This document shows positions 1 through 64,000 of a stretch of DNA of 64,000 bases, piece by piece. A program made the translations under genes and the position numbers. This DNA comes from an uncultured Elusimicrobia bacterium. Lineage in GTDB: Bacteria; Elusimicrobiota; Elusimicrobia; UBA1565; UBA9628. Location of the stretch: the NCBI GenBank assembly GCA_903830945.1, contig CAIKVT010000036.1, forward strand, positions 1 to 64,000. Reading direction: 5' to 3'. The notes beneath the pieces are model-generated. The model worked only from the letters and a program-made list of their open reading frames with translations. It did not search any database and was not told the DNA's origin. Within the stretch, counting starts at the first letter, position 1. Every line of letters begins with the position of its first letter.

Positions 1-401
1 ATGGCCACGGCCACGTTGCCGATGGCGTATTCCAGGATGAGGTCCCAGCCGATGATCCAGGCCACCAGCTCGCCCATGGTGGCGTAGGAGTAGGTGTAGG
101 CGCTGCCCGAGATGGGCACCATGGCCGAGAGTTCGGCGTAGCAGAGGGCCGTGAAGCCGCAGGCGATCGCGGTTAGGATGAAGGAGATGATCAGCGCCGG
201 GCCGGCCGGGTAGCCGCTGGAGGCTCCGACCGCGGCCTCCCCGACCATGGCGAAGATGCCCGCGCCGATGACCGCGCCGATGCCTACCATGGTGACGTCG
301 AGCGGGCCTAGGACGCGCGCGAGCTTGTGGCCTCGGACCTCAGATTCGTGGATGAGGGCGTCGACGGATTTGGTCCGCCATAGACCGCGCCAGCGGTTCA
401 T
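1..401 (-). CDS. APC-family amino acid permease, N-terminal part
   Basis: Reading leftwards from the ATG at 401, the frame stays open to the window edge and gives 133 residues. A soluble N-terminal tail precedes the segment VTMVGIGAVIGAGIFAMVG, which is the first unwound helix that binds the substrate backbone in the APC amino acid transporter superfamily (YfnA/CAT-like permeases). A second helix follows, and then ELSAMVPISGSAYTYSYATMGE, typical of helix 3 and the loop after it. The protein should therefore be an inner-membrane amino acid/proton symporter. The sequence GAAGGAGA lies about 7 bases upstream of the ATG and supports this start. The C-terminal two thirds lie outside the window, so substrate preference cannot be judged. 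Confidence 0.88.
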   Translation of the reverse strand, partial: MNRWRGLWRTKSVDALIHESEVRGHKLARVLGPLDVTMVGIGAVIGAGIFAMVGEAAVGASSGYPAGPALIISFILTAIACGFTALCYAELSAMVPISGSAYTYSYATMGELVAWIIGWDLILEYAIGNVAVA

Positions 402-552
402 GTGCCGATCTCCTTCATGCGGCTATGCTAGCAAATCATTGCCGAGGCCTTCGCGGTTTTGGCGCTGAATGGAGGGCGGGTATGGGTTTATAGGATAACC
501 TCGCTTCCAGAACCTTGCCTCGCTTGGTTCTTCTGTCTTGATGCGCCCCCTT

Positions 553-584
553 CGACTTCGGGCCCATGCAGGGACCCGAAGTCG
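553..584 (-). terminator. Hairpin downstream of the HEAT-repeat gene
   Basis: CGACTTCGGG (553-562) and CCCGAAGTCG (575-584) form a perfect 10-bp stem with a 12-base loop. It lies beyond the end of the leftward HEAT-repeat gene and ahead of the permease promoter. No clear U-tract follows on either strand, so it may be a structural or factor-assisted terminator rather than a classical intrinsic one. Confidence 0.45.
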
Positions 585-677
585 CTATGATTCAATATTC
601 AAAGCCTGGAAGTTTACGCCATTGGGCTGACAAAGATTCGCCTTTTAGCCGGTTCTGGCAGGGTGGGACAAATCCGC

Positions 678-1993
678 TTATTGACGCTGGAGCGACCGGA
701 TCTTGAGTCGCTGCAGGGCGATCCGCGCGCTGAAGCGGACGTCCTCTTCCGGGTCGCGCAGGGCGCGCTTGAGGTCCGCGACGACTCGCTCGCCTGCGGT
801 GCCGATGTCGCCGAGCGCCAGCGCCGCGCTGGCGCGCACTCGTCGGTCCGGGCCTTGAGCGCGCCGCGTAGGGACCGGACCGCCGGGCCGGCGGCTGCGC
901 CGCGCTTGCCGAGCTCGTCGGCCGCGCGCGCCCGCGTGCGCGGGTCCGGCAAGGACAGTCGCGCGATTAGGACGGGGATGGGATCGTTCTCCGGCTTGCC
1001 GGTCCCGGCGTCAGGGGCCAGCTCCGGCGTGGTGGTCTCGGGCGCCGTGCGGGGAGGCAGAGCCGTGCCTGGGGGGAGTTTCTCGCGCGGGCCGTCGGCA
1101 TGGATCAAGAGGTCTGTCCTGGTCAGGCCGCGCTCGGCGGTCGCGGCATACTCGGCCTGCGCCGGCGGCGCCTGCGCAGACCAGGTCGCGGGACTCTGCG
1201 GGAACCGCTCAGCCGGGCCGGCAGGGGCGAGCAGCGCGTCGAGCTCGGCGTTGCGGAGTTTCTGCTCGGGGCTTTCGATGACGGGGCGCGCGAGCTCCGG
1301 GCGCGCCGGCGCAGCTTGGGCGTCCGGGAGCGGCGCGGCGGCCAGGGTCGCGGCGGGGCTTGGCACGGCCGCCGGCGGTCCCTCCGGAGCGGGCGTGGGA
1401 GCAGACATGTCTGAATCCGGAGCCGGCGAGCGATGTCGGCGGCCCGCTCTTTCTGAGGACGCGCAGACGCGCAGGTCGATGCCTCCGTTGAAGAAATCGC
1501 TGGTCATCTTGTCGTCCGGTGTGTCGATGGAGAGAGCGCGGCCCATCTGCTGGGTCCCGAAGCGGTCCGGCAGAGCGGCCAGGAGGTCCCGGTCCTCGAA
1601 CGTGACCAGTGCGGAGTAGCGCGCGCGGCCCTCTTCGCCAAGGCCGGAGAGCCACTTGAGCGCCGAGATGCGCACGAAAGGGCAGGGCTCTTCGCGCGCT
1701 AGGCCGGCCAGAGCCGGCGTTGCTTCCGGCCCCGCTTTGCCCAAAAAATACACGGCGGTCAGGCGGACCTGCCAGTCGGCGTCTTCAGTGGCGTAGGAGA
1801 GCAGCGGCAACGCCTGGCGCCCCAGGTCGCCGAGGGCGTAGAGGGCGTGCATGCGGTCGCCCCAAAGCCCGTAGTCGAGCCGGGACTTGAGCGCGGCGAG
1901 CATCGGCTCTTGGCTTTGGTCCGCGGCCGGCTGGGCATCGGCGGCCGCGCAGAGCAGGGCGGCGAGGGCGATCAGACAGCAATGCCGAGTCAT
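678..1993 (-). CDS. Exported HEAT-repeat protein, frameshifted near its end
   Basis: The ATG at 1993 follows GGAGAAAAGG, so I prefer it to the GTG at 2005. A signal peptide (LIALAALLCAAADA) comes first, then alpha-helical HEAT-type repeats (residues about 30-150, e.g. RMHALYALGDLGRQALPLL), a long Pro/Ala-rich linker, and a final HEAT block starting IPVLIARLSLPDPRTRARAADELGKRG. The formal frame runs to 614, but after ALKARTDE it becomes a Ser/Arg/Ala-rich string unlike any HEAT repeat. Adding one base at about 837-841 restores VRASAALALGDIG...LKRALRDPEEDV...ALQRLKIRSLQRQ and a TAA at 678. The natural end is therefore most likely 678. Function beyond protein-protein interaction in the envelope cannot be stated. 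Confidence 0.75.
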
Positions 1994-2058
1994 CCTTTTC
2001 TCCACACCAAGTCCCTCGCACTTGCTGCCGCGCGCCTTTTTGAAGGCTTGCAGTCGCT

Positions 2059-2064
2059 ATCATA
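2059..2064 (-). promoter_or_regulatory. -10 box for the HEAT-repeat gene
   Basis: TATGAT on the minus strand, about 65 bases upstream of the ATG at 1993. It would give a leader of roughly 60 bases that includes the GGAG Shine-Dalgarno. No good -35 box is visible. Confidence 0.35.
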
Positions 2065-2209
2065 CAATACCCGGTAGGGGTACTCAGAATATGACGACTA
2101 CGAATGCGATCCGGCGTCGGGGAATGCCTATTGTCTTCGCGGACAGCACCTTAAGATACCCCAGTCGGTACAGCAACCTCTGCATCTTTGCGGATGATAC
2201 GGGCAGTGT

Positions 2210-5200
2210 TTATTGCCGCCTGAACATCTGCAGGGCCTTCTCGATGTCGATGTCATTTTTTGGCTGAGGTTCCCGCGTCGAGGAATCGTCCTGGGCATTC
2301 TTATTGGTGTCGCTCTTGCCGCTCTCTTCGGTAGAGGTCGCCGACTGTACCGGAGTCTTGGGAGCCGGCGCAGGCTGGACAGGCGCGGACTTTCCGGGGG
2401 ACAGCTTCTTGAGCATGAGTTGCGCCAACTTTTGGACGTAAGTTGACTGGGGGGCGTAGTCGGGAGAGTAGTAATGCCCGCTCACCACCACCACCACATC
2501 GCTCTTACGGAAGGCTATCGAGTGATTCCAGCGGTTGTTGTCGCGGGATTCAGGATTGGCCTTGCTTTCATAGGCCTCGTCAGCCCCCGCCAGCGAGATC
2601 AGATGCGGCTGGGCCAGCGCCGGCGGGGAACCGATGGAGAACTGCCTGAGTTCGCCCTGGAACCATTCCGCTGCTTTCGCGACGGAACCGGTCGAGGATT
2701 CCTCCGCGGCCATGATGCCGATCATCCTCCATCGGACATCGTAGGTGTTGGGCTCCTTCGAGGGGTTGTCTGCGCTTCCGGTCTCGGTCAGCACGAAAGA
2801 GTCCGAGTAATCCTCCAAGGTCCCGAAGCACTCCTTGCCGTCGTACGTCCCTGGACGGGTAAGCTCCAATCCGGCGGGAAGCTCGGACGATTGCAGGCTG
2901 TAGCCATCGCAGACAGGATATTGTAGGCCCTTGAAGCCGGGACCATCCGAGATGGGAGTGAGATACCACTCGTCCAGAGCGGCCAGCATGCGGCCGGCCA
3001 TTTCCACGGCAAGCTGCGTCTCCTCCGGCCCGGCTGCCTTGATCACCGCTTCGATCTGTGCCTTGGATTGCGGGCTCAAGGAATAATAGACGGGGCCGTT
3101 GGGCCCCGCAGCGAGTCCTTCTTTATTGTACGCTTTGACGCGAAAGGATACCTTGAATGGGCCTCTCCAGGCCTCGATGTCTGTTCCTCCTTCGGGATCT
3201 ACGCGCAGGAAGGAGACGTCGCCGGTGCCGGCCGGCTTGGCGTCCGGGGATCTTTTGAGGGCCGCCTCGACGCTCGCTTTGGCTTGGGGGTAGAGGCCGC
3301 CAGAGATCCGGCCTTTCCCGTAGTAGTCCCAATCCATGCTGATGTAGGGATACTTTATTTCGAGGCGCACCCACCAGGGGCCCATGATCTGGCGGCCATC
3401 CGGGAGGACATGGTACCACGTCCCTTCTTTGTAGGTCTTATACCAGCGATTATCCTCCCAGGATAGTCCGTAGAGCCGGGCTCCCACGGCTTTCTGTTCG
3501 GCCGTGAGCTGATTGAAGCTCGGAAGTCGGAGGGATTCCAAGACCTTCTTCCATCCGCGGTCGTCCTTGGCCAGCTTGGGCGCGGCGACCGGGGCGGCCT
3601 CCTTGACCTCCACGCGGACCACCGCATCGGCCCGGACGCTGGGATCGTCCTTGAGCGAAGCTTCCACATGGTAGACCCCCGGCTTCTCCGGTGATGCGTA
3701 CGTCCCGTCCTGCTGGATGACCCCGCCGTCTTTTTCCCGCACGCTCCAGACGACCGGTTTACCCTTGATCCCGATGGTTTCGGCCTTGAAGGAGGCGGCG
3801 CTGGTCACGTCCATGTCCACCTCATCGGGGTTGATCGCGATTGCGGCAGGGGACCAATCTTGTGACCAGACCGCTATGCCGCCCATGTCGAGGCCGGCCG
3901 CGAGCTTGAGCTCGGATGAAGGCGGGCTGGCGGGGTCGCGGTTAAGGAATGCGTCGAGCTGGATGCTTGGTATGTTCTCCAGGCCGACCTCGAAATCGCT
4001 GCCTTGGATGCTGGCGATCTTCTGCCAAAAGTACTTGCTCGTCCCAGCAACGGTGAGCTTGATGAGGGCACGGTCCCGGGTCGTGGGCATGCCCTCGGAC
4101 GGGATGGGAGATTTTGCATCGTAGCTGCCCTTTTTGTCCGCGTCATAATGGACGGCGCGGCACTTGAGCGTCTTATTTTTGGCGTCGATCCCGTCGACCA
4201 TGATGGCCACGCGCGGGATGATGAGCTCAAGCAGGCGCTCATCGGCCGCTATGGCCAGCGGGATGAGGCGCGCGGCCTGGGAGTCGGCGCATTTGGGGTC
4301 CATGAACACGCGGCGGCGCTTGGTCAGCAAGGTGTCCGCGCGCACGGCCGCGGCCAGGCACACGCTGCCGATGGAATCATCCAGGTAGTAATAGGCCGTG
4401 GTGTCCTGGCCCAGGAGCTCGAATTGGCTGGCTGCGAGCTTGGGCGCGGGATAGGTCGGTTGGCCGTTGTGGGGGAAGATCTCATTGCCCTGAGGGTCTC
4501 TGCCGGAAAGCGTGTCCTCGGATGTGAAGTTCGCGTTGGTGTGGAGGGCTACGCGATCGAAGAGATCCCGTGGCGTGCCTGCCTCCCGGATGGCTTTCGC
4601 GATATCGGCTTCCACCGGCCCCTGAGCGTGGCGCTGAACCACCTCTCCGGTCACATAATCCTCATAGGGATCGGATTTGAGATCATACTGGGAGGAGAAA
4701 AGCGCGGCGATATTCGTGAGCCGGCCGCTCTTGCCCGGGTGGCCGTCGTTGCGCACGTGGGCGGGGACCGTCATATCCGCAAGCAGATGCATGGATTCCC
4801 CGATGCTGCGCCAGGCCTGACCGAACGATTCTTCTTTGGCGACCGGCGGCTGCGTTGACAACGCCACCCCCTGCGTCGCGGCCATGCTCTTGGTGACGTC
4901 TTGCAGGGCGTGCCGGGAGCCGTAGAGAGCCCAATCCCGGGCATTGACCCTGGGATTTTCGCCCATCAAGGAAATGTGCTGACCTTGCTGGATGATGACG
5001 CGGGTGGGTTCGATCCCTACTCGGTCCAGGTACTCTTTTTGGATCGGGGTCAGGGGTTTTCCGATGAGGTCGGTGAGATAGGGGGTGGCGGCGTTGGTCG
5101 GATCGTAGAAGTGGCGCAGGGCCATGTAGGCCTCGGGTTCGTCGGCGCTGTAGCCGCCCTCGATGATCCACCAGCGGAAAGGTCCCCGGCGCTTGCCCTC

Positions 5201-5557
5201 CTCGGAGTAGTCACCCCAGTCTATGGTGGGCAGACCGGTGTAGGTTTTAATTTTGTCTTCTTTGGCCCAGGCTCCGCTGCGCGTGAGCGCGTCGTATTCG
5301 ATCGTGAAGGGCTTGTCTTCCCGGGTCTCCCCGGTGGCCAGCGCCGGCAGGGCGTAACCCGCGGCCGTTGGGGTGAAATCGTATCGGGATAGGATCGGGT
5401 CCTGCTTGGCCTTTGCCATGAAGTCTTCCAGGGCGAATTGATTGATCTTGCGGTGCGGACCGCCGTCTAACCCGTCATTGGCGTAACCGTGGATAGTGGT
5501 CGGGAAAATCAGGGGGCAAAGGCTGACGAAGTAAAGGAGGCGATATGTATTTTTCAT
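2210..5557 (-). CDS. Exported zinc phospholipase C/S1-P1 nuclease-like protein with Ig-like domain
   Basis: This 1115-residue protein has an N-terminal signal peptide (about residues 1-24). Residues 30-350 resemble the zinc-dependent phospholipase C / S1-P1 nuclease superfamily: GPHRKINQFAL (His35), GESMHLLADMTVPAHVRND (His256, Asp261, His267) and VALHTNANFTSEDT (His339). These His/Asp residues are the usual ligands of the three-zinc cluster. A bacterial Ig-like domain follows at about residues 600-660 (KPVVWSVREKDGGVIQQDG), then a long unassigned C-terminal region ending in a Pro/Ser-rich, hydrophilic tail. It is monocistronic. A possible -10 (TATCAT, minus strand 5580-5575) lies 17 bases upstream of the ATG. 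Substrate (phospholipid or nucleic acid) is not decided by sequence; a second S1-P1-type protein lies at 40.8 kb. Confidence 0.7.
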   Translation of the reverse strand: MKNTYRLLYFVSLCPLIFPTTIHGYANDGLDGGPHRKINQFALEDFMAKAKQDPILSRYDFTPTAAGYALPALATGETREDKPFTIEYDALTRSGAWAKEDKIKTYTGLPTIDWGDYSEEGKRRGPFRWWIIEGGYSADEPEAYMALRHFYDPTNAATPYLTDLIGKPLTPIQKEYLDRVGIEPTRVIIQQGQHISLMGENPRVNARDWALYGSRHALQDVTKSMAATQGVALSTQPPVAKEESFGQAWRSIGESMHLLADMTVPAHVRNDGHPGKSGRLTNIAALFSSQYDLKSDPYEDYVTGEVVQRHAQGPVEADIAKAIREAGTPRDLFDRVALHTNANFTSEDTLSGRDPQGNEIFPHNGQPTYPAPKLAASQFELLGQDTTAYYYLDDSIGSVCLAAAVRADTLLTKRRRVFMDPKCADSQAARLIPLAIAADERLLELIIPRVAIMVDGIDAKNKTLKCRAVHYDADKKGSYDAKSPIPSEGMPTTRDRALIKLTVAGTSKYFWQKIASIQGSDFEVGLENIPSIQLDAFLNRDPASPPSSELKLAAGLDMGGIAVWSQDWSPAAIAINPDEVDMDVTSAASFKAETIGIKGKPVVWSVREKDGGVIQQDGTYASPEKPGVYHVEASLKDDPSVRADAVVRVEVKEAAPVAAPKLAKDDRGWKKVLESLRLPSFNQLTAEQKAVGARLYGLSWEDNRWYKTYKEGTWYHVLPDGRQIMGPWWVRLEIKYPYISMDWDYYGKGRISGGLYPQAKASVEAALKRSPDAKPAGTGDVSFLRVDPEGGTDIEAWRGPFKVSFRVKAYNKEGLAAGPNGPVYYSLSPQSKAQIEAVIKAAGPEETQLAVEMAGRMLAALDEWYLTPISDGPGFKGLQYPVCDGYSLQSSELPAGLELTRPGTYDGKECFGTLEDYSDSFVLTETGSADNPSKEPNTYDVRWRMIGIMAAEESSTGSVAKAAEWFQGELRQFSIGSPPALAQPHLISLAGADEAYESKANPESRDNNRWNHSIAFRKSDVVVVVSGHYYSPDYAPQSTYVQKLAQLMLKKLSPGKSAPVQPAPAPKTPVQSATSTEESGKSDTNKNAQDDSSTREPQPKNDIDIEKALQMFRRQ

Positions 5558-5696
5558 TTGGTTACCTGGTCGTCATGATACAAAAATCCGCGGTTTTCGG
5601 GCGTCTACTTCCATTACGTTAAATATTAGGTGTTTTGCTGTAATCATCGTGCATGTAGAATCAATCGCTTTCCAAACATGTGCCTGACCGTGCGGC

Positions 5697-6236
5697 CTAT
5701 TGCATGATTCTCTTTTTTTGCGGCGCAGCCATAAGCGCCCGCTCGATGTCGGAGGCGTAGAGGAAGCTCGGGCTGATCTTGAGGGTGATCCGGCCTAACG
5801 GGTCTATGATAAAAACCTGAGGGACTCCCGTGACGCCCCAGACGCGCTGCAGTCGGCCTTCCTCGTCGATGCCGATCCAGCCCGTGATGGGGTTGTCCCT
5901 GAGGAAGGCCGTGACTTTTTCGCGCGTCTCGTTGGTCACGGAGATGAAGACCACGGGCCGGCCTGAAAAGGCCGCGCGCAGCTTATTCATGTACGGGATG
6001 GTCTCGCGGCAGGAGTCGCACCAGGTGGCCCAGAACTCGAGGACCACCGCGCGTCCGCGCAACTCGCGCAGGGAACTTAAAGACGGCGACGGAGCCTGCA
6101 GCAAAGAGGAGATGCCCATCTCCGGGGCCGGGCCCAAGGATTTGGCGGGATTCGAAGAGCGTGCGCAGAACAGCAGCGTCAGGAGTATGGCGCCGGCGAG
6201 GAGGAAGATGAGGACGGGGGCATCCGTGCGGTCCAT
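5697..6236 (-). CDS. Membrane-anchored TlpA/ResA-like thioredoxin
   Basis: The protein is 179 residues from the ATG at 6236. A single hydrophobic segment (residues 8-24) anchors or exports it. A thioredoxin fold follows, with LEFWATWCDSCRETIPYMNKL carrying the redox pair Cys73/Cys76, and the cis-Pro motif GVTGVPQVFIIDPLGRI. TlpA/ResA-family proteins reduce disulfides of exported proteins or apocytochromes outside the membrane. The frame is open further upstream, but that part overlaps the preceding gene and reads as low-complexity Pro/Arg; the 6236 ATG lies 8 bases after the end of the phosphomannose-isomerase-like gene, so the two are probably cotranscribed. Confidence 0.85.
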   Translation of the reverse strand: MDRTDAPVLIFLLAGAILLTLLFCARSSNPAKSLGPAPEMGISSLLQAPSPSLSSLRELRGRAVVLEFWATWCDSCRETIPYMNKLRAAFSGRPVVFISVTNETREKVTAFLRDNPITGWIGIDEEGRLQRVWGVTGVPQVFIIDPLGRITLKISPSFLYASDIERALMAAPQKKRIMQ

Positions 6237-6244
6237 GCCTGGGG

Positions 6245-7555
6245 TTAGGCCCGGCGGGGGTCCGGTATGCCTACCAGCAGAAGGGAGGCAGGTTCGTCCG
6301 CAGCCAGGGCGCAGCCTTCTAGGAGGTCTGCCGGCACGAAGGCCGGGGTCGGGGGGGCGAGCCGCCAGGCGCGGCCGCGGTATTTCAGCCGAACCCGGCC
6401 CGAGAGGAGCACGAGATGCTGGAAGGTCCGGGCCGCGGGGATGGTCCAACGGCCTCCTTCTGCCAGATCCAGGCGGCGGACCGTGAAGAATGGCCACAGG
6501 GCTGGACGATCCAGGAGCTTCCAGAGCCGGCAGCGCCTTGCCCCTGCGCCCAGGTCCAGGGCTTGGGGCCGGCAGCGGATGCTGGACACCGTGGTGACCG
6601 AGAAATCGACGCCTTCCATGAGGCGCCGCAGGGCGGCGTCTGTCAGGCCCAGGGCGGGGTGTCCCTTTCGGAAGCGCGCGCCCTTCTGCCAGACGAAAGG
6701 AGTGAAGAAATCCGCCACGCTGTAGGTGCAGTCAGAACTCTGCTGGACTTCGGCCAGGCGGAGGTTGCGTTGCGCCGGCAGAGGCATCCAGACCTCGCTT
6801 TTTGGTGCTGCGCCGGCGCTGAGGCGCTGGCGGGCGAGGCGAAGCTTCTTGGCGACGCGGGCGCCGCCGGCCAGGATGAACTCCTGGAGCGCCTCTTGTG
6901 TGGGATCCTGGGGGTGGAACTGCAGGGAGAGGCCGAAGAGGGCGTGGATGAGGCCGGCCTTGATCATGAGGAGATTGCCCGTCTCGTTGCGCAGGTCCAC
7001 CTCGTTGAGCACTCGGACCATGCGGTTGTGGCTGCGGCGCAGGTCATCGGTCAACTGGGCGAGCTCCTCCCGATCCATCCGGCAGTATCGGCCCATGGCT
7101 CGGGTGAAGGAGCGGTCGCGGGCGGGCGCCGCCTCCCAGCCGGCCAAAGCCCGGTCCGAGGCCCAGGCCTCGTAGACCCTCTCGAAACCGTGGAAGGCGC
7201 GCTCGTCCGGCAGGCGCAGGCCGCGGCGTAGGGCTGCGAGCAAGTCCTGCTCTCGGCAGATCCAGGAGAGGAATTCCTGTGGCCGTACCAGGGTGGAGAA
7301 ACCGATATGGGCGATGGGGGGGAAATCCGTGCGGATGAACTTGGCGAAGACGGGAAGGTCGGGGCCGAAGAGGCGGCGCGACCAGGAGCCCAGGAGCCGG
7401 GGATTGCGGCGCAAGACCTGTGCGAGGGTCCTGGTCTTCGAGACCCCGGCCGGGAACTCGGGTCGAGTCGAGTTGAGCCAGAGTTCTTCTCCCCAAGCTT
7501 TGACCGCGCGGCAGGAGATGAGTCTCAGGGGCGCGGCTGTCTGGGGGGCTGGCAT
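6245..7555 (-). CDS. Type I phosphomannose isomerase-like cupin protein
   Basis: This 436-residue protein is related to class I mannose-6-phosphate isomerases (ManA). GEELWLNST and FAKFIRTDFPPIAHIGF match the N-terminal region, GNLLMIKAGLIHALFG matches the conserved PAGTIHA metal-binding segment, and LAEVQQSSDCTYSVADF matches the IAEIQQxSDTTYRxxDw motif. A C-terminal cupin barrel (LVLLSGRVRLKYRGRAWRL) closes the protein. The canonical SVQVHPDD metal motif is missing from its usual place; a similar SLQFHPQD follows the AGLIHA segment instead. It could be a divergent sugar-phosphate isomerase or a non-catalytic relative. The start is supported by TGATACCAT ending 7 bases before the ATG. Confidence 0.6.
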   Translation of the reverse strand: MPAPQTAAPLRLISCRAVKAWGEELWLNSTRPEFPAGVSKTRTLAQVLRRNPRLLGSWSRRLFGPDLPVFAKFIRTDFPPIAHIGFSTLVRPQEFLSWICREQDLLAALRRGLRLPDERAFHGFERVYEAWASDRALAGWEAAPARDRSFTRAMGRYCRMDREELAQLTDDLRRSHNRMVRVLNEVDLRNETGNLLMIKAGLIHALFGLSLQFHPQDPTQEALQEFILAGGARVAKKLRLARQRLSAGAAPKSEVWMPLPAQRNLRLAEVQQSSDCTYSVADFFTPFVWQKGARFRKGHPALGLTDAALRRLMEGVDFSVTTVSSIRCRPQALDLGAGARRCRLWKLLDRPALWPFFTVRRLDLAEGGRWTIPAARTFQHLVLLSGRVRLKYRGRAWRLAPPTPAFVPADLLEGCALAADEPASLLLVGIPDPRRA

Positions 7556-7562
7556 GGATGCA

Positions 7563-7571
7563 ATGGTATCA
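7563..7571 (-). promoter_or_regulatory. Extended -10, leaderless promoter of the ManA-like gene
   Basis: On the minus strand TGATACCAT (TG-N-TACCAT) ends 7 bases before the ATG at 7555. No Shine-Dalgarno fits in the gap. An overlapping TATGAT (7573-7568) is an alternative -10. The same block occurs in front of 10314. Confidence 0.45.
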
Positions 7572-7639
7572 TAAGAGTCCTCCCGGATAAAAACAGGGGA
7601 GCGGTTGAATCTAAAGGTGGGCTTGCATGAGGAGACTGA

Positions 7640-9172
7640 TCACGTTTTACTCTTGAGTTGATCGGTGAGCCCGCGGTAGTCGGTCTTGCCGGTGCCGAGC
7701 AGCGGCAACGCGTCGACGCGGATGACGCGGCGGATGTTGTGGAGACCGGAAAGCCCCGCAGCGCGGATGGCGGAGTTCGCCTCGTCGCGTGCGATGTCTT
7801 TCGTGGCGAAGAGCACGATTTCGGGGCTCTCATCGACGGGCGTCGCGGCAACGGCGAACGCGGGCCCACTGTCGTCGTCGGAGACGAGCCGCGGCTCGAG
7901 CGCGGCCTCGATAGCGGGCAGCGAGACCATCTCGCTGCCGAGTTTCACGAAGCGCTGGAGGCGTCCCGCGAATGTGAGCCATCCGTCGGGCGCCTCGCGG
8001 ACCAGATCGCCGGTGCGATACCAGGACTTGCCTTCAAACTCGATGAAGGGGGATGGGCCGCCGTAGTTGAGGTATCCGCCGAAAAGGCTCGGCCCGCGCA
8101 CGAGGAGGACCCCCTCGCGGCCTGGTTCCACCCGCTCGGCGGTTGCGGGGGAGACTACCGCGATTTCGACGGACGCCACGGGCCTGCCGATCGTCCCCTG
8201 CCGCGCGTCCGACTCGCGGTTCGCCGAGATAACCGGCGAGCACTCGGTGACACCATAGCCCTCGAGGACGACCGTCTGCGGGCATAGTTCTGCCAGTGCC
8301 TTATAGACGCGCTCGCTGCACTTTTCCGCGCCTGAGACGACCAAGCGCAGCGACGTCAACTGTTCCTCGGTCGACGCGCGGACGACCCCGTGGAGAAACG
8401 TCGGCGTCCCCATGAGGATCGTCGGTTTGTAGGCGTCGATCATCCGGCCCAGCGCGGCGCCGTCGGTCGGGTTCGGGTAATGGACAACCCGGGCGCCGAG
8501 TGCGAGCGGCAGCACGACCGAAGTCGTGAGTCCGAACGAATGGAAGGGCGGCAGGATGCCGAGGATGGAATCGTCCGACCGCGCGTAGAAGAGGTCGAAG
8601 CAGTCTGCGATATTGGTTAGGATATTCCGGTGCGTGAGCGGCACCGCCTTCGGGACGCTCTCGGAGCCCGAGGTGAAGAGGACGGCGGCGATTTTGGGCG
8701 GCTTGGCGAGGCGGAGGCTTCGCCACCAGAGCCGTGAGCGAAGCCAGGCGCCGAGTTTGCGCGCGGAACCGATCCGAGCGCCGATGTCTTCGAGATAGAG
8801 GAGCCGGTCATGGAAGGGCGTCAGGTCGATCCCCTGCGCCGCCAGGCGCGTCACGAGCGTGCGCGACGTGATGATGCGCTCCACTCCCGCCGTCGCGAGA
8901 CAATGCCGGAGGTTCTGCGTCCCCAGCGTCCAGTTGATCATCGCTGGGGTGCGTCCGGCGAAGAGCGCGCTCAAAAACGCCACGTCCGCCGCCACCGACG
9001 CCGGGAGCATGATCCCGACGCAGTCCCCGGGCAACGTCGCGACTTCGCGTCGAAGCACCATCACGCCTAGGAGCACATCGCGGTAGGTGCGCACGCCGCT
9101 GGCCTGATCGGCGATGACGACGGCGCCGGGCGCCTGCGCTGCCTGATGGAGCACGGCCTCGGGAATGGTCAT
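7640..9172 (-). CDS. AMP-forming acyl-ACP/acyl-CoA synthetase
   Basis: A 510-residue ANL-superfamily adenylating enzyme. Visible motifs are the P-loop LFTSGSESVPKAVPLTH, YGVTECSP (A5), YRTGDL (A7), FAGRLQRFVKLGSEMV (A8) and the C-terminal GTGKTDYRGL with the catalytic lysine. It most resembles the acyl-[ACP] synthetase half of 2-acylglycerophosphoethanolamine acyltransferase (Aas). The ATG at 9172 overlaps the stop of the PlsC-ACP gene as ATGA, which argues for coupled synthesis and excludes the longer frame from 9220. Together the pair should activate a fatty acid and transfer it to an acyl carrier, plausibly the ACP domain of the partner. The acyl chain preferred is not predictable. Confidence 0.82.
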   Translation of the reverse strand: MTIPEAVLHQAAQAPGAVVIADQASGVRTYRDVLLGVMVLRREVATLPGDCVGIMLPASVAADVAFLSALFAGRTPAMINWTLGTQNLRHCLATAGVERIITSRTLVTRLAAQGIDLTPFHDRLLYLEDIGARIGSARKLGAWLRSRLWWRSLRLAKPPKIAAVLFTSGSESVPKAVPLTHRNILTNIADCFDLFYARSDDSILGILPPFHSFGLTTSVVLPLALGARVVHYPNPTDGAALGRMIDAYKPTILMGTPTFLHGVVRASTEEQLTSLRLVVSGAEKCSERVYKALAELCPQTVVLEGYGVTECSPVISANRESDARQGTIGRPVASVEIAVVSPATAERVEPGREGVLLVRGPSLFGGYLNYGGPSPFIEFEGKSWYRTGDLVREAPDGWLTFAGRLQRFVKLGSEMVSLPAIEAALEPRLVSDDDSGPAFAVAATPVDESPEIVLFATKDIARDEANSAIRAAGLSGLHNIRRVIRVDALPLLGTGKTDYRGLTDQLKSKT

Positions 9173-10272
9173 GTCCGAGAGGCGGTCTGGGCGGTGGAGG
9201 CGCGGAGCTTCTTGAACCACTCGTGCGGGACGTCCTTGAGAGGGGGCGGACCCGACATGACCGCCTGCCCTGACGCCGCGAGCATTACATCGCCCACCGT
9301 CTGGAGCGCGGCGGGGCTGACCGGCGCCGTGCCGAACTCAGTCTGAAGCCACGCAATTGTCTCCATGCGCGCGAGTGAATCCATGCCGAGGTCGTGCGCA
9401 AGTTGTGTCGATTCGTCGATATGCTGAGCCCCGGTCGCCTCGGCTACATGCCGGAGCACCGTCTCGCGTACGGCCTGAGGCACGAGCGTCAGGTCTCCGT
9501 CGATCTCCGGCTTGTGGGGCTCGGCGACGATGCGCGCGCCGCCCTGTTCCCAGAGCGAGTAGGGGACGCGAGTGTTGGGCGGAGCCTCTTCGTTGTAGAA
9601 GCGTTCGAGCCAGCGGTTGATGACGGTGCGGCCGGCGGTGCGGGGAAAATCCCCGGGTTCGACGAGATTGATGGAAACGCGCCGGCGTGGGACGAAAAAT
9701 ACGCCGCTGGCGAACAGCGACTTGGCGCCGCGCTTGAGGACCTTCGCGGCGTCCGGCACCGTGCCCGAGGCGTATCCGAACCCGCTGCCCCACAGTCCCC
9801 GTGTCCGCACGAGGACGATGCGCACGTCGGGGAGTTCGTGTAGGATGGACTCGACCGCGGAGCCGGCGCCGAGGTCCTCGAGACGCTGCCGGTCGAGACG
9901 CCCTTGCGGGTAGAGCAAGAGGCTGTCGCCCGTGCGGAGCGCCTTGACGCATGACGCGACGACTTGACGGATCTCGTCCGAGGTCCCGACGTCGGGCCTG
10001 TCGATGTCAGGGATAGGGATGACGCGGAACCCGCGCGCGAGCTGGCGAATCAGGAACTGGTCGATCTGGTCGCGGTTGGCGAGCGCCCGCACGCGAAACT
10101 CCGGCCAGAGCCGCGAGATGAGGATCACCGGGTCGATCAGCGCCGGGTGGTTCGGGAGGAAGAGGATCCCCGTGCGGCCCTTCTTGGCGACCGCGTCCAG
10201 TCCCTCGACGCGTACGCGGTAGCGTAGCCACAGCAGTCCCCGCGCGAGCCATATCCAGAACCGGTTGCTCAT
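9169..10272 (-). CDS. PlsC-type acyltransferase fused to an acyl carrier protein domain
   Basis: This 367-residue fusion has two parts. Residues about 1-240 are a lysophospholipid/1-acylglycerol-3-phosphate acyltransferase domain with an N-terminal hydrophobic helix, the catalytic NHPALIDP (HX4D-like motif) and LLLYPQGRLDRQR in place of the usual EGTR. Residues about 265-345 form an acyl carrier domain with the 4'-phosphopantetheine site LGMDSLARMETI. The C-terminal 25 residues are a tail. The ATG at 10272 is preferred; a GTG at 10281 in the same frame follows directly on the stop of a 10-codon upstream ORF. A carrier domain in the same chain as the acyltransferase, plus an acyl-activating enzyme in the next gene, suggests phospholipid acylation or remodelling from a tethered acyl donor. 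Confidence 0.82.
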   Translation of the reverse strand: MSNRFWIWLARGLLWLRYRVRVEGLDAVAKKGRTGILFLPNHPALIDPVILISRLWPEFRVRALANRDQIDQFLIRQLARGFRVIPIPDIDRPDVGTSDEIRQVVASCVKALRTGDSLLLYPQGRLDRQRLEDLGAGSAVESILHELPDVRIVLVRTRGLWGSGFGYASGTVPDAAKVLKRGAKSLFASGVFFVPRRRVSINLVEPGDFPRTAGRTVINRWLERFYNEEAPPNTRVPYSLWEQGGARIVAEPHKPEIDGDLTLVPQAVRETVLRHVAEATGAQHIDESTQLAHDLGMDSLARMETIAWLQTEFGTAPVSPAALQTVGDVMLAASGQAVMSGPPPLKDVPHEWFKKLRASTAQTASRT

Positions 10273-10281
10273 TGCGACCAC

Positions 10282-10314
10282 TTAGCCTTGCCGGTGAGGC
10301 GGGAGATCGAGCAT
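10282..10314 (-). CDS. Possible 10-codon leaderless upstream ORF
   Basis: ATG at 10314 begins MLDLPPHRQG and ends with TAA at 10284-10282, ten bases before the PlsC-ACP ATG. TGATACCAT ends 7 bases upstream of this ATG, the same arrangement as in front of the ManA-like gene. If transcription starts at this ATG, ribosomes would translate the short ORF and then reinitiate at the GTG 10281 or ATG 10272. It may instead be simply the 5' leader. Confidence 0.3.
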   Translation of the reverse strand: MLDLPPHRQG

Positions 10315-10321
10315 GGATTCA

Positions 10322-10330
10322 ATGGTATCA
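10322..10330 (-). promoter_or_regulatory. Extended -10 upstream of the PlsC-ACP gene
   Basis: TGATACCAT on the minus strand, within a block that is identical at 19 of 20 positions to the one in front of 7555. The predicted transcript start falls at or next to 10314. Confidence 0.4.
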
Positions 10331-10347
10331 AAAAGAAGCGGTTGCGA

Positions 10348-10908
10348 TTACTGCTCTCCGCTTCGGGCACGGTGGTTCCAGATGTGGTCGTAGAGGCTGT
10401 AGCCGCAGAGCGCGAAGCACAGGCAGCCCGCGAAGACCGCATACGCGCCGAGCTGCAAGTCGAAACGCAGCAGCCCGACGGAGTCAAGCAGATAAGTCCA
10501 GTCATGCTCGCCTCCTCCGATCAAGGGCAGGACTTGCGCGCGCGCGTCCGCCATATAGGGTCCGATGCCGAGGAAGTTCGTGGCGAACCAGAAGATGCAG
10601 AAATCGGCCGACTTAGGCTGCCGCTGGCGCAGGAAGGAGAAGTAGAACGGCAGGGGCATGAGCAGCTGCATCAAGGTTCCGCCCGCGAAGCCGATCCAGC
10701 GGTTGCCCAGGAGGCCGAAGATGGGATGGCCGGCTTCATGGATGATGAGGTCGAACCAGACCATGATGGAAAGGGCGCGGCTGAGGGGGTTGCGCAGCGA
10801 GTAGAGAGCTGCGGCGGCCGCGAAGAGCACGGTCAGCTGCAGCGGGCCGAAGCGCAGACGCCAGAATGCCTTCCTATCGGGATCGAGCCAGGCGAGGATG
10901 TCGTGCAT
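10348..10908 (-). CDS. Small membrane protein with HEAGH zinc-protease-like motif
   Basis: The protein has 186 residues and about four hydrophobic segments. Residues 55-62 read IIHEAGHP (His57, Glu58, His61), a HEXXH motif inside or beside a membrane helix, as in intramembrane M50-type metalloproteases and their non-proteolytic relatives. A third metal ligand such as the M50 NxxPxPxLDG motif is not evident, so protease activity is uncertain. It lies downstream of a 41-residue ORF and ahead of the PlsC-ACP unit, all on the same strand. Confidence 0.6.
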   Translation of the reverse strand: MHDILAWLDPDRKAFWRLRFGPLQLTVLFAAAAALYSLRNPLSRALSIMVWFDLIIHEAGHPIFGLLGNRWIGFAGGTLMQLLMPLPFYFSFLRQRQPKSADFCIFWFATNFLGIGPYMADARAQVLPLIGGGEHDWTYLLDSVGLLRFDLQLGAYAVFAGCLCFALCGYSLYDHIWNHRARSGEQ

Positions 10909-10916
10909 CGTCGCGG

Positions 10917-11042
10917 TTAACGACCTGCAGTGGACTGCCCGGGGGGGCCTTCCAGCCGGACCAGGCGCTGTGTTTTGGCTTCGGGTTTGGTCTTAAGTCG
11001 TGCGATATCTTTCTTGGGGGCGGGCGGGTTCTCGTTGATCAT
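10917..11042 (-). CDS. Small basic protein, 41 residues, unknown
   Basis: ATG at 11042 opens MINENPPAPKKDIARLKTK and the frame ends with TAA at 10917. It is rich in Lys, Arg and Pro with no membrane segment. AGGA lies 7 bases upstream and a TAAAAT -10 box (minus strand 11059-11054) lies 11 bases upstream, so this ORF probably begins the transcript that includes the HEAGH protein 9 bases downstream. No family is recognised. The rest of the interval up to 11229 shows no other gene. Confidence 0.4.
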   Translation of the reverse strand: MINENPPAPKKDIARLKTKPEAKTQRLVRLEGPPGQSTAGR

Positions 11043-11229
11043 GGTGCATTCCTATTTTACCTGTTTCCACTTGTTGCCGGAAGGGCCGCAAGACCTGTGC
11101 GGCCGCTGAGAGGCGCGACATCTGCCGCTAGTTGAATTCGAGCCGCAGATGGAGTTCAATATCTGAATCAATCAAGCCCCGCATGAAATGTGGCTAGATT
11201 GTCCTGAGCCTGGGGCGTCTACCAAGCTG

Positions 11230-12324
11230 ATGAAGACAAAGATCATAAAAAGCAACGGTAAATCTGGGATCGCGACTCTTGTCCTGCCATCACGCTCCGA
11301 ACATTGCGTGACTGTATGCGGCGATAACGCCATCCTTATGAACAATATCATCCGTGACTTGGTCGGGGAACGCGACGCGGTGACACTCAGCCGTTTCGTC
11401 TTTGCCGGACGCGCACACTACCGGAATTTTAAAAACAACATTTCCTCATCCGATGGAATTTTCGATTGGCTTCAGGGCGACGCATGCGGGGATGGTGAGA
11501 TTTCCGCAATGCAGTCATTCGCCGTTTCGAGAACAAAGGCAACCCCGATCAAAGTCAATGGCCATTTGACAGGATATTTCTTTGATGACGAATTCGCGCG
11601 GTACTGCCGTTTGAGCGGCCTTGTCCCAAAGGATATAAATTCCACTCGGGAGGCGCAGGCCCGCGAAGTGTTCGATCTCATGGCGGCATCACTCGACCAA
11701 TGCGGAATGTGTTTTACGGATACTGTGCGAACTTGGTTCTATATCGACAGGCTTCTTGAATGGTACAAGGGATTCAACGCTGTGAGGATGAAATTTTTCC
11801 AGGAGAACAAGGTATTTGAAAAGACAATTCCAGCGAGTACCGGCATCGGTGCCGGCAATGCTTTGGGCACGGCGCTCATTGCCGATCTGATCGCGGTAAA
11901 ACCAAAATCGGACCAGGTCCGGATCCAGTCCGTTCCGTCGCCGATGCAATGCTCGGCATTGGATTACAGGAGCTCCTTCAGCCGCGCAGTTGAAATGAGC
12001 TTTCCGACGCACCGCACCCTGCTTCTTTCCGGAACAGCAAGCATCGGCCCGGACGGCCAGTCTGTATTCATCGGCGACTGCGTGAAGCAGATCGGCCTGA
12101 CAATGCAGGTTGTAGAAGCCTTGCTCAAATCTCGTGACATGGGGTGGATGGATCTTTTCCGCGGAATCGCATATTTCAAGGACATGTCCGACAGAAAGTT
12201 TTTAGACCAGTACTGCAAAGATCATGGCATCCCGGAATTCCCTATCGCAGTTGCTCATGCCGACATCTGCCGGGGAGATCTCCTGTTTGAAATCGAGGCC
12301 GATGCTGTTAAAGTTGATTCTTAA
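11230..12324 (+). CDS. Chorismatase (FkbO/Hyg5)-like, RidA-superfamily protein
   Basis: About 364 residues from the ATG at 11230 (an in-frame ATG at 11188 would add 14 residues; neither has a Shine-Dalgarno). Motifs fit the chorismatase branch of the YjgF/RidA superfamily: DTVRTWFYIDRLLEWYKGFNAVRMKFF, STGIGAGNALGTALIADLIAVKP and LLLSGTASIGPDG. Family members such as FkbO and Hyg5 hydrolyse chorismate to dihydroxycyclohexadiene- or hydroxybenzoate-type products that start polyketide or pigment pathways. No such pathway gene is nearby. The gene is visibly AT-richer than its neighbours with more AAA/ATT codons, which suggests transfer. The name is a fold and motif assignment; catalytic residues were not verified. 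Confidence 0.62.
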   Translation: MKTKIIKSNGKSGIATLVLPSRSEHCVTVCGDNAILMNNIIRDLVGERDAVTLSRFVFAGRAHYRNFKNNISSSDGIFDWLQGDACGDGEISAMQSFAVSRTKATPIKVNGHLTGYFFDDEFARYCRLSGLVPKDINSTREAQAREVFDLMAASLDQCGMCFTDTVRTWFYIDRLLEWYKGFNAVRMKFFQENKVFEKTIPASTGIGAGNALGTALIADLIAVKPKSDQVRIQSVPSPMQCSALDYRSSFSRAVEMSFPTHRTLLLSGTASIGPDGQSVFIGDCVKQIGLTMQVVEALLKSRDMGWMDLFRGIAYFKDMSDRKFLDQYCKDHGIPEFPIAVAHADICRGDLLFEIEADAVKVDS

Positions 12325-12516
12325 ATCAACGGTCTCTTGAAAGCAGATCCGAATTGATCGGGCTCAACGGCAGTGGGGGGGCGCGGCAAGCGGTTCGAGG
12401 CAGGGTTGTTTGTCCTGCAATCAATCCGCCTTCAGCGTGGCCACGTCCATGGAGATGCCGGGCGCATGGTTTCGGGTGCTGCTGCTCAGGGCTTGCAACC
12501 GTTGAACCGGACCATT

Positions 12517-12525
12517 TGATAGAAT
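12517..12525 (+). promoter_or_regulatory. Extended -10, leaderless promoter of the AsmA-like gene
   Basis: TGATAGAAT (TG-N-TAGAAT) ends 6 bases before the ATG at 12532. No Shine-Dalgarno fits between. Confidence 0.5.
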
Positions 12526-12531
12526 CCCTGC

Positions 12532-14130
12532 ATGACCCACGGCATGCCCACTATCTACAAGATTCTTCTTGCCGTCGTGGCCGCTGTCTTGGCCGGTGTC
12601 GCGGCGCTCACCGTCGCGCTTAAGATCTGGCTGCCTCCTCAGAAAGTCCGTCAATTCGTCGTGGAGCAGGCCGGCAAATACCTTCATCGCGAGGTCCGGC
12701 TTAAGTCCGTGGACCTCGGCGTGATCAAGGGTTTGGAATTGGAGGGCTTGGAGATCTCGGAGAAGCCGGATTTCAAGGCCGGGGTCTTCGCGGGGGTGGA
12801 GACCTTCCGTTTCCGCATTCGGCTGCTGCCGCTGCTGCGCAAGAGGGTGGTCATCGACGAGATCATGGTGGCGGGCCCGAGCCTGGCCGTGGTCCAGCTC
12901 AAGCCCGGCGTCTTCAATTTTTCAGATTTGCTCGCCGCTCCGTCGATAGCGGGCAAAGCCATGGAGGCCAAGCCAGTGGGCTTGGCCTTGCCCTTCGCCT
13001 TGCAGGCGTCGATCATCGCGCTCAAGGATGGGCGCTTCTCTTGTCAGGATAAAGTCTCAGGCGCGCAGTGGCGCGGCGGCAAGCTCCAGGGCGTCATCAA
13101 GGACCTGAGCCTGGCCCAGCCTTTCGGCGTGGCGGTTGGTCTGCAGGCCGAGCAGATCGCGCCGGGCAGCCTTAAGGCTAAGCTCGACTTCGATGGCCAG
13201 GTAGATCTTTCCGGGCTGTCCTCTGGCAAGCTCACTCTAGGCATCAAGACACTTTCCGCGGACATCGCCGGTCTCGTCCTGTCTTTGGCCGGTCCCGTGC
13301 ACTTGGACGGGGATAATATCAAGGCCGAGGACCTTAAGGGCAAGCTCGGCAGCGGCATATTGACGATCAAGGCCGTCATCCGTGACTTCAATAAGGCGCC
13401 GGACGCCCAGTTGGAAGTCAGCCTGAGTGAACTTGACGCGGCACAACTTTTCGATGTTAAAGACCTCGCGGTGGGCAAGGTACCGTCGCCCTTGCCGGCG
13501 AAGGCCGGTTTCCGTTCGCCGGAGGCGACGGCTGTCGCCGTTTCGCCTATGAAGGCCAGCGGCAAGGTCGCGGTGGATAAGATCATCTACCGCACGTTCA
13601 AGGCCGAGAATCTGCTCATAACCGGGGATATGAAGGGCATCACCCCGGACCTTCGCGGGCTTTCCGGATGGGCCAAGCTCAGTGTGGGCGGCGGCACATT
13701 CGAGTCGGAAGAGGGGGGCGGCTGGCGCTCTAATCTCATGAAGGCCTTGCTCATCCCCCTGGCCGTGCTCAAGCAGGTCGGCCGTCTGGGCTCGGTTCTG
13801 CACCTGCTGCCGTCCTTCGATAAGCTCGCCTTTTCTGAGATCAAGGGCGACTACGTCTTCGAAGACGGCCTTATGACCATCCGGGATTTTCACATGGACA
13901 GCGCCGCAGCCCGCGTCATGGCTAGAGGGACCATCGATCTGCCTGCCCAGAAGATCAACCTCCAGGTCACCATCGTCCTAGCCAACCTGGCGCCTATCGG
14001 CGTGGACGTGGGGGGGACCTTCGACGAGCCCAAGCCCCGCCTGCGCTTGGATAAGTCTCTGGCCGCGCCGCTTCAGAAGCTCGCCCAGCCCGCGATGGAT
14101 ATTTTGAAGGGACTGTTCAAGACTCGGTAG
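12532..14130 (+). CDS. AsmA-family envelope protein
   Basis: The protein has 532 residues. An N-terminal transmembrane anchor (IYKILLAVVAAVLAGVAALTVAL) is followed by WLPPQKVRQFVVEQAGKYLHREVRLKSVDLGVIKGLELEGLEI, the AsmA/TamB-type start of a repeating beta-groove. The rest is beta-rich and closes with DVGGTFDEPKPRLRLDKSLAAPLQKL, a common end of AsmA-like C-terminal domains. AsmA-like proteins span the periplasm and are implicated in lipid transport to and assembly of the outer membrane, so a diderm envelope is implied. It probably starts the short operon that includes the Cys-rich protein 12 bases downstream. Confidence 0.8.
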   Translation: MTHGMPTIYKILLAVVAAVLAGVAALTVALKIWLPPQKVRQFVVEQAGKYLHREVRLKSVDLGVIKGLELEGLEISEKPDFKAGVFAGVETFRFRIRLLPLLRKRVVIDEIMVAGPSLAVVQLKPGVFNFSDLLAAPSIAGKAMEAKPVGLALPFALQASIIALKDGRFSCQDKVSGAQWRGGKLQGVIKDLSLAQPFGVAVGLQAEQIAPGSLKAKLDFDGQVDLSGLSSGKLTLGIKTLSADIAGLVLSLAGPVHLDGDNIKAEDLKGKLGSGILTIKAVIRDFNKAPDAQLEVSLSELDAAQLFDVKDLAVGKVPSPLPAKAGFRSPEATAVAVSPMKASGKVAVDKIIYRTFKAENLLITGDMKGITPDLRGLSGWAKLSVGGGTFESEEGGGWRSNLMKALLIPLAVLKQVGRLGSVLHLLPSFDKLAFSEIKGDYVFEDGLMTIRDFHMDSAAARVMARGTIDLPAQKINLQVTIVLANLAPIGVDVGGTFDEPKPRLRLDKSLAAPLQKLAQPAMDILKGLFKTR

Positions 14131-14142
14131 CCGGGGGACCTG

Positions 14143-14862
14143 ATGAAAATCGTTTACCATTTCCAGCATAAGGGAGGGCAGGAGAGTCGTTTTGAGCTGA
14201 GTCTTGACCCTCAGACCTTAGGTCTCGTTCCCGTCGCGGACGAGCCGCCGCCGGAGTGGACCCGTCTGGGCAACCGCCAGTGTCCGCACTGCCCGCTCGG
14301 CGAGGACCGGTATCCCCAATGTCCTATCGCCCGCAACGTCGCCGGGGTCATTCGGGAGTTCGCGCCCAATATCTCTTTTGAGGAAGCGGAGATCTCGATT
14401 TCGACCGAGGCCCGGGAGTATCGGCGCCGGGCGCCGCTGCAGAGCGGAATCAGCAGCCTCATCGGTATCGTGATGGTCACCAGCGGCTGCCCGCACATGG
14501 ACAAGCTCCGGCCTATGGTCTACACCCACCTGCCCTTCGCTTCGACCGAGGAAACCACCTATCGGGCCATCTCCATGTACCTGCTGGCCCAGTATCTTCG
14601 CCGCCAGAGGGGGCTTGAGCCCGATTGGGGCCTGGCCGGTCTGGTGCGGATATACGAGGCGATCAGCATAGTCAACAAGCATTTCGTGGATAGGCTAAAA
14701 ACCATTAAGATGCAGGACGCTTCGCTCAACGCCGTCGTGAAGCTCGACTGCTTCGCTATCATGGCCTCCACGATCATCGAGGCGCAGTCCCTGGCGGGCG
14801 TGGAGAGCCTGTTCCGGCCTTATCTTGACGGCTCTGAGATGGACCCCGCCGGCCGGCCGTGA
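14143..14862 (+). CDS. Conserved Cys-rich protein of unknown function
   Basis: This 239-residue soluble protein opens with a beta-rich section (MKIVYHFQHKGGQESRFELSL...) and then WTRLGNRQCPHCPLGEDRYPQCPIARN, a cluster CxxCxL(x)nCP that could bind a metal. A helical section rich in conserved-looking residues (SGCPHMDKLRPMVYTHLPFASTEETTYRAISMYLLAQYLR) follows. The pattern CPxCPL...CP.A reminds me of the DUF6901 group, but I cannot verify that. It follows the AsmA-like gene after 12 bases. Confidence 0.6.
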   Translation: MKIVYHFQHKGGQESRFELSLDPQTLGLVPVADEPPPEWTRLGNRQCPHCPLGEDRYPQCPIARNVAGVIREFAPNISFEEAEISISTEAREYRRRAPLQSGISSLIGIVMVTSGCPHMDKLRPMVYTHLPFASTEETTYRAISMYLLAQYLRRQRGLEPDWGLAGLVRIYEAISIVNKHFVDRLKTIKMQDASLNAVVKLDCFAIMASTIIEAQSLAGVESLFRPYLDGSEMDPAGRP

Positions 14863-14896
14863 TCGTCGTCTTGCGCCAACTCAAACTATTTTGTTA

Positions 14897-14909
14897 CCAT
14901 ATAATAAGG
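14897..14909 (+). promoter_or_regulatory. -10 box overlapped by a near-palindromic site, MarR operon
   Basis: TATAAT at 14900-14905 is a perfect -10 hexamer 15 bases upstream of the MarR ATG. It sits inside CCATATAATAAGG (14897-14909), which is palindromic at 10 of 13 positions. A MarR repressor bound there would block RNA polymerase, so this is a candidate autoregulatory operator. The -35 region is poor. Confidence 0.45.
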
Positions 14910-14920
14910 CAGCTAATTAA

Positions 14921-15439
14921 ATGCATTCCAGCTTCATCCTTAAGGACATCTCGCGCCGGGAGACCTTGGAGTCTATCGCGGCCCGTTACCCAGAATTCGA
15001 GATGAGCGCCCAGGAGTGCTTCCTGGCGCTGCTCAGCGTCGCCGGCCACGTCATGGAGGCTATCGAGCTGCAGTTGTCTCGGCATAAGACCTCGCAGGGG
15101 CGCATTCGGATACTGCTCGAGCTCCAGCAGACCTCCAGCCAGGCTCTGGCCGCGGGGGAACTGGCCGCGCGGCTTAAGGTCACCCCCGCCACGGTCACGG
15201 GACTCCTGGACGGCCTCGAGCGCGCGGGGCAGGTCCGCCGGAAGCGCTGCCGCGAGGATCGGAGGAGCGTCGCGGTTCGGCTGACGGCGCGCGGGACGAG
15301 GGTCCTTTCCAAGGTCATGCCCGAGCGCTTTCTGCGCAATTCGCGGCTTATGGCCAAGCTTTCCGAGGTCGATCGGCGCGCTTTGGTGCGGCTCCTGGGC
15401 AGGGTCGGGCGCGGTCTGGAGGAGTTTTCTCGCTCATGA
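14921..15439 (+). CDS. MarR-family transcriptional regulator
   Basis: The protein has 172 residues with a MarR-type winged helix. AGELAARLKVTPATVTGLLDGLERAGQVRR is the helix-turn-helix and CREDRRSVAVRLTARGTRVL is the wing with its conserved Asp-Arg-Arg. Flanking helices should form the dimer interface. It heads the operon MarR-TolC-EmrA-EmrB; its stop overlaps the next start as ATGA. By analogy with MprA/EmrR it probably represses the efflux genes until a lipophilic ligand binds. The gene has no Shine-Dalgarno but a TATAAT lies 15 bases upstream of the ATG. Confidence 0.9.
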   Translation: MHSSFILKDISRRETLESIAARYPEFEMSAQECFLALLSVAGHVMEAIELQLSRHKTSQGRIRILLELQQTSSQALAAGELAARLKVTPATVTGLLDGLERAGQVRRKRCREDRRSVAVRLTARGTRVLSKVMPERFLRNSRLMAKLSEVDRRALVRLLGRVGRGLEEFSRS

Positions 15440-16773
15440 GTTTTTCCTGTCGTCGTGCCGCTGTCGGATGGTTCTTGGCGTTGTCGCTGCCTGTCCTGGG
15501 CGCGGCCGCGCCCCCGGTCGCGGAACCCTCGGTCGAGTTGACCTTGCAGGAGTGCGTCACGTTGGCCGTGAGGAACAACCTGGTCGTGCGCCTGGCCAAG
15601 GCCGGCACCGCGGCCGCGCGGGGCCGGGTCCTGCAATCCGCCTCTTCGCTGTTGCCGCGTCTGACCGGGGGTATGAGCCAGGTACGCACTTACAGGGAGG
15701 ATCTGGCGGCCCTGGGCTTCAGCGGCGGAGGCTTCCCCGACCTCCTGGGACCTTTCAACACCTTTGACGCGCGCATCCGATTGGTGGCAGAGGTCTTCGA
15801 CCTGCCGTCCATCCTGCGGCTCAGATCCGCTGACGCTGATGACCGCGCCGCGGCCATGGAGGAGCGCCTCGCCGTAGAGCAGGTGGCTGCGACCGCGTCT
15901 TTGGCCTATGTGGAGTTGTTCCGCGCACGGCAGGCCATCGAATCGGCTCAGGCGGACGTGGAACTGTCCTTGAGCCTGCGCCAGCTCGCGGAGGACAAGA
16001 AGCACGCCGGCACTGCGGCCGGCATCGACGTGGCGCGGGCCAAGACCCGCGAAGCGGAGGGGAAGCTCGCCCTTCTTGAGGCCCACAACGTGGCCCGGGA
16101 GGCCGAGGTGCGTCTGCAGCGCGCAGTCGGCCTGCCTTTGGCGCGCGGCGTGGTCCTTAAGGACGCGCCGGGATTCGCGCCGGCCGAGCCGCCCCAGGCC
16201 GAAGCCGCGCTCCAGGCCGCGCGCGCGGACCGTTGGGAGCTGCGCATCGCCGAGGAGCGGTTCTCATCGGCCCGAGCCCAATGGCGGGCCGAGCAGTCCC
16301 AGAGGCTGCCTGCCGTCGCCTTGACCGGCGACGTGGGCTTGAGCGGCCCTGACCCGGATTCACGGGCCCGGACCACGGGCAGCGCGGGAGTGGCCTTGCA
16401 GTTGCCGATCTTCACCGGAGGCGATATCGCGGGCCGCGTGCGCGAGGCGGACAGCAGACGGGCCGCGGCCGAGGTGCGTCTTGCGGACCTGCGCGCGCAG
16501 GTCGAGGAGGACGTGCGCCTGGCCTTGATCGACCTCGGCGACGCGGTCGAGCGCGTGGATACCGCCTCCGAAGTCGCGCGGCTCGCTGAGGATGAGCTTG
16601 CCATGGCGCGGGACCGCTTCTTGGCCGGGGTCGCGGACAACGTGGAGCTCCTGAATTCCCAGGCCGCGCTGACCCACGCGCGCGACGCCCGGGTCTCGGC
16701 TCTAGCTCGCTACCAGGCGGCCCGCATCAGCCTTGCCTTGGCCCTGGGCCGGATGAAGGATTTCACTTTCTAA
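15436..16773 (+). CDS. TolC-like outer membrane efflux protein
   Basis: A 445-residue outer membrane factor. A signal peptide ends near LGAAAPPVA. Two OEP repeats follow, each with long amphipathic helices (VELTLQECVTLAVRNNLVVRLAKA; LRLADLRAQVEEDVRLALIDLGDAVERVDTASEVARLAEDEL) and the closing signature of the family, RFLAGVADNVELLNSQAALTHARD. Trimers of such proteins form the outer membrane channel for tripartite pumps. It overlaps the MarR gene by ATGA and is followed by the membrane fusion and MFS subunits, so a complete EmrAB-TolC-type exporter is encoded in one unit. Confidence 0.92.
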   Translation: MSFSCRRAAVGWFLALSLPVLGAAAPPVAEPSVELTLQECVTLAVRNNLVVRLAKAGTAAARGRVLQSASSLLPRLTGGMSQVRTYREDLAALGFSGGGFPDLLGPFNTFDARIRLVAEVFDLPSILRLRSADADDRAAAMEERLAVEQVAATASLAYVELFRARQAIESAQADVELSLSLRQLAEDKKHAGTAAGIDVARAKTREAEGKLALLEAHNVAREAEVRLQRAVGLPLARGVVLKDAPGFAPAEPPQAEAALQAARADRWELRIAEERFSSARAQWRAEQSQRLPAVALTGDVGLSGPDPDSRARTTGSAGVALQLPIFTGGDIAGRVREADSRRAAAEVRLADLRAQVEEDVRLALIDLGDAVERVDTASEVARLAEDELAMARDRFLAGVADNVELLNSQAALTHARDARVSALARYQAARISLALALGRMKDFTF

Positions 16774-16785
16774 ATGGGGGAAGTC

Positions 16786-17757
16786 ATGGACTCCGCTAAA
16801 GAGAAGAGCGTGCCGGGTCAAACTGCGGGTGGTCCGGCCATGCCGAGTCATGCCGGGGCCGGGCATGCGGGCGCAATCCACGGGGCCCATCACCTCCGCC
16901 AGCCGCGGATCCATCATCGCATAGCCCTCATTGTTGGCCTCCTGGCCGCAATCGCGGGGGCGGCGTTCGGCGTGCGCTACTACCTCTGGTCGATGAACCA
17001 TGAGGACACGGATGACGCCTTCATCGACACCCATGTCATCATGATCTCGCCCAAGATCGAGGGGCAGGCCCTTAAAGTTTACGTGGACGACAATCAGCAG
17101 GTCAAGCCGGGCGACCCGCTGGTGGATATAGACCCGGTCGACTATCAGGTCAAGCTCGCCCAGGCGCGCGCCGAGGTGGGCGCGGCCGAGGCCGAGGCGC
17201 GCAAGGCGGCGGGCGATGCGGTCAGCGCCAAGGAACTCTATGGCAAGGATCGCATCTCCCGGCAGTCCTACGACCACGCGGTGGATGAAGCCGACGCGAA
17301 AAAGGCCCAGGCCGAGCTCGCGCGCCAGAAGCTTGACGCCGCCCAGCTCGACATTTCCTATACCCGCATCGCTTCCCCGATCGCGGGCAAGGTGACCCGT
17401 AAGTCGGTGGAGATCCGCTCCTACGTTCATGTGGGTCAGCCGCTTATGGCCATTGTCCCTGATCAAGTCTGGGTGACGGCCAACTTTAAGGAAACTCAAC
17501 TGACCCGCATGCGGCCGGGCCAGAAGGCCGTCATCCGCGTCGACGCCTATCCCGGCCGGATATTCCCGGGACATGTGGATAGCCTCCAAGCCGGAACTGG
17601 GGCGCGCTTCAGCTTGCTGCCTCCGGAGAACGCCACGGGCAACTACGTCAAAGTGGTCCAGCGTGTTCCCGTCAAGATCGTATTTGACGCTCCGTCCGAG
17701 GTTCTGCCGCCGTTGTCACCGGGCATGTCGGTCGTGCCTGCGGTGGACCTCCGCTAG
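16786..17757 (+). CDS. EmrA/HlyD-type membrane fusion protein
   Basis: The protein has 323 residues. A His-rich, unstructured cytoplasmic N-terminus precedes one transmembrane helix (IALIVGLLAAIAGAAFGVRYYLW). Then come DTDDAFIDTHVIMISPKIEGQALKVYVDDNQQVKPGDPLVDID (biotinyl-lipoyl-like domain), a coiled-coil hairpin and a beta-barrel with TRIASPIAGKVTRKSVE and VTANFKETQLTRMRPGQKAVI, all characteristic of EmrA. The chosen ATG follows GGGGGA by 6 bases; an ATG at 16774, directly after the TolC stop, is an alternative. It connects the inner-membrane transporter to the TolC-like channel. Confidence 0.9.
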   Translation: MDSAKEKSVPGQTAGGPAMPSHAGAGHAGAIHGAHHLRQPRIHHRIALIVGLLAAIAGAAFGVRYYLWSMNHEDTDDAFIDTHVIMISPKIEGQALKVYVDDNQQVKPGDPLVDIDPVDYQVKLAQARAEVGAAEAEARKAAGDAVSAKELYGKDRISRQSYDHAVDEADAKKAQAELARQKLDAAQLDISYTRIASPIAGKVTRKSVEIRSYVHVGQPLMAIVPDQVWVTANFKETQLTRMRPGQKAVIRVDAYPGRIFPGHVDSLQAGTGARFSLLPPENATGNYVKVVQRVPVKIVFDAPSEVLPPLSPGMSVVPAVDLR

Positions 17758-17767
17758 AGCGCCAATC

Positions 17768-19372
17768 ATGGCGCAGGGATCGGCGGCCGATTGGCGACCG
17801 AGCCACAATCCGTGGTTGGTCACGATATCCGTGCTTCTGGCCACTTTCATGGAGGTGCTTGACACCTCCATCGCCAACGTGGCCCTGCCGCATATCGCGG
17901 GCAACCTCTCCGCTACCGTCGACGAGTCCGCCTGGGTCCTGACAAGCTACCTGGTCTCCAACGCCATCATCCTTATCGCCGCGGGCTGGATGAGCAGCAT
18001 CTTCGGACGCAAGCGCTACCTGGCCTTTTCCGTGGTCCTTTTCACCGCCGCCTCCGCGCTCTGCGGCATGGCCCAGAGCCTGCCCCAGCTCGTGCTGGCG
18101 CGCATCCTGCAGGGTTTGGGCGGCGGAGGCTTGCAGCCCCTGTGCCAGGCGGTCCTTCTGGAGAGCTTCCCGGTCGAGGAGCGCGGCGTGGCCATGGCGG
18201 CCTACGGGATGGGCATCGTGGTGGCTCCCATCATCGGCCCCACTTTGGGCGGGTGGATCACCGACGCCTACTCCTGGCGCTGGCTCTTCTATATAAACAT
18301 CCCCATCGGCATGGTGGGGCTGTTCATGCAGCAGATGTTCCTGGAGGATCCTCCTTACCTCAAGCGCGTGACCGGCGCGCGCATCGACTTCATCGGCTTC
18401 GGCCTGATGGCGCTGGGCGTGGGGTTGCTGCAGATCGTGCTGGACAAGGGCCAGGAGCTCGATTGGTTCGGCTCGGTCTGGATCCGTTGGGGAGCGCTGG
18501 GCTCAGTGGTGTTCCTGGTGCTCTTCGTGGCCTGGGAGCTGCGGCAGAAGCACCCCGTGGCCAATCTACGCTTGCTGACCAACCGCAATTTTGGCCTGGG
18601 TACCGCTTTCATCGCGGTGTTGGGTGCGGTTCTCTACGGCACCACGGCGCTTTTGCCCATGCTCATGCAGACCTTGATGGGCTATCCGGCCTTGCAATGC
18701 GGCCTGGCCATGACCCCGCGCGGCCTGGGGTCCTTCGTCTCCATGATCGTGGTGGGGCGCATCACGAAGCTGGTGGACAATCGGTTCCTGCTCATGCTGG
18801 GCTTTTGCGGTATCGCCGGGACCATGTGGCTCTTGAGCGGCCTCAACCTGGACGTCGCCCCGCGCAACATCTCTTGGCCGTTGGTCCTCAACGGCTTCAG
18901 CATGGGCTTTGTCTTCGTGCCCTTGACCACGCTCACCATGGCGACCTTGCGCCAGGACGAGATCTACCAAGCGACCAGTATCTACTCGCTGCTGCGCAAC
19001 ATCGGGGCCAGCGTGGGCATCGCGTCCTTGGTGGCCATGAATCTGCGTCATTCCCAGATGCACCAAGTGACCCTCGTTTCGCACCTGACGCCGACCAGCC
19101 CGCTATTCCAGGACCGCCTAGCCGGTCTTTCCGCGACACTGGGGAACCTGGGCGTTCCCGCTTCGCTGCAGGCCGCTTACCAGCTTGTCTACGGCACGGT
19201 TCTGCGGCAGGCCATGCTCCTATCCTTCATGGATGTGTTCCGGTTCCTGGTTTTCATTTGCCTGGTCTGCGCGCCGCTGGCCTTCGTCTTCGAGCGCGGT
19301 CGGCGCAAGGCCTCCGATCCTGAAGAATTGCAGGGGAAGGGTAATCTTATAGCTCCGTCTGAAGTCGTCTAG
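17768..19372 (+). CDS. EmrB/QacA (DHA2) family MFS drug exporter
   Basis: A 534-residue, 14-helix major facilitator. FMEVLDTSIANVALPHIAGNL is motif D1 of the DHA2 family, GWMSSIFGRKRYL is motif A, LARILQGLGGGGLQPL carries motif B, and PIIGPTLGGWITDAYSWRWLF is motif C, typical of drug/proton antiporters. The ATG at 17768 is 10 bases after the membrane fusion gene; the open frame upstream of it overlaps that gene and is not used. With the EmrA- and TolC-like proteins it should export hydrophobic compounds across both membranes. Confidence 0.93.
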   Translation: MAQGSAADWRPSHNPWLVTISVLLATFMEVLDTSIANVALPHIAGNLSATVDESAWVLTSYLVSNAIILIAAGWMSSIFGRKRYLAFSVVLFTAASALCGMAQSLPQLVLARILQGLGGGGLQPLCQAVLLESFPVEERGVAMAAYGMGIVVAPIIGPTLGGWITDAYSWRWLFYINIPIGMVGLFMQQMFLEDPPYLKRVTGARIDFIGFGLMALGVGLLQIVLDKGQELDWFGSVWIRWGALGSVVFLVLFVAWELRQKHPVANLRLLTNRNFGLGTAFIAVLGAVLYGTTALLPMLMQTLMGYPALQCGLAMTPRGLGSFVSMIVVGRITKLVDNRFLLMLGFCGIAGTMWLLSGLNLDVAPRNISWPLVLNGFSMGFVFVPLTTLTMATLRQDEIYQATSIYSLLRNIGASVGIASLVAMNLRHSQMHQVTLVSHLTPTSPLFQDRLAGLSATLGNLGVPASLQAAYQLVYGTVLRQAMLLSFMDVFRFLVFICLVCAPLAFVFERGRRKASDPEELQGKGNLIAPSEVV

Positions 19373-19414
19373 ACTGAAGTTCTTCCTAGTTCGCCGTCGT
19401 GGAGCCCAGGCGCT

Positions 19415-20581
19415 TCAGGGCGATGGATCTTCCTTGCGCTGGTGCGGCGTGGGGGCGTAGATGGGCTGGTTATTGTAGCGTAGGGCGGACCAGGTGTAGC
19501 GGTTCCGCGGGTTCCAGAGGATCCAATTGGTCACCCCCTGGCGGGCCGCCGCCAGGATCTGGGCGCGCACCTGTTCCGCATGGTAATGGAATCCCAGGGA
19601 GAAGTCCTGAAAATAGGGCCGCAGTCGCCAGGCGTCTTCTCCCAGGCGCGTCACCGCGTCGCGGGTCCCGTATTGGATCGTCTTGTAGGGCTCCCTGTTC
19701 GGGCTCTTGAGGCCGTAGATTCCTTTGTGATAGTGCGAAGGGTACATCATGGGTGAGATGAAGTCCACCTGCCGGGTCAGGTCGGAGATGTGCTGGCCGA
19801 TGCCCATGCCGCTGTCGTCCGTAGTGGTCATGCCGAACACGCAGATGGAAAGCTTCACTCCCAGCGGATTGAGGCGCTCCCGGGCCAGGGTCAGAAAGGC
19901 CGCGAGGTTTTCTTTGGCGGTGCTGTCGCTGTGGTTCGGGCGGCAGTAGCGGCATAGGCGCACGTTGCCGTCCGAGGGGAATCGCACGTAGTCGAACTGG
20001 ATCTCATCGAAGCCCGCGGCCGCGGCGCGGGAGGCGATATCCAGGTTGTAGTCCCAGATCTCTCGGCAGTAGGGATCGACCCAGGCCACGCCCTTGGCGT
20101 TGGCCCAGATGCCTCCGCCCGGCGTGTGCACGGCCAGGTCGGGCCGACGGCGGGCCAGATGGTTGTCCTTGAAGAGCACGATGCGGCCGATAGTGTAGAT
20201 GCCGGCATCCTTGAACTCGCGTACGCAGGCGGGCAGGTCCGATATGGCGTTGACGTAGGACCCGGTCTCATGGGCCAGCGGCACTCCGCGGACGAACATG
20301 TATCCGTCGTATTCCTTGAGCGCGATGACCACGGCGTTGAGGCCAGCGGTCTTCATGTTGCGGATGAGGGCCTTGCGGGTTTTGGGCGATCCCGCGCCCC
20401 ATCCGGTCAGGTGCACCCCGTGCAGGGGTTTGACCCAAGGAGGCGGCGCGACGGCAGCGGTGGCGATGCCTTCCGGTCTGGCGGCGTCGGAAGAGACGAA
20501 GACGGCCGGCGATTCGGGGCCGGGTTCCGCGGCTTGGACGGCGGTGGCCAGCAAGAGAGATGCGCAGAAGTGGATGAGCAT
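19415..20581 (-). CDS. Exported DUF4015 putative glycoside hydrolase
   Basis: The 388-residue protein has a signal peptide (MLIHFCASLLLATAVQAAE) and then a TIM-barrel domain of the DUF4015 / GH-like family: VHLTGWGAGSPKTRKALIRNMKTAGLNAVVI, ALKEYDGYM, VDPYCREIWDYNLDIASRAAAAGFDEIQFDYVRFPSDG (acidic pair likely catalytic) and VDFISPMMYPSHY. Family members are thought to act on polysaccharides outside the cell. The ATG at 20581 is chosen because the -10 TATCCT ends 7 bases before it, while the ATG at 20587 lies inside the promoter spacer. It converges with the efflux operon. Confidence 0.83.
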   Translation of the reverse strand: MLIHFCASLLLATAVQAAEPGPESPAVFVSSDAARPEGIATAAVAPPPWVKPLHGVHLTGWGAGSPKTRKALIRNMKTAGLNAVVIALKEYDGYMFVRGVPLAHETGSYVNAISDLPACVREFKDAGIYTIGRIVLFKDNHLARRRPDLAVHTPGGGIWANAKGVAWVDPYCREIWDYNLDIASRAAAAGFDEIQFDYVRFPSDGNVRLCRYCRPNHSDSTAKENLAAFLTLARERLNPLGVKLSICVFGMTTTDDSGMGIGQHISDLTRQVDFISPMMYPSHYHKGIYGLKSPNREPYKTIQYGTRDAVTRLGEDAWRLRPYFQDFSLGFHYHAEQVRAQILAAARQGVTNWILWNPRNRYTWSALRYNNQPIYAPTPHQRKEDPSP

Positions 20582-20588
20582 CCCCATC

Positions 20589-20597
20589 AGGATATCA
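20589..20597 (-). promoter_or_regulatory. Extended -10, leaderless promoter of the DUF4015 gene
   Basis: Minus-strand TGATATCCT, preceded by TTT, ends 7 bases before the ATG at 20581. It resembles TTTTGATATCAT in front of 51029. Confidence 0.5.
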
Positions 20598-20606
20598 AAA
20601 TCAATA

Positions 20607-21389
20607 CTATCGGGGCATGAGGACCAGGTTCAGCCATGGGTGGTCCTCGTCTGGCGGGGGCAAAAACGGCATATGCAGCACCTCGGACTGCAGGAATAGA
20701 TTCCCGGCTTCCTGCCGCCGCTCTGGACCCATCTGCCGGTAGGGGGGCTCGTTCTCATCGAGGTAGTTGCTTTGGTAGCGCGGGTGTCGGACCGTAACGT
20801 CGTAGCCCCTGGTGCTGAGCTGGGGCGCCTTAAGGCAGTAGTGGCCGGCGCTGTCCGTGCGCGCGAGCAGGCGCTTTCCTGTGGCACGCGAGACGAAGGT
20901 TACCCGCGCCCCGGAGACCGGTTTAAGACTGTAGAGGTCATAGACTAGGCCGCGGACCGTCCAGTAGCCGGGCTGAGACGGCTTGATGGGGGGCGGTGGG
21001 GTATCCGCGTGGCTCGTCGGCGCAGGGGCTGGAGCCGCCGCCGGGGGCGCGGAAACGAGGGAGGGCGGCTCGGCCTGGGCCGGTGGGGTGCTTTGTGGTT
21101 GGCCGTGGAGGTACTCGTCGATCCGAGCGAGGACGAAGGCCTTGGCGGAGCGGCAGGTGTTTATGAGTTCTCTGCGGTGCTGCCATCCCAGGGCTCCGCC
21201 GGCGATGGCGAGGCCCGCCAGAACAGCCCAGCGCGTGATTTTCCGCCTTCGTCGGATCGGCGCTTGCTGCACCGCGATGATGCCGCGCATGATCTCGGGC
21301 CGGGAACGTCCCCTCAGGCATATCGGACAGCAGTCGGCGGAGGGGTCGATCTCAGAATGGCACCCGGGGCACTGAACCGTGTCCTTCAC
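20607..21389 (-). CDS. Zinc-ribbon membrane protein with carboxypeptidase-regulatory-like domain
   Basis: The 260-residue protein starts with GTG at 21389. CPGCHSEIDPSADCCPICLRG is a zinc ribbon (CxxC...CxxC). A transmembrane helix (AVLAGLAIAGGALGW) and a Pro/Ala linker follow. The C-terminal domain (TVRGLVYDLYSLKPVSGARVTFVSRATGKRLLARTDSAGHYCLK) is the beta-sandwich of carboxypeptidase-regulatory/CarboxypepD_reg-like proteins. It is probably anchored with the ribbon inside and the sandwich outside. Function unknown. It is read divergently from the nifU operon. Confidence 0.72.
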   Translation of the reverse strand: MKDTVQCPGCHSEIDPSADCCPICLRGRSRPEIMRGIIAVQQAPIRRRRKITRWAVLAGLAIAGGALGWQHRRELINTCRSAKAFVLARIDEYLHGQPQSTPPAQAEPPSLVSAPPAAAPAPAPTSHADTPPPPIKPSQPGYWTVRGLVYDLYSLKPVSGARVTFVSRATGKRLLARTDSAGHYCLKAPQLSTRGYDVTVRHPRYQSNYLDENEPPYRQMGPERRQEAGNLFLQSEVLHMPFLPPPDEDHPWLNLVLMPR

Positions 21390-21395
21390 ACCACA

Positions 21396-21401
21396 ATCAT
21401 A
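21396..21401 (-). promoter_or_regulatory. -10 box, leaderless promoter of the zinc-ribbon gene
   Basis: Minus-strand TATGAT ends 6 bases before the GTG at 21389. On the plus strand TAGAAT (21403-21408) may serve the divergent nifU operon, so the two promoters would almost touch. Confidence 0.42.
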
Positions 21402-21488
21402 CTAGAATCGCAGTCCGCGGGCTAACGGCGAGCGTCAGAAGTGGTAGACTATATCCACGGCGACGGCGTACGCAAGGGAGGCCGGCAA

Positions 21489-21716
21489 ATGTTCAAGGAT
21501 AAGGTTCTCAAGGCTCTGGAGAAGATCCGCCCCAGCCTGCAGGCGGACGGCGGCGATATCGAGTTGGTGGGCGTGGACGAGGCCAAGGGCTTAGTCAAGG
21601 TTTCCCTGCGCGGAGCCTGCGGCTGCTGCCCGCATGCGGCCATGACCCTCAAGGGCGGCGTGGAGCGGATGCTCAAAGCAGATGTCCCCGAGGTCAAAGA
21701 GGTCGTGGCGGTCTGA
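21489..21716 (+). CDS. NifU-like iron-sulfur scaffold (C-terminal domain type)
   Basis: A 75-residue stand-alone NifU_C/Nfu domain: VLKALEKIRPSLQADGGDIELVGVD and the Fe-S ligand motif GACGCCPHAAMTLKGGVE with Cys44 and Cys47 (an extra Cys46 lies between them). Such proteins carry or deliver [4Fe-4S] clusters. The ATG at 21489 follows GGGAGG by 8 bases; the longer frame from 21441 is not needed. NadA, a [4Fe-4S] enzyme, is the last gene of this operon, so a delivery role to NadA is plausible. Confidence 0.88.
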   Translation: MFKDKVLKALEKIRPSLQADGGDIELVGVDEAKGLVKVSLRGACGCCPHAAMTLKGGVERMLKADVPEVKEVVAV

Positions 21717-22528
21717 AGATAGACCTGCACACGCACTCCACTTATTCGGACGGCACGGCCACTCCCGCCGAGGTCGTGGCGCGGGCCGAAGCCGCAGGGG
21801 TCGCTCTGCTCGTGCTCAGCGACCATGATAGTGTCTCGGGCTTTTCTGAGGCTCAAGCGGCGGCGCAGGGGCGGAGGCTGGATCTTTACTGCGGCGTGGA
21901 GATCAATACCCGGCATGGGGAGAACGTTCATATCCTGGGCTACGGCATCCGCGCGCAGGATCCGCGGCTCCTCGAGGCCCTCGCCGAGTTCCGCGAGCGG
22001 AGAGTCCGGAGGCTGTGTGGTATGCTCGAGAAGCTTAAGGCTTTGGGAGTGGAACTGACCTATGAGGACGTGCGCGGGGTTTCTCCGGAGACCTTGGGTC
22101 GGGCCCATGTGGCTGACGCTCTCAGGCGCAAGGGCGTGGTGCCGACTCGCGCCGAGGCGTTTCGTCGTTTTCTGGCTCAAGGGCGTCCCGCGTACGTCGA
22201 ATCCTTGGGGCCTTCGGTCGCAGAGGCGATCGCGCTTGTCCGCGGGGCGGGAGGTTTCGCGGTCATCGCGCACCCGGGAACGGTCGCTGATAAAGAGGAG
22301 ATCGAGGGCTGGGTCAAGGCGGGCTTGGAGGGCATCGAGGTTTATTACGCCGGACACTCCCCTTCGGATATTGCCCGATTCCAGGCTCTGGCCGATCGTT
22401 TCAATCTGGTCGTGACCGGCGGCAGCGACTATCATGGACGCGGCAGCGGCCGTGAGGGACCCATGGGTGTCGAGGTTCCGGAGGAGGTCGGACGATGCTT
22501 TCTGGAAAGGTTGACGCGATGCGGCTGA
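21713..22528 (+). CDS. PHP-domain phosphoesterase, probable CTG start
   Basis: The protein is about 271 residues. The first metal motif IDLHTHSTYSDGT is encoded upstream of the first ATG/GTG in the frame (GTG 21776), so that start cannot be right. The only sensible start is CTG 21713, overlapping the nifU stop as CTGA, in the position where ATGA overlaps are found elsewhere in this window. Further PHP motifs are LLVLSDHDSVSGF, CGVEINTR, AVIAHPGTV and GGSDYHG. The family includes the 3',5'-nucleoside bisphosphate phosphatase YciV/RnaAM; the substrate here is unproven. AGAGG lies about 10 bases before the CTG. Confidence 0.85.
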   Translation: MKIDLHTHSTYSDGTATPAEVVARAEAAGVALLVLSDHDSVSGFSEAQAAAQGRRLDLYCGVEINTRHGENVHILGYGIRAQDPRLLEALAEFRERRVRRLCGMLEKLKALGVELTYEDVRGVSPETLGRAHVADALRRKGVVPTRAEAFRRFLAQGRPAYVESLGPSVAEAIALVRGAGGFAVIAHPGTVADKEEIEGWVKAGLEGIEVYYAGHSPSDIARFQALADRFNLVVTGGSDYHGRGSGREGPMGVEVPEEVGRCFLERLTRCG

Positions 22529-23232
22529 TCGCCCACCGCGGCGCCAGCGGCCTGGCTCCGGAGAATACTCTGGCGTCGTTCCGGCTGGCTATGGAGCTGG
22601 GCGCCGAGGCGGTGGAATTCGATGTGCACCAAGCCGCGGACAAGGAGCTGATGGTCATCCACGACGAAAGTCTGCGCCGCACGGCCGGCTGGCCCGAGCA
22701 CATCCGGGACCTCACCTGGCAGGAGCTCTGTCGGTTCGACGTGGGCTCCTGGTTCGACGCACGTTTTTCCGCAGAGAGGATCCCACGGCTTGACGAGGTC
22801 CTGGATGTCGTGGGCAAGAAGACCGAGGTGCATCTGGAGCTCAAGCGCGGCTCGGCCATCTATCCTGGCATCGAGGGCCGTGTGGTCGAACTCCTGCGCC
22901 GGCGGCGGGCGCTCAAGACCTGCGTGGTGTCGAGCTTCGATCATCAGGCCCTGCGCGCTGTCCGCGCTCTGGAGCCGAAGGCTCGTTTGGGATATCTTCT
23001 GGGTGATACTCCGATCGCAGCCGCCTGGGAGGAGATCAGGGAGCTCTCAGCCGAGAGCCTGCACTTGAGCCTCCGGCAGGTCAACGCCGCCCGCGTGGCG
23101 GGCGGACACCGCAGGCGCCTGCGGGTGCTGGTCTATACGGTCAATGACGCGGCCGAGGCGCATCGCCTGCGCAAAATCGGGGTTGACGGCGTGTTCACGA
23201 ATTTCCCCCGGTTGCTGGAGAAGACCGTCTGA
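22519..23232 (+). CDS. Glycerophosphodiester phosphodiesterase
   Basis: The 237-residue protein shows the GDPD signature: LIAHRGASGLAPENTLASF (catalytic His and Glu), AVEFDVHQAADKELMVIHDE (metal ligands and second His) and a C-terminal VYTVNDAAEAHRLRKIGVDGVFTNFP. It hydrolyses glycerophosphodiesters to sn-glycerol-3-phosphate and an alcohol. No signal peptide is seen, so it acts in the cytoplasm. The ATG at 22519 follows GGAAAGG by 7 bases and overlaps the PHP gene by 10 bases, so the two are translationally coupled. Confidence 0.9.
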   Translation: MRLIAHRGASGLAPENTLASFRLAMELGAEAVEFDVHQAADKELMVIHDESLRRTAGWPEHIRDLTWQELCRFDVGSWFDARFSAERIPRLDEVLDVVGKKTEVHLELKRGSAIYPGIEGRVVELLRRRRALKTCVVSSFDHQALRAVRALEPKARLGYLLGDTPIAAAWEEIRELSAESLHLSLRQVNAARVAGGHRRRLRVLVYTVNDAAEAHRLRKIGVDGVFTNFPRLLEKTV

Positions 23233-24284
23233 AGGCCTTGAAAGCGCCGCCGCCGTCCGCCGCGGAGCTTCGACGTGAGATGGATCGTCTCGCTGGCGCG
23301 GGGCTGGCGGATCTCGGCTTTTGCGAGAAGGACCTGGCCCAGACCGCGTCTCTGACGTGGAGGATCAACGTCCTCAAAGGAGAGCGTCAGGCCGTCATCC
23401 CGGGGCATGTCTATCAGCGGCCGGAGCTCCTCGTGGGCGTGGCTGACTTCGTGGGCGACTCCTACAAGCTGGCCAAGCTTTGCGCGCAGTCGCCGGCCAA
23501 GGTTATCGTCTTCTGCGGCGTGCGCTTTATGGCTGAGACGGCCAAGATCCTCAACCCGGAGAAGACGGTGCTTCTGCCCGCTCCCGGGGCCGGCTGCTCG
23601 CTTTCCGAGAGCATCACGGTCGCGGAGGTGCGTCGGCTCAGGGCCCAGCACCCCGGCGTTCCGGTCGCGACCTACATCAACACCTCAGCCGCGGTCAAGG
23701 CCGAATCGGATGTCATCGTGACCAGTGCAAACGCGGCCTGCATACTCGGCCGGCTTTTCGCCAAGCACCCCAAGGTGATCTTCATCCCGGACGAGTTGAT
23801 GGGCCGCAACTTGGCCGCCGCCCTGGGTAAGAAGGTCGGAGAGGAGCTCATCATCTGGAAGGGCACCTGCATCGTGCACGACAAGTTCGACGCCTTCGCG
23901 ATCGCCCTCTACCGCGAGATATATCCGGGCGTCAGGATCTTGGCCCACGCGGAATGCAGCCCGGCGCTGGTGGCCTTGGTCGATTTCGTCGGCGGAACCG
24001 GTGACATGATGGGCTACGTGGAGAAGACCCGGGCGCCGTACTATATGCTGGTGACCGAGTGCGGCCTCGGCGAGCTGGCCCGGATGCGTTTTCCAGAAAA
24101 GAACTTCGTGTTCATGTGCCGGCTGTGTCCCTACATGAAGATGACCGACCTGCGCGGCGTCCTGCGCGCGCTCGAGGACCCTCCGCTGTCGGCCCGTCTC
24201 GAGGTCCCTGCCGATATCGCGGTCCGGGCCAAGGCCGCGGTGCGCCGCATGTTCGAGCTGGCCGAAGACACGGTCAAGCTCTAA
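23229..24284 (+). CDS. nadA: Quinolinate synthase NadA
   Basis: The roughly 350-residue protein matches NadA, which condenses iminoaspartate and dihydroxyacetone phosphate to quinolinate in NAD synthesis. The three [4Fe-4S] cysteines lie in VIVFCGVRFMAETAKIL, VTECGLGELARMRFPEK and MCRLCPYMKM. The triad of triangular subdomains shows as GHVYQRPELLVGVADFVGDSYKLA, YINTSAAVKAESDVIVTSANA and WKGTCIVHD. Two non-ATG starts are possible: CTG 23229, overlapping the previous stop as CTGA with GGAG 8 bases upstream, or TTG 23238, which has its only GGA-like sequence too close. I favour the CTG. Confidence 0.93.
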   Translation: MKALKAPPPSAAELRREMDRLAGAGLADLGFCEKDLAQTASLTWRINVLKGERQAVIPGHVYQRPELLVGVADFVGDSYKLAKLCAQSPAKVIVFCGVRFMAETAKILNPEKTVLLPAPGAGCSLSESITVAEVRRLRAQHPGVPVATYINTSAAVKAESDVIVTSANAACILGRLFAKHPKVIFIPDELMGRNLAAALGKKVGEELIIWKGTCIVHDKFDAFAIALYREIYPGVRILAHAECSPALVALVDFVGGTGDMMGYVEKTRAPYYMLVTECGLGELARMRFPEKNFVFMCRLCPYMKMTDLRGVLRALEDPPLSARLEVPADIAVRAKAAVRRMFELAEDTVKL

Positions 24285-24312
24285 CGAGGATCCGCTTCTC
24301 CGAGAGGGGACG

Positions 24313-25596
24313 TCAAGGATTGGCGGAGGCGGGATCGGCCGGCATCGGGCTGCGCGCGGGGGTCGTAACTGCGGCATCCGCCGGAGGGTAAGGGTCCAGG
24401 CGTTGGGGGACGTAGATGTGGACTTGGCCGGCGTTGGCCGCATTGGCCAGGCAGTCGAGTTTGACCTCGTGGAATTTGTAGCTGGAGGCGCGCAGGGGTT
24501 CGATCGAGGTGATCACTTCGATATGGCCCGATTTGTTGTTGAAGCCGCATGCCTTGCGGTCGAATACGACGATGCTGCCCTTGACCAAGGGGTCCACGCG
24601 CAGGTCGAGCCGCCGCAGCGGCGCCTGGCGCCCGGCGAATGGGTCCTTCCGTGATTCGATCTTGTTCATGGCCCAGGCGAAGCTGTAGGCGCGGCGTGGA
24701 CGCCGCGAGTCCCCCTTGGCTGTGACCTCTGCGCGATAATCGTCGCTCCAAAGCCCGGTCTTCTGGAGCGCCATGCGTACCCATTCGTAACAGCGCCCTC
24801 GGCGGCGGCGGCGGGTGTGCCGGTTCCAGCCATCGGCGCCCTCGGCGGCCGCCGAGGCCAGTTCATCGGCGCGCTTCCAGTCGATGGCGTCGAGTACGCT
24901 TTGGGACGGGCCCTGCGGGTCGGGTGGCGGGGCCACCACGGCGCGCCCGCGGTGCCGTTTGCGGCCCGATCGTGCCGTGGGCTTGAGCTGAGGACTCTGG
25001 GTCGAGGCAGGCTTGCCGAAGAGGCCCGCCACATAGAGGACGCGCCTCTGTAGGTCCGGTGTGCGCATGGCTTCGGTGAGTTCGGAGAAGCCTTGCTCCT
25101 GTTGTGGCGTCAGGGGGCGGTCCCGGGGCCTGACCCGGTCTTGGTATCTCGGCAGGGCGGATTCCGGGGGATCGATGCTCAGGCGCGCGGCCACGTGTAT
25201 GACCATGTCGGCGTAGGTGGTCATGTCCTCCGGGCCGCGCCCCAACGCAAGGTAGGCGATCTGCGATGCCAGTGACTTGAGGTCGTCGATGTCTTTGGCG
25301 AAGACATCAACGAAATTCTTGGGGAAAGGGAAATCCGTGTCGGGCAGCGGCGCGCGGCCGGTCGGGTCCAGGAATGAGGCTCGCGCCTGAGCCAGGAATT
25401 CCCGGCGGGTCGCCGCCATGGCGGCGGGGTCCGGGGCCCAGGCGACGGCCGGCGCTTCGGGGTTCTTCTCGTCGCCTTTGACTTGGGCCGAGGCCGTAGC
25501 GGCACCTGCGCCTGCGGCGCAGGCCAGACTCAGGGCGCAGGTCCGAAGTGGACGGCCCCAGCGCCGTTTTTTCATCAAAGGAAGACTTGAGATCAT
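24313..25596 (-). CDS. Exported protein with NlpC/CHAP-like C-terminal domain
   Basis: The 427-residue protein has a signal peptide (LSLACAAGAGAATASA). The middle is a helical, unassigned region. A basic stretch HTRRRRRGRCYEWVRMALQKTGL contains Cys269, followed by KGSIVVFDRKACG and SGHIEVITSIE with His358. The order Cys - GDVVxF-like - GHI/V matches CHAP/NlpC-P60 cysteine amidases that cleave peptidoglycan peptides. The overall similarity is weak, so enzymatic activity is inferred. ATG 25596 or 25575 could start it. It is divergent from the U32 gene and converges with nadA. Confidence 0.6.
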   Translation of the reverse strand: MISSLPLMKKRRWGRPLRTCALSLACAAGAGAATASAQVKGDEKNPEAPAVAWAPDPAAMAATRREFLAQARASFLDPTGRAPLPDTDFPFPKNFVDVFAKDIDDLKSLASQIAYLALGRGPEDMTTYADMVIHVAARLSIDPPESALPRYQDRVRPRDRPLTPQQEQGFSELTEAMRTPDLQRRVLYVAGLFGKPASTQSPQLKPTARSGRKRHRGRAVVAPPPDPQGPSQSVLDAIDWKRADELASAAAEGADGWNRHTRRRRRGRCYEWVRMALQKTGLWSDDYRAEVTAKGDSRRPRRAYSFAWAMNKIESRKDPFAGRQAPLRRLDLRVDPLVKGSIVVFDRKACGFNNKSGHIEVITSIEPLRASSYKFHEVKLDCLANAANAGQVHIYVPQRLDPYPPADAAVTTPARSPMPADPASANP

Positions 25597-25654
25597 GTTG
25601 TAAAAATCAGGTTGTGGATTCGTGTATTTGTTACGAATGACGCTCCCGAGTGGA

Positions 25655-25660
25655 TATAAT
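25655..25660 (+). promoter_or_regulatory. Perfect -10 box for the U32 gene
   Basis: TATAAT lies 19 bases before the ATG at 25680; TTACGA (25631-25636) 18 bases upstream is a modest -35. The predicted leader is only about 12-13 bases, without a Shine-Dalgarno. Confidence 0.55.
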
Positions 25661-25679
25661 ACTAAGAACCGGCTTATCT

Positions 25680-27554
25680 ATGGACAAGACCTTTGAGCTG
25701 TTGGCTCCGGCCAAGGATATCGCCTGCGGGCTCGCCGCCTTGGAATGCGGCGCGGATGCGGTCTATATCGGCGCCGAGCGCTTCGGCGCGCGCCAGGCCG
25801 CGGCCAATCCTCGCGCGGACGTGGCCAAGCTGATCTCCCGCGCGCATTTTTTCCGGGCCAGGGTCTATGTCGCGGTCAACACCATCTTGCGCGATGATGA
25901 GTTGGCAGACGCCCGGCGCCTGATCATCCAGCTCTACGAGGACGGCATCGACGGCGTCATCATTCAGGACCTCGGGCTTTTGGAACTGGACCTGCCGCCC
26001 GTGCCGCTGATCGCGAGCACGCAGATGCACAACAGTACTCCTGAGCGAGTGCGCTTCCTGCGGGACATGGGCTTCCAGCGGGCGATCTTGGCGCGTGAGT
26101 TGTCGCTGGAAGAGATTCGGGATATCGCCGTGGCGGCGCCGGGTATCGGGTTGGAGTCTTTCGTGCATGGGGCGCTCTGCGTTTCTTACAGCGGTCGTTG
26201 CTACCTGAGCTACGCCTGGGGTGGTCGCAGCGCCAACCGCGGCGAATGCGCCCAGCCTTGCCGCAAGCCCTATCAGGTGAGCGACGGTTCCGGCGTCGTC
26301 CTCTTGGAGAACTGCCACGCGTTGTGCCTGAAGGACCTGAACCTCTCGGCTCAGATGGGGGGGCTCATCGCCGCAGGGGTCACCTCGTTTAAGGTCGAGG
26401 GGCGCCTTAAAGACGCGGCGTACGTGAAGAACACGGTGCTTTGCTACCGTCGAGCGCTCGATGCGGCCCTGGTCGAGTCCGGCGGGAGGAAGGCGTCGTC
26501 CGGTCGGGTGAGCGCCGATTTCGCTTCTGACCTGACTAAGACTTTCAACCGCGGGTTCACGACTTATTTTCTGAAAGGGCGCGATCCGGCGATGCACGAT
26601 CATGCCGCGCCTCGATTCACGGGTGCGGCGGTCGGCGTGGTGCGCTCGGTGCGCGGCAACCGCATCGAGCTGGAAGCGCCGGCCGTAAGGAAATCCGTCC
26701 GGCCGGGACCGGCGGAACTTCCGATACCGCAGACGCCCGCCGCGCTGCACCCGGGAGATGGGCTGGCTTATTTTGACGGGAAGGGCTGCCTGTGCGGAAC
26801 GCCGGTGAACAAGGCCGAAGGAGGAAGCGTCTGGGTGGAGTGCGCGCGGGGCATCGTCCGCGGCACGCGGCTGTTCCGCAATCACGACCGGCTTTGGCTT
26901 CGGGCGCTGGATGTGGCACACATCGAAAGGCGTATCGACGTGGCGCTGGGACTCCAAGAGACCAAGATCGGACTGAGACTGCGATTGCAGGATGAGGACG
27001 GCGTGGAGGCGGGCGCCGAAGTCGCGTGCGAAACGGCCAAGCCGAAGGATGCCGGCCAGGCTCTGGAAACGATGCGGCGGCAGCTGGCGAAGTTGGGAGG
27101 GAGCGGGTTTGTGGCCGGCAAGATCGCGCTCCCGGAGCGGCCGATGTTCGTGCCGGTCTCGGTCTTGAACGATCTGCGGCGGCGGGCCGTGGCGGCCTTG
27201 GTCGATGCTCGGTTGCGAAGTCATCTTCGGCAGTCTCGTCCGCCGGCGCGAGTTGATGCGGTCTATCCGGAGATCGATCTGGGATTTGAAGCGAACGTGT
27301 TAAACCGGCTGGCGGAGAAGTTCCTGCGGGCGCATGGGGTTCAGTCCGTCAAGCGCGGGCTGGAAGCGGGTCGGGTGCCCAAGGGCACGCGCGTCATGGT
27401 CTGTAAATATTGCCTGCGTCATGCCCTGAAGTCGTGCGGCGGGGGGAAACCGATGCCGCCTTTATTCCTAGACGATGGGAACGGCGCGCGTTTGTGCTTA
27501 GCATTCGACTGCGTCCACTGTTTGATGGAAGTCTACGTATTGCAGTCGAGATAA
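25680..27554 (+). CDS. U32 family protein, RlhA/YdcP-like
   Basis: The 624-residue protein belongs to peptidase family U32, long form. FELLAPAKDIACGLAALECGADAVYIGAERFGAR is the barrel start. SFVHGALCVSYSGRCYLSYAWGGRSANRGECAQPCRKPY is the U32 signature with four cysteines that bind an Fe-S cluster, and VEGRLKDAAYVKN follows. A C-terminal domain of the DUF3656 type and a final CKYCLRHAL...CVHC Cys pair set complete it. Long U32 members such as RlhA hydroxylate 23S rRNA, others act on tRNA, so this is more likely an RNA modification enzyme than a protease. Length agrees with RlhA (about 650). Confidence 0.83.
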   Translation: MDKTFELLAPAKDIACGLAALECGADAVYIGAERFGARQAAANPRADVAKLISRAHFFRARVYVAVNTILRDDELADARRLIIQLYEDGIDGVIIQDLGLLELDLPPVPLIASTQMHNSTPERVRFLRDMGFQRAILARELSLEEIRDIAVAAPGIGLESFVHGALCVSYSGRCYLSYAWGGRSANRGECAQPCRKPYQVSDGSGVVLLENCHALCLKDLNLSAQMGGLIAAGVTSFKVEGRLKDAAYVKNTVLCYRRALDAALVESGGRKASSGRVSADFASDLTKTFNRGFTTYFLKGRDPAMHDHAAPRFTGAAVGVVRSVRGNRIELEAPAVRKSVRPGPAELPIPQTPAALHPGDGLAYFDGKGCLCGTPVNKAEGGSVWVECARGIVRGTRLFRNHDRLWLRALDVAHIERRIDVALGLQETKIGLRLRLQDEDGVEAGAEVACETAKPKDAGQALETMRRQLAKLGGSGFVAGKIALPERPMFVPVSVLNDLRRRAVAALVDARLRSHLRQSRPPARVDAVYPEIDLGFEANVLNRLAEKFLRAHGVQSVKRGLEAGRVPKGTRVMVCKYCLRHALKSCGGGKPMPPLFLDDGNGARLCLAFDCVHCLMEVYVLQSR

Positions 27555-27892
27555 GCTGGTCTTTTGTAAACCTATCTCGGGATCAGTATCGCCGAGTTCG
27601 ACGACCAGTGGCGCCAGCGGGTCGTGGTCAACTCAGCGGATGACTGCGAACTTCCTCAGGGTTGAACTGGTCTTCTTCCCGCTCTGGAATGTCTCAAAGA
27701 GGGCGAGGTAGGCCCCGCTGGCTATACCGCTCGCGCTCCAGGACTTCTCAAAAGCGATTTCATCGGGCCTATCCCATGGCGAAGTGGCCAAGGCCAGCGG
27801 TATCACGCAGCCGGTTATTTTTTTGGATCGAATGCGGCGGTCCATGGCGTGTTGCGCATCGAGATCAAGCCGCACCGGCGGATCAAGTGCGC
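27555..27892 (+). other. 338-bp interval with a possible gene remnant
   Basis: No intact gene is convincing here. On the plus strand one continuous frame (about 27579-27896) reads like protein on both sides of a single TGA: ISIAEFDDQWRQRVVV before it and GYTARAPGLLKSDFIGP plus AGYFFGSNAAVHGVLRIEIKP after it. On the minus strand the frame ending at 27633 also looks protein-like (ALFETFQSGKKTSSTLRKFAVIR). It may be a decayed gene on either strand; I recognise no family. Confidence 0.25.
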
Positions 27893-30127
27893 CTAATGCC
27901 GGCAGAAGGCGGCCATGGCCCGCAGCGCTCGGTCCGCGGACCTGAATACCGGCAGGCCGTGCTTGCGGGCCTCGGCTACGTACGGCTCGTAGAGCGAGCC
28001 GCAAGCCACGCTGCAAACGACCGGCTTGCCCGAGGCCTTGGCGAGCTCTCCCAGCTTGGCCGGGAAAGACTCTATCAGCCCCTCTTCTGGTAAGGTTTTC
28101 ATGGCGGGCGTCAGGGGGATGCCGGCCGCCACCAGGCAGTCTACCAGTGGCGATTCCAATACGGCGGCCGCGATTTCAATCAGAGGCGTGTCTGCGGCCA
28201 TCGGCGTGACATCCAGGGGGTTGCGCACATCCACGATGGAATCGAGTTTGTGCTTCTTGAGTATCTCGGCCAATCGCCGGCCCAGCGGACCGCTTGGAGT
28301 CACGGCGCTCACCGGACCATGCGGCAGGATGTGGTCCGCCATGCCCGCGGCTTCGAAGCCCGCGTTGCTCAAGATGAAGAGTCGTCCCTGTCCCGGTGAA
28401 CGGCCATGGCAGAAGCAGGCCATCTGCGCCAGCTCCTCGAAATGGTCGAAGTTCTCCGCGAACAGGGCGCCCGCGCTGCTTAAGATCGAGCGCATCACTA
28501 CGAAGTCTCCGGCGATGGAGGCCGTGTGCCCCATGACCGCCTTGGTCCCGGTCGGAGTGCGGCCGGCCTTGTATACGATGACGGTCTTGCCGGAGGCTCG
28601 CGCGCGGGCCACGCCATGAGCGAGCTTGAGGCCGTCTTCCTCCTTCAAGCCCTCAAGGTAGACCAGGATGACCTTGACCGTATCGTCTTCCACGAGCTGC
28701 TCCACATAATCGCAGACGGTCACGTCCATCTGGTTGCCTACGGTCACGCAGTAGACGGGCTTGAGCCAGTCCATCTTGCTCACCATGGAGATGACGAAGG
28801 CGCCGCTCTGGCTGATGAAGGCGGTCCGCGCATGGGAGGGGTTTTCCTCGGCGCCGAGGACGAGCTTCTGTTTCGGGATGAAGAACGTGTTGACTTTGGC
28901 CGGCACCGACACGATGCCCAGGGAATTGCCGCCCGAGACAGCGAAGTCGGGGTTCTTGCGGCGGCCTTCGGCGATCACGTCCAGGATCTCGTCCTTGACC
29001 TTCTCGCTGCCTGCCTTCTCTCCTATGCCTCCGGAGATGAGGGCGACGCCGCGGACCTTGCCGGATTCGGCGGATTGGCGCAGGAGCTCCGGCACCTCGG
29101 GCGAGGGCACGGCCACTACAAACATGTCCACCGGCTCCGGGAAATCGGCGGGGCTCTTGAAGCACTTGGCCCCGTCTATCTCGCCCGCATAGTCTTTGAG
29201 CACGAACAGGCGCTTCTTGTCGAAGCCGGCCTCTATGATGTTGTTGAGGATGATGCGGCCCATGTTCATCTTGTTTTCGCTGACGCCAGCCACGGCTACG
29301 GTCACGGGCTTAAGCAAAGACCAGACTGCCTTCGGTGAGGGGAAATTTCGGGTCCCGATCCTGGCTTTGCGGAAGCGCAGGACGCCGTCCAAGGCCACGA
29401 TGCGCTCATCGGAGACAGCCAGAGGATTGATCTCGATTTCCTCGATGGCCCAGGCACTGGCGCCGCTGTCGCAGAAGTGTTCGAGGAGCTTGCGGAAGCC
29501 TTCCAGCCAGAGCAGCATGGCCGCGTCTTCGGCCAGGCGTTGGCCGCCGCGCACGCCGCCGGAGACGTAGCGCCAGATCCAGGCTTGGTCGAGGAAGCGC
29601 TGCCAGCCGCCGCTGTCGGAGACGAGTTTGACTGCGGCGATGGCCGGGGAGAAGCCGGGCTTAAAGGCCGAGGTGAGCTCCTCGGCGTCGGTGCCGCCGA
29701 TGCCCAAGGTCATGATGGGGCCGAAGGCTTTGTCGGCCCGGGCGCCCAGCATGAGCTCCTGGCCCAAAGAGAAGACCGCGTGGGGCACGAATTCGCTAAC
29801 GAGGATGCCGTCGGCGTCCTTGAACTTGGATTTCATTTCCGCGAGCCTGGCCGCGGCGTCGGACTTGGCGCAGACCTTGACCCCGCCGGATTCGGTCTTG
29901 TGCAGGGTCTTGTGGGAGGAGACTTTGAGCACGACCTTCTCGCCGGGGAGCGTCGCCAACCTTTCTTTGAGTTCGGCGGCGGGAAGGGGGACACCCTTGA
30001 TCCTCGCCAGGAAGCATTTAGGCGTGGTCAGGCCGAGCTTGTCGAGCACTTCATAGACCTCGATCTCGGAGAGGGCCCAGCGGCCTTCCTGCGCGGCTTG
30101 GGAGAGAAGGGTTTCTATCTCAATCAT
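27893..30127 (-). CDS. ADP-forming acetate/acyl-CoA synthetase, fused beta-alpha subunits
   Basis: The 744-residue protein combines an N-terminal ATP-grasp domain (residues about 1-230; VVLKVSSHKTLHKTESGGVKV, ELMLGARADKAFGPIMTLGIGGTDAE, EIEINPLAV) with the CoA-binding and ligase-CoA domains (VTVAVAGVSENKMNMGRIIL; FVVAVPSPEVPELLRQ; AFISQSGAFVISM). GHTASIAGD contains the His that is phosphorylated in the catalytic cycle. These enzymes convert acyl-CoA, ADP and phosphate to acid, ATP and CoA, conserving energy in fermentation. The beta-first order is one of the known fused layouts. ATG 30127 follows AGGA by 8 bases; TACAAT (minus strand 30183-30178) may be its -10. Confidence 0.9.
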   Translation of the reverse strand: MIEIETLLSQAAQEGRWALSEIEVYEVLDKLGLTTPKCFLARIKGVPLPAAELKERLATLPGEKVVLKVSSHKTLHKTESGGVKVCAKSDAAARLAEMKSKFKDADGILVSEFVPHAVFSLGQELMLGARADKAFGPIMTLGIGGTDAEELTSAFKPGFSPAIAAVKLVSDSGGWQRFLDQAWIWRYVSGGVRGGQRLAEDAAMLLWLEGFRKLLEHFCDSGASAWAIEEIEINPLAVSDERIVALDGVLRFRKARIGTRNFPSPKAVWSLLKPVTVAVAGVSENKMNMGRIILNNIIEAGFDKKRLFVLKDYAGEIDGAKCFKSPADFPEPVDMFVVAVPSPEVPELLRQSAESGKVRGVALISGGIGEKAGSEKVKDEILDVIAEGRRKNPDFAVSGGNSLGIVSVPAKVNTFFIPKQKLVLGAEENPSHARTAFISQSGAFVISMVSKMDWLKPVYCVTVGNQMDVTVCDYVEQLVEDDTVKVILVYLEGLKEEDGLKLAHGVARARASGKTVIVYKAGRTPTGTKAVMGHTASIAGDFVVMRSILSSAGALFAENFDHFEELAQMACFCHGRSPGQGRLFILSNAGFEAAGMADHILPHGPVSAVTPSGPLGRRLAEILKKHKLDSIVDVRNPLDVTPMAADTPLIEIAAAVLESPLVDCLVAAGIPLTPAMKTLPEEGLIESFPAKLGELAKASGKPVVCSVACGSLYEPYVAEARKHGLPVFRSADRALRAMAAFCRH

Positions 30128-30221
30128 GGTCAATCCTTTTTTTAAGGCGAGGTGGAAGTAGGATCCAATCGACTTGGATTGTACAAAGAAAAAGACCGAG
30201 GCCAGGGAGAGGGGGTTTGGA

Positions 30222-32585
30222 TCAGCGACCAGGTCCTGGTCGTCCCTTTTGGCACCACTCCAGCACCGCCTTGAGCTGAGCCGGACCGTCCAGACCGGCC
30301 TCTTCGAGTACCTTGTCCCAGCTTCCGCTGCTCAGGAACCTGCCGTTGTAAAACGAGTGCAGGGAGTTCTGCATTCCTTCCTGCGTGTGCACCCAGCGTG
30401 CCATGGTGGGCCAAGTGTAGTCTGTGATGGCCATGGCTTGACGGGCGAGCCGCTCCGGGTAGATGGACTGCTGTTCCGGCAATGGGAGGAGGTCGAAAAG
30501 TTCTCCACTGGAGACGTAGAAGATGTTGACTGGAACGCCCAGCTTGTCGAGTTCCGGCAGCACGCGCCTTGCGAAGAGCAGAGCCACGGCGCAGCCTTGC
30601 AGGACCACGGTCGCGTCGCTCTGGTCGCTGCGGCGCCAGGCATAGAGTCCTTTGGCCGCGGCGTGCGGCGGCGGTAGTTCCAAGGCCGCGCGGTCCGGTG
30701 TGACCCCGGCGGGTCGGGATACGAATGGAGCGATGACCGCGGGTCTGGCCCGCAAGGCCGCGACCAGCAGTGGCCAGACCTCCTGCGGCTCCCAGGGCGT
30801 CAAGGTGATGAGTGCGCCCTTAGGGAAGTTCCCGGCCAACAGCTGGAGGGGCTGGGGGTCCGCATGGGTGGGCCCGTCCTCGCCGGTCATGGGGCCGGCA
30901 TGGGCGTTGACCATGATCCAGGGCCGGAACGGTTCGCCCGTGGCGTCGTGCCGGGCTTGTTGGCCGATGGAGTGCAGGCGTGCCGGGATGTGCTCCAGGG
31001 CCGCGATGAAGGCGGAGTAGGAACTCGTCACGCCGATGTGGGCGCCGAAGCTCGAGACTCCGGCCATCACTCCGCCCATGGCGTCCTCGCAGATGCCGCC
31101 GACCGGGACCAGCCTGGAGGCCGGGTTTGTCTTGACGTTATAGAAGCCTTGGGGGAAACTCTTGCCCACTGCGGAGACACTGGTGGATTCCATGAGGTCC
31201 GCGGCGCAGGCCAAAAATGAGCCGTGAGTGAGGTCGTTGAGATAGCCCATGGAATCGCCCAGGGCCGTGCGCAGGGCCATGGACTTGCCCGGGACGATGT
31301 CGAGTTCCACGGGCGCGAGTTCGGCCGATACAGCGTCCGTGTATATCGGGCCGGTGTCGGGTCCGCCCGGCTTTGGGGCGCGGGCTTTGGCCCGCAGGCG
31401 CGCAGCCGCGGCCGCGATCTTCTCCGCGGTCCAGGCCGGGATGTCAGGGCGCTGCTCCAGGGCCTGGCGCAGGCACAATAGGGTGTTGAAGTAGGTCTGC
31501 TCCATCCGGTCGGGAGTTTTTTCTCCCTCGAAGCGGGGGAGCTTGACCTTGAATTTCCTTTCGAAAGGAGCCACGGCCTGGTGATAGCCATCGGAGCAGA
31601 AAGGATGCCCGGCTCCGTGGGAGGCGCGGCCTTCGATGCCATACCGCCAGCCCTTCGTGGTCCGGTAGACGATGGCCGTGGGCTGGCCGTTGGATAGGCC
31701 TGCGGCCAGTTTCTGAGCGGAGAGTACGCATCGGAAATCCAACCCATCTCCCGCGTCGATGACGTTCCAGTCGTGCAGGGTCAGGAGTTCCATGGGGTCC
31801 CACTGGACGTAGTCGCCGGGAAACTGCTCGGCGGCGCAGACCGCGTTGGAGTCGACAGAGGCCTGGTTCCAGTCCACATGCATCCGCAGGTTCTCCAGGC
31901 CCACCGTGCCGGCCATACCCAGGGCCTCATGCACCCGGCCCGGGGTCATGCCGCCTTCACCTTCTAGAAGATGGATGAGGGGGGCCTGGGGGCCATAGGC
32001 ATCGATCGCGGCCAGGGCCAGGCCTACGCCCATGGTCACTCCCACGCCGCTGGCGCCGGTCGCCAGGGGCACAAAGGGTACGGCGGGGGTGGGATGGCCG
32101 TCTAGGGGCTTGGCGTGATGCCGCTTGAAGAGGGGCGTGTTCTGTGTCGGATTGCGGCGGAATCCCAGTAGGTCTTCCAGGCGCAACTGACGATGTGTCG
32201 GCGCCAGCAGCGAGGGGTTGCCGATGCGCACCAGTTCGTTGCGCAAGGAGTACATGGCGTAGAGCCCCAGGGCCTTGTGCCCGGCCGCGTAGCAGAGCTG
32301 GTCCGCGTCGGATCGGTCCGGATGAGAGAAATCATAATCCAGGCCTTCATAAAGCAGGCTTGCAACGATGCGCCCCGAGGAGATGCTGCCGCCTGGATGC
32401 CCGGATGTCGGCACAAAATTGAAGAGGATGGCGCATAAGGTCCGATAGCAGAGGTCTACCTCTTCAAAGAATGCCTTGTCGGCCACCGGCAGGGCTTTGG
32501 CTTTGAGGAAAACACCGCGTCGGGGGCGCAGCTTGAGTATTTTTGGCTTGGGGGTAGTCCTGTAGGTGGGGGGCTCTGTGGGCAT
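30222..32585 (-). CDS. Transketolase-like thiamine diphosphate enzyme
   Basis: The 787-residue, three-domain protein has the transketolase layout. TSGHPGGSISSG (His63) is the N-terminal substrate/ThDP motif. LLEGEGGMTPGRVHEALG (Gly-Glu-Gly 209-211) to HVDWN (Asn240) corresponds to the GDG-N ThDP/Mg site. The pyrimidine domain has GAHIGVTSSYSAFI and NAHAGPMTGEDGPTHADP, and a C-terminal domain follows. It is longer than standard transketolases (about 660 residues) and GDG is replaced by GEG, so its substrate may differ. It lies 94 bases upstream of the CoA synthetase gene on the same strand. The ATG is fixed by TAGAAT ending 6 bases upstream. Confidence 0.83.
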   Translation of the reverse strand: MPTEPPTYRTTPKPKILKLRPRRGVFLKAKALPVADKAFFEEVDLCYRTLCAILFNFVPTSGHPGGSISSGRIVASLLYEGLDYDFSHPDRSDADQLCYAAGHKALGLYAMYSLRNELVRIGNPSLLAPTHRQLRLEDLLGFRRNPTQNTPLFKRHHAKPLDGHPTPAVPFVPLATGASGVGVTMGVGLALAAIDAYGPQAPLIHLLEGEGGMTPGRVHEALGMAGTVGLENLRMHVDWNQASVDSNAVCAAEQFPGDYVQWDPMELLTLHDWNVIDAGDGLDFRCVLSAQKLAAGLSNGQPTAIVYRTTKGWRYGIEGRASHGAGHPFCSDGYHQAVAPFERKFKVKLPRFEGEKTPDRMEQTYFNTLLCLRQALEQRPDIPAWTAEKIAAAAARLRAKARAPKPGGPDTGPIYTDAVSAELAPVELDIVPGKSMALRTALGDSMGYLNDLTHGSFLACAADLMESTSVSAVGKSFPQGFYNVKTNPASRLVPVGGICEDAMGGVMAGVSSFGAHIGVTSSYSAFIAALEHIPARLHSIGQQARHDATGEPFRPWIMVNAHAGPMTGEDGPTHADPQPLQLLAGNFPKGALITLTPWEPQEVWPLLVAALRARPAVIAPFVSRPAGVTPDRAALELPPPHAAAKGLYAWRRSDQSDATVVLQGCAVALLFARRVLPELDKLGVPVNIFYVSSGELFDLLPLPEQQSIYPERLARQAMAITDYTWPTMARWVHTQEGMQNSLHSFYNGRFLSSGSWDKVLEEAGLDGPAQLKAVLEWCQKGRPGPGR

Positions 32586-32591
32586 GCCGCC

Positions 32592-32597
32592 ATTCTA
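32592..32597 (-). promoter_or_regulatory. -10 box, leaderless promoter of the transketolase-like gene
   Basis: Minus-strand TAGAAT ends 6 bases before the ATG at 32585. CTGACT lies 17 bases further upstream as a 4-of-6 -35 box. Confidence 0.52.
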
Positions 32598-32654
32598 GGA
32601 AAAATACCCTGTGCGAGTCAGCGTTGACTGGGATTGACGACAGAAAGAGTCAAA

Positions 32655-32688
32655 CACCACACAGACAGCTTTAGCTGTCTGTGTGGTG
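32655..32688 (-). terminator. Strong intrinsic-type terminator
   Basis: CACCACACAGACAGCT (32655-32670) and AGCTGTCTGTGTGGTG (32673-32688) are perfect 16-bp inverted repeats around a TT. On the minus strand the stem is followed by TTTGACTCTTT. It ends the Ig-like gene at 32715 and shields the transketolase promoter. Confidence 0.8.
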
Positions 32689-32714
32689 CCGTTAAGAATA
32701 TCTGGTGGGTGTGT

Positions 32715-33056
32715 TTACTCTACGTTGCAGACACGTTCGGTCTTGGTCCACTTGCCGTTGCAGCGGGCGCGTACCGAGATCGTGTGGGTGCCGCTCTTTT
32801 CCGGATACCAATCGAACCAGCAAAAGCCGGCGTCGCCGCGGCAGCTCTGCCAATCCGAGCCATCGATGGCGGCCTGGCATTCCGCCTCTCCTGCCGAGAT
32901 CCTGATGGCGTAGTGTCCGCGCTGGACTCTTTCGCCCTGCTGTGGATATTCGATGTTGACCTTGGTGCAGGCGGCCGGCTTCTCTTCAACGGTCTTGCTC
33001 AGACCGGGAATCCTGACGGACAACAACCCTTTCTTTCTCACTCTTCTGACCCCCAT
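32715..33056 (-). CDS. Small Cys-containing Ig-like domain protein
   Basis: A 113-residue protein with a basic N-terminus (MGVRRVRKKGLLSVRIPGLSK) and one beta-sandwich-like domain: NIEYPQQGERVQRGHYAIRISA, AIDGSDWQSCRGDAGFCWFDWYPEKSGTHTISVRARCNGKW. The pattern IDG..W..C....G.CWFDW....G.H.I.VRA is that of small Ig-like modules that bind or decorate other proteins. No signal peptide is visible. Function unknown. A strong terminator follows directly. Confidence 0.6.
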   Translation of the reverse strand: MGVRRVRKKGLLSVRIPGLSKTVEEKPAACTKVNIEYPQQGERVQRGHYAIRISAGEAECQAAIDGSDWQSCRGDAGFCWFDWYPEKSGTHTISVRARCNGKWTKTERVCNVE

Positions 33057-33129
33057 GCGACTTGGATGACTATGTTAATAAACAAAATTCCAGATTAGCG
33101 TGTCCAGCCCCTGGCTCCGCATAATGGCG

Positions 33130-34311
33130 TCAGGATGACGGTATTGTGTTTTGCCGGAGTTCCGGCGGGATCTTGCCGACATTCTCGTCCTGGGCCAAGG
33201 GGTTGCGGTTTTGGCATCGGTGGCAGAGCCCTGTCGTCCGATGCGGGCAGTCAGGCCGGCAGACAGGCAGCCGGAACTGGAAGCGGGATCCTTGTCCGGG
33301 CTGGCTTTCCACATCCAGGGAACTGCCGTGGCTTTCTATGATTTGATGGGACACCATCAGGCCCAGGCCGTAGCCTTTGGCCGTCTTTTTGCCTTCTCCG
33401 GTCCGGTAAAATCCCTGGAAGATCGCTTTTTTATCCTCGGCCGCTATGCCGATGCCTGTGTCCTCGACAGAGATCTCTACTTCTTGCGGCGGATCGTCGT
33501 CGAGGGGCTTGAGGCGCACGCTCACCCGGCCGCTGGTTGGGGTGTATTTGATGGCGTTGCCGATGAGGTTGCTCAGGACCAGGATCATCGCGTCCGGATC
33601 CGCGGTGACCGGCAAAGCCATTTCTGGAAATTCCAAGCGCAGGTCGATACTTTTCTGCTCGGCCAGGGGGCGCATGAGCTCCAGCACTTTAGTGATCAGC
33701 AGGCGCAGATCGATCTGTCTTATGTCGAGCTGGAACTTCCCAGATTGCATGCGGGCTTGGTTGAGGAAGTTGCTTACCGTGGTTTTGAGGAGCTGGTGGA
33801 TGCGCTCCAATGTCAGATAGATCTTGTGGCGCTGATCCGGGATTTGGTCGTTATCCCGCAGGAAGAACAGGGCCAGCCCCATGCTGGTCAGGGAGTTGTT
33901 GAACTCATGGCTGACCAAGGAGAGCAGGTCGCTTTTTAGGCGCAGCATCTCCCGCTCTTTGATCAGGGCGACTTTAAGCTTGGCTAGTGCCAGGACGAAG
34001 ACGATGTATATGCCCAGACCGATGAGCGTATTCCAAAAGGTGACATGGAGCCGGGCCGGGCCCAGCCCCTGCCACAGCCGCGGCAGGTAATCCGCCAAGG
34101 CCCAACCCATAGCCGCTAGGCCGGACATGAGTAGACCGGGCTTCTGCCCGATATGCCAGGTCACCAAGGCGACGGGCAGGAGATAGAAAAGGCCAAAACC
34201 GTATTCGATGCCTGTGGCGTAGTCGCAGTATCCGATGGCGGACAGCAGGGAGAGGCCCACGCACCAGGCGATGCGTTTGTCGTTGGCCAGCCAGTCAGTG
34301 AGCCTCCGCAT
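33130..34311 (-). CDS. Membrane sensor histidine kinase with C-terminal Cys cluster
   Basis: The 393-residue protein has about four transmembrane helices without a large sensor domain (residues 13-115). LLSLVSHEFNNSLTSMGLAL is the H-box (His at about 135) and the ATPase has ILVLSNLIGNAIKYTP (N-box), VEDTGIGIAAEDKKAIFQGFYR (G1/F), KGYGLGLMVSHQIIESHG (G2). After the catalytic domain comes CRPDCPHRTTGLCHRC, four cysteines that may bind a metal. No response regulator is adjacent. The ATG at 34311 is chosen; a TTG at 34320 overlaps the aminotransferase stop. Confidence 0.87.
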   Translation of the reverse strand: MRRLTDWLANDKRIAWCVGLSLLSAIGYCDYATGIEYGFGLFYLLPVALVTWHIGQKPGLLMSGLAAMGWALADYLPRLWQGLGPARLHVTFWNTLIGLGIYIVFVLALAKLKVALIKEREMLRLKSDLLSLVSHEFNNSLTSMGLALFFLRDNDQIPDQRHKIYLTLERIHQLLKTTVSNFLNQARMQSGKFQLDIRQIDLRLLITKVLELMRPLAEQKSIDLRLEFPEMALPVTADPDAMILVLSNLIGNAIKYTPTSGRVSVRLKPLDDDPPQEVEISVEDTGIGIAAEDKKAIFQGFYRTGEGKKTAKGYGLGLMVSHQIIESHGSSLDVESQPGQGSRFQFRLPVCRPDCPHRTTGLCHRCQNRNPLAQDENVGKIPPELRQNTIPSS

Positions 34312-34316
34312 GCTGT

Positions 34317-35597
34317 TCAATCGTACTCCGGTTCAAGTCGGGAGAGTTCGGTTTCGAAGCGGGACTGGAATTTCAGGTTCAGGACATCCGTGCATACGGC
34401 GTAACGCGCCAGGGGTTCAGTCTTGTCCGCGGAGTCGAAGCCCGCGAAGTGCACGCCTACGATGCCGGTCTCGGAAATCACTAGCCGGTTGTAGGCCTCG
34501 TGCATGCTCAGGCCTTGCCGGCGTGCCAGTCCGGCCAGGTCCTGGCCCAGGACCCGGCGTGGGACTTTCCAGAGGGTGAAGAACCCGGCGTCCGTGGGGC
34601 AGGCTTGACGCAGCCCGGCTCTCTTCACGGCCGGGATCATATAGTCGAGCCGGCTGCGATAGAGGCGTTTTAAGGATTCCAATGCTTGGCGCGCCGCGGG
34701 GCGGTCCTTGAAGAATTGGCCATAGGCGGCCATGAGCGCGGGCACCGGGCCGGAATCCGTGTTGCCCTTGATGGTGATGTAGTCCTCGATGAAATCTTTG
34801 GAGCCTACCAGCGCGCCCAGGCGCGCGCCCGGGTCGCTGAAGGACTTGCTGACGGAATAGAGCTCCAGCCATTCCAGCTCGGGATAGTCCTTGGCCACGG
34901 CCGCCAGCGGGACATGGTTGTCGTCGGCCAGGCCCGCATAGGCCGCGTCGTTGACGAGACGGCTGCCGTGCTGCAGGCAGAACTGGATGAGCGCCTGCCA
35001 TTCTCCGGCCGTGGCTGCCACGGACGCCGGGTTGCCGGGCCGGATGACGAAGATCAGGTCCGGCCGCTTGACCTTGGCTTGGCGCAGGGCGGTCTCCAGA
35101 TGGGCCACGCAGAGGCGCATGTTCTCCGCCGTATAGAGCGGCCAGACCACGCGTCGGGTCCCCAGATATGAGGCGGACCAAGTCCCAGCGACGTCATAGG
35201 CGGGCAGGTTGGATGCGAGCACGAAGCGGCCGCGGCGGCGCCGGTCGGGTAGATGCAGGCCACAGGCCAGGGGGATGAGGGCGGTCGCGGTCTTGATGCC
35301 CGCGATGGGTGTTGCGCGCAGGTGAGCGAAGTCCTGGACGCGGATGCGGCCGTGGAGCTCCACCATGCCTTCGCAGAAGCCCAGCAGGTTCTTGTCTTCG
35401 GCGTAGGTGTGGTAGTCGTAACCGGGGTCTTGGCAGAACTGTGCTTGCAGGCGGCGGATCTCTTCCGGGGGGATGCCGTCGGGGTTGCCCAAGGAGAGGT
35501 TGAGGGCGGGCAGTCCGCTGCGGCGCTCATACTCGGCCAGCAGGACGTAGATGGACTGGAAGAGGTTGATGCCGGCGGGCGGGATCGCTCTGGGCAT
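34317..35597 (-). CDS. PLP-dependent aminotransferase, class I/II
   Basis: The 426-residue fold-type I PLP enzyme shows ALNLSLGNPDGIPPEEI, NDAAYAGL (PLP pyridine Asp and Tyr), LYSVSKSFSDPGARLGALVG with the Schiff-base lysine, and the terminal Arg region RYAVC. It resembles aspartate/LL-diaminopimelate-type aminotransferases, but the substrate cannot be deduced. The ATG at 35597 is preferred over a TTG at 35621, because a -35/-10 pair ends 6 bases before it. The histidine kinase gene follows after 5 bases and is probably in the same operon, an unusual partnership. Confidence 0.82.
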   Translation of the reverse strand: MPRAIPPAGINLFQSIYVLLAEYERRSGLPALNLSLGNPDGIPPEEIRRLQAQFCQDPGYDYHTYAEDKNLLGFCEGMVELHGRIRVQDFAHLRATPIAGIKTATALIPLACGLHLPDRRRRGRFVLASNLPAYDVAGTWSASYLGTRRVVWPLYTAENMRLCVAHLETALRQAKVKRPDLIFVIRPGNPASVAATAGEWQALIQFCLQHGSRLVNDAAYAGLADDNHVPLAAVAKDYPELEWLELYSVSKSFSDPGARLGALVGSKDFIEDYITIKGNTDSGPVPALMAAYGQFFKDRPAARQALESLKRLYRSRLDYMIPAVKRAGLRQACPTDAGFFTLWKVPRRVLGQDLAGLARRQGLSMHEAYNRLVISETGIVGVHFAGFDSADKTEPLARYAVCTDVLNLKFQSRFETELSRLEPEYD

Positions 35598-35603
35598 GTA
35601 AGT

Positions 35604-35633
35604 ATCGTAGCAAGACCGCAATCTGCGTTACAA
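35604..35633 (-). promoter_or_regulatory. -35/-10 leaderless promoter of the aminotransferase gene
   Basis: Minus-strand TTGTAA (35633-35628), 18-bp spacer and TACGAT (35609-35604), ending 6 bases before the ATG at 35597. The -35 overlaps the stop codon of the ORF6N gene. Confidence 0.52.
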
Positions 35634-36179
35634 TGAGCGGCGCCGCTTGCCTTTGGGAGGAGTGGTGAAGCCGATTACGGGCCGGGGCTCGGGTACGGGC
35701 TCAGGCGACGGGAGCTGGGGGATGGTTTCTATTAGGTCGGCGATATCCTGGTCGTGTCCGTCCAAGCGGTGTTCGTGTTCTGTTACCAGAGCCGCCAGTC
35801 CGTGGTCTTCGGCGATGAGCTCGCGCAGGCGGTCGAAGGTACGCATGATGGCGATGTTGACCCGGATGGCGCGCTCGCTGTTGAGGACCGAGGAGAGCAT
35901 GGCCACGCCTAGGCTGGTGAAGGCGAAGGGGCGATAGCGAAGGCCCATTCGGATGCTTAGATTGGAGGTGCTGAATTGGCACCTCCATTTGCGGAGTTCG
36001 ATGGGCGTGAGCTGCAGCATGAAGTCCTTCGGAAAGCGCTTCCAGTGGCGTTTGACGGCGCGATTGAGCGCTTTGGTAGGCACGCCGTAGAGTTCGGCCA
36101 AGTTTCGGCCCAGTATGACCTGCTTGTCCCGGATGCGGTAGATGCGGCGCTCGATGGTTTCGACAGCGATATTTTTCAT
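35628..36179 (-). CDS. ORF6N-domain DNA-binding protein
   Basis: The 183-residue protein has an N-terminal ORF6N domain: IRDKQVILGRNLAELYGVPTKALNRAVKRHWKRFPKDFMLQLT and the following FAFTSLGVAMLSSVLNSERAIRVNIAIMRTFDRLRE. ORF6N/KilA-N domains occur in phage antirepressors and in many chromosomal stand-alone genes. A helical and Pro-rich tail ending in KGKRRRSL follows. AAGGGG lies about 9 bases upstream of the ATG and an AT-rich TATATATA stretch lies near -25. With the HNH gene it forms a short accessory patch. Confidence 0.85.
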   Translation of the reverse strand: MKNIAVETIERRIYRIRDKQVILGRNLAELYGVPTKALNRAVKRHWKRFPKDFMLQLTPIELRKWRCQFSTSNLSIRMGLRYRPFAFTSLGVAMLSSVLNSERAIRVNIAIMRTFDRLRELIAEDHGLAALVTEHEHRLDGHDQDIADLIETIPQLPSPEPVPEPRPVIGFTTPPKGKRRRSL

Positions 36180-36426
36180 GGCATAGACCCCTTGCTATAT
36201 ATACGACGTGGGGGCGAAAAAGTTCCAGTCTTCCCTGGGTCCAGGGGCTGATCGTGACTGTGAGTTGGGGTCTTTGTCGGGAAGTTGAATTATTTGTCCA
36301 TTGTTAAAGGTGGGGAGAATAAATATCATTCTGTTTGGCGGCTTTCCGATTGGCCGTGTAATACCGACGATAGACACAGTAGGCAGGCACATAAATTCTC
36401 ATTGAAGAGAAGCGAATTGGGATCGA

Positions 36427-36777
36427 ATGAACAATTGGAATATCCCGGATTGGCTTGAACGGGAGGTCAAGGAACGGGACGAAGATTGCATCTATTGCCG
36501 CATCCCCATGGTTGAGTCTGGGGCCTCACACGGGTCCAGGAAGGCTATGGCAACGTGGGAGCACATCATCAACGACGAGAGCATCATCACTCGTGAAAAT
36601 ATCGCTAGATGCTGCACCTCCTGTAATTCAAGCAAGGGAACGAAACCACTTGTTGAATGGTTTGATTCAGACTACTGCAAGAAACGTGGAATCAGCAAGG
36701 ATACGGTCACTGAAATAGTTAAAAAAGCTCTTCTAGCCCAGGTCTGCGTTATGCGGAACAAGAAAAGCTCAGGATAG
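36427..36777 (+). CDS. HNH endonuclease-like protein
   Basis: A 116-residue protein with a compact HNH/ββα-metal core: CIYCRIPM, ATWEHIIND (catalytic His), ENIARCCTSCNSSKGTKPLVEW. The CxxC pairs bind a structural zinc. Sequence and flanks are AT-richer than the surroundings, which points to recent gain. The divergent ORF6N gene starts 247 bases away; the interval between them shows nothing else that I can support. It may be a free-standing homing-type nuclease or a defence or phage remnant. Confidence 0.82.
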   Translation: MNNWNIPDWLEREVKERDEDCIYCRIPMVESGASHGSRKAMATWEHIINDESIITRENIARCCTSCNSSKGTKPLVEWFDSDYCKKRGISKDTVTEIVKKALLAQVCVMRNKKSSG

Positions 36778-36793
36778 AAAGCTTTATTTCATC

Positions 36794-37573
36794 ATGAACC
36801 TCTTCTTCCGCGACGAAGGCTCTCGCATCGGCCTTCCCATCGTCCTCATCCACGGTTTCCCCCTCGACTACACCATGTGGCAGCCTCAAGTCCGAGCTCT
36901 CAAGAACCATTTCCGTGTCGTCACCTACGACGTCCGTGGCCTAGGCCGCAGCCCCCTTAACGACGCCCCCGTCACCATGGATAGCTATGTCGACGACCTC
37001 TTCAGCCTTCTCGACCACCTCAATATCTCCGCCCCAGCCATCTGCGGCTTTTCCATGGGCGGTTACATCGCCTTGCGCGCCGCGGAGCGCGCTCCCCAAC
37101 GCCTTCAAGCCCTTATCCTCGCCGACACCCGCAGCGAAGCCGACACCGAACAAGCCAGAAATAACCGCATCACCACCATCCGCGCCATTGAAAATGACGG
37201 CCTCAAGTCCTTCACCGATGACTTTATAAAGAAAGTCTTCGCACCCCGAACACTCGTCGAAAACAAACCCTGCGTAACCTCCATCCGAAACACCATCCTG
37301 CACAGCGACCCCCAAGGCGTCTGCGCCGCGGCCGCCGCCATCATGAGCCGCATGGACACGACCGCGGCTTTGCCCGGTATCCGGGTGCCGACCCTCGTCC
37401 TGGTCGGCGAACAAGACGCGTTGACGCCTCCGGCCTGCGCCCAAGCCCTGGCCTCAGCAATCCCCGGAGCTAAGTTCGCCCGGATACCCGGTGCCGGTCA
37501 CCTCAGCAGCCTCGAAGACCCCAAAGCCTTTAACCGGCATCTGCTGGGATTCCTGGAAAGCCTCTCCCATTGA
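36794..37573 (+). CDS. Alpha/beta hydrolase
   Basis: The 259-residue alpha/beta hydrolase has the oxyanion motif VLIHGFPLDYTMW, DVRGLGRS, the nucleophile elbow CGFSMGGYIALR (Ser), the acid in LVGEQDALTP (Asp) and GAGHLSSLEDP (His). It resembles 3-oxoadipate enol-lactonase/haloperoxidase-like hydrolases, but the substrate is open. It lacks a signal peptide. The trmL start follows one base after the stop, so the two form an operon. The synonymous codons in its first half are notably C-ending. Confidence 0.88.
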   Translation: MNLFFRDEGSRIGLPIVLIHGFPLDYTMWQPQVRALKNHFRVVTYDVRGLGRSPLNDAPVTMDSYVDDLFSLLDHLNISAPAICGFSMGGYIALRAAERAPQRLQALILADTRSEADTEQARNNRITTIRAIENDGLKSFTDDFIKKVFAPRTLVENKPCVTSIRNTILHSDPQGVCAAAAAIMSRMDTTAALPGIRVPTLVLVGEQDALTPPACAQALASAIPGAKFARIPGAGHLSSLEDPKAFNRHLLGFLESLSH

Positions 37574-37574
37574 A

Positions 37575-38033
37575 TTGAACATCGTCCTCTACCAGCCCGA
37601 GATCCCCTGGAACACCGGCGCCATCGGCCGCACCTGCGTGGCCGCGGGCGCGACCCTGCATCTCATAAAGCCGCTCGGCTTCCGGGTCGAGAGCCGCGAG
37701 ATCCGCCGAGCCGGCCTGGACTACTGGCCCAAGCTCCGGCTGGTGCTTCACGAAAGCCTCGACGTGTTTTTGGCTTCGCTGCCTCCCAAGGCTTCGGTCC
37801 TGGTCTTTACGACCAAGAGCCGCACCAGCTTCAGGGCGGCGCCGTATAGGGATGATAGCTATCTGCTCTTCGGCCGGGAGTCGAGCGGCTTGCCCGAGGA
37901 TGTCATGGAGCGTTTCTCCGGAAGCCTCTACCGGATACCGGCGAGTCCGGAGGTGCGTTCCCTTAACCTTTCCACCGCGGCGGCCTTGGCCCTCTATGAA
38001 GGCCTGCGCCAAGTCGGCCTGGACCCGCAATAA
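37575..38033 (+). CDS. trmL: tRNA (cytidine/uridine-2'-O)-methyltransferase TrmL
   Basis: The 152-residue SPOUT methyltransferase has NIVLYQPEIPWNTGAIGRTCVAAGATLHLIKPLGF at the N-terminus and the trefoil-knot AdoMet site LLFGRESSGLPEDV and RIPASPEVRSLNLSTAAALALYEGLRQ. TrmL methylates the ribose of nucleotide 34 in tRNA-Leu isoacceptors. The start is most likely TTG 37575, giving MNIVLYQPE as in the family; no ATG or GTG is suitably placed, and the longer frame overlaps the hydrolase. Confidence 0.92.
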   Translation: MNIVLYQPEIPWNTGAIGRTCVAAGATLHLIKPLGFRVESREIRRAGLDYWPKLRLVLHESLDVFLASLPPKASVLVFTTKSRTSFRAAPYRDDSYLLFGRESSGLPEDVMERFSGSLYRIPASPEVRSLNLSTAAALALYEGLRQVGLDPQ

Positions 38034-38078
38034 ATCCGACCCATCGCCCTGCTACATCATTACCATAGGGAGAGAGGG

Positions 38079-38648
38079 GTGAAAAGATTTCTGTTCGTGG
38101 CGGCGTTGATGATCCCCGGCTTGGCCCGGGCGCATGAGTATGTCCTGCGCGATTCCGGAGAGTTCCAGCCCCTGGGCCAGCTCGTGGAGTTCTACGACCG
38201 TTTTGGCTGGAGGTCCTACGAGGTCGAGTTCGACTTCGGCCTGGATGACACCAGCCGCAGCCTGAGCTCGGGCTCGCGCCTGGTCCTGCACATCGTCAAG
38301 CTCGATGGCAGCCGCTGGGACTATTCCTGCAAGGCCTCGGGCCGGCGGCCTCTGAGCGCCAACATCAATGTCCTTTTCGACAGCCGCGTCTCCGTGGTCG
38401 CGGACTGCCGCATCGATGAGAAGAGCTTCGCCAGGGCCGTGGGCCTCCACCCTGATGACGTTGGCACGCCGGATCTGGTCTTTCAGGCCATCGTCCAGGA
38501 CGGTCGGGCCTCTGTCGGGGCACAATGCGGAATCGTCCTGCAGCCCTCGGCGCAGAGCGCGGCCACGGAGCTCAGCCCCTATCTTGCCGCGAGCGATGAC
38601 CCCGGCGGACTGGCCGTGGTGTTCCAGCGCGACGCCTCCCTGCAGTAG
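38079..38648 (+). CDS. Exported protein of unknown function
   Basis: The 189-residue protein starts with GTG 38079 behind GGGAGAGAGGG. A signal peptide (KRFLFVAALMIPGLARA) precedes a beta-rich domain without a recognised family: HEYVLRDSGEFQPLGQLVEFYDRFGWRSYEVEF, LVLHIVKLDGSRWDYSCKA and CRIDEKSFARAVGLHPDDVG. A few cysteines may form disulfides. The location is periplasmic or extracellular. Confidence 0.6.
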   Translation: MKRFLFVAALMIPGLARAHEYVLRDSGEFQPLGQLVEFYDRFGWRSYEVEFDFGLDDTSRSLSSGSRLVLHIVKLDGSRWDYSCKASGRRPLSANINVLFDSRVSVVADCRIDEKSFARAVGLHPDDVGTPDLVFQAIVQDGRASVGAQCGIVLQPSAQSAATELSPYLAASDDPGGLAVVFQRDASLQ

Positions 38649-38752
38649 GACCAACCTTCCCACCCTCCTAGGTCTATCGTTCTACGCGCCAGTAGGCCAT
38701 TTTTCATCCCGGGGAAGTCCATTCGGCCCAGCAAAACTTGCGAGCATCCCCT

Positions 38753-38758
38753 TATAAT
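38753..38758 (+). promoter_or_regulatory. -10 box for the exported C1 peptidase gene
   Basis: TATAAT lies 51 bases upstream of the ATG at 38810. This unit has a normal leader with AAGGAG. The -35 region is weak. Confidence 0.45.
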
Positions 38759-38809
38759 CATCAGAGCATGGAAATCCAGTTGAGCCATGTCATGACCAAG
38801 GAGCCACCT

Positions 38810-40789
38810 ATGAAATCCTCATGCACCTTCGCCACCCGAGCGCTCGCGGTCGCCATCTCCTTGGCTCTCTGGCTCCCCGGCCCCGCCGCGGCGGCTGGAA
38901 CCGTGGTCCGTGGGCAGGCCGGCAACGCGGTCCTTCCCGGCAATCTGGCCGGAGCTTCCAGCGTGGCCGCGGTGCCGCTCAGACTCGATGCCATGGGCCT
39001 GCAAGGTAAATTGAATATTCCCAGTCAATCCCGCGCGTCCCTCACCCCGGTGCCGACCATCCAAGGGAACATGGTCGAGGCGGTCGTTGCCGAGTCCGTC
39101 TTGGCCGTGCCCCAGGCCGTGGTCGGTGCGGCGCAGACGGGTCCTGTCGAGTCCGCGGCAGCCGCTGATGAAGGCTCGGTCCTCAAACAGGCGCAAGCTA
39201 TCATGGTCCAGCCCGGTCGCTTTGCTCAGTCGGCGCAGCGCATGAGCCAGAGCGCTCAAGCGGCGGTCAAGTCGCTTTTGTCTTCTCAGCAGGATGCGAA
39301 GGCGGCGGATCTTCCCGCGGCAGAATTCAGCGGTCCCGGACCTTGGGCTAAAGTGCAGGATATCGGAAGGCGGGTCGCCAACCAGATGGGCTTGCCGGAG
39401 GGCATCCCTCAGAGTTGGATCCACCAGTTGAATAAGATGGATCGTTCGATGAGTCCGGAGGCCAACCGGCTGCGAGACGTCGTGCAGCGGACCGGATTCA
39501 GGACGGTGGCTTTGAATAAGGAGATCCTGGATAATCATAACGACAAATATACAACACAGCTCGTCCGGGGCCCCATCACCGATCAAAGCCAATCTGGGCG
39601 TTGCTGGCTTTTCGCGGGTTTGAACATGATCCGCTCGGCGCTTATCGCCGAAAAACGGGTTCCCAAGGATTTCGAGTTCTCCCAGAATTATCTGCACTTC
39701 TTCAACATGCTTGAAAAATGCAACCGTCAGCTGGAGCAGGCGACTGAGATTCTCCTCGCGCGGTCCGTTGGGGTGAATATACCTAAGAATGTCCTGCTGG
39801 CGCGGCTGACGGGTGGGCTTGGCGATGGCGGTTGGGACCAGTGGTTCCAATTTCTGGTCTCTAAATACGGTCTGGTTCCGCGCGGGGCCATGCCGGAAAC
39901 CCCTAGTTCCATGTCGACATCATTCATGACTCAGGAGTTGGAGAACACGCTGGCGGCCAGCGTCCAGGCGCTGGTGGAAAAGACGCGAGGATTGAAGCCC
40001 GTGGCTGCGGCTAAGGCGGCCTTGCGGATCCGCTCCGACGCTCTGGCGCGCGTTTGGCGGATTTTGGACACGCACTTGGGGACGCCGCCGTCCGATTTTG
40101 AATATCGGCAGGACGGCCAGCGTGAGAAGGTGGGGTTGGCGCGGGTCAGCCCCGCTACGGTCGTGCGCTACACTCCGCAGCAATTCTCACAGAAATTCGT
40201 CCAATTCGATCCCGCGGATTATGTCACGGTGACGAATTATCCCGGCAAGAAGAAAAACGGCGTCTTTACCATCGAGCGTTCCGCTATCGGAGCGGCGATG
40301 CCCGGACAGGATAAGTTCGACTTGCGGTTCATCAACGTGGGGGAGAAGAGGCTCGAGGAGCTGGTGACAGCGTCTATCCAGGGCGGCCAGCCGGTTTACT
40401 TCGGCGCGGATGTCGGGCAGGATGTCGATTACAAGAGCGGCATCATGCATCCCAAGATCTATGACCGCGCGCCGGTGTATGGATTCGCCCAGGATGAACA
40501 TGAGAGGCTCTCCCGCACCGCGGCGACTCGTCTTCAGGTGCTAGGCCCGAATCACGCCATGGCCATCACGGGATTCGACCGTCCGAACCCGCAAGGCCCG
40601 GTCGTGAAATTCCAAGTCGAGAATTCCTGGGGCGGCGGCGTCGGGTCCAGGGGCATCTTCCATATGTACCGGGACTGGATGCATCGAAATGTGTTTGATT
40701 TGCTCATCCATAAGAAATTCTTAAATCCCGGCGAGGTTAAAGCCTGGAAGGGCGAGGCGAAGGTCATCGACGAAAACGACATGATCTGA
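38810..40789 (+). CDS. Exported bleomycin hydrolase-like C1B cysteine peptidase
   Basis: The 659-residue protein starts at ATG 38810, 6 bases after AAGGAG. A signal peptide (residues 1-29) and a low-complexity Ala/Val/Gln region of about 170 residues precede the peptidase domain. DQSQSGRCWLFAGLNMIRS carries Cys265, GPNHAMAITGFD His582, and VENSWGGG Asn605, the papain-type triad in the pattern of bleomycin hydrolase/PepC. Known PepC and bleomycin hydrolase are cytoplasmic hexameric aminopeptidases; export with a long N-terminal extension is unusual. The C-terminus (ENDMI) extends past the Asn region and may not act as the aminopeptidase clamp. Confidence 0.85.
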   Translation: MKSSCTFATRALAVAISLALWLPGPAAAAGTVVRGQAGNAVLPGNLAGASSVAAVPLRLDAMGLQGKLNIPSQSRASLTPVPTIQGNMVEAVVAESVLAVPQAVVGAAQTGPVESAAAADEGSVLKQAQAIMVQPGRFAQSAQRMSQSAQAAVKSLLSSQQDAKAADLPAAEFSGPGPWAKVQDIGRRVANQMGLPEGIPQSWIHQLNKMDRSMSPEANRLRDVVQRTGFRTVALNKEILDNHNDKYTTQLVRGPITDQSQSGRCWLFAGLNMIRSALIAEKRVPKDFEFSQNYLHFFNMLEKCNRQLEQATEILLARSVGVNIPKNVLLARLTGGLGDGGWDQWFQFLVSKYGLVPRGAMPETPSSMSTSFMTQELENTLAASVQALVEKTRGLKPVAAAKAALRIRSDALARVWRILDTHLGTPPSDFEYRQDGQREKVGLARVSPATVVRYTPQQFSQKFVQFDPADYVTVTNYPGKKKNGVFTIERSAIGAAMPGQDKFDLRFINVGEKRLEELVTASIQGGQPVYFGADVGQDVDYKSGIMHPKIYDRAPVYGFAQDEHERLSRTAATRLQVLGPNHAMAITGFDRPNPQGPVVKFQVENSWGGGVGSRGIFHMYRDWMHRNVFDLLIHKKFLNPGEVKAWKGEAKVIDENDMI

Positions 40790-40842
40790 CGACTTGTGAC
40801 CGATTTCCCGGATTTGAATCTCGTCGTCGCCGACCCTTGCCT

Positions 40843-42510
40843 ATGACCGGCGGCCGCGGGAGGTCTTCAGCGCATGGTGGCGCGCTGGCTTGCGTCGCGG
40901 CGTGTTTCCTTGCATCCGTCCCCAGCGCCTTCGGCTGGGGCGACTACGGACACGAGCAGGTCAATGGAGCCGCGGTGCATCTTCTGCTGGGGCGGCACCG
41001 CGCTCTGGCGCAGTTCCTGCTCCCTCATTCCGCCTTGCTCCGGCGCCTGTCCATCACTCCGGACGCGGATTGGAAGTCCTCGGCCCGCCGGTCGGCGGCG
41101 ACTCCGGAGGAATCGGCCAAGCAGCGCGCCGTAGACCAGCTCGAGCATCCACTCCACTTCTTCGAGGTCGACGCCTTCATCGCGGCAGAGAAGGACCCGG
41201 ATACCATCATGCTGCTGCCCATGGGCGAATATCTTGACGTGCACTCTCAATACCGGGAGCTGCTGGCGAGCAACGCGGAGTACCTCCAGAGGATGGCCCC
41301 GGGCAAGCCTCTGGACCCGGCCGCCCACGGGACAGCGCCTTGGCGGGTGCTGCAGCTTTATGACCTGGCGGTCTCGGCGATGAGCCGGCACGATCCGGCC
41401 ATGGCTTTGTTCTTTTTGGGAGTCATGGGCCATTACGTAGCGGACTTGGCGCAGCCTCTGCACACGACCGTGGATTTCAACGGTGCGCACAGCGCGGCTC
41501 CGGCTGCGGGCGTCCACTTCGCGTTCGAGGAGAAGATCCTGGAGCAAGAGGCGCTGCGTCGTTCTGGCGATCCCGCTTTGGCGCGGGACCTTCAAAGCGG
41601 ACTTTGGCGGACTGACGCCACGGACCGGCAGGTCCTGGCCGCGGCGGCGGAGGTCATGGGCGACAAGCGGCTCATCGCGATTTCGAGGAAGAAGATACTC
41701 TCCGAGCTTTTTTCCCTAGCTCGCAGCGGCTATCCGCTGGTCCAGCCTGTGACACGGGCTTTCTCGCAGCAGTGTCAGGCGGCGCGTCGGATGGCCTCGC
41801 CCGTTGAGGCCGCGGCTATCTGCGCGTCCTGGTCCGACTCCGCCGGCAGGTCCCAGCCTCCGCAAGTCCCGGATATGGTGATTTCTGCCTTCGCGACGTC
41901 GGCCCTGTCCGTGCGGGCCTCACGGACCTCCTATGACACCACGGTACTCAAGGCCGCGGAGCAGCGCATGGCCCAAGCCGCGGTCCTGCTCGCGCGGCTT
42001 TGGGTCTCGGTTTACGAGAGCGGCGGCAGCCCGAATTTCGGCCCTATGATCGCCAGGTTCGAGGACATGCACGTCCTCGATGCCTATCCCGTCCCGAACT
42101 ATCTGCCCAGCCCAGGCTCAGCTGCGGAGCGTACGGCCTCGCCTGCGGCCGTGGAGCCGACCACCTCGATCGCCGCGGTCCTGAGCAGCGCGGCGGCCTA
42201 TGACCGCAAGATCCTGTGCCTGGTAGGCAAGGTCTCGGTTTTATTCCAGAAGACCTCGCGCGGGGGAGAGTCGTACTACACCTTCTGGCTCAGCTCAGGC
42301 GGCCGGAAGATCAAGGTTTTCTCCTACGGCCGGCCCGAGTTCCGGGATGGTGACGAGTTGGAGGCCTGCGGGCGCTTCGACCATGAGAAGCATATCAGCG
42401 GCCGCATATTCTTCGATGAGCTCTCCGCCAAGAGCATCCTAAGAGGCAAGTCCATGCGGGCCGGCTACGTGAAGCTCACAGCCACGGGCGTCCTGCCCGT
42501 CAAGCGTTGA
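40843..42510 (+). CDS. Exported S1-P1 nuclease-like protein with C-terminal OB-fold
   Basis: The 555-residue protein has a signal peptide ending AFG, so that the mature chain begins WGDYGHEQV. In S1-P1 nucleases the N-terminal Trp and the nearby His (Trp32, His37 here) bind zinc. Further ligands lie in HPLHFFEVD, and MGHYVADLAQPLHTTVDFNGAHS, the hallmark of the family. Residues about 455-530 (ILCLVGKVSVLFQKTSRGGESYYTFWL...VFSYGRPEFRDGDELEACGRF) look like an OB-fold nucleic-acid-binding domain, which is not normal in this family. It is probably a secreted single-strand nuclease or phosphatase. The ATG at 40843 is preferred to TTG 40837. Confidence 0.82.
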   Translation: MTGGRGRSSAHGGALACVAACFLASVPSAFGWGDYGHEQVNGAAVHLLLGRHRALAQFLLPHSALLRRLSITPDADWKSSARRSAATPEESAKQRAVDQLEHPLHFFEVDAFIAAEKDPDTIMLLPMGEYLDVHSQYRELLASNAEYLQRMAPGKPLDPAAHGTAPWRVLQLYDLAVSAMSRHDPAMALFFLGVMGHYVADLAQPLHTTVDFNGAHSAAPAAGVHFAFEEKILEQEALRRSGDPALARDLQSGLWRTDATDRQVLAAAAEVMGDKRLIAISRKKILSELFSLARSGYPLVQPVTRAFSQQCQAARRMASPVEAAAICASWSDSAGRSQPPQVPDMVISAFATSALSVRASRTSYDTTVLKAAEQRMAQAAVLLARLWVSVYESGGSPNFGPMIARFEDMHVLDAYPVPNYLPSPGSAAERTASPAAVEPTTSIAAVLSSAAAYDRKILCLVGKVSVLFQKTSRGGESYYTFWLSSGGRKIKVFSYGRPEFRDGDELEACGRFDHEKHISGRIFFDELSAKSILRGKSMRAGYVKLTATGVLPVKR

Positions 42511-42536
42511 GTTCGAGCCGGAGGCCTCGTCTTATG

Positions 42537-42545
42537 TGCTAGAAT
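42537..42545 (+). promoter_or_regulatory. Extended -10 for the diguanylate cyclase gene
   Basis: TGCTAGAAT (TG-N-TAGAAT) ends 12 bases before the ATG at 42558, so only a leader of about 5 bases is expected. Confidence 0.42.
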
Positions 42546-42557
42546 CCGGATGGCCCC

Positions 42558-43793
42558 ATGGGACGCAGCTTGGCCGTCCAACTGAAGTCCGTCCGCGCCC
42601 AGCTCTACCGGGAACGCCTGGAGAATCGGCGCCGCAACGAGCTCTTTTCCTCCGCGATACGGACCAACGACCTGCGCGAGGTCGGGGCGCAGCTCTATAG
42701 GTACTTCTTCGAATATTTCGACGTCAACCGTGGGGATATCACGATCCTCACGGATTACGACGAGCGCGAGTTCTTCGACCGGGTGGGCTGGATGCCCAGA
42801 CGGAGACTGCCCTCCATCTCCTGGTATCGCAGTCAAGCCGAAGGTCACTCCGCGTATCTTAAGGGCTTGGTCGAGGAGCAGATCTTCATCGGCTATACCG
42901 CCGAGAGCGAGAAGATCATTCGCGAGTCGCTTTTCATTGAGGCCAGCATGCTGGAGTGCATGATCACCAAGCGGCCTCGAATCGTCAACAGCGTGGTGCG
43001 CGAGCTCTCCATGGAGGAGATCGCGCAGGCCCGCCACCAGGAGACCCGGTCCTGGATGAACTGGACCGTTTTACACCCGGACAACTCTAAGGTCCTGGCT
43101 AAGATGCACATGTCCTTCAATAAGCCTCGGCAGCCGGCCTTGAAAGAGCTCGCCCGCCGGCTCCTGCCCTTCGCGGACCTATTGCGCTACCGCATCCTGC
43201 ATACCCGAGACTTTCGGCGGGCCAAGTACCTTTCCGAGCGCGATGTGCTCACGGGCTTCTATCTGCGGCCCATAATCGTCAAGCGCTGGGAGCGTTTTGT
43301 GGAGGCGGCCGGGCACGGCCGCAGGGGGGGCGTCATCAGCGTGGCCATGCTCGATCTCGACTTCTTCAAGCGCTTCAATGACCGCTACGGTCATGACGTG
43401 GGCGACGCGGTCTTGAAGCGCTTCGCCCTGGCGGTGCAGGCCACGGTGCGCGTTTCGGACGTGGTGGGGCGCTACGGGGGAGAGGAGTTCGTGGCCCTGT
43501 TCCCGGGCGCGAACTCAGATGCGGTGCGCTCGATTTTGCAGCGGGTCCACGACAGCATCCAGGATACGGACGTCCTGCTGGCCTCGGCGCGTTCGCGCGG
43601 CTCCATCCCCGAGCGCCTGCGCTTCAGCGCCGGCATCTTCACTTTACGGGTCCGGCCGGGCTCGCCGCTGCCGAGCTTCGATGAGGCTGTCAAAGCCGCC
43701 GACGACCTGCTCCTCCGCTGCAAGGAGTCGGGCCGCAACTGCTGCGCCTTTTACGGCCGGTCCAGGGCCGTGCGCAGGTATCGTTTCGACTGA
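42558..43793 (+). CDS. Diguanylate cyclase (GGDEF domain) with novel N-terminal domain
   Basis: The 411-residue cytoplasmic protein ends in a GGDEF domain: SERDVLTGFYLRPIIVKRW, AMLDLDFFKRFNDRYGHDVGDAVLKRFA and the active site GRYGGEEF (307-311). RVSD (298-301), five residues before the active site, is the c-di-GMP inhibitory I-site. Thus it should make c-di-GMP with product feedback. Residues 1-215 are an unassigned, mostly helical sensory region that may be GAF-like (SWMNWTVLHPDNSKVLAKMHMSF). No c-di-GMP receptor is seen nearby, although pseudopilin genes lie 11 kb away. Confidence 0.9.
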   Translation: MGRSLAVQLKSVRAQLYRERLENRRRNELFSSAIRTNDLREVGAQLYRYFFEYFDVNRGDITILTDYDEREFFDRVGWMPRRRLPSISWYRSQAEGHSAYLKGLVEEQIFIGYTAESEKIIRESLFIEASMLECMITKRPRIVNSVVRELSMEEIAQARHQETRSWMNWTVLHPDNSKVLAKMHMSFNKPRQPALKELARRLLPFADLLRYRILHTRDFRRAKYLSERDVLTGFYLRPIIVKRWERFVEAAGHGRRGGVISVAMLDLDFFKRFNDRYGHDVGDAVLKRFALAVQATVRVSDVVGRYGGEEFVALFPGANSDAVRSILQRVHDSIQDTDVLLASARSRGSIPERLRFSAGIFTLRVRPGSPLPSFDEAVKAADDLLLRCKESGRNCCAFYGRSRAVRRYRFD

Positions 43794-43839
43794 TTTTGTA
43801 AAATCTATTGAGATGGAATCATAGGAGGCTTACCTGATC

Positions 43840-44724
43840 ATGGCTTGGGGCAAACGAATCTTCCTGTTCATGGCCGTTAATCTGCTCATTTTGGTGACGT
43901 TGTCTTTTACCCTCAATCTTTTGGGCGTGAGGCCCTATCTCAGCGCCTACGGCATCGACTATGTATCCTTAGCGGAGTTCTGCCTGGTCTGGGGCATGGG
44001 CGGAGCCTTCATCTCTTTGGGCCTCTCTCGCATCATGGCCAAATGGATGATGGGCGTGAAAGTTATCGACCCCACCCAGGCGCGGGGCGACGCGGCCGAA
44101 CTCGTGGCCACGGTGCATCGTCTGGCGGCGGCGGCCGGGCTACCGGCGATGCCCCAGGTCGGTGTCTACGACAGCCCTGAGGTCAATGCTTTCGCCACCG
44201 GGCCGACCAAGAGCCGGGCTTTGGTCGCGGTCTCGACCGGCATCTTGAGCGCCATGGATCGCGCGGAACTCGAAGGGGTCCTGGGCCATGAGATCTCTCA
44301 TGTCGCCAACGGCGACATGGTGACCATGACCCTCATCCAGGGCATCGTCAATGCCTTCGTGATGTTCCTGGCCCGGGTCATCGGATTTTTCGTGAGCCAG
44401 CAGGTCAAGGAGGGGAATCGGCGCTGGGTCAATTTCGTGGTGGTGATGGCCCTTGAGATCCTACTCAGCCTCTTGGGCATGATGGTCGTCGCCTTATTCT
44501 CTCGGTCGCGCGAGTTTCGGGCCGACGCGGGCAGCGCGCGTCTGGCCGGACGCGAGAAGATGATCGCGGCTCTGGAGAACCTGCAGAGGACCTATGAGCC
44601 TCGCGATTCCCATGACCGGGCGATGGCCACTCTTAAGATATCGGGCCGGTCCGGAGGTTTCCTGGCGCTTTTGTCCACGCATCCGCCTCTGGCTGCCCGT
44701 ATCGCGGCGCTCAAAGGGATTTGA
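43840..44724 (+). CDS. htpX: HtpX-type membrane zinc metalloprotease
   Basis: The 294-residue M48B protease has two N-terminal membrane helices, VLGHEISHVANGDM with His150, Glu151 and His154, two more helices, and SRSREFRADAGSARL with the third ligand Glu. LSTHPPLAARIAALK is the conserved C-terminal end. HtpX degrades misfolded membrane proteins. AGGAGG lies 11 bases before the ATG, and TAAAAT in the gap from the cyclase gene may be a -10 box. Confidence 0.95.
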   Translation: MAWGKRIFLFMAVNLLILVTLSFTLNLLGVRPYLSAYGIDYVSLAEFCLVWGMGGAFISLGLSRIMAKWMMGVKVIDPTQARGDAAELVATVHRLAAAAGLPAMPQVGVYDSPEVNAFATGPTKSRALVAVSTGILSAMDRAELEGVLGHEISHVANGDMVTMTLIQGIVNAFVMFLARVIGFFVSQQVKEGNRRWVNFVVVMALEILLSLLGMMVVALFSRSREFRADAGSARLAGREKMIAALENLQRTYEPRDSHDRAMATLKISGRSGGFLALLSTHPPLAARIAALKGI

Positions 44725-44787
44725 AAACAGATTAACAGGCCCGCCATAAATTCTTAACGGCGTACGGCTACAATCTTGTCGTTCGCC

Positions 44788-45495
44788 ATGGAACCTTTAT
44801 CTCGGACCATCATTTCTTCGAAATGGACCTTGGAGCCTGCCGCCCTCCAAGACAGGATGCAGCGGCTTCAGCATCGGGTCGAGGGGTGCAAGCAGCGGCT
44901 TGCTGAGCAGAACCAATCCGTGGCCGATATCTACCGTGGAGCTTTAGCGCTCCAGGCGCAGGCCGCAGCCCTCAAGAAGACCTTCGACGGCATGGCGCCA
45001 AAGCTTCAGGCCGAGATCGCGGGCCAAGGCTTTGCGGGAGGACTCTTGCGGTGTATCCCATATCTCCTTATCGCGGCGGCGGGGATCGGCTATGGACTGA
45101 CCAACTGCACCGTGGAAGCTGCCGCCCCCATGGCAGCGGAGGTGGCCTCGCTCCGGCTGCCTTCGAGAGAGGCCTTGGCCGCCGTGAGCGCGCTTGCGCC
45201 GGGTGATCCTGAGAGAGAGGCCTTGGGGTTGGTCTATGAGTACCGTCTCCCCGGTACGGATGAGGACATGCTCGATCTTGTCGGAGCGCAGGAAGACGCC
45301 CTGGGCCCGTCGCCTTGGGAAATCGAGTGCGATGAGAGCCATCGCTGCGACGTGTCCTTTATCCCCCGCATTGGGCGGGGGGAAGAGCCTCTTTACGAAT
45401 TCGCAGTAGATCTGGGCGCCCAGGCCGTGATCCCCTCCACGACGACCGTCGAGAGACTGCGCTCCGACGCCGCGGCTCAGAACGCCGCCGGCTGA
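44788..45495 (+). CDS. Coiled-coil membrane protein of unknown function
   Basis: The 235-residue protein begins at ATG 44788; TACAAT (44769-44774) is a possible -10. Residues 20-70 form a coiled coil (ALQDRMQRLQHRVEGCKQRLAEQNQS...). One hydrophobic segment (CIPYLLIAAAGIGYGLTN) follows, then an acidic soluble region with WEIECDESHRCDVSFIP. No family is recognised. Confidence 0.55.
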   Translation: MEPLSRTIISSKWTLEPAALQDRMQRLQHRVEGCKQRLAEQNQSVADIYRGALALQAQAAALKKTFDGMAPKLQAEIAGQGFAGGLLRCIPYLLIAAAGIGYGLTNCTVEAAAPMAAEVASLRLPSREALAAVSALAPGDPEREALGLVYEYRLPGTDEDMLDLVGAQEDALGPSPWEIECDESHRCDVSFIPRIGRGEEPLYEFAVDLGAQAVIPSTTTVERLRSDAAAQNAAG

Positions 45496-45557
45496 GAGAG
45501 CCGTCGTCTGATACTCGATTTCCCCTGTCGGCGGCCGGGATGGCCTGGAGCTTGAAG

Positions 45558-45566
45558 TGATATAAT
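45558..45566 (+). promoter_or_regulatory. Extended -10 for the WD40 gene
   Basis: TGATATAAT (TG-N-TATAAT) lies 35 bases before the ATG at 45602; no -35 box is seen, in line with an extended -10 promoter. AAAGGAG serves as Shine-Dalgarno. Confidence 0.55.
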
Positions 45567-45601
45567 CAGAGCCGACGCAGCCGGAATGAAAGGAGACCCG
45601 C

Positions 45602-46576
45602 ATGAGCATCTGGTCGGTCGTGAATGCCATCGCTCTTGCGCTGGCGGCCGCCCCTGCTTCTTCTAAAGCAAAGTCTGCCGCGGTCTGGTATGGGCACAGT
45701 GACGATGTGACCTGCGTGGCCTTCTCGCCCGATGGAACCAAGGTCCTTTCCGGCAGCCGGGACCGGACCGTGCGCCTCTGGGACTCAGGGACGGGCGAGA
45801 CGCTGGCCGTCTTGGCGGGCCAGGAGACCCCGATCGCGGCCGTGGCTTTTTCTACCGACGGCAGGACGGCGCTTTCCGCCAGCGACCAGGCGGCCATACG
45901 CTCCTGGGACCTCGCCACCGGCGAGCCGGAGCTGTCCTGGCCGGGGCATGGGGGGTTCGTCTACGCTGCGGAGTTTGCTCCGGACGGCGCTCGGCTGATC
46001 ACCGGCGGCAGCGACCGCAGTCTGCGGCTCTGGAACGTGTCTACCGGCCAGGAGAAGGCGGACTGGCGGGGGGATTTCGACTATGTCCAGGCCGTCGCTT
46101 TCTCGCCGGACGGGACCAGAGCGCTGGTGGGCGGAACCGACTGCGAGGTTCTGGATCTGGCCACGGGCAAGCGCCGCATCGTCCTGGCCGGTCCCGCCGG
46201 AATCGTGCTGGACGTGGACCTGTCCCGAGACGGGACTCTGGCTTTAAGCGCGGGGATGGACGGAAACCTCAGGCTTTACGACGCTCGGACCGGAGCGCTG
46301 AAGGCCGTCTGGAAGGGGCATCGCAAGGCCGTGGCCTGGGCGGACTTTTCCCCGGACGGGTCTTTGGCGCTTTCGGGGAGCTACGATTATACCGTGCGGC
46401 TTTGGGACGTGGCCACGGGTCGGGAGATCAAGGTCTGGACGGGGCACATGGACCGGGTCCGGGCCGTGGCGTTTTCGCCGGACGGCCGGTGGGCGCTTTC
46501 GGGCAGCGATGACCGAACTCTCCGTCTCTGGGACGTGGCCGCGGTATTGGCCGAGGACCGATCCCAGCGGCGCTGA
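45602..46576 (+). CDS. Seven-bladed WD40 repeat protein
   Basis: The 324-residue protein has a short hydrophobic N-terminus (possible signal peptide, residues 1-20) and seven WD40 repeats that should close one beta-propeller. Typical units are GHSDDVTCVAFSPDGTKVLSGSRDRTVRLWD and GHMDRVRAVAFSPDGRWALSGSDDRTLRLWD; repeats 4 and 5 are the most degenerate. WD40 propellers are platforms for protein contacts, and the partner is unknown. AAAGGAG lies 7 bases before the ATG. Confidence 0.88.
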   Translation: MSIWSVVNAIALALAAAPASSKAKSAAVWYGHSDDVTCVAFSPDGTKVLSGSRDRTVRLWDSGTGETLAVLAGQETPIAAVAFSTDGRTALSASDQAAIRSWDLATGEPELSWPGHGGFVYAAEFAPDGARLITGGSDRSLRLWNVSTGQEKADWRGDFDYVQAVAFSPDGTRALVGGTDCEVLDLATGKRRIVLAGPAGIVLDVDLSRDGTLALSAGMDGNLRLYDARTGALKAVWKGHRKAVAWADFSPDGSLALSGSYDYTVRLWDVATGREIKVWTGHMDRVRAVAFSPDGRWALSGSDDRTLRLWDVAAVLAEDRSQRR

Positions 46577-46600
46577 AGAGCGCCACCCGGGGCGGTCGGG

Positions 46601-47191
46601 CTAGGCTCCGAGGGCTTCGGCTAAGTGGCTCGCTAGGGCCGAGTTGAGCAGCATGCTGATGGCACCGCAGGCACCGAGGTCAGCAGAGACGATCTGGATG
46701 TCGGCGCGCACCGCTTGGCCGTCTTCTCGCAGCAGCAGTTTTCCGAAGGCCATCTCGTCGAGCGTGGTCAGGTCTCCTTGCCAGACCTCGGGAGAGGAGA
46801 GGAAGATGATCATGAGCGCGGCGTCACTCAGAAGGTTGATCACCGGGTTGACCACCATGTTCGCGATCTCGGCCACGGCGTCGGGCTCCATGCCCGTCCA
46901 GGCGCCGGGCTTCTTGCTGAAGCCCTTGAAGAAGGCCTGGGCCACTGTCGCGGCGCTGGCTTCCGGGAAGGTCACGAGGAAGACTCCGCCTGGCAAGGTG
47001 AAGATGGCCCCGCAATGCTGCGCTCCCGCTTTCGGAGGCCGACGCATCTCATTGGCCGGGCCTTGGCGCAGGGAGAACTCGCCGGCCTGCCAGGGAGCCC
47101 CGGATATCTGGGTCAGCCGAGCCAGGCCGGAGTCCATGCCTGTGCGCATCAGGCGCTGCAGGTGCTGCTGGACCGTGCCGGAGAGGATCAT
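46601..47191 (-). CDS. CheC/CheX-like protein
   Basis: The 196-residue protein contains DAVAEIANMVVNPVINLLSDA, similar to the ExxN helix of CheC/CheX/FliY phosphatases, plus an alpha/beta frame of the CheC fold (FLVTFPEASAATVAQAFF; ADIQIVSADLGACGAISMLLN). CheC-family proteins remove phosphate from CheY-P. The gene overlaps the CheY-like gene as ATGA and follows it, which supports a partner role. No chemoreceptor or flagellar gene is nearby. Confidence 0.65.
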   Translation of the reverse strand: MILSGTVQQHLQRLMRTGMDSGLARLTQISGAPWQAGEFSLRQGPANEMRRPPKAGAQHCGAIFTLPGGVFLVTFPEASAATVAQAFFKGFSKKPGAWTGMEPDAVAEIANMVVNPVINLLSDAALMIIFLSSPEVWQGDLTTLDEMAFGKLLLREDGQAVRADIQIVSADLGACGAISMLLNSALASHLAEALGA

Positions 47192-47553
47192 CCTTGGGAG
47201 AAGCGGGTCAGTATCCGCCCCAGGTCGTCTAGGGTGAAGGGCTTGCTTAAGAACCCCGCGGCTCCGGCGCTCTGGACTTCATCGTGGACCTCTTGTTGGA
47301 CGTTGCCGGAGACTACGAGGATCCGCGCTTTGGGGTCCAACCCGCGCAGGGCCTTGAGCACGGTAAGCCCATCGCCTTCGGCCAGGGAAAGGTCGAGGGT
47401 CACGAAATCGGGTTTGTGGGACTGATAAGCGGCGACCGCTTCCGGGAGCGTGGCGGCTTCAGCCACGACTTGGTGCCCGAAGCACTCCGCGAACTCCTTG
47501 ATGAGGGTTCGGGTCACGATGCTGTCGTCTACGACCAAGATGCGCAACGGCAT
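47188..47553 (-). CDS. Stand-alone CheY-like response regulator
   Basis: A 121-residue receiver domain with all key residues: VVDDSIVTR (Asp9, Asp10), VTLDLSLAEGDG (phosphoacceptor Asp54), VVSGN (Ser82) and SKPF (Lys104). There is no output domain. It starts a two-gene unit with the CheC-like gene. The promoter (TATGAT, minus strand 47568-47563) lies 9 bases before the ATG, so the leader is at most a few bases. Confidence 0.92.
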   Translation of the reverse strand: MPLRILVVDDSIVTRTLIKEFAECFGHQVVAEAATLPEAVAAYQSHKPDFVTLDLSLAEGDGLTVLKALRGLDPKARILVVSGNVQQEVHDEVQSAGAAGFLSKPFTLDDLGRILTRFSQG

Positions 47554-47599
47554 AACGGCACAATCATATCATAAAATATCACTGAAACTGCTGGCTGAC
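47554..47599. promoter_or_regulatory. Divergent promoter region, cheY-like and TPR genes
   Basis: The 46-base interval is AT-rich. On the minus strand it holds overlapping TATGAT boxes (47568-47563 and 47573-47568). On the plus strand ATAAAAT may serve the TPR gene, whose ATG is at 47600. The two units are thus likely to share control. Confidence 0.4.
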
Positions 47600-48733
47600 A
47601 TGAGAGACCTCCTGCGACGGATCATAATATTCGGTATTGTCGTGCTCTGGGGCGGGGCCCTCCGGGCGGGCGACCCAGGCAAGGCGACCCTGCGCCGTTT
47701 GAGCGTTGAGGCGGTCCAGTGGCGGGGTCTCTACGGCGCTGGGCTCGCCGCGGGGCTCAAGGAGGACGCGCACGCCATCACTCCGCCAGAACTCGACCTC
47801 ATGACCCGCTTGGCGCGTTCGCCCGGGGTGGCGTCCGTGGTCTATCTCAACGGCTATGGTCAGGTGCGCTGGTCCGAGGATCCGGAGCTTATCATGTTTC
47901 CTCTGGAGGAATACCAGAAGAAGACGGGGGCGGTTCTCCAGGCGGCCGTCGAGGTCATGGCCTCCACCGCGGTCCGCGTCCGGCAGGCCTCGGACGCCCC
48001 GGTCTATGAGGTCGCCATCCCTATCGTTGCGCAAGGAGCCACGCAAGGCGTGCTCGACCTCTGGGTCAGGCGCGACGGGATCTTTGGACTGCTTGCCGCG
48101 CGCGCGTCATCCGCGAAGGGGTCTCAGTTCAGAACGGTCATCCCGACTCGACCTGCCATCGTCCGTCCGGTTCCGGCCGCATCTTCCGATGAGGGCCGGC
48201 ACCAGGTCCAGCAATATTATCTTTCGGGCATGGTCTACTTCGAGAAGGGGGACTACGAAAAGGCCTTGAAGGAATGGGAGACGGCCCACAAGCTCGACTA
48301 CGAAGATCAGGACGTGGCCGCGGGCTTGGCGCGCGTCCGCCGGATCCTGGGCCGCTCACAGTCGTCGGGAGAGGCGATCCCGCTTCAGGCCGCCCCGGTC
48401 TTTAACAAGAGTGAGACTCGTTCGGAAGACCAGCGGCGCTCGCGGCAGCACTATCTCGCCGGCGTCATCGGCTATGATCAGGGCGAATACTCCCGGGCCC
48501 GCGAGGAGTGGAGCGCGGCCCTGCGCCTGGATCCGGACAACGCCGATGCCGCGACAGGCCTGGCGCGGGTCGACCGTCTGGTCACGCCGGAGGATGCCAG
48601 GAATTGCGTGAACCTGTACCAGGCGCGCCGCTACGACGACGCGGCCGCGGCTTGTGCGGCGTGTCTGGAACGGGATACCAACAGCGCGGCCTGCGACGCG
48701 ACGAGAAGGCTCCTGGAAGGGCGGGTGCCGTAA
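47600..48733 (+). CDS. Exported TPR-repeat protein
   Basis: The 377-residue protein begins at ATG 47600, with an N-terminal signal or anchor (RRIIIFGIVVLWGGALRAG). Residues 25-170 resemble a PAS/cache-like sensory region (VASVVYLNGYGQVRWSED, YEVAIPIVAQGATQGVLDLWV). At least two TPR units follow: YLSGMVYFEKGDYEKALKEWETAHKLD and YLAGVIGYDQGEYSRAREEWSAALRLDPDN, and a degenerate third. It probably mediates protein contacts in the envelope. mtgA follows after 6 bases. Confidence 0.78.
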   Translation: MRDLLRRIIIFGIVVLWGGALRAGDPGKATLRRLSVEAVQWRGLYGAGLAAGLKEDAHAITPPELDLMTRLARSPGVASVVYLNGYGQVRWSEDPELIMFPLEEYQKKTGAVLQAAVEVMASTAVRVRQASDAPVYEVAIPIVAQGATQGVLDLWVRRDGIFGLLAARASSAKGSQFRTVIPTRPAIVRPVPAASSDEGRHQVQQYYLSGMVYFEKGDYEKALKEWETAHKLDYEDQDVAAGLARVRRILGRSQSSGEAIPLQAAPVFNKSETRSEDQRRSRQHYLAGVIGYDQGEYSRAREEWSAALRLDPDNADAATGLARVDRLVTPEDARNCVNLYQARRYDDAAAACAACLERDTNSAACDATRRLLEGRVP

Positions 48734-48739
48734 GCGCCT

Positions 48740-49555
48740 ATGCCCGGCAGAAGGCGCGGCCGCAAAGGCGCAAGCCTGCTCTTCAAAGTCCTGGCCACGG
48801 CCTGCCTCGTCAGCGTCGTCTACGTCCTGTGGCTTCCCGACGTAGCGCCTCTGAAGTACAGCAACCCCAGGACGACCTCTTACATCGAGCTGCGCCGGGA
48901 GGCGGCATGGCGGGCCGGCAAGAAGTTCACGCCCCGTCTGGTCTGGGCGCCCTGGGGCCGCATCTCCGAGCACTTGAAGCACGCGGTCTTCATTGCCGAG
49001 GATGACACCTTCTACAGGCATAAAGGGGTGGACTGGGTCAGCGTCAAGGCGGCCTTGCGGAAGGATTGGGAGTTGAAGCGCTTGGCCTATGGCGGCAGCA
49101 CCATTACCCAGCAGGTGGCGCGAAACCTCTACCTATCTCCCTCCAAGAACCCTCTGCGCAAGGTTAAGGAGCTGCTCATCGCCAGGCGGCTGGAGACCGA
49201 ACTGGGCAAGCGGCGCATCTTCGAACTTTACTTGAACATCGCGGAATGGGGCAAGGGCATCTATGGAGCCGAGGCCGCGGCTCAGGCTTATTTCGGGAAG
49301 TCCGCGGCGGATTTGACTCCGGACGAGGCCGTGGCCTTGGCCGTGGTCTTGCCCAATCCCCGGCGTTGGAATCCGGCGCAGAAGGGCCGCTACGTCGAGC
49401 GCAATATGCGCCGGATCATGGTCCGCATGCGGGCTTCGGGACTGCTGCCGGAGGAGGCTTCCACTATTTCCGCCGAGGATATCCGGATCGACACCGTCAC
49501 CGTGATGCCGGTCACGGCCGTGATCCCGGCCGCGCCGACGGCGACCGGCCTCTGA
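48740..49555 (+). CDS. mtgA: Monofunctional peptidoglycan transglycosylase
   Basis: The 271-residue GT51 enzyme has one N-terminal membrane helix and the five glycosyltransferase motifs: AEDDTFYRHKGVD (catalytic Glu), YGGSTITQQVARNLYLSP, RKVKELLIARRLE, KRRIFELYLNIAEWG and GIYGAEAAAQAYFGKSA. It polymerises lipid II into glycan strands outside the inner membrane. There is no transpeptidase domain. Its 3' end overlaps the convergent glycosyltransferase gene by 44 bases. Confidence 0.93.
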   Translation: MPGRRRGRKGASLLFKVLATACLVSVVYVLWLPDVAPLKYSNPRTTSYIELRREAAWRAGKKFTPRLVWAPWGRISEHLKHAVFIAEDDTFYRHKGVDWVSVKAALRKDWELKRLAYGGSTITQQVARNLYLSPSKNPLRKVKELLIARRLETELGKRRIFELYLNIAEWGKGIYGAEAAAQAYFGKSAADLTPDEAVALAVVLPNPRRWNPAQKGRYVERNMRRIMVRMRASGLLPEEASTISAEDIRIDTVTVMPVTAVIPAAPTATGL

Positions 49556-51029
49556 GCCTCGACTGGGCCCGGGGGGTGGGCGGTGGCGGCCGGATCCCGG
49601 CGCGCTCCAGGATCCGAGCGCCGGAACCGAAGCTGATGCGTCGGGAGGAGAGCCTGCGCTCTGGGTCGATCACGAGGCAAGCGGGCAGAGCCGCCAGTTG
49701 CCGCGGGGTGATGCGGCCCGCGTAGCCGGGCCAGTCCCAACTTGCCGCAGCGCCGGCCGGCGCCAGGTCCAGCATGAAATGCGCCCGTTCCGGCAGGTAA
49801 TAGTAGCGCCAAGGGGCGTACTCGAGGGGGCTCCAGTGGATGACGGGGACCCGCCGGTCCAAGGCGCGTCGGATGAGGACGCTGGATTGCGCAAGCCGCG
49901 GGTCGATGACGATGTTGGAGGTGAAGTACGCGGCGACCCCGCCGGCTGCCGTGGTCGCCAGCAACAGGCGCGCGGCGCGTCCGCAGGCGCCGGGGCAGAG
50001 TTCCTGCGCGGCCAGGGCCAGGAGCGGGTAGAAGAACATCGGAAGGAAGACCAGGTAGCGGGGTTGGCAGATGGGGCGGCCGTGCAGGGCCTCGAGCGCC
50101 GCGGCCGCGGCCAGGGGCAGGGCCAGGTTGAGCAGGCAGAAGCGGACGGCCGCGCGCTCCTCCTGGGTCAGTCCGCGCCGCGCGCGCCACAGCCCGGCCG
50201 CGGCCAGGGCCAGCGCGGCCCAGCCCAAGGCCCGGGTCCAACCCGGGACGGCCAGGCCGAGGTAGCCGGCGTCGCACAGGGCGGTGCCGAAAGCGTGGGC
50301 CACCAGGCCCGGAGAGAGGCGCTCGCTGAGGAGCAGTCCGGAGAACGCGGCGTGCCGCTGCGCCAGAAGGCTCGGCACCCAGGGCATGAAGGCGAGCCAG
50401 ACCACGCCGTGCAGAGCCAGCCAAGGCCCCAGGCTGCGGGCCCGGAAGCGCGTTTCCAGGAGCAGGCTGCATCCTAAAGACAATAGGAGGAGATGGTAGT
50501 AGTAATGCGTGTAGATGCCGCCCAGCGCCACGGCCGCGTAGAGCAGGGCGCGCCGGTTGGACCAGGCTTCGCGCAGGCTCCAGGCCAGGAGGGCCTGCGT
50601 CATGGCCAGGAGCAGGAACAGGGCGTAATGCCTGCCCGTCTGGGAGGCGTGGATCCACAGGGACGAGGCGGCGGCCAGGAAGAAGGCCAGGACCGCGGCC
50701 CGAGGCAGCAGGCGGCGGCAGAAAGCCCAGAAGAGGGGCAAAGTCGCGATGCCGCAGAGGGCGGAGAAGGTCCTCAGGCCTAAGAGCGGGTCCGACCAGA
50801 GGGGGAGCCACAGGCGCATGAGCAAGTAGTGCAGGGGGGGGCTGCTCTCCCGGGCGCGCACCAGCGCCCAGGTGCCTCGACCTGCTTGCGCGATGACCAT
50901 GGTCGAGGCCTCGTCGGACCAGAGCGAGAGGCGGGTGAGCCACAGGCAGCGCAGGACCGCGCCCAGTGCGAGGATGGCGGCGGCCTCGGGGTTTCGGCGG
51001 ACCCAGTCCCGGCAGCGGGCCAGCGTCAT
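49512..51029 (-). CDS. GT-C fold membrane glycosyltransferase (ArnT/PMT-like)
   Basis: The 505-residue protein has 10 or more transmembrane helices. The first periplasmic loop LTRLSLWSDEASTMVIA contains the acidic (W)SDE motif of GT-C glycosyltransferases, and THYYYHLLLLSLGCSLLLE fits the GT39/GT83-like core. Such enzymes transfer sugars from polyprenyl-phosphate donors to lipids or proteins in the envelope. The Arg/Pro-rich C-terminal tail overlaps the mtgA gene. The -10 TATCAT ends 6 bases before the ATG. Confidence 0.8.
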   Translation of the reverse strand: MTLARCRDWVRRNPEAAAILALGAVLRCLWLTRLSLWSDEASTMVIAQAGRGTWALVRARESSPPLHYLLMRLWLPLWSDPLLGLRTFSALCGIATLPLFWAFCRRLLPRAAVLAFFLAAASSLWIHASQTGRHYALFLLLAMTQALLAWSLREAWSNRRALLYAAVALGGIYTHYYYHLLLLSLGCSLLLETRFRARSLGPWLALHGVVWLAFMPWVPSLLAQRHAAFSGLLLSERLSPGLVAHAFGTALCDAGYLGLAVPGWTRALGWAALALAAAGLWRARRGLTQEERAAVRFCLLNLALPLAAAAALEALHGRPICQPRYLVFLPMFFYPLLALAAQELCPGACGRAARLLLATTAAGGVAAYFTSNIVIDPRLAQSSVLIRRALDRRVPVIHWSPLEYAPWRYYYLPERAHFMLDLAPAGAAASWDWPGYAGRITPRQLAALPACLVIDPERRLSSRRISFGSGARILERAGIRPPPPTPRAQSRLRGRSPSARPGSRP

Positions 51030-51035
51030 GGGGTT

Positions 51036-51044
51036 ATGATATCA
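51036..51044 (-). promoter_or_regulatory. Extended -10, leaderless promoter of the GT-C gene
   Basis: Minus-strand TGATATCAT, preceded by TTT, ends 6 bases before the ATG at 51029. Confidence 0.52.
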
Positions 51045-51101
51045 AAACGTCATCGGAGCGTGCTCTGATTGTTGATCGGTATGAATTTTTCATTAGTAGT
51101 C

Positions 51102-51130
51102 TTGACTTTATACGGCATCGGGGTTATCCT
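51102..51130 (+). promoter_or_regulatory. -35/-10 leaderless promoter of a YYPxP-head protein
   Basis: TTGACT (51102-51107), a 17-bp spacer and TATCCT (51125-51130) are followed by 6 bases and the ATG at 51137. This is the clearest case with both boxes on the plus strand. Confidence 0.65.
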
Positions 51131-51136
51131 TCGACT

Positions 51137-52372
51137 ATGGGTAGGAAGAAATCTATCTCTTGCGGGATGGGCGCCGTCGCTTTTCTCCTGATCGGCGCGC
51201 TTTGCAGCGAGGCGTGGTCGGAAAGCATGACCTTGACCACCTACTATCCTTCACCGACGGGGAATTACAAAAGAATCCGGCTGAGTCCCTATGCTAATCA
51301 GGCATCCATGCCTCAAGGCGTTCCGGCCGGGACCTTGGCTTATTGCTGCACCGCTGATAAAGATGGGAATAACCAGCCTGTAACAACATATAGCTTGTTT
51401 CTTAGCGTGCCGTCGGGCAGTTCGACAATATGGGTTCCCGTCGGCAGCACTTCCGACGCGGATATCATAAATGCCACCCTGGCTCAGGTGCCGAACTCCA
51501 TTTCTCTTAAAACATATTCTCGGATTTATGGGTCAGGGCAATGGGTGTTGCCTTGGGCCATCAGTAATAAAATAGGAATTATTCTCAACAAAACAGATAC
51601 GAGGTATGTTCAAGCCGCAAATCCATTGACCGCGACAGCTCTTTATCATGGGCAGATCACCGGTACCATATGCAATACGCCGCCGCCGATAGTGGTATCA
51701 AATGATGATCATGACCCTTCATCGGATATATTCTCTGGCGCGTCGCCGACGTCGTTTGCACATTCCCCATTGCTCCAGTTCTATTCCAACTACGGTGGCT
51801 ACCTCGCCACGCAAACTTCGTATGGCGGTGTATTTTCGTCCAGCAACCCGGATTCCGATTGCCCTTTTTACAGCAAATATTTCAACTCATCTGGAGGGCC
51901 TGGCGTTGTCTACTCATTTCATGCGTGTCGATCACAGCACTGGGTCGTGACCCATGGGGTAGGGGCTTGGACTGACACAGCAACTTATAAATATGCTCAG
52001 ACCAGTTGCTCGACGTTGAAACCATCAAGCACTCTTTATCGATTCGTGGAAATAGACCCCTACATAAGAGATGCGGGTAAAAAAACTGAGCAGAAATATC
52101 CTTATTGGTTAGCTTCCTATTATTCTTGTATCTGCAGCGACAATGTGCATCTTACTTTCGATTATTCGTATACGCGCACCTGGAAGCCTTATCTCGGGCT
52201 TCTGGCGACATTAGCTTACGCTGCAGGCAATAACAAACTGCTCCTACAAGCCTACTATAACATCATCTACACATCCGGGCAACCGTTGCCGCAGATCTAC
52301 CCGGGAGTGGCGAATTACACGACTTACGACACTTATTTCCTAAACAACCTGCAGCTGACGGTCGGTAGGTAA
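51137..52372 (+). CDS. Exported YYPxP-head protein, large variable domain
   Basis: The 411-residue protein starts at ATG 51137. A signal peptide (MGAVAFLLIGALCSEAWS) is followed by ESMTLTTYYPSPTGNYKRIRLSPY, the head motif that also opens the proteins at 55738 and 56566. The remaining 360 residues are Tyr/Ser/Thr-rich with many cysteines (TICNTPPP, CPFYSKYF, SFHACRSQHW, YYSCICSD) and look like an extracellular beta-rich domain with disulfides. The gene is clearly AT-richer than its neighbours. No known family is recognised beyond the head. Confidence 0.65.
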   Translation: MGRKKSISCGMGAVAFLLIGALCSEAWSESMTLTTYYPSPTGNYKRIRLSPYANQASMPQGVPAGTLAYCCTADKDGNNQPVTTYSLFLSVPSGSSTIWVPVGSTSDADIINATLAQVPNSISLKTYSRIYGSGQWVLPWAISNKIGIILNKTDTRYVQAANPLTATALYHGQITGTICNTPPPIVVSNDDHDPSSDIFSGASPTSFAHSPLLQFYSNYGGYLATQTSYGGVFSSSNPDSDCPFYSKYFNSSGGPGVVYSFHACRSQHWVVTHGVGAWTDTATYKYAQTSCSTLKPSSTLYRFVEIDPYIRDAGKKTEQKYPYWLASYYSCICSDNVHLTFDYSYTRTWKPYLGLLATLAYAAGNNKLLLQAYYNIIYTSGQPLPQIYPGVANYTTYDTYFLNNLQLTVGR

Positions 52373-52422
52373 AGCGGAACAACGCCGCTGGATAATCCGC
52401 CGGCCTCAGACAGGGTCAACGA

Positions 52423-53667
52423 CTAGCGTTCCCGCTGCGGGACCTTCTTGACGAGGATGTAGAGTTTCCCCTCGTTCCATTGGTTGCGCGCCGTGGTCGT
52501 GGCCTGCTTGCCGTGCCCCGCGTAGATGTCAACGCGTCCCGGCCCCTTGATGGCGCCGCCCGTGTCCATGCCTAGGGCGAAGCGGCTGTTGGCGAACTGG
52601 CCCAAAAGCCGCCCGTCCTTGTCCGCCTGGGGCGAGACCGTGGAAAACCAGGCCAAAGCTCCCAATGGTATGACCGCCGGGTCTATGGCGATGGAGCGCG
52701 CCGGCACCAAGGATTCCATGACCGAGCCCAGAGGCTCGCCGTCAGGCGGCAGGGCCGCCAGCTCGAAGAATGTGTAGCGCGGGTTCTGGGAGATGACCCA
52801 ATCCTCGGCCTCTGGGTGCGACTTGAAGTAGTCGCGGATCTTGTCGTAGCTCAGATCCTCCCGGGGTAGGGCTCCGGCTTTGATGAGGGTCAGGCCCACG
52901 GCGTTGTACGGCCGAGCGTTGGTCGCGGCGTAGCGGGCCAGCATCTCCTTGCCAGAGGGGTACTTGAGGATTCCTGAGCCCTGGATGTGCAGGTCGAGCA
53001 CGTCCCACTTGTTCTGCAGCCAGGCCAGTTCCAGGCCCTTGCCGCGCAGGGCCTTGCGCACGTCGATCTCCTCCCGGGTGAAATAGGGGACCACGCGCTT
53101 GTCCTTGCTCACCCGTCCGACCAAGGCGTCGTTGCCGCTTTTCACGCCGAAGGCGGCGAGATCCACCTCCACCATGTCCGCGGGGCGGCGGTAGATGGGG
53201 ATCGGATACTTGGGAGATTTTTTGGTCGAGGCCGGCAGGGCGGGCTGATAATAGGAAGAGAATACGACCTTGCCCTGGCCGTCCGAGCCAACGGATTGGA
53301 ACACGTCGAAGCGTTCGCGTACCAAAGAGTCGAGCTCCTCCGGGGTCTTGGCCTCGTCAAGGATCTTGAGCAGCTCCCGGATGGAATCGGCGAGTATGGC
53401 GGGACCATAGTCGCGGCCGCCGACGCGCACGTACTTGGGGCCCGTGCTCTTGCCAAGGTAGCTCAAGGTCTTCTTGGCCGCCTTGATGAAGCCGGCTTTC
53501 GACTGGAACGTGTCCGCGAAGACCGGCAGCTCCTCCGTGGCCAGCAGGCGCAGCGGCGCTGTCGTCGGCGAATCCATCGCCGCGGCCGTGGCGGTGGACG
53601 GCGTCGGAGCCGGCGCCGCGGCCAGGACCCCGGCTAAAGACAACAAGATGGCAAGCAGGTTGGTCAT
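52423..53667 (-). CDS. mltA: MltA-type lytic transglycosylase with 3D domain
   Basis: The 414-residue protein has a signal peptide without an obvious lipobox. The MltA barrel shows VVFSSYYQPALPAS, LAWLQNKWDVLDLHIQGSGILKYPSG and YAATNARPYNAVG. The C-terminal 3D domain has SIAIDPAVIPLGALAWF and FALGMDTGGAIKGPGRVDIYAGHG with the catalytic Asp. MltA cleaves peptidoglycan glycan strands to 1,6-anhydromuropeptides. It is convergent with the YYPxP-head gene, and its promoter gives a leaderless transcript. Confidence 0.92.
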   Translation of the reverse strand: MTNLLAILLSLAGVLAAAPAPTPSTATAAAMDSPTTAPLRLLATEELPVFADTFQSKAGFIKAAKKTLSYLGKSTGPKYVRVGGRDYGPAILADSIRELLKILDEAKTPEELDSLVRERFDVFQSVGSDGQGKVVFSSYYQPALPASTKKSPKYPIPIYRRPADMVEVDLAAFGVKSGNDALVGRVSKDKRVVPYFTREEIDVRKALRGKGLELAWLQNKWDVLDLHIQGSGILKYPSGKEMLARYAATNARPYNAVGLTLIKAGALPREDLSYDKIRDYFKSHPEAEDWVISQNPRYTFFELAALPPDGEPLGSVMESLVPARSIAIDPAVIPLGALAWFSTVSPQADKDGRLLGQFANSRFALGMDTGGAIKGPGRVDIYAGHGKQATTTARNQWNEGKLYILVKKVPQRER

Positions 53668-53673
53668 GGACGA

Positions 53674-53702
53674 AGTATAGGATTTCCTGCCGGATGGGGC
53701 AA
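53674..53702 (-). promoter_or_regulatory. -35/-10 leaderless promoter of mltA
   Basis: Minus-strand TTGCCC (53702-53697), 17-bp spacer, TATACT (53679-53674), ending 6 bases before the ATG at 53667. Confidence 0.57.
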
Positions 53703-53752
53703 TAATGGGGGATGGGCGGATGGCGAATCGAAACGATTTATCGAAGTAGTCA

Positions 53753-53781
53753 TTGACAACAGCTCCCGGTGCTGTTAAACT
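53753..53781 (+). promoter_or_regulatory. -35/-10 leaderless promoter of the pseudopilin operon
   Basis: A perfect TTGACA (53753-53758), 17-bp spacer and TAAACT (53776-53781) are followed by 6 bases and the ATG at 53788. No Shine-Dalgarno is possible in the gap. Confidence 0.65.
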
Positions 53782-53787
53782 TTAAAT

Positions 53788-54330
53788 ATGGGCCGGTTTA
53801 ATTACACTGTCCAAGACGGAAAAGGCGAGAAGACCTCCAGCAGTCTGGAGGCGGGCAGCGAGGGCGAGGCGATAGCCGCACTTCGGGGCCAGGGATATTT
53901 CATCCTCTCCATCGTCGCCGAACGCACCCCGTCTTCCGCCGCGGCCAAGGTGCAGGAGGCCGGTCAGGGCCGTGGATGGTTCTGGCTGTTGGCGTTGGCC
54001 CTCCCAGTCCTGACTTTCATTCTGCTGGGCCGCGGTCAGCCGGGCTCTAAGCCCGCGCCGTTGCTGACCAGCCAGTCCCCCACGTTTGTAGAACAGGCCG
54101 CGCCCCTTTTCCTGCCGGTCAGACTTTCCCGGGATGAGGCGCAGAGACTGCGCAGTTCGGCCGGGTTCATGGTGGATGGAGGCGGGCTGCAGATAATCCT
54201 TCCCGCGGACGGGATGAGCCTGAAAGCGGAGGCGCGCTTCTCGTACGATCCGAAGCTTCGGCAACTGCGGCCGATCAACGAGTCCGCTCGCGGGTTGCTG
54301 GACATCCGCCGGGGGTATCCCAAGCTATGA
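53788..54330 (+). CDS. Membrane protein with GspF/PilC N-terminal-like domain
   Basis: The 180-residue protein opens with FNYTVQDGKGEKTSSSLEAGSEGEAIAALRGQGYFILSIVAE, which looks like the first 50 residues of type II secretion/type IV pilus GspF/PilC proteins. Instead of the T2SF helices there is one transmembrane segment (WFWLLALALPVLTFILLG) and a small exported domain (LPVRLSRDEAQRLRSSAGFMVDGGGLQIIL). It overlaps the first pseudopilin gene as ATGA. It is probably an accessory assembly factor of a pseudopilus. Confidence 0.6.
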   Translation: MGRFNYTVQDGKGEKTSSSLEAGSEGEAIAALRGQGYFILSIVAERTPSSAAAKVQEAGQGRGWFWLLALALPVLTFILLGRGQPGSKPAPLLTSQSPTFVEQAAPLFLPVRLSRDEAQRLRSSAGFMVDGGGLQIILPADGMSLKAEARFSYDPKLRQLRPINESARGLLDIRRGYPKL

Positions 54331-54782
54331 GGAGCGCGGCCATCGGTGGCGTCTGCCGGCGACGTGGGGCGGCTTTGGTGGAGATCATCATCAGTCTATT
54401 GTTGATCGGCGTTGCGGTCTCCGCTATCATGAGCGCCATGCTTTCGACTTCAGTCCAGTCCACTCAGAGCAAGGGCCGGGAGCGGACCGCCTTGTGCCTC
54501 AATCAACTGCTTCAGGAACTGAGGAACTACGTGACCGCGGAGACTTCTTCAAGCCCGGATGCGCCGGGCGGCGCGGGCGCCTCTGGGTGGAAGCTTCCGA
54601 AAGACACCTGTAGCGGCCTCGGCGCTAATTGTTGGGCGCTCGCTGTGGGGAGTCACAATCTCGACTTGACGCAGGCTCGTGCCGTGTGCGGGCAGAATTT
54701 AGACGCGATGAAATACGACGTGACGGCCGGGCCGAACGGCACCTTCCAGGTGGCCGCCACGGTTACATGGACTCCTGAATGA
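54327..54782 (+). CDS. Pseudopilin-like protein (GspI/V type)
   Basis: The 151-residue protein has a short basic leader and the class III signal sequence RRGAALVEIIISLLLIGVAVSAIM with Glu at position +5 after the presumed cleavage site. The C-terminal region is hydrophilic with four cysteines. The first residue after the cleavage site is Ala, not Phe, so processing may follow Gly-Ala. It lies between ATGA overlaps on both sides, so that it is translationally coupled to both neighbours. Confidence 0.78.
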   Translation: MRSAAIGGVCRRRGAALVEIIISLLLIGVAVSAIMSAMLSTSVQSTQSKGRERTALCLNQLLQELRNYVTAETSSSPDAPGGAGASGWKLPKDTCSGLGANCWALAVGSHNLDLTQARAVCGQNLDAMKYDVTAGPNGTFQVAATVTWTPE

Positions 54783-55378
54783 TGTCCTGCTCTCGTCAGC
54801 CGGGCTTTACCCTCATAGAACTGCTCGTGGCCGTCGCCCTGTTCGGCGCGATGGTGGTCGGGTTGTCCGCCTTCTACGGCATGGTCTTCGGCGATCAATA
54901 CCGTAAATTCGCTGACTTGGCGGTGGCCAACGGCACGACCTCGGTGAGGCGGGCCTTCGATTCGGCCGTGGGTTCCGCTACGTATATTCAGGCCCCTCTT
55001 GTCGGCAATGTGGGAAACTACCTCACGGTCTGGACCAACCTTGATACCGACGGTGCCACGGCTTTGGTGACTGGGGTGACGCCTCAGTTCAGCCATCTCT
55101 GTTGCACCCCCGATGTCCGCTGCACGACAATATATCTATACCAAGGCACAGGCTCGGCAAACGTCCCCAGTGCTTGCGGCGCAAATCCCGCTTCCGGCGT
55201 GACGCGTATGTTGTTGGTCGGTGGGTCGGGATTCAGTGACACCAGTCTCGCGTTCAACCGGCTGGAACCCAACTTGGTTCAGATGACGAGCGGAATCACT
55301 CTGACCGATACGCGGATGTTAGAGCATTCGGCCTTCGTGGAGACGCAAGCGGTGGTGAGCGCCAATGACCAGAATTGA
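54779..55378 (+). CDS. Pseudopilin-like protein (GspJ/PilW type)
   Basis: The 199-residue protein has the classical prepilin peptidase site PGFTLIELLVAVALFGAMVVGLSAFYG with cleavage after Gly and Glu+5. The soluble domain holds several cysteines (HLCCTPDVRC). Length and order fit a GspJ/PilW minor pilin. It overlaps the preceding gene as ATGA and the following one by 14 bases. Confidence 0.85.
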   Translation: MMSCSRQPGFTLIELLVAVALFGAMVVGLSAFYGMVFGDQYRKFADLAVANGTTSVRRAFDSAVGSATYIQAPLVGNVGNYLTVWTNLDTDGATALVTGVTPQFSHLCCTPDVRCTTIYLYQGTGSANVPSACGANPASGVTRMLLVGGSGFSDTSLAFNRLEPNLVQMTSGITLTDTRMLEHSAFVETQAVVSANDQN

Positions 55379-55718
55379 ATGCCGGTTCCTACGGGGACGC
55401 CGCCGCGGCGTTTTTCTATTGCAGGCCATGGTCCTGGTCATGATTCTGGCTATTGTGGCTGCCGGCATGCTGTGGCTGAGCTTTGGCCGGCATGTCCTGC
55501 TCAGCCGGGCCAATGCGTCGGAATCCAATCAGCAACTGGCGGCAGGCGTTCAGAGCCAGGTCCTGGCTTGTCTAGATCTAAATGCGACGACTTACGGTAC
55601 ATCGGATTGCACGGTGCCTAACGCCTGTTTAGTCACATCCATCGCGGGCGTGAACGTGACAGTCTCTTCCGTTGGCAGCGCGCCGAACTGCCAGCTGACC
55701 TTCACCGTCAGCGATTAA
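55365..55718 (+). CDS. PilX/GspK-like minor pilin
   Basis: The 117-residue protein begins with a basic leader and one long hydrophobic helix (RRRGVFLLQAMVLVMILAIVAAGMLWLSFG), as in PilX/GspK-type minor pilins that lack the canonical Glu+5. A short, Cys-containing exported domain follows (VLACLDLNATTYGTSDCTVPNACLV). It is translationally coupled to the GspJ-like gene, so that the three could form a tip complex. Confidence 0.65.
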   Translation: MTRIECRFLRGRRRGVFLLQAMVLVMILAIVAAGMLWLSFGRHVLLSRANASESNQQLAAGVQSQVLACLDLNATTYGTSDCTVPNACLVTSIAGVNVTVSSVGSAPNCQLTFTVSD

Positions 55719-55737
55719 CAATGACGAGGAATTAGTC

Positions 55738-55893
55738 ATGGATGAGCGTGAGATCACCATCCATGTCAAGGTCTCGCGCCGGGCGTTCATCTGGGCGGCG
55801 GCGGCCCTGCTCATGTGCTGCAGCGCCAATGAGGTGGTCTCCGAGAGCCTGACCATGACCACGTATTACCCGGCGCCGTCGGGTGTTTACAAG
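55738..55893 (+). repeat. Gene-head repeat, copy 1
   Basis: The first 156 bases of this gene match 56566-56721 at close to nine of ten positions, far more than the rest of the two genes. It covers the charged N-terminus, hydrophobic segment and YYPAPSGVYKR motif. Confidence 0.75.
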
Positions 55894-56520
55894 CGGCTGA
55901 CCGCGACCGAGGGGGTCGCTGTCGGAACGTATAAGGCCAGCGCAGCGCCTGCTGGCGACCTGATCGTGAGCGGCAGCGTAGGCATCGGGACGACTTCACC
56001 AGCCAATAAGCTTTCCGTCGCAGGGAATGCCGACGTCTCCGGCAACATTGCCGTCGGCGGGCTGATGATGGCGGGGCAACATGCGAGCGCGCAAGAAAGC
56101 GCTCTCTCGAAAGTGGAGGGCGCTTTCTATTACGCTACGGACCTCCATCAATTCCGGGGCTTCCAGAACGGGGCCTGGCAGACGATCGGAGGCGGCGGAG
56201 GTGGAGCGGTTGCTTTTGCCACAAACACCGTGACGGGCGCCTTTAACATCGCGGCTGCCGGCAATTACATAGTCATGGGAAAAGCCTGGGTTCAGTGGGG
56301 GGATAACAACGGCTTGCAGTCCCTGTCCATAGACGGAGCGACGGTGGATTCTAATTCAAACGGAGATTATGTCGGCTCAGGCGGGACTGGTGGAGCTCCG
56401 GATGAAGCGTTCTTCCTGGCTAAAGTGCACCTTACAGTCGGTAACCACACGTTCGCGATGACCTGCGCCGGCGGCCGTGTGGAGAAGAACCCAGCTTTCG
56501 CGGTTTTCCCGTTCCTCTAA
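55738..56520 (+). CDS. YYPxP-head exported protein, tail-fibre-like
   Basis: The 260-residue protein has a 14-residue charged N-terminus (MDEREITIHVKVSR), a hydrophobic segment ending in MCCSANEVVS, and the head ESLTMTTYYPAPSGVYKRL. The body contains GSVGIGTTSPANKLSVAGNADVSG, a repeat typical of phage tail fibres and adhesins. A poly-Gly linker and a C-terminal beta domain (AFFLAKVHLTVGNHTFAMTCAGG) follow. GAGGA lies 8 bases before the ATG. Its first 156 bases are nearly duplicated at 56566. Confidence 0.68.
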   Translation: MDEREITIHVKVSRRAFIWAAAALLMCCSANEVVSESLTMTTYYPAPSGVYKRLTATEGVAVGTYKASAAPAGDLIVSGSVGIGTTSPANKLSVAGNADVSGNIAVGGLMMAGQHASAQESALSKVEGAFYYATDLHQFRGFQNGAWQTIGGGGGGAVAFATNTVTGAFNIAAAGNYIVMGKAWVQWGDNNGLQSLSIDGATVDSNSNGDYVGSGGTGGAPDEAFFLAKVHLTVGNHTFAMTCAGGRVEKNPAFAVFPFL

Positions 56521-56565
56521 TGAGCGCCTCTGGATTTTTCGGGATGATAGCGAGGCGGATCGATC

Positions 56566-56721
56566 ATGAATGACCGTGAGATCACCATCCATGTCAAGGT
56601 CTCGCGCCGGTCGTTCATCTGGGCGGCGGCGGCCATGCTCATGTGCTGCAGCGCTAACGAGGTCGTTTCCGAGAGTATGACTATGACCACGTATTACCCG
56701 GCGCCGTCGGGCGTCTATAAA
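56566..56721 (+). repeat. Gene-head repeat, copy 2
   Basis: Second copy of the head of the gene at 55738. Most differences are third-base changes, and the downstream sequences are unrelated. Confidence 0.75.
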
Positions 56722-57414
56722 AGGATGACAACAACGGGCAACACCCATCTTGCCCGCGATAACGGCGGGACGGTATACATAGGTGAGAACCAAAGCCCCG
56801 CCGGCACGCCGCTCATTGTAAACGGCGACATGCATGTCGGGTTACAGAGCGGGGCCACCATCCACGCCACGGGCGCGATCCAGCCTGGGGATGATCAAAC
56901 CTTGGTATGCGCCGCGGGCTCTCAGGGCGCGATCCGGTGGAATAAAACTTCCCAAGCGTTGGAGGTATGTAACGGTGTCGGCAATTGGCAAACGGTAGGG
57001 GGGATAACGGGAGTGACCTGTCCAACCGACTGGGGGTGCTCTGTCGGCGGCTCCAATATCGTTATTAGTCCACCCTCTAATGTCATCGGGGCGGTGAATA
57101 ATATCAGCGGTGATACGATATCTCAAAATCCTCAGACTTTTAAGATTATTTACAATCATGTCATCCCCTCTCCGATATACCTGTGCCCGGCAGTACCCAA
57201 CATATACGCTGGGGTGGCCTGCAACTTTTACTCAAACTGCCCATACGGGGTTCCCGGTCCGTCGAGTAGCTGCGTCGGTCAGAATGGAGCTAGTGCCACT
57301 TGTATGTATTACCGTTTCCAGATGACCTCATGTTGGCAGTGGTGCCATTCTCCTACTTTACTGGGGTACACGGGTCCTGTCGCCACAACTCTGTACTGCA
57401 CTCAAATCAATTAG
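56566..57414 (+). CDS. YYPxP-head exported protein with Cys-rich variable domain
   Basis: The 282-residue paralogue of the preceding gene shares MxDREITIHVKVSRRxFIWAAAAxLMCCSANEVVSES and TMTTYYPAPSGVYKR. The tail is different: ALEVCNGVGNWQTVGG, CPTDWGCSVGG, then a Cys-rich section (YLCPAVPNIYAGVACNFYSNCPYG). The 3' half is AT-richer than the head. This combination of a conserved head with unrelated tails suggests domain exchange. Role probably at the cell surface; unproven. Confidence 0.65.
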   Translation: MNDREITIHVKVSRRSFIWAAAAMLMCCSANEVVSESMTMTTYYPAPSGVYKRMTTTGNTHLARDNGGTVYIGENQSPAGTPLIVNGDMHVGLQSGATIHATGAIQPGDDQTLVCAAGSQGAIRWNKTSQALEVCNGVGNWQTVGGITGVTCPTDWGCSVGGSNIVISPPSNVIGAVNNISGDTISQNPQTFKIIYNHVIPSPIYLCPAVPNIYAGVACNFYSNCPYGVPGPSSSCVGQNGASATCMYYRFQMTSCWQWCHSPTLLGYTGPVATTLYCTQIN

Positions 57415-57501
57415 ACGACACCCCGATAAGGCAAGAATGGTCAAGGAGCCCTTCATGTTTCGTTGCGGGCGGCCGATTGAGAGTCGTGAGGGAGATAGCT
57501 T

Positions 57502-57963
57502 ATGCGTAAGGTGAGCAGTTTTGTCTTGATGTCAGGACTGATATTGGGCGGCATGGGGTCCGTCCTCGGGCAGAAGGTTTTGCCCTCGGATTCTCGTCCC
57601 GAGTCGGCGCCGGAGGAGGTGTCGTCGGAAGCGAAAGAACTGCAGATAAAGATGTATGCAGAGCATACCCGGACGATCAGGGAATTCAGCCCAGGACTCT
57701 ACGCATTCCAGACGCGGCTTAATAAAATCAAGAAGGAAATCGAGATCATCGAGAAGCATTTCGCCAAAAAAGAGATCGATCAAGAGCAGGCCAAGAATGA
57801 GCTCGTGCCTCTGGTGAGGGAAGAGCGGGAAATAGAGAATGATCCGGATTATTTGGCCGAACAAAAACTCTTGCAGGTTTACCTTTCTTCTCCCGAGTAT
57901 CGGGCGAAGGTTGAAAAAACGATGCGCACGCTCCGCCCGAAACAGCCGGCCGGCCAGCGCTAG
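57502..57963 (+). CDS. Exported coiled-coil protein of unknown function
   Basis: The 153-residue protein starts at ATG 57502, 7 bases after GGGAG. A signal peptide (SSFVLMSGLILGGMGSVLG) is followed by a charged helical domain (FQTRLNKIKKEIEIIEKHFAKKEIDQEQAKNELVPLVREEREIE) that may form a coiled coil. It may belong to the surface-protein cluster before it. No family is recognised. Confidence 0.55.
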   Translation: MRKVSSFVLMSGLILGGMGSVLGQKVLPSDSRPESAPEEVSSEAKELQIKMYAEHTRTIREFSPGLYAFQTRLNKIKKEIEIIEKHFAKKEIDQEQAKNELVPLVREEREIENDPDYLAEQKLLQVYLSSPEYRAKVEKTMRTLRPKQPAGQR

Positions 57964-58056
57964 GCTGAAATAGTCGGCTGCCGCCTCCTGGCGTCGCAAG
58001 CATCTGGATAATGCCATGCCTTGTCCCGGCGGCCGCTATTTTTCAGGGCTTTTCTC

Positions 58057-58086
58057 TTGCTTTGCCCGCTGGAATATTTGTATGAT
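58057..58086 (+). promoter_or_regulatory. Promoter of the smc operon
   Basis: TTGCTT (58057-58062), 18-bp spacer and TATGAT (58081-58086) in an AT-rich stretch. The leader is about 70 bases, and contrasts with the leaderless units. Confidence 0.5.
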
Positions 58087-58162
58087 ATTAATGCTTAATT
58101 TGATAGTAAAAGATAAAAGATAGCAAAATATGGAATCTCTATCACTCCGCGGCTGAGGTGCC

Positions 58163-61100
58163 ATGTATCTTAAATCCATAGACGTCGTCGGCTATAAATC
58201 CTTCGCGATCAAGACCCACCTCGATTTCGCCCCCGGCATCACCGGCATCGTGGGACCCAACGGCTGCGGCAAGTCCAACATCATGGAATCCGTGCGCTGG
58301 TGCCTCGGCGAGATGTCCTACAAGTCCCTGCGCGCCGACGCCATGATCGAGGTTATCTTCAGCGGCACCGAGAGGCGGCCCCCGTTGTCCATGACCGAGG
58401 TCACCCTCACTTTCGACAACTCTTCCAGTCAGCTGGCCACGCAGTACTCCGAGGTTACGGTCACCCGCCGCATCTACCGTTCCGGCGAGTCCGCCTATTT
58501 CCTCAACCGCACACAGTGCCGCCTGCGCGACATCCGCGAGATGTTCCTCGACACCGGCGTGGGCGGGGAAGGCTACGCCATCATCGACCAGGGCGGCGTG
58601 GAGTTCATCCTGCGGGCCAAGCCCGAGGAGCGCCGCGCCCTTTTCGAGGAGGCCGCCGGCGTGTCCAAGTACAAGGCCAAGCGCGAGGAGGCTTTGCGCA
58701 AGCTCGAGCGCGTCGAGGTGGACATGGCGCGCCTGCAGGACTCGCTCTCGCTCATCGACGAGCAGGTCAAGAACCTCGACGCCGCCGCGCGCAAGGCCAA
58801 GCTCCATAAGAAATATGAGGAGGAGCTCGTGGGCCTGGAAGCGGCCAAGACCCTCTCGGACCTCACGATGCTGGAGTCCCAGCTCGCGGAGCTCTCCGGC
58901 AGGACCGGCCCGGCCCAGGAACGGCTGGAATCAAAACGCGCGGCGTTGGGCGCGGAAGAGGCCGAGGTCGCGCGCCTGGAGCTTGAGAAAGTCTCCCGGC
59001 AGGCGGAGCGGAGCACCATCGGCAACCGCATCGCCGAGCTCAAGGGCGAGGCCGGCAAGCTCGATGAGCGCTGCCGCGCCGCGGGCGAGACCATCACCGG
59101 CGTGGACAGCCGTCGCGCCGACTGCGACAAGGAGTCGGCCAACGCGCGGGGCCGGCTCTCCGAGGTCGACCCGCAGATCGTCCAGGCCGGCGCCGACGTG
59201 GATCGGGTGCGCGCCGCGCTGGAGGGGGCGCAGCGGGAACTCGCCGGTTGGCAGGCCCAGGTGGATGCCGCCGCGGCAGCTCTGGCCGAGGCGGAACGGG
59301 GGCTGGAGGCGCACCGTCGGGAGTCCCTGGCCGCCGCGGATGCGGCTTTGGGCGCCGCTCGGGAAGTTTCCGTCCGCGAGTCCGACCTGGGACGGCAGGT
59401 CTCTGATTTATCCAAGTTCATGCACGCCTTGGAACGCGACCTTGAAAACGAGCGACGCAGTCAAGGCGAGTTCGAGGCTTTCAAATCCGAGGTTGACGGG
59501 CAAGCGGCGTGCGCGGCCGCGGCCCGGGAGAAGGTCGCGGCGGCCCAGACGGCTCTGGCCGACCTGCGCCGGCGGCAGGGCGAGCTTTCCGCCGAAGTCC
59601 TGCGTCTGCACACCGAGGTCTCCGGAACCAAGGCGCGCGCCGAATCCCTTGAAGCCCAAGGCGGCCAGAACCCTTATTGGGTGGGCGCCCAAGCGGTCCT
59701 CAACGCGGGCATCGAGGGCGTGGTCGGCAGCGTGCGCAGTCTCATCAAGGTCGAAGAGGCCTGGCGTCCCTACGTGGAGGACGTGCTTGGAGAGCGCCTT
59801 TTCGCCGTGGTCTGCGAGCACTCCAACGCGGCCCGGGCCGGCATCGCGTTGCTCCAGGCCGCCGGTTCCGGCCGGGCACGGTTTTTGGTGTTGAGCACAT
59901 TGAGCGGGGGTCCCGGCGAGCGAGCCTGCCCGGAACAGGCTCAGCCCTTGCTGCGCTACATCCAGTACGACCCGCGCCACGAGGCCGCGGTGCGCTTCCT
60001 CTTCGCGGAAAGCTACGCCTTGGACAAGGCCCTCTTCGGCGACCATTGGGTCTGCGGCGGCGCGCAGCCGGGCCCCGGCGTGCAGCTCTCGCTTTCGGAC
60101 ATCGAGGAGCTGCGCCAGCGCCTGACGGCGATGGAGGCGCAGGCCGCGGAACGGTCCGCGCACGCCGCGCGCTGCGTGGAAGAGTCCGCGGCGGCCGAGG
60201 CCAGCCTGCATGAGGCCCTCTCTGAAGTCAGCGTCGAGGCCACGAGGGAAGAGTCCTTGCGCAAGCGGCTTCAAGAGAAGGATGAGGCCCTCGGCCTGGC
60301 CCGGCAGAATGTCGGGCTGGGGACCGGGCAGGCGGCGGGCACGCTTCGGGAAGCAGCCTTGATCAAGGAGGGCCTGCTGGGCTTGCGGGTCCGCCGGGAC
60401 GAGGCCGGGCAGCGGGAGTATGTCTGCCGGCAGGCCGAGGCCGAAACCGCGGTCCAGACGCAGGCCGCCAAGGATGCTATGGCGGCGAAGCGTTCCGCGG
60501 CCGAGGTCATCAAGGCCCGGCTGGAGGGCTTCGAGCGCGAGATGGCCATCCATGCACAGAATTTCGAGCGTTTGGCCGACAATAAGAAACACCTGGAGGC
60601 GACCGTGGCCGAGCGCGGTCAGGAGCGTGAGGCGCTGGCCCGCCGGAGGCAGGAGGCCTTGTCGGCTCAGGACCAGTCGCGCCAGCAGATCCAGGTCCTG
60701 CAAGGCGAGCTGGCCAAGCACGAGAACGAGGCGGCAGCCGCTCAGGCGCGCCTGCAGGAGACGGACCTTGCCCTGCAGGCCCAGGCCCAGGCCTTGCATA
60801 TCTTGAAGTCCGAGTCTGAGGCGGCGCAGAAGGAGATGCACGAGCTTGATCTGCAGAAGAGCGGTCTGGCAACGCGCCAGGAGATGCTGCGCACCCAGCT
60901 CTGGGATCAGCGCCAGCTCACGTTGGAGGAGGCCAAGACCAAGTACGGGGAAGTGGTCGTGGACCTTGAGAAAATAGAGACCCTGCGCAAGCGCATCTTG
61001 GGCATGGGGCTCATAAACTCCGCGGCTCCGGAGGAGTACGAGGCCCTGTCCCAGCGCCAGTCCTTCCTCAACGCCCAGCTCAGCGACCTGACGCAGGCCA

Positions 61101-61858
61101 AGGACGACCTCAAGGCCGCCATCCAGAAGATCAACGCGACGACCCGGGAGAACTTCCGCCAGACGTTCATGGACGCGCGGGAACACTTCCGCCGGCTCTA
61201 TGGCGTACTCTTCGAGGGCGGCGAGGCTGACTTGGTCCTGACCAATCCGGACGACATCCTGGAGACCGGCGTGGAGATCGTGGCCCAGCCGCCGGGCAAG
61301 CGCCTGCAGAGCATATCCCTGCTCTCCGGCGGTGAGAAGACCATGACCGCGATCGCGTTGCTCTTCGCCTTCTTCATGGTGCGGCCTTCGCCTTTTTGCA
61401 TGCTTGACGAGGCCGACGCGGCCCTCGACGACGCCAACATCGAGCGCTTCGTCAACATGCTCAAGGAGTTCGGCTCACGCACGCAGTTTCTCATCATCAG
61501 TCACAACAAGCGCACCATGGAGGCCGCCGATACTATCTACGGTGTGACCATGGAGGAGAAGGGCGTGAGCCAGATCGTCTCCATCGAATTTCAGAAGCGC
61601 GCCGGCGGGCCAGGGCATGCCGTCCCTGTAGGGCAGGCGTTCTCCCCTGCGCCGTCGCCGGCTGCTTTTGCAGCCGACGCTTTCGTTCCGGTGGCGGTTG
61701 AAGTCGCCGCCGTGCAGCAGACTTTGCCCATGGAGGCGCCGGAGCCGGTCTCGGTCGCGCCGCTGGTCGCAGTCGTCGCGGTGCAGAGCCCGCCGCAGGC
61801 CGATGCCCTGCCAACAGCGCATCCTGGAACGACGGACGAAAATCCGCCGCAGGGTTGA
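58163..61858 (+). CDS. smc: Chromosome segregation protein SMC
   Basis: The 1231-residue protein is a complete SMC ATPase. GIVGPNGCGKSNIMESVRW (31-38) is Walker A, LSGGEKTMTAIALLFAFF the ABC signature, and PFCMLDEADAALDDANIERF Walker B with the D-loop. Two long coiled coils flank the hinge (about 510-620; NPYWVGAQAVLNAGIEGVVGSVRSLIKVEEAW). A tail of about 90 residues rich in Ala, Pro and Val follows the head (FSPAPSPAAFAADAFVPVAVEVAAV), which is not part of normal SMC. SMC with ScpA/ScpB compacts DNA; scpAB are not in the window. Confidence 0.96.
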   Translation: MYLKSIDVVGYKSFAIKTHLDFAPGITGIVGPNGCGKSNIMESVRWCLGEMSYKSLRADAMIEVIFSGTERRPPLSMTEVTLTFDNSSSQLATQYSEVTVTRRIYRSGESAYFLNRTQCRLRDIREMFLDTGVGGEGYAIIDQGGVEFILRAKPEERRALFEEAAGVSKYKAKREEALRKLERVEVDMARLQDSLSLIDEQVKNLDAAARKAKLHKKYEEELVGLEAAKTLSDLTMLESQLAELSGRTGPAQERLESKRAALGAEEAEVARLELEKVSRQAERSTIGNRIAELKGEAGKLDERCRAAGETITGVDSRRADCDKESANARGRLSEVDPQIVQAGADVDRVRAALEGAQRELAGWQAQVDAAAAALAEAERGLEAHRRESLAAADAALGAAREVSVRESDLGRQVSDLSKFMHALERDLENERRSQGEFEAFKSEVDGQAACAAAAREKVAAAQTALADLRRRQGELSAEVLRLHTEVSGTKARAESLEAQGGQNPYWVGAQAVLNAGIEGVVGSVRSLIKVEEAWRPYVEDVLGERLFAVVCEHSNAARAGIALLQAAGSGRARFLVLSTLSGGPGERACPEQAQPLLRYIQYDPRHEAAVRFLFAESYALDKALFGDHWVCGGAQPGPGVQLSLSDIEELRQRLTAMEAQAAERSAHAARCVEESAAAEASLHEALSEVSVEATREESLRKRLQEKDEALGLARQNVGLGTGQAAGTLREAALIKEGLLGLRVRRDEAGQREYVCRQAEAETAVQTQAAKDAMAAKRSAAEVIKARLEGFEREMAIHAQNFERLADNKKHLEATVAERGQEREALARRRQEALSAQDQSRQQIQVLQGELAKHENEAAAAQARLQETDLALQAQAQALHILKSESEAAQKEMHELDLQKSGLATRQEMLRTQLWDQRQLTLEEAKTKYGEVVVDLEKIETLRKRILGMGLINSAAPEEYEALSQRQSFLNAQLSDLTQAKDDLKAAIQKINATTRENFRQTFMDAREHFRRLYGVLFEGGEADLVLTNPDDILETGVEIVAQPPGKRLQSISLLSGGEKTMTAIALLFAFFMVRPSPFCMLDEADAALDDANIERFVNMLKEFGSRTQFLIISHNKRTMEAADTIYGVTMEEKGVSQIVSIEFQKRAGGPGHAVPVGQAFSPAPSPAAFAADAFVPVAVEVAAVQQTLPMEAPEPVSVAPLVAVVAVQSPPQADALPTAHPGTTDENPPQG

Positions 61859-61900
61859 TCGACAGGCCGCCATAGCCTGGGTTCCGTGCCCAAGACGAAT

Positions 61901-61929
61901 TTGGCGCTGACGCCTACTATTGGTATCAT
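61901..61929 (+). promoter_or_regulatory. Promoter of the phosphoesterase-S1-cysK unit
   Basis: TTGGCG (61901-61906), 17-bp spacer and TATCAT (61924-61929). The -10 ends 12 bases before the ATG at 61942, so the leader is only about 5-6 bases and has no Shine-Dalgarno. Confidence 0.5.
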
Positions 61930-61941
61930 GTAATCCTAAAA

Positions 61942-62691
61942 ATGCTTTACGGTGTCTTCTCGGACGTCCATGGAAACCTTGAGGCCTTGGGCGCGGTTTT
62001 GGATTTCTACAGCGCCTCGCGGGTCGAGGGCTATATCTGCTGCGGAGATGTCGTGGGTTATGGCCCGGACCCGGATGAGTGCCTGGGTCTTATCCGGGCG
62101 CTTGAGAACCTGCATATCGTCTGCGGCAACCACGACTTGGCCGTCATCGACCGTATCGATGTGGAGTGGTTCAACCCCTACGCGCGCGCGGCCACGCTGT
62201 GGACGCGCGCCGCCCTGGGGGAGGAGTCGCGCCGGTTCCTGGAAAATCTGACGGCGCGGCTGGAGCACCAGGACTTCAGCGTCGTGCACGGCTCGCCGCG
62301 GCGGCCCGCCGACGAGTACCTGCTCAGCGTGGCTCAGTTCAGGAATAATATGTCCCTGGTCAAGACCTGGCCGCTGTTTTGCGGGCATAGCCATATGCCC
62401 TTATGCTTCCAGTGCACGACGGCCGGCCAGGTCGAGGCGCTTTTTCTTGAGGAGCATCAGACCATCACCGGCGACGTGGCGCCTTACGGGAACGTGCCCG
62501 TGGCCTATAACCCGGGTTCCGTGGGCCAACCGCGCGACCACGATCAGCGAGCCTCATGCGCGCTTTGGGACAGCGAGGCGCGGACCTTCCAGGTGTTCCG
62601 CTTCGCTTACGACGTGGCCGCCACACAGGCCAAGATCCGCGCCAACGGCTTGCCTGAATATCTTGCTCTGCGCCTGGCCTCCGGCCAGTAG
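61942..62691 (+). CDS. Metallophosphoesterase (YfcE/MJ0936-like)
   Basis: The 249-residue calcineurin-like phosphoesterase has FSDVHGN (Asp8, His10), CCGDVVGYGPDPDE, VCGNHDLAV, VVHGSPRRP and CGHSHMPLCF, the five metal-binding blocks. YfcE-like proteins are broad phosphodiesterases; physiological substrate unknown. It is first in a unit with the S1 protein (12 bases downstream). Confidence 0.9.
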   Translation: MLYGVFSDVHGNLEALGAVLDFYSASRVEGYICCGDVVGYGPDPDECLGLIRALENLHIVCGNHDLAVIDRIDVEWFNPYARAATLWTRAALGEESRRFLENLTARLEHQDFSVVHGSPRRPADEYLLSVAQFRNNMSLVKTWPLFCGHSHMPLCFQCTTAGQVEALFLEEHQTITGDVAPYGNVPVAYNPGSVGQPRDHDQRASCALWDSEARTFQVFRFAYDVAATQAKIRANGLPEYLALRLASGQ

Positions 62692-62703
62692 GGAGTCCAA
62701 GTC

Positions 62704-63903
62704 ATGAACGAAAAGCAACCGACCGGCATACCTGACGACCATGAAGACTTCGCGGAGCTTTTCGAGGCGAGCTTCCAAGAGACGGGCAGGCTGGCGCCCG
62801 GCCAGATGATCGAGGCGGCGATCGTCAAGATCGCGGCCGACTGGATTTTCTTGGACGTGGGCCGCAAGGGCGAAGGGTATTTGGACAGGAAGGAGCTGCT
62901 CGACGACGCCGGCAACCTCACTGTCAAGGAAGGCGATAAGGTCCGCGCCTACTACCTGCCATCGCCCAGCCATGAGATGCACTTCACCACGAAGATCGGC
63001 TCCGGCCCTGTCGCGCAGGCCCAGCTCGCGGACGCCTGGAAGAGTGGCATCCCCGTGCAGGGCAGCGTCGTTAAGGAGGTCAAGGGCGGTTTTGAGGTCC
63101 GCATCGGCGGCGGCGCGCGCGCTTTCTGTCCCTTCTCGCAGATGGGCCTTCGGCGGGATGAGGACCAAGCCGAGTGCGTCGGGAAATCATTTATTTTCAA
63201 GATCACCGAATGCGCCGCGCGCAATGTCGTCTTGTCCAGGAGAGCGATCCTGGACGTTGAATGGCAAGCTAAGGCGCAGGCCCTCAAGGGCTCGCTTAAA
63301 GAAGGGATGCGGGTCAAGGGGACCGTGACTTCGATCCAGAAATTCGGCGCATTCATCGACGTGGGCGGCGTGGATGGACTTATTCCGGTCTCCGATATCG
63401 CCTGGGGCCGCACCGAGAACGTGGGAGACGTGCTCTCGGCGGGCCAGACGGTCGAGGTGGTGGTCAAGAAGCTCGACTGGGAGAACCATAAGCTTTCTTT
63501 CAGCATGAAGGACACCTTGCCGGACCCCTGGCAGAGCGCAGCACGGACCTGGCCCGTGGGCTCCTATCAGAACGGGACCGTCACCCGCCTGGCTCCTTTC
63601 GGCGCCTTCGTCGCCCTGGGGGATGGGGTGGAAGGTCTTATCCACATCTCCAAGCTGGGCGCTGGCCGGAGGATAAACCATCCGTGCGAGGTGCTTAAGG
63701 AAGGCCAGGAGATCGAGGTGCGCGTGGAAGCGGTCGACCTGGAGAATAGAAAACTCTCGCTCTCTTTGGCGGCGGTCAGCCGAGCGGAAGAAGATGAGGC
63801 CGCCGATGTGAAGGCCTATCTGGACAAGTCGTCGGCGTCGGCCTCCCAGAGCCTGGGAACGTTGGGGGAGCTCCTGAAGTCCAAGCTGGAAAAGAAGGCA
63901 TGA
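62704..63903 (+). CDS. Ribosomal protein S1-like protein with four S1 domains
   Basis: The 399-residue protein carries four S1 OB-folds, at about residues 34-105, 115-185, 205-275 and 290-360. Clear examples are GMRVKGTVTSIQKFGAFIDVGGVDGLIPVSDIAW and GSYQNGTVTRLAPFGAFVALGDGVEGLIHISKL. It resembles the short RpsA-like proteins of many phyla that bind mRNA on the ribosome. It is shorter than E. coli S1 (six domains). A leader-independent initiation mode in this organism makes its role in mRNA selection worth noting. It overlaps cysK as ATGA. Confidence 0.88.
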   Translation: MNEKQPTGIPDDHEDFAELFEASFQETGRLAPGQMIEAAIVKIAADWIFLDVGRKGEGYLDRKELLDDAGNLTVKEGDKVRAYYLPSPSHEMHFTTKIGSGPVAQAQLADAWKSGIPVQGSVVKEVKGGFEVRIGGGARAFCPFSQMGLRRDEDQAECVGKSFIFKITECAARNVVLSRRAILDVEWQAKAQALKGSLKEGMRVKGTVTSIQKFGAFIDVGGVDGLIPVSDIAWGRTENVGDVLSAGQTVEVVVKKLDWENHKLSFSMKDTLPDPWQSAARTWPVGSYQNGTVTRLAPFGAFVALGDGVEGLIHISKLGAGRRINHPCEVLKEGQEIEVRVEAVDLENRKLSLSLAAVSRAEEDEAADVKAYLDKSSASASQSLGTLGELLKSKLEKKA

Positions 63904-64000
63904 AGCTCTTCGAGGATAACAGTCTCAGCATCGGACGCACGCCTTTGATCCGGATCAATAAGATGGCCCAGGGTCTCGGGGCCACGGTGCTGGCCAAGAC
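63900..64000 (+). CDS. cysK: Cysteine synthase, N-terminal part
   Basis: ATG 63900 overlaps the stop of the S1 gene (ATGA). The 33 codons before the window edge read MKLFEDNSLSIGRTPLIRIN followed by KMAQGLGATVLAK, the N-terminus of O-acetylserine sulfhydrylase (SIGxTPLxRxN; the PLP lysine lies beyond the edge). The enzyme makes cysteine from O-acetylserine and sulfide. Confidence 0.85.
   Translation, partial: MKLFEDNSLSIGRTPLIRINKMAQGLGATVLAK

Follow-up and report, generated by a model that had tools for sequence, protein, structure and literature searches.

What a short and nearly identical protein start is doing at the front of two adjacent genes whose remaining parts appear unrelated, directly downstream of a set of pseudopilin genes, is the question that this locus raises. 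The window, a 64,000-nucleotide stretch of DNA from a 3.24 Mb Elusimicrobiota metagenome-assembled genome (MAG; G000), contains the following features, with signal peptides assigned by eye; all data used here are MAG sequences.

51137 to 52372, + strand: third YYP protein, 411 aa, with a different predicted signal peptide, mature start ESMTLTTYYPSPTGNYKR and an unrelated tail
53788 to 54330, + strand: first gene of the pseudopilin operon, with a GspF-N-like domain (TIGR02120, E 0.0011, residues 4-52, below cut-off), a transmembrane segment and a periplasmic part
54327 to 54782, + strand: PilV/GspI-like minor pseudopilin, weak family match
54779 to 55378, + strand: PilW/GspJ-like minor pseudopilin, N_methyl above cut-off
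55365 to 55718, + strand: PilX/GspK-like minor pseudopilin, weak match, Gln replacing Glu5 as in tip-capping types
55738 to 56520, + strand: YYP-head fibre protein 1, 260 aa, head plus GIGTTSP shaft plus unique tail
55738 to 55908, + strand: shared head of protein 1; its predicted signal peptide has the n-region REITIHVKVSRR, and the mature part reads ESLTMTTYYPAPSGVYKR
55909 to 56193, + strand: shaft-like stretch of protein 1 (GIGTTSPANKLSVAG, AFYYATDLHQFRGFQNGAWQTIGG), in part related to copies elsewhere in the genome and to the shafts of mosaic adhesive trimer (MAT) fibres
56194 to 56517, + strand: unique tail of protein 1, with no family, PDB or Elusimicrobiota relative
56566 to 57414, + strand: YYP-head fibre protein 2, 282 aa, near-identical head and unrelated Cys-rich tail
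56566 to 56736, + strand: shared head of protein 2, 88% nucleotide identity with 55738-55908

The earlier note had described the genes at 55738 and 56566 as having near-identical starts and unrelated tails, and this is borne out. Both are real open frames at the coordinates it gave (55738-56520 and 56566-57414), and their first 57 codons agree at 88% of nucleotides and at 50 of 57 amino acids, which defines a shared head of about 170 bp. Blocks of 30 nt agree at 83-97% of positions between approximately the ATG and a point some 30 nt past the TYYP codons; beyond YKR-[LM]-T (YKRLTAT) the identity drops at once to a background of 17-47%, and upstream of the ATG it is likewise at background; alignment of the tails does not rise above that of shuffled sequence (z=1.3). 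In the head an unusual, conserved n-region (REITIHVKVSRR) leads into a hydrophobic stretch, after which the mature part starts with ESxTMTTYYPAPSGVYKR. The gene at 51137-52372 was correctly said to share only the motif, its head having 48% nucleotide identity, a signal peptide of its own and only the mature start in common. Searches of the window tails against Pfam, PHROGs and PDB gave nothing usable and no recognisable adhesive domain, and the 55738 tail is without relatives in IMG/VR or, at E 1e-3, in 295 Elusimicrobiota genomes. A single-sequence AlphaFold model of the 55738 protein was uninformative (pLDDT 31), and its tail has, by eye only, a TNF/C1q-like look that the Pfam and PDB searches did not confirm.

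Searching the whole genome for further heads, as the earlier note had proposed, recovered 13 head genes, ten beyond the three in the window and most of them far from pilin genes; one copy is truncated where its contig ends, and two of the copy-bearing contigs (C19 and C76) are short. The coding head is almost identical in the two adjacent window genes and in these ten further copies. Relatives in the same family carry 1-6 copies per genome, in 41 of 44 genomes, so that the window genome is a clear outlier. The head is present in 86 of 295 genomes of the phylum sample, and the motif also occurs in Omnitrophota. Among 47 aligned proteins the sole invariant columns are E36, T39, T41, T42, Y43, Y44, P45, P47, G49 and Y51, all within the mature N-terminus, for which the family pattern is E-x-[LM]-T-[LM]-TTYYP-x-P-x-G-x-Y. 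Nothing points to a viral source of the head, since no YYP head was confirmed in IMG/VR with the patterns used. The string TTYYPAP was not found in the literature searched, and nothing relevant on pseudopilins or adhesins of Elusimicrobia was found there. Export by the Tat route, suggested by SRRxF in the window-genome copies, was rejected because RR is not conserved: it is present in 12 of 13 heads of the window genome and in 33 of 89 others, and strict [ST]RRxF occurs in 5 of 102. The sole TatC gene of the window genome (L032:10380-11108, - strand) lies about 2 kb from the head gene on contig C60. One YYP-head protein from Omnitrophota (L125:2543-4204, + strand) has a Hint/intein-like C-terminal tail, with matches to PF14890 (1.3e-7, below the gathering score) and PF13403 (1e-4).

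Behind the head, most family members carry GIGTTxPxxxLxVxG units, a beta-prism shaft of the MAT type, and after it a tail; the tails of the different copies in the window genome are for the most part unrelated to one another. A profile built from 47 members and compared with PDB by hmmsearch matched the Bdellovibrio MAT fibre Bd2133 (8ond, 2.3e-16) as well as 8ojn (2.4e-7), 8oml (1.4e-4) and 8ol4, the weakest match being 7e-3, and the family shaft is by this comparison homologous to the MAT fibres of Bdellovibrio bacteriovorus. An AF2 model of the relative L147, not of a window protein, reached pLDDT 75.8, and its top Foldseek hits were Bd2133 and phage tail fibres. VIA-align of about residues 67-149 of this model gave Z 5.5 for Bd2133 (8ond; 77 residues, rmsd 2.6 A), Z 6.1 for the Mu fibre (62 residues, 2.0 A) and Z 6.0 for T4 gp34 (88 residues, 3.0 A); with Z values as modest as these, homology with the MAT shaft is better supported by the sequence match. 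Tails of other family members match Gly_rich_2 and phage fibre PHROGs. A Gly-rich tip of the PF21722/phrog_2295 kind occurs in the window genome (L028:1492-2745) and, by eye, a similar one on an Omnitrophota head (L124:8103-9266). Contig C1 of the window genome also encodes a 771 aa protein (L036:7815-10130, - strand) in which the signal peptide precedes a long domain (GINYQGRL...) and then a series of GIGTTAP shaft repeats. It has no Pfam family, and by eye it looks like a second, more MAT-like class of fibre with the classical long N-domain.

Several observations bear on how the same head came to stand before different tails. At sites with the same residue, paralogue pairs within the window genome have a codon identity of 0.678, against 0.423 expected from its codon usage, and comparison of heads with those of other genomes gives 0.387, against 0.405 expected, with the sister genome G040 intermediate at 0.58. 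Because synonymous identity is high within the genome and saturated between genomes, the heads of the window genome share recent ancestry. One copy, L029, is a mosaic in which the n-region resembles one gene on contig C76 and the middle part resembles the other: at informative sites the middle segment follows one relative at 28 of 28 positions, and outside it 62 of 101 follow the other and 39 of 101 the first (permutation p ~0.001). The tails of the copies on C60 and C35 (L032 and L033) resemble tails from other genera more closely than they resemble any tail of the window genome; the head of L032, unlike its tail, is closest to window-genome heads. The syntenic slot in G040 holds one head between PilX and SMC that is 73% identical (z 26), followed by a tail that is not recognisably related (z 1.9-3.5), and its neighbours are 87% (PBP), 91% (MltA), 59-66% (pilins) and 76% (SMC) identical. 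The heads of the window genome have thus been copied recently among genes, and the tail at the syntenic slot was replaced while the head was kept. The copying could reflect gene conversion, or repeated duplication by which 5' ends were joined to new tails; data from one genome per species do not distinguish between the two. Outside this genus heads and tails co-evolve in the ordinary way, as in L102 and L132 (71% identity in the head and 56% in the tail), and tail exchange is therefore shown for the window's genus and not for the whole family; the homogenisation of heads and exchange of tails seen in the earlier note stands for that genus and not beyond it. Around the 13 head genes no shared flanks or mobile boundaries were found apart from a tandem pair and one inverted repeat of 100 bp. 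The latter, of about 100 bp and 78% identical, lies upstream of two unlinked heads (L027:7456 and L031:7891) and is possibly a small mobile element.

The pseudopilin genes were described in the earlier note as three pseudopilins and a GspF-N-like neighbour. The 54779 protein exceeds curated cut-offs (TIGR02532, 26.3 versus 16.3; PF07963, 31.1 versus 21.2); for those at 54327, 55365 and 53788 the assignments remain weak matches, with the order of all four genes conserved in sister genomes. Homologues of the 53788 protein are 63% identical over 97 aa in G040 and 52% over 121 aa in G038. This gene encodes a stand-alone GspF-N-like cytoplasmic domain, and its equivalent in G038 has, by eye, a different, GYF-like N-terminus. 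Four other genomes of the family (G040, G038, G042 and G023) have homologues of the PilW-like protein, each with a head gene within about 2 kb. The side varies: the head gene follows the pilin operon in the window genome (G000) and in G040, is found past the MltA side in G038, precedes the operon in G042 and is divergent in G023. The order pilin-pilin-head recurs at five loci of other genera (L082, L086, L096, L102 and L132). Two head loci of the window genome adjoin pilus or secretion genes, that of the window and one on C58, where a PilC/GspF gene follows 118 bp after the head, and the genome encodes three secretins and full T2SSF proteins. Across relatives, pilin neighbours were found at no fewer than 8 of 80 head loci by BLAST clusters, in a sample of at least 80 loci drawn by pattern search, and at 12 or more of 93 by a regex count; all counts of neighbours of head loci are lower bounds, given genome fragmentation, sampling and an ORF choice that hides overlapping genes in GC-rich DNA.

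A different gene system is the more frequent neighbour. At no fewer than 35 of 80 loci HxsD follows the head at 0.8 kb, and at no fewer than 33 of them HxsB does so at 1.8 kb; HxsB and HxsA4 score over cut-off in Hxs-linked head loci, and HxS-repeat ORFs are present in more than 20 loci. HxsB was found in 28 of 44 family genomes, and in 17 of the 28 a head lies within 11 kb, for which simple uniform placement gives a chance of about 5e-18. In the window genome no HxsB is over the cut-off, the best match having E 1.1e-9, under the cut-off of 370 bits. At L147:7768-11213 an operon of HxsD, HxsB, an HxsD-like gene, a gene of about 340 aa and HxsA4 lies directly 3' of a YYP-head gene, an arrangement present in many Elusimicrobiota. 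The tails of Hxs-linked YYP proteins often terminate in G-x-M-x-C-C-[RK]. In the literature found, Hxs maturation is treated as putative (PMC9062424). The earlier note had taken the head for the export or attachment signal of the neighbouring machine. Such a role is reasonable, since the shared part consists of a predicted signal peptide and a conserved mature N-terminus; the head cannot be an address for the pseudopilin operon only, because pilin genes are a minority context (about 8 of 80 loci, against 33-35 of 80 for HxsB and HxsD).

We propose that the YYP proteins are probably MAT-like adhesive fibres that share a single anchor and whose tips have been exchanged. Each protein would be exported, most likely by Sec, and would form a trimeric fibre in which the free mature N-terminus is the docking element common to the family and fastens the fibre to a shared partner at the cell surface, leaving the C-terminal tip to bind variable targets. 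In the window's genus the best candidate for this partner would be the adjoining minor-pseudopilin tip complex (PilV/W/X-like or GspI/J/K-like), so that in both position and role the YYP proteins would be tip adhesins like PilY1; export via the pseudopilin tip, or docking on it, is a plausible possibility. In most other Elusimicrobiota the linked system is Hxs (HxsA4/B/D). With many tips sharing one head, a single anchoring site would be able to display a repertoire. A stronger version, which we put forward tentatively and would not expect to hold in full, is that TTYYPxPxGxY is an undescribed plug-in docking sequence that loads MAT-like fibres onto a shared surface machine in Elusimicrobiota and Omnitrophota, namely a minor-pseudopilin tip in some lineages and an Hxs-modified component in most, such that any tail fused to the head would be displayed and the adhesion repertoire would be built by copying the head onto new tips.

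The identity of the partner is the point on which the main alternatives turn. In a strict tip-adhesin model the YYP head would bind the PilV/W/X-like complex, a pilus or T2SS would carry the protein out, and the fibre would be the pilus tip in the role of PilY1. The order PilV-PilW-PilX-head resembles pilVWXY1, linkage of pilin and head is kept in every family genome where the operon was found even as the head changes side, the pilin-pilin-head order reaches other genera, and the secretins and T2SSF proteins are available in the window genome. Most head genes nonetheless have no pilin neighbours, and no PilY1 domain was found by Pfam in P0001-P0003, so that we regard the strict form as possible but doubtful. 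The Hxs radical-SAM system may alternatively have the head as its partner or its substrate, with the pilin-linked copies of the window's genus being secondary survivors after loss of Hxs. The frequency of HxsD and HxsB downstream of heads, the proximity of heads in HxsB genomes and the window genome's want of an HxsB over cut-off agree with this reading, which we consider unlikely all the same: the family persists in the window genome and in Omnitrophota with no link to Hxs, the tails carry no HxS repeat, and HxsB/C are thought to act on peptides of the HxsA type. The pseudopilin and Hxs readings are not exclusive, because lineages may differ.

The remaining alternatives concern the history of the genes. 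Ordinary paralogous expansion, with a constrained signal peptide and N-terminus, fast-diverging tails and no recombination, would account for the ancient conservation of the motif at the protein level. It is hard to reconcile with synonymous identity that is well above saturation within the genome and at saturation between genomes, with head identity that falls from 90% to background within one block, with the mosaic copy L029, or with L032 and L033 tails that are closer to other genera than to their neighbours, and we judge it improbable. A diversity-generating retroelement (DGR) or phase-variable cassette system would likewise place constant and variable parts in one multigene family, and the earlier note had invoked diversity-generating systems. 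As a DGR the locus is unlikely because no reverse transcriptase was detected in the window genome, where no RVT_1 match was obtained in a search that detected its controls; tails are moreover replaced whole and not by adenine-directed changes, and the genes are complete, intact ORFs and not silent cassettes. We give this explanation very little weight.

The proposed MAT-like fibres with a common anchor would offer a natural case of head homogenisation and tip replacement in a cellular, non-viral fibre family. Because the MAT-type shafts of this family begin with a mature N-terminus that is short, invariant and tied to two gene systems, questions about the MAT anchor and about Hxs also become testable.

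The closest of the known systems are the MAT fibres, which are trimeric, displayed on the surface and built from a constant N-terminal domain with exchanged tips, with an anchor partner described as unknown and type IV pili suggested as a possibility (PMC10769870). Like them, the YYP proteins form a multigene family with a signal peptide, a conserved surface-proximal end, a GIGTTxP beta-prism shaft, unrelated C-terminal tips and relatives among phage fibres, and variable C-terminal tips on a constant N-terminus are found here too. The beta-rich N-domain of about 130 aa that follows the signal peptide in MAT fibres was not found; the conserved part ends about 20-25 residues into the mature YYP protein and is followed by shaft or tail. 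The YYP proteins are therefore MAT-like and not MAT members, because this anchor of about 20-25 residues replaces the N-domain of about 130 aa. They are also mostly 200-420 aa long, whereas MAT fibres are typically about 1,000 aa, the scanned members have no S74 domain, and their genes are linked to Hxs or pseudopilin genes. With phage tail fibres and receptor-binding proteins (T4 gp34, Mu, T5) they share a trimeric-fibre-like shaft, a constant N-terminus and exchanged tips, but the YYP genes are cellular, encode a signal peptide and have no recognised phage genes nearby. The His-Xaa-Ser (Hxs) radical-SAM system (TIGR03976-TIGR03978, NF038313) recurs in Elusimicrobiota as an operon neighbour of the family, although the YYP proteins are not HxS-repeat peptides and the window genome is without HxsB over cut-off. 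PilY1, described as belonging to the minor-pilin tip complex (PMC7541494, PMC8833165), is encoded in a minor-pilin operon (pilV-W-X-Y1), and here likewise a non-pilin adhesin candidate is encoded directly after three minor pilins. Proximity to PilV/W/X holds for the window genes and not for most head copies. The YYP proteins differ from PilY1 further in lacking its C-terminal domain (no Pfam family in P0001, P0002 and P0003 at E<=1), in having a short fibre instead, and in the many copies that lie outside the operon.
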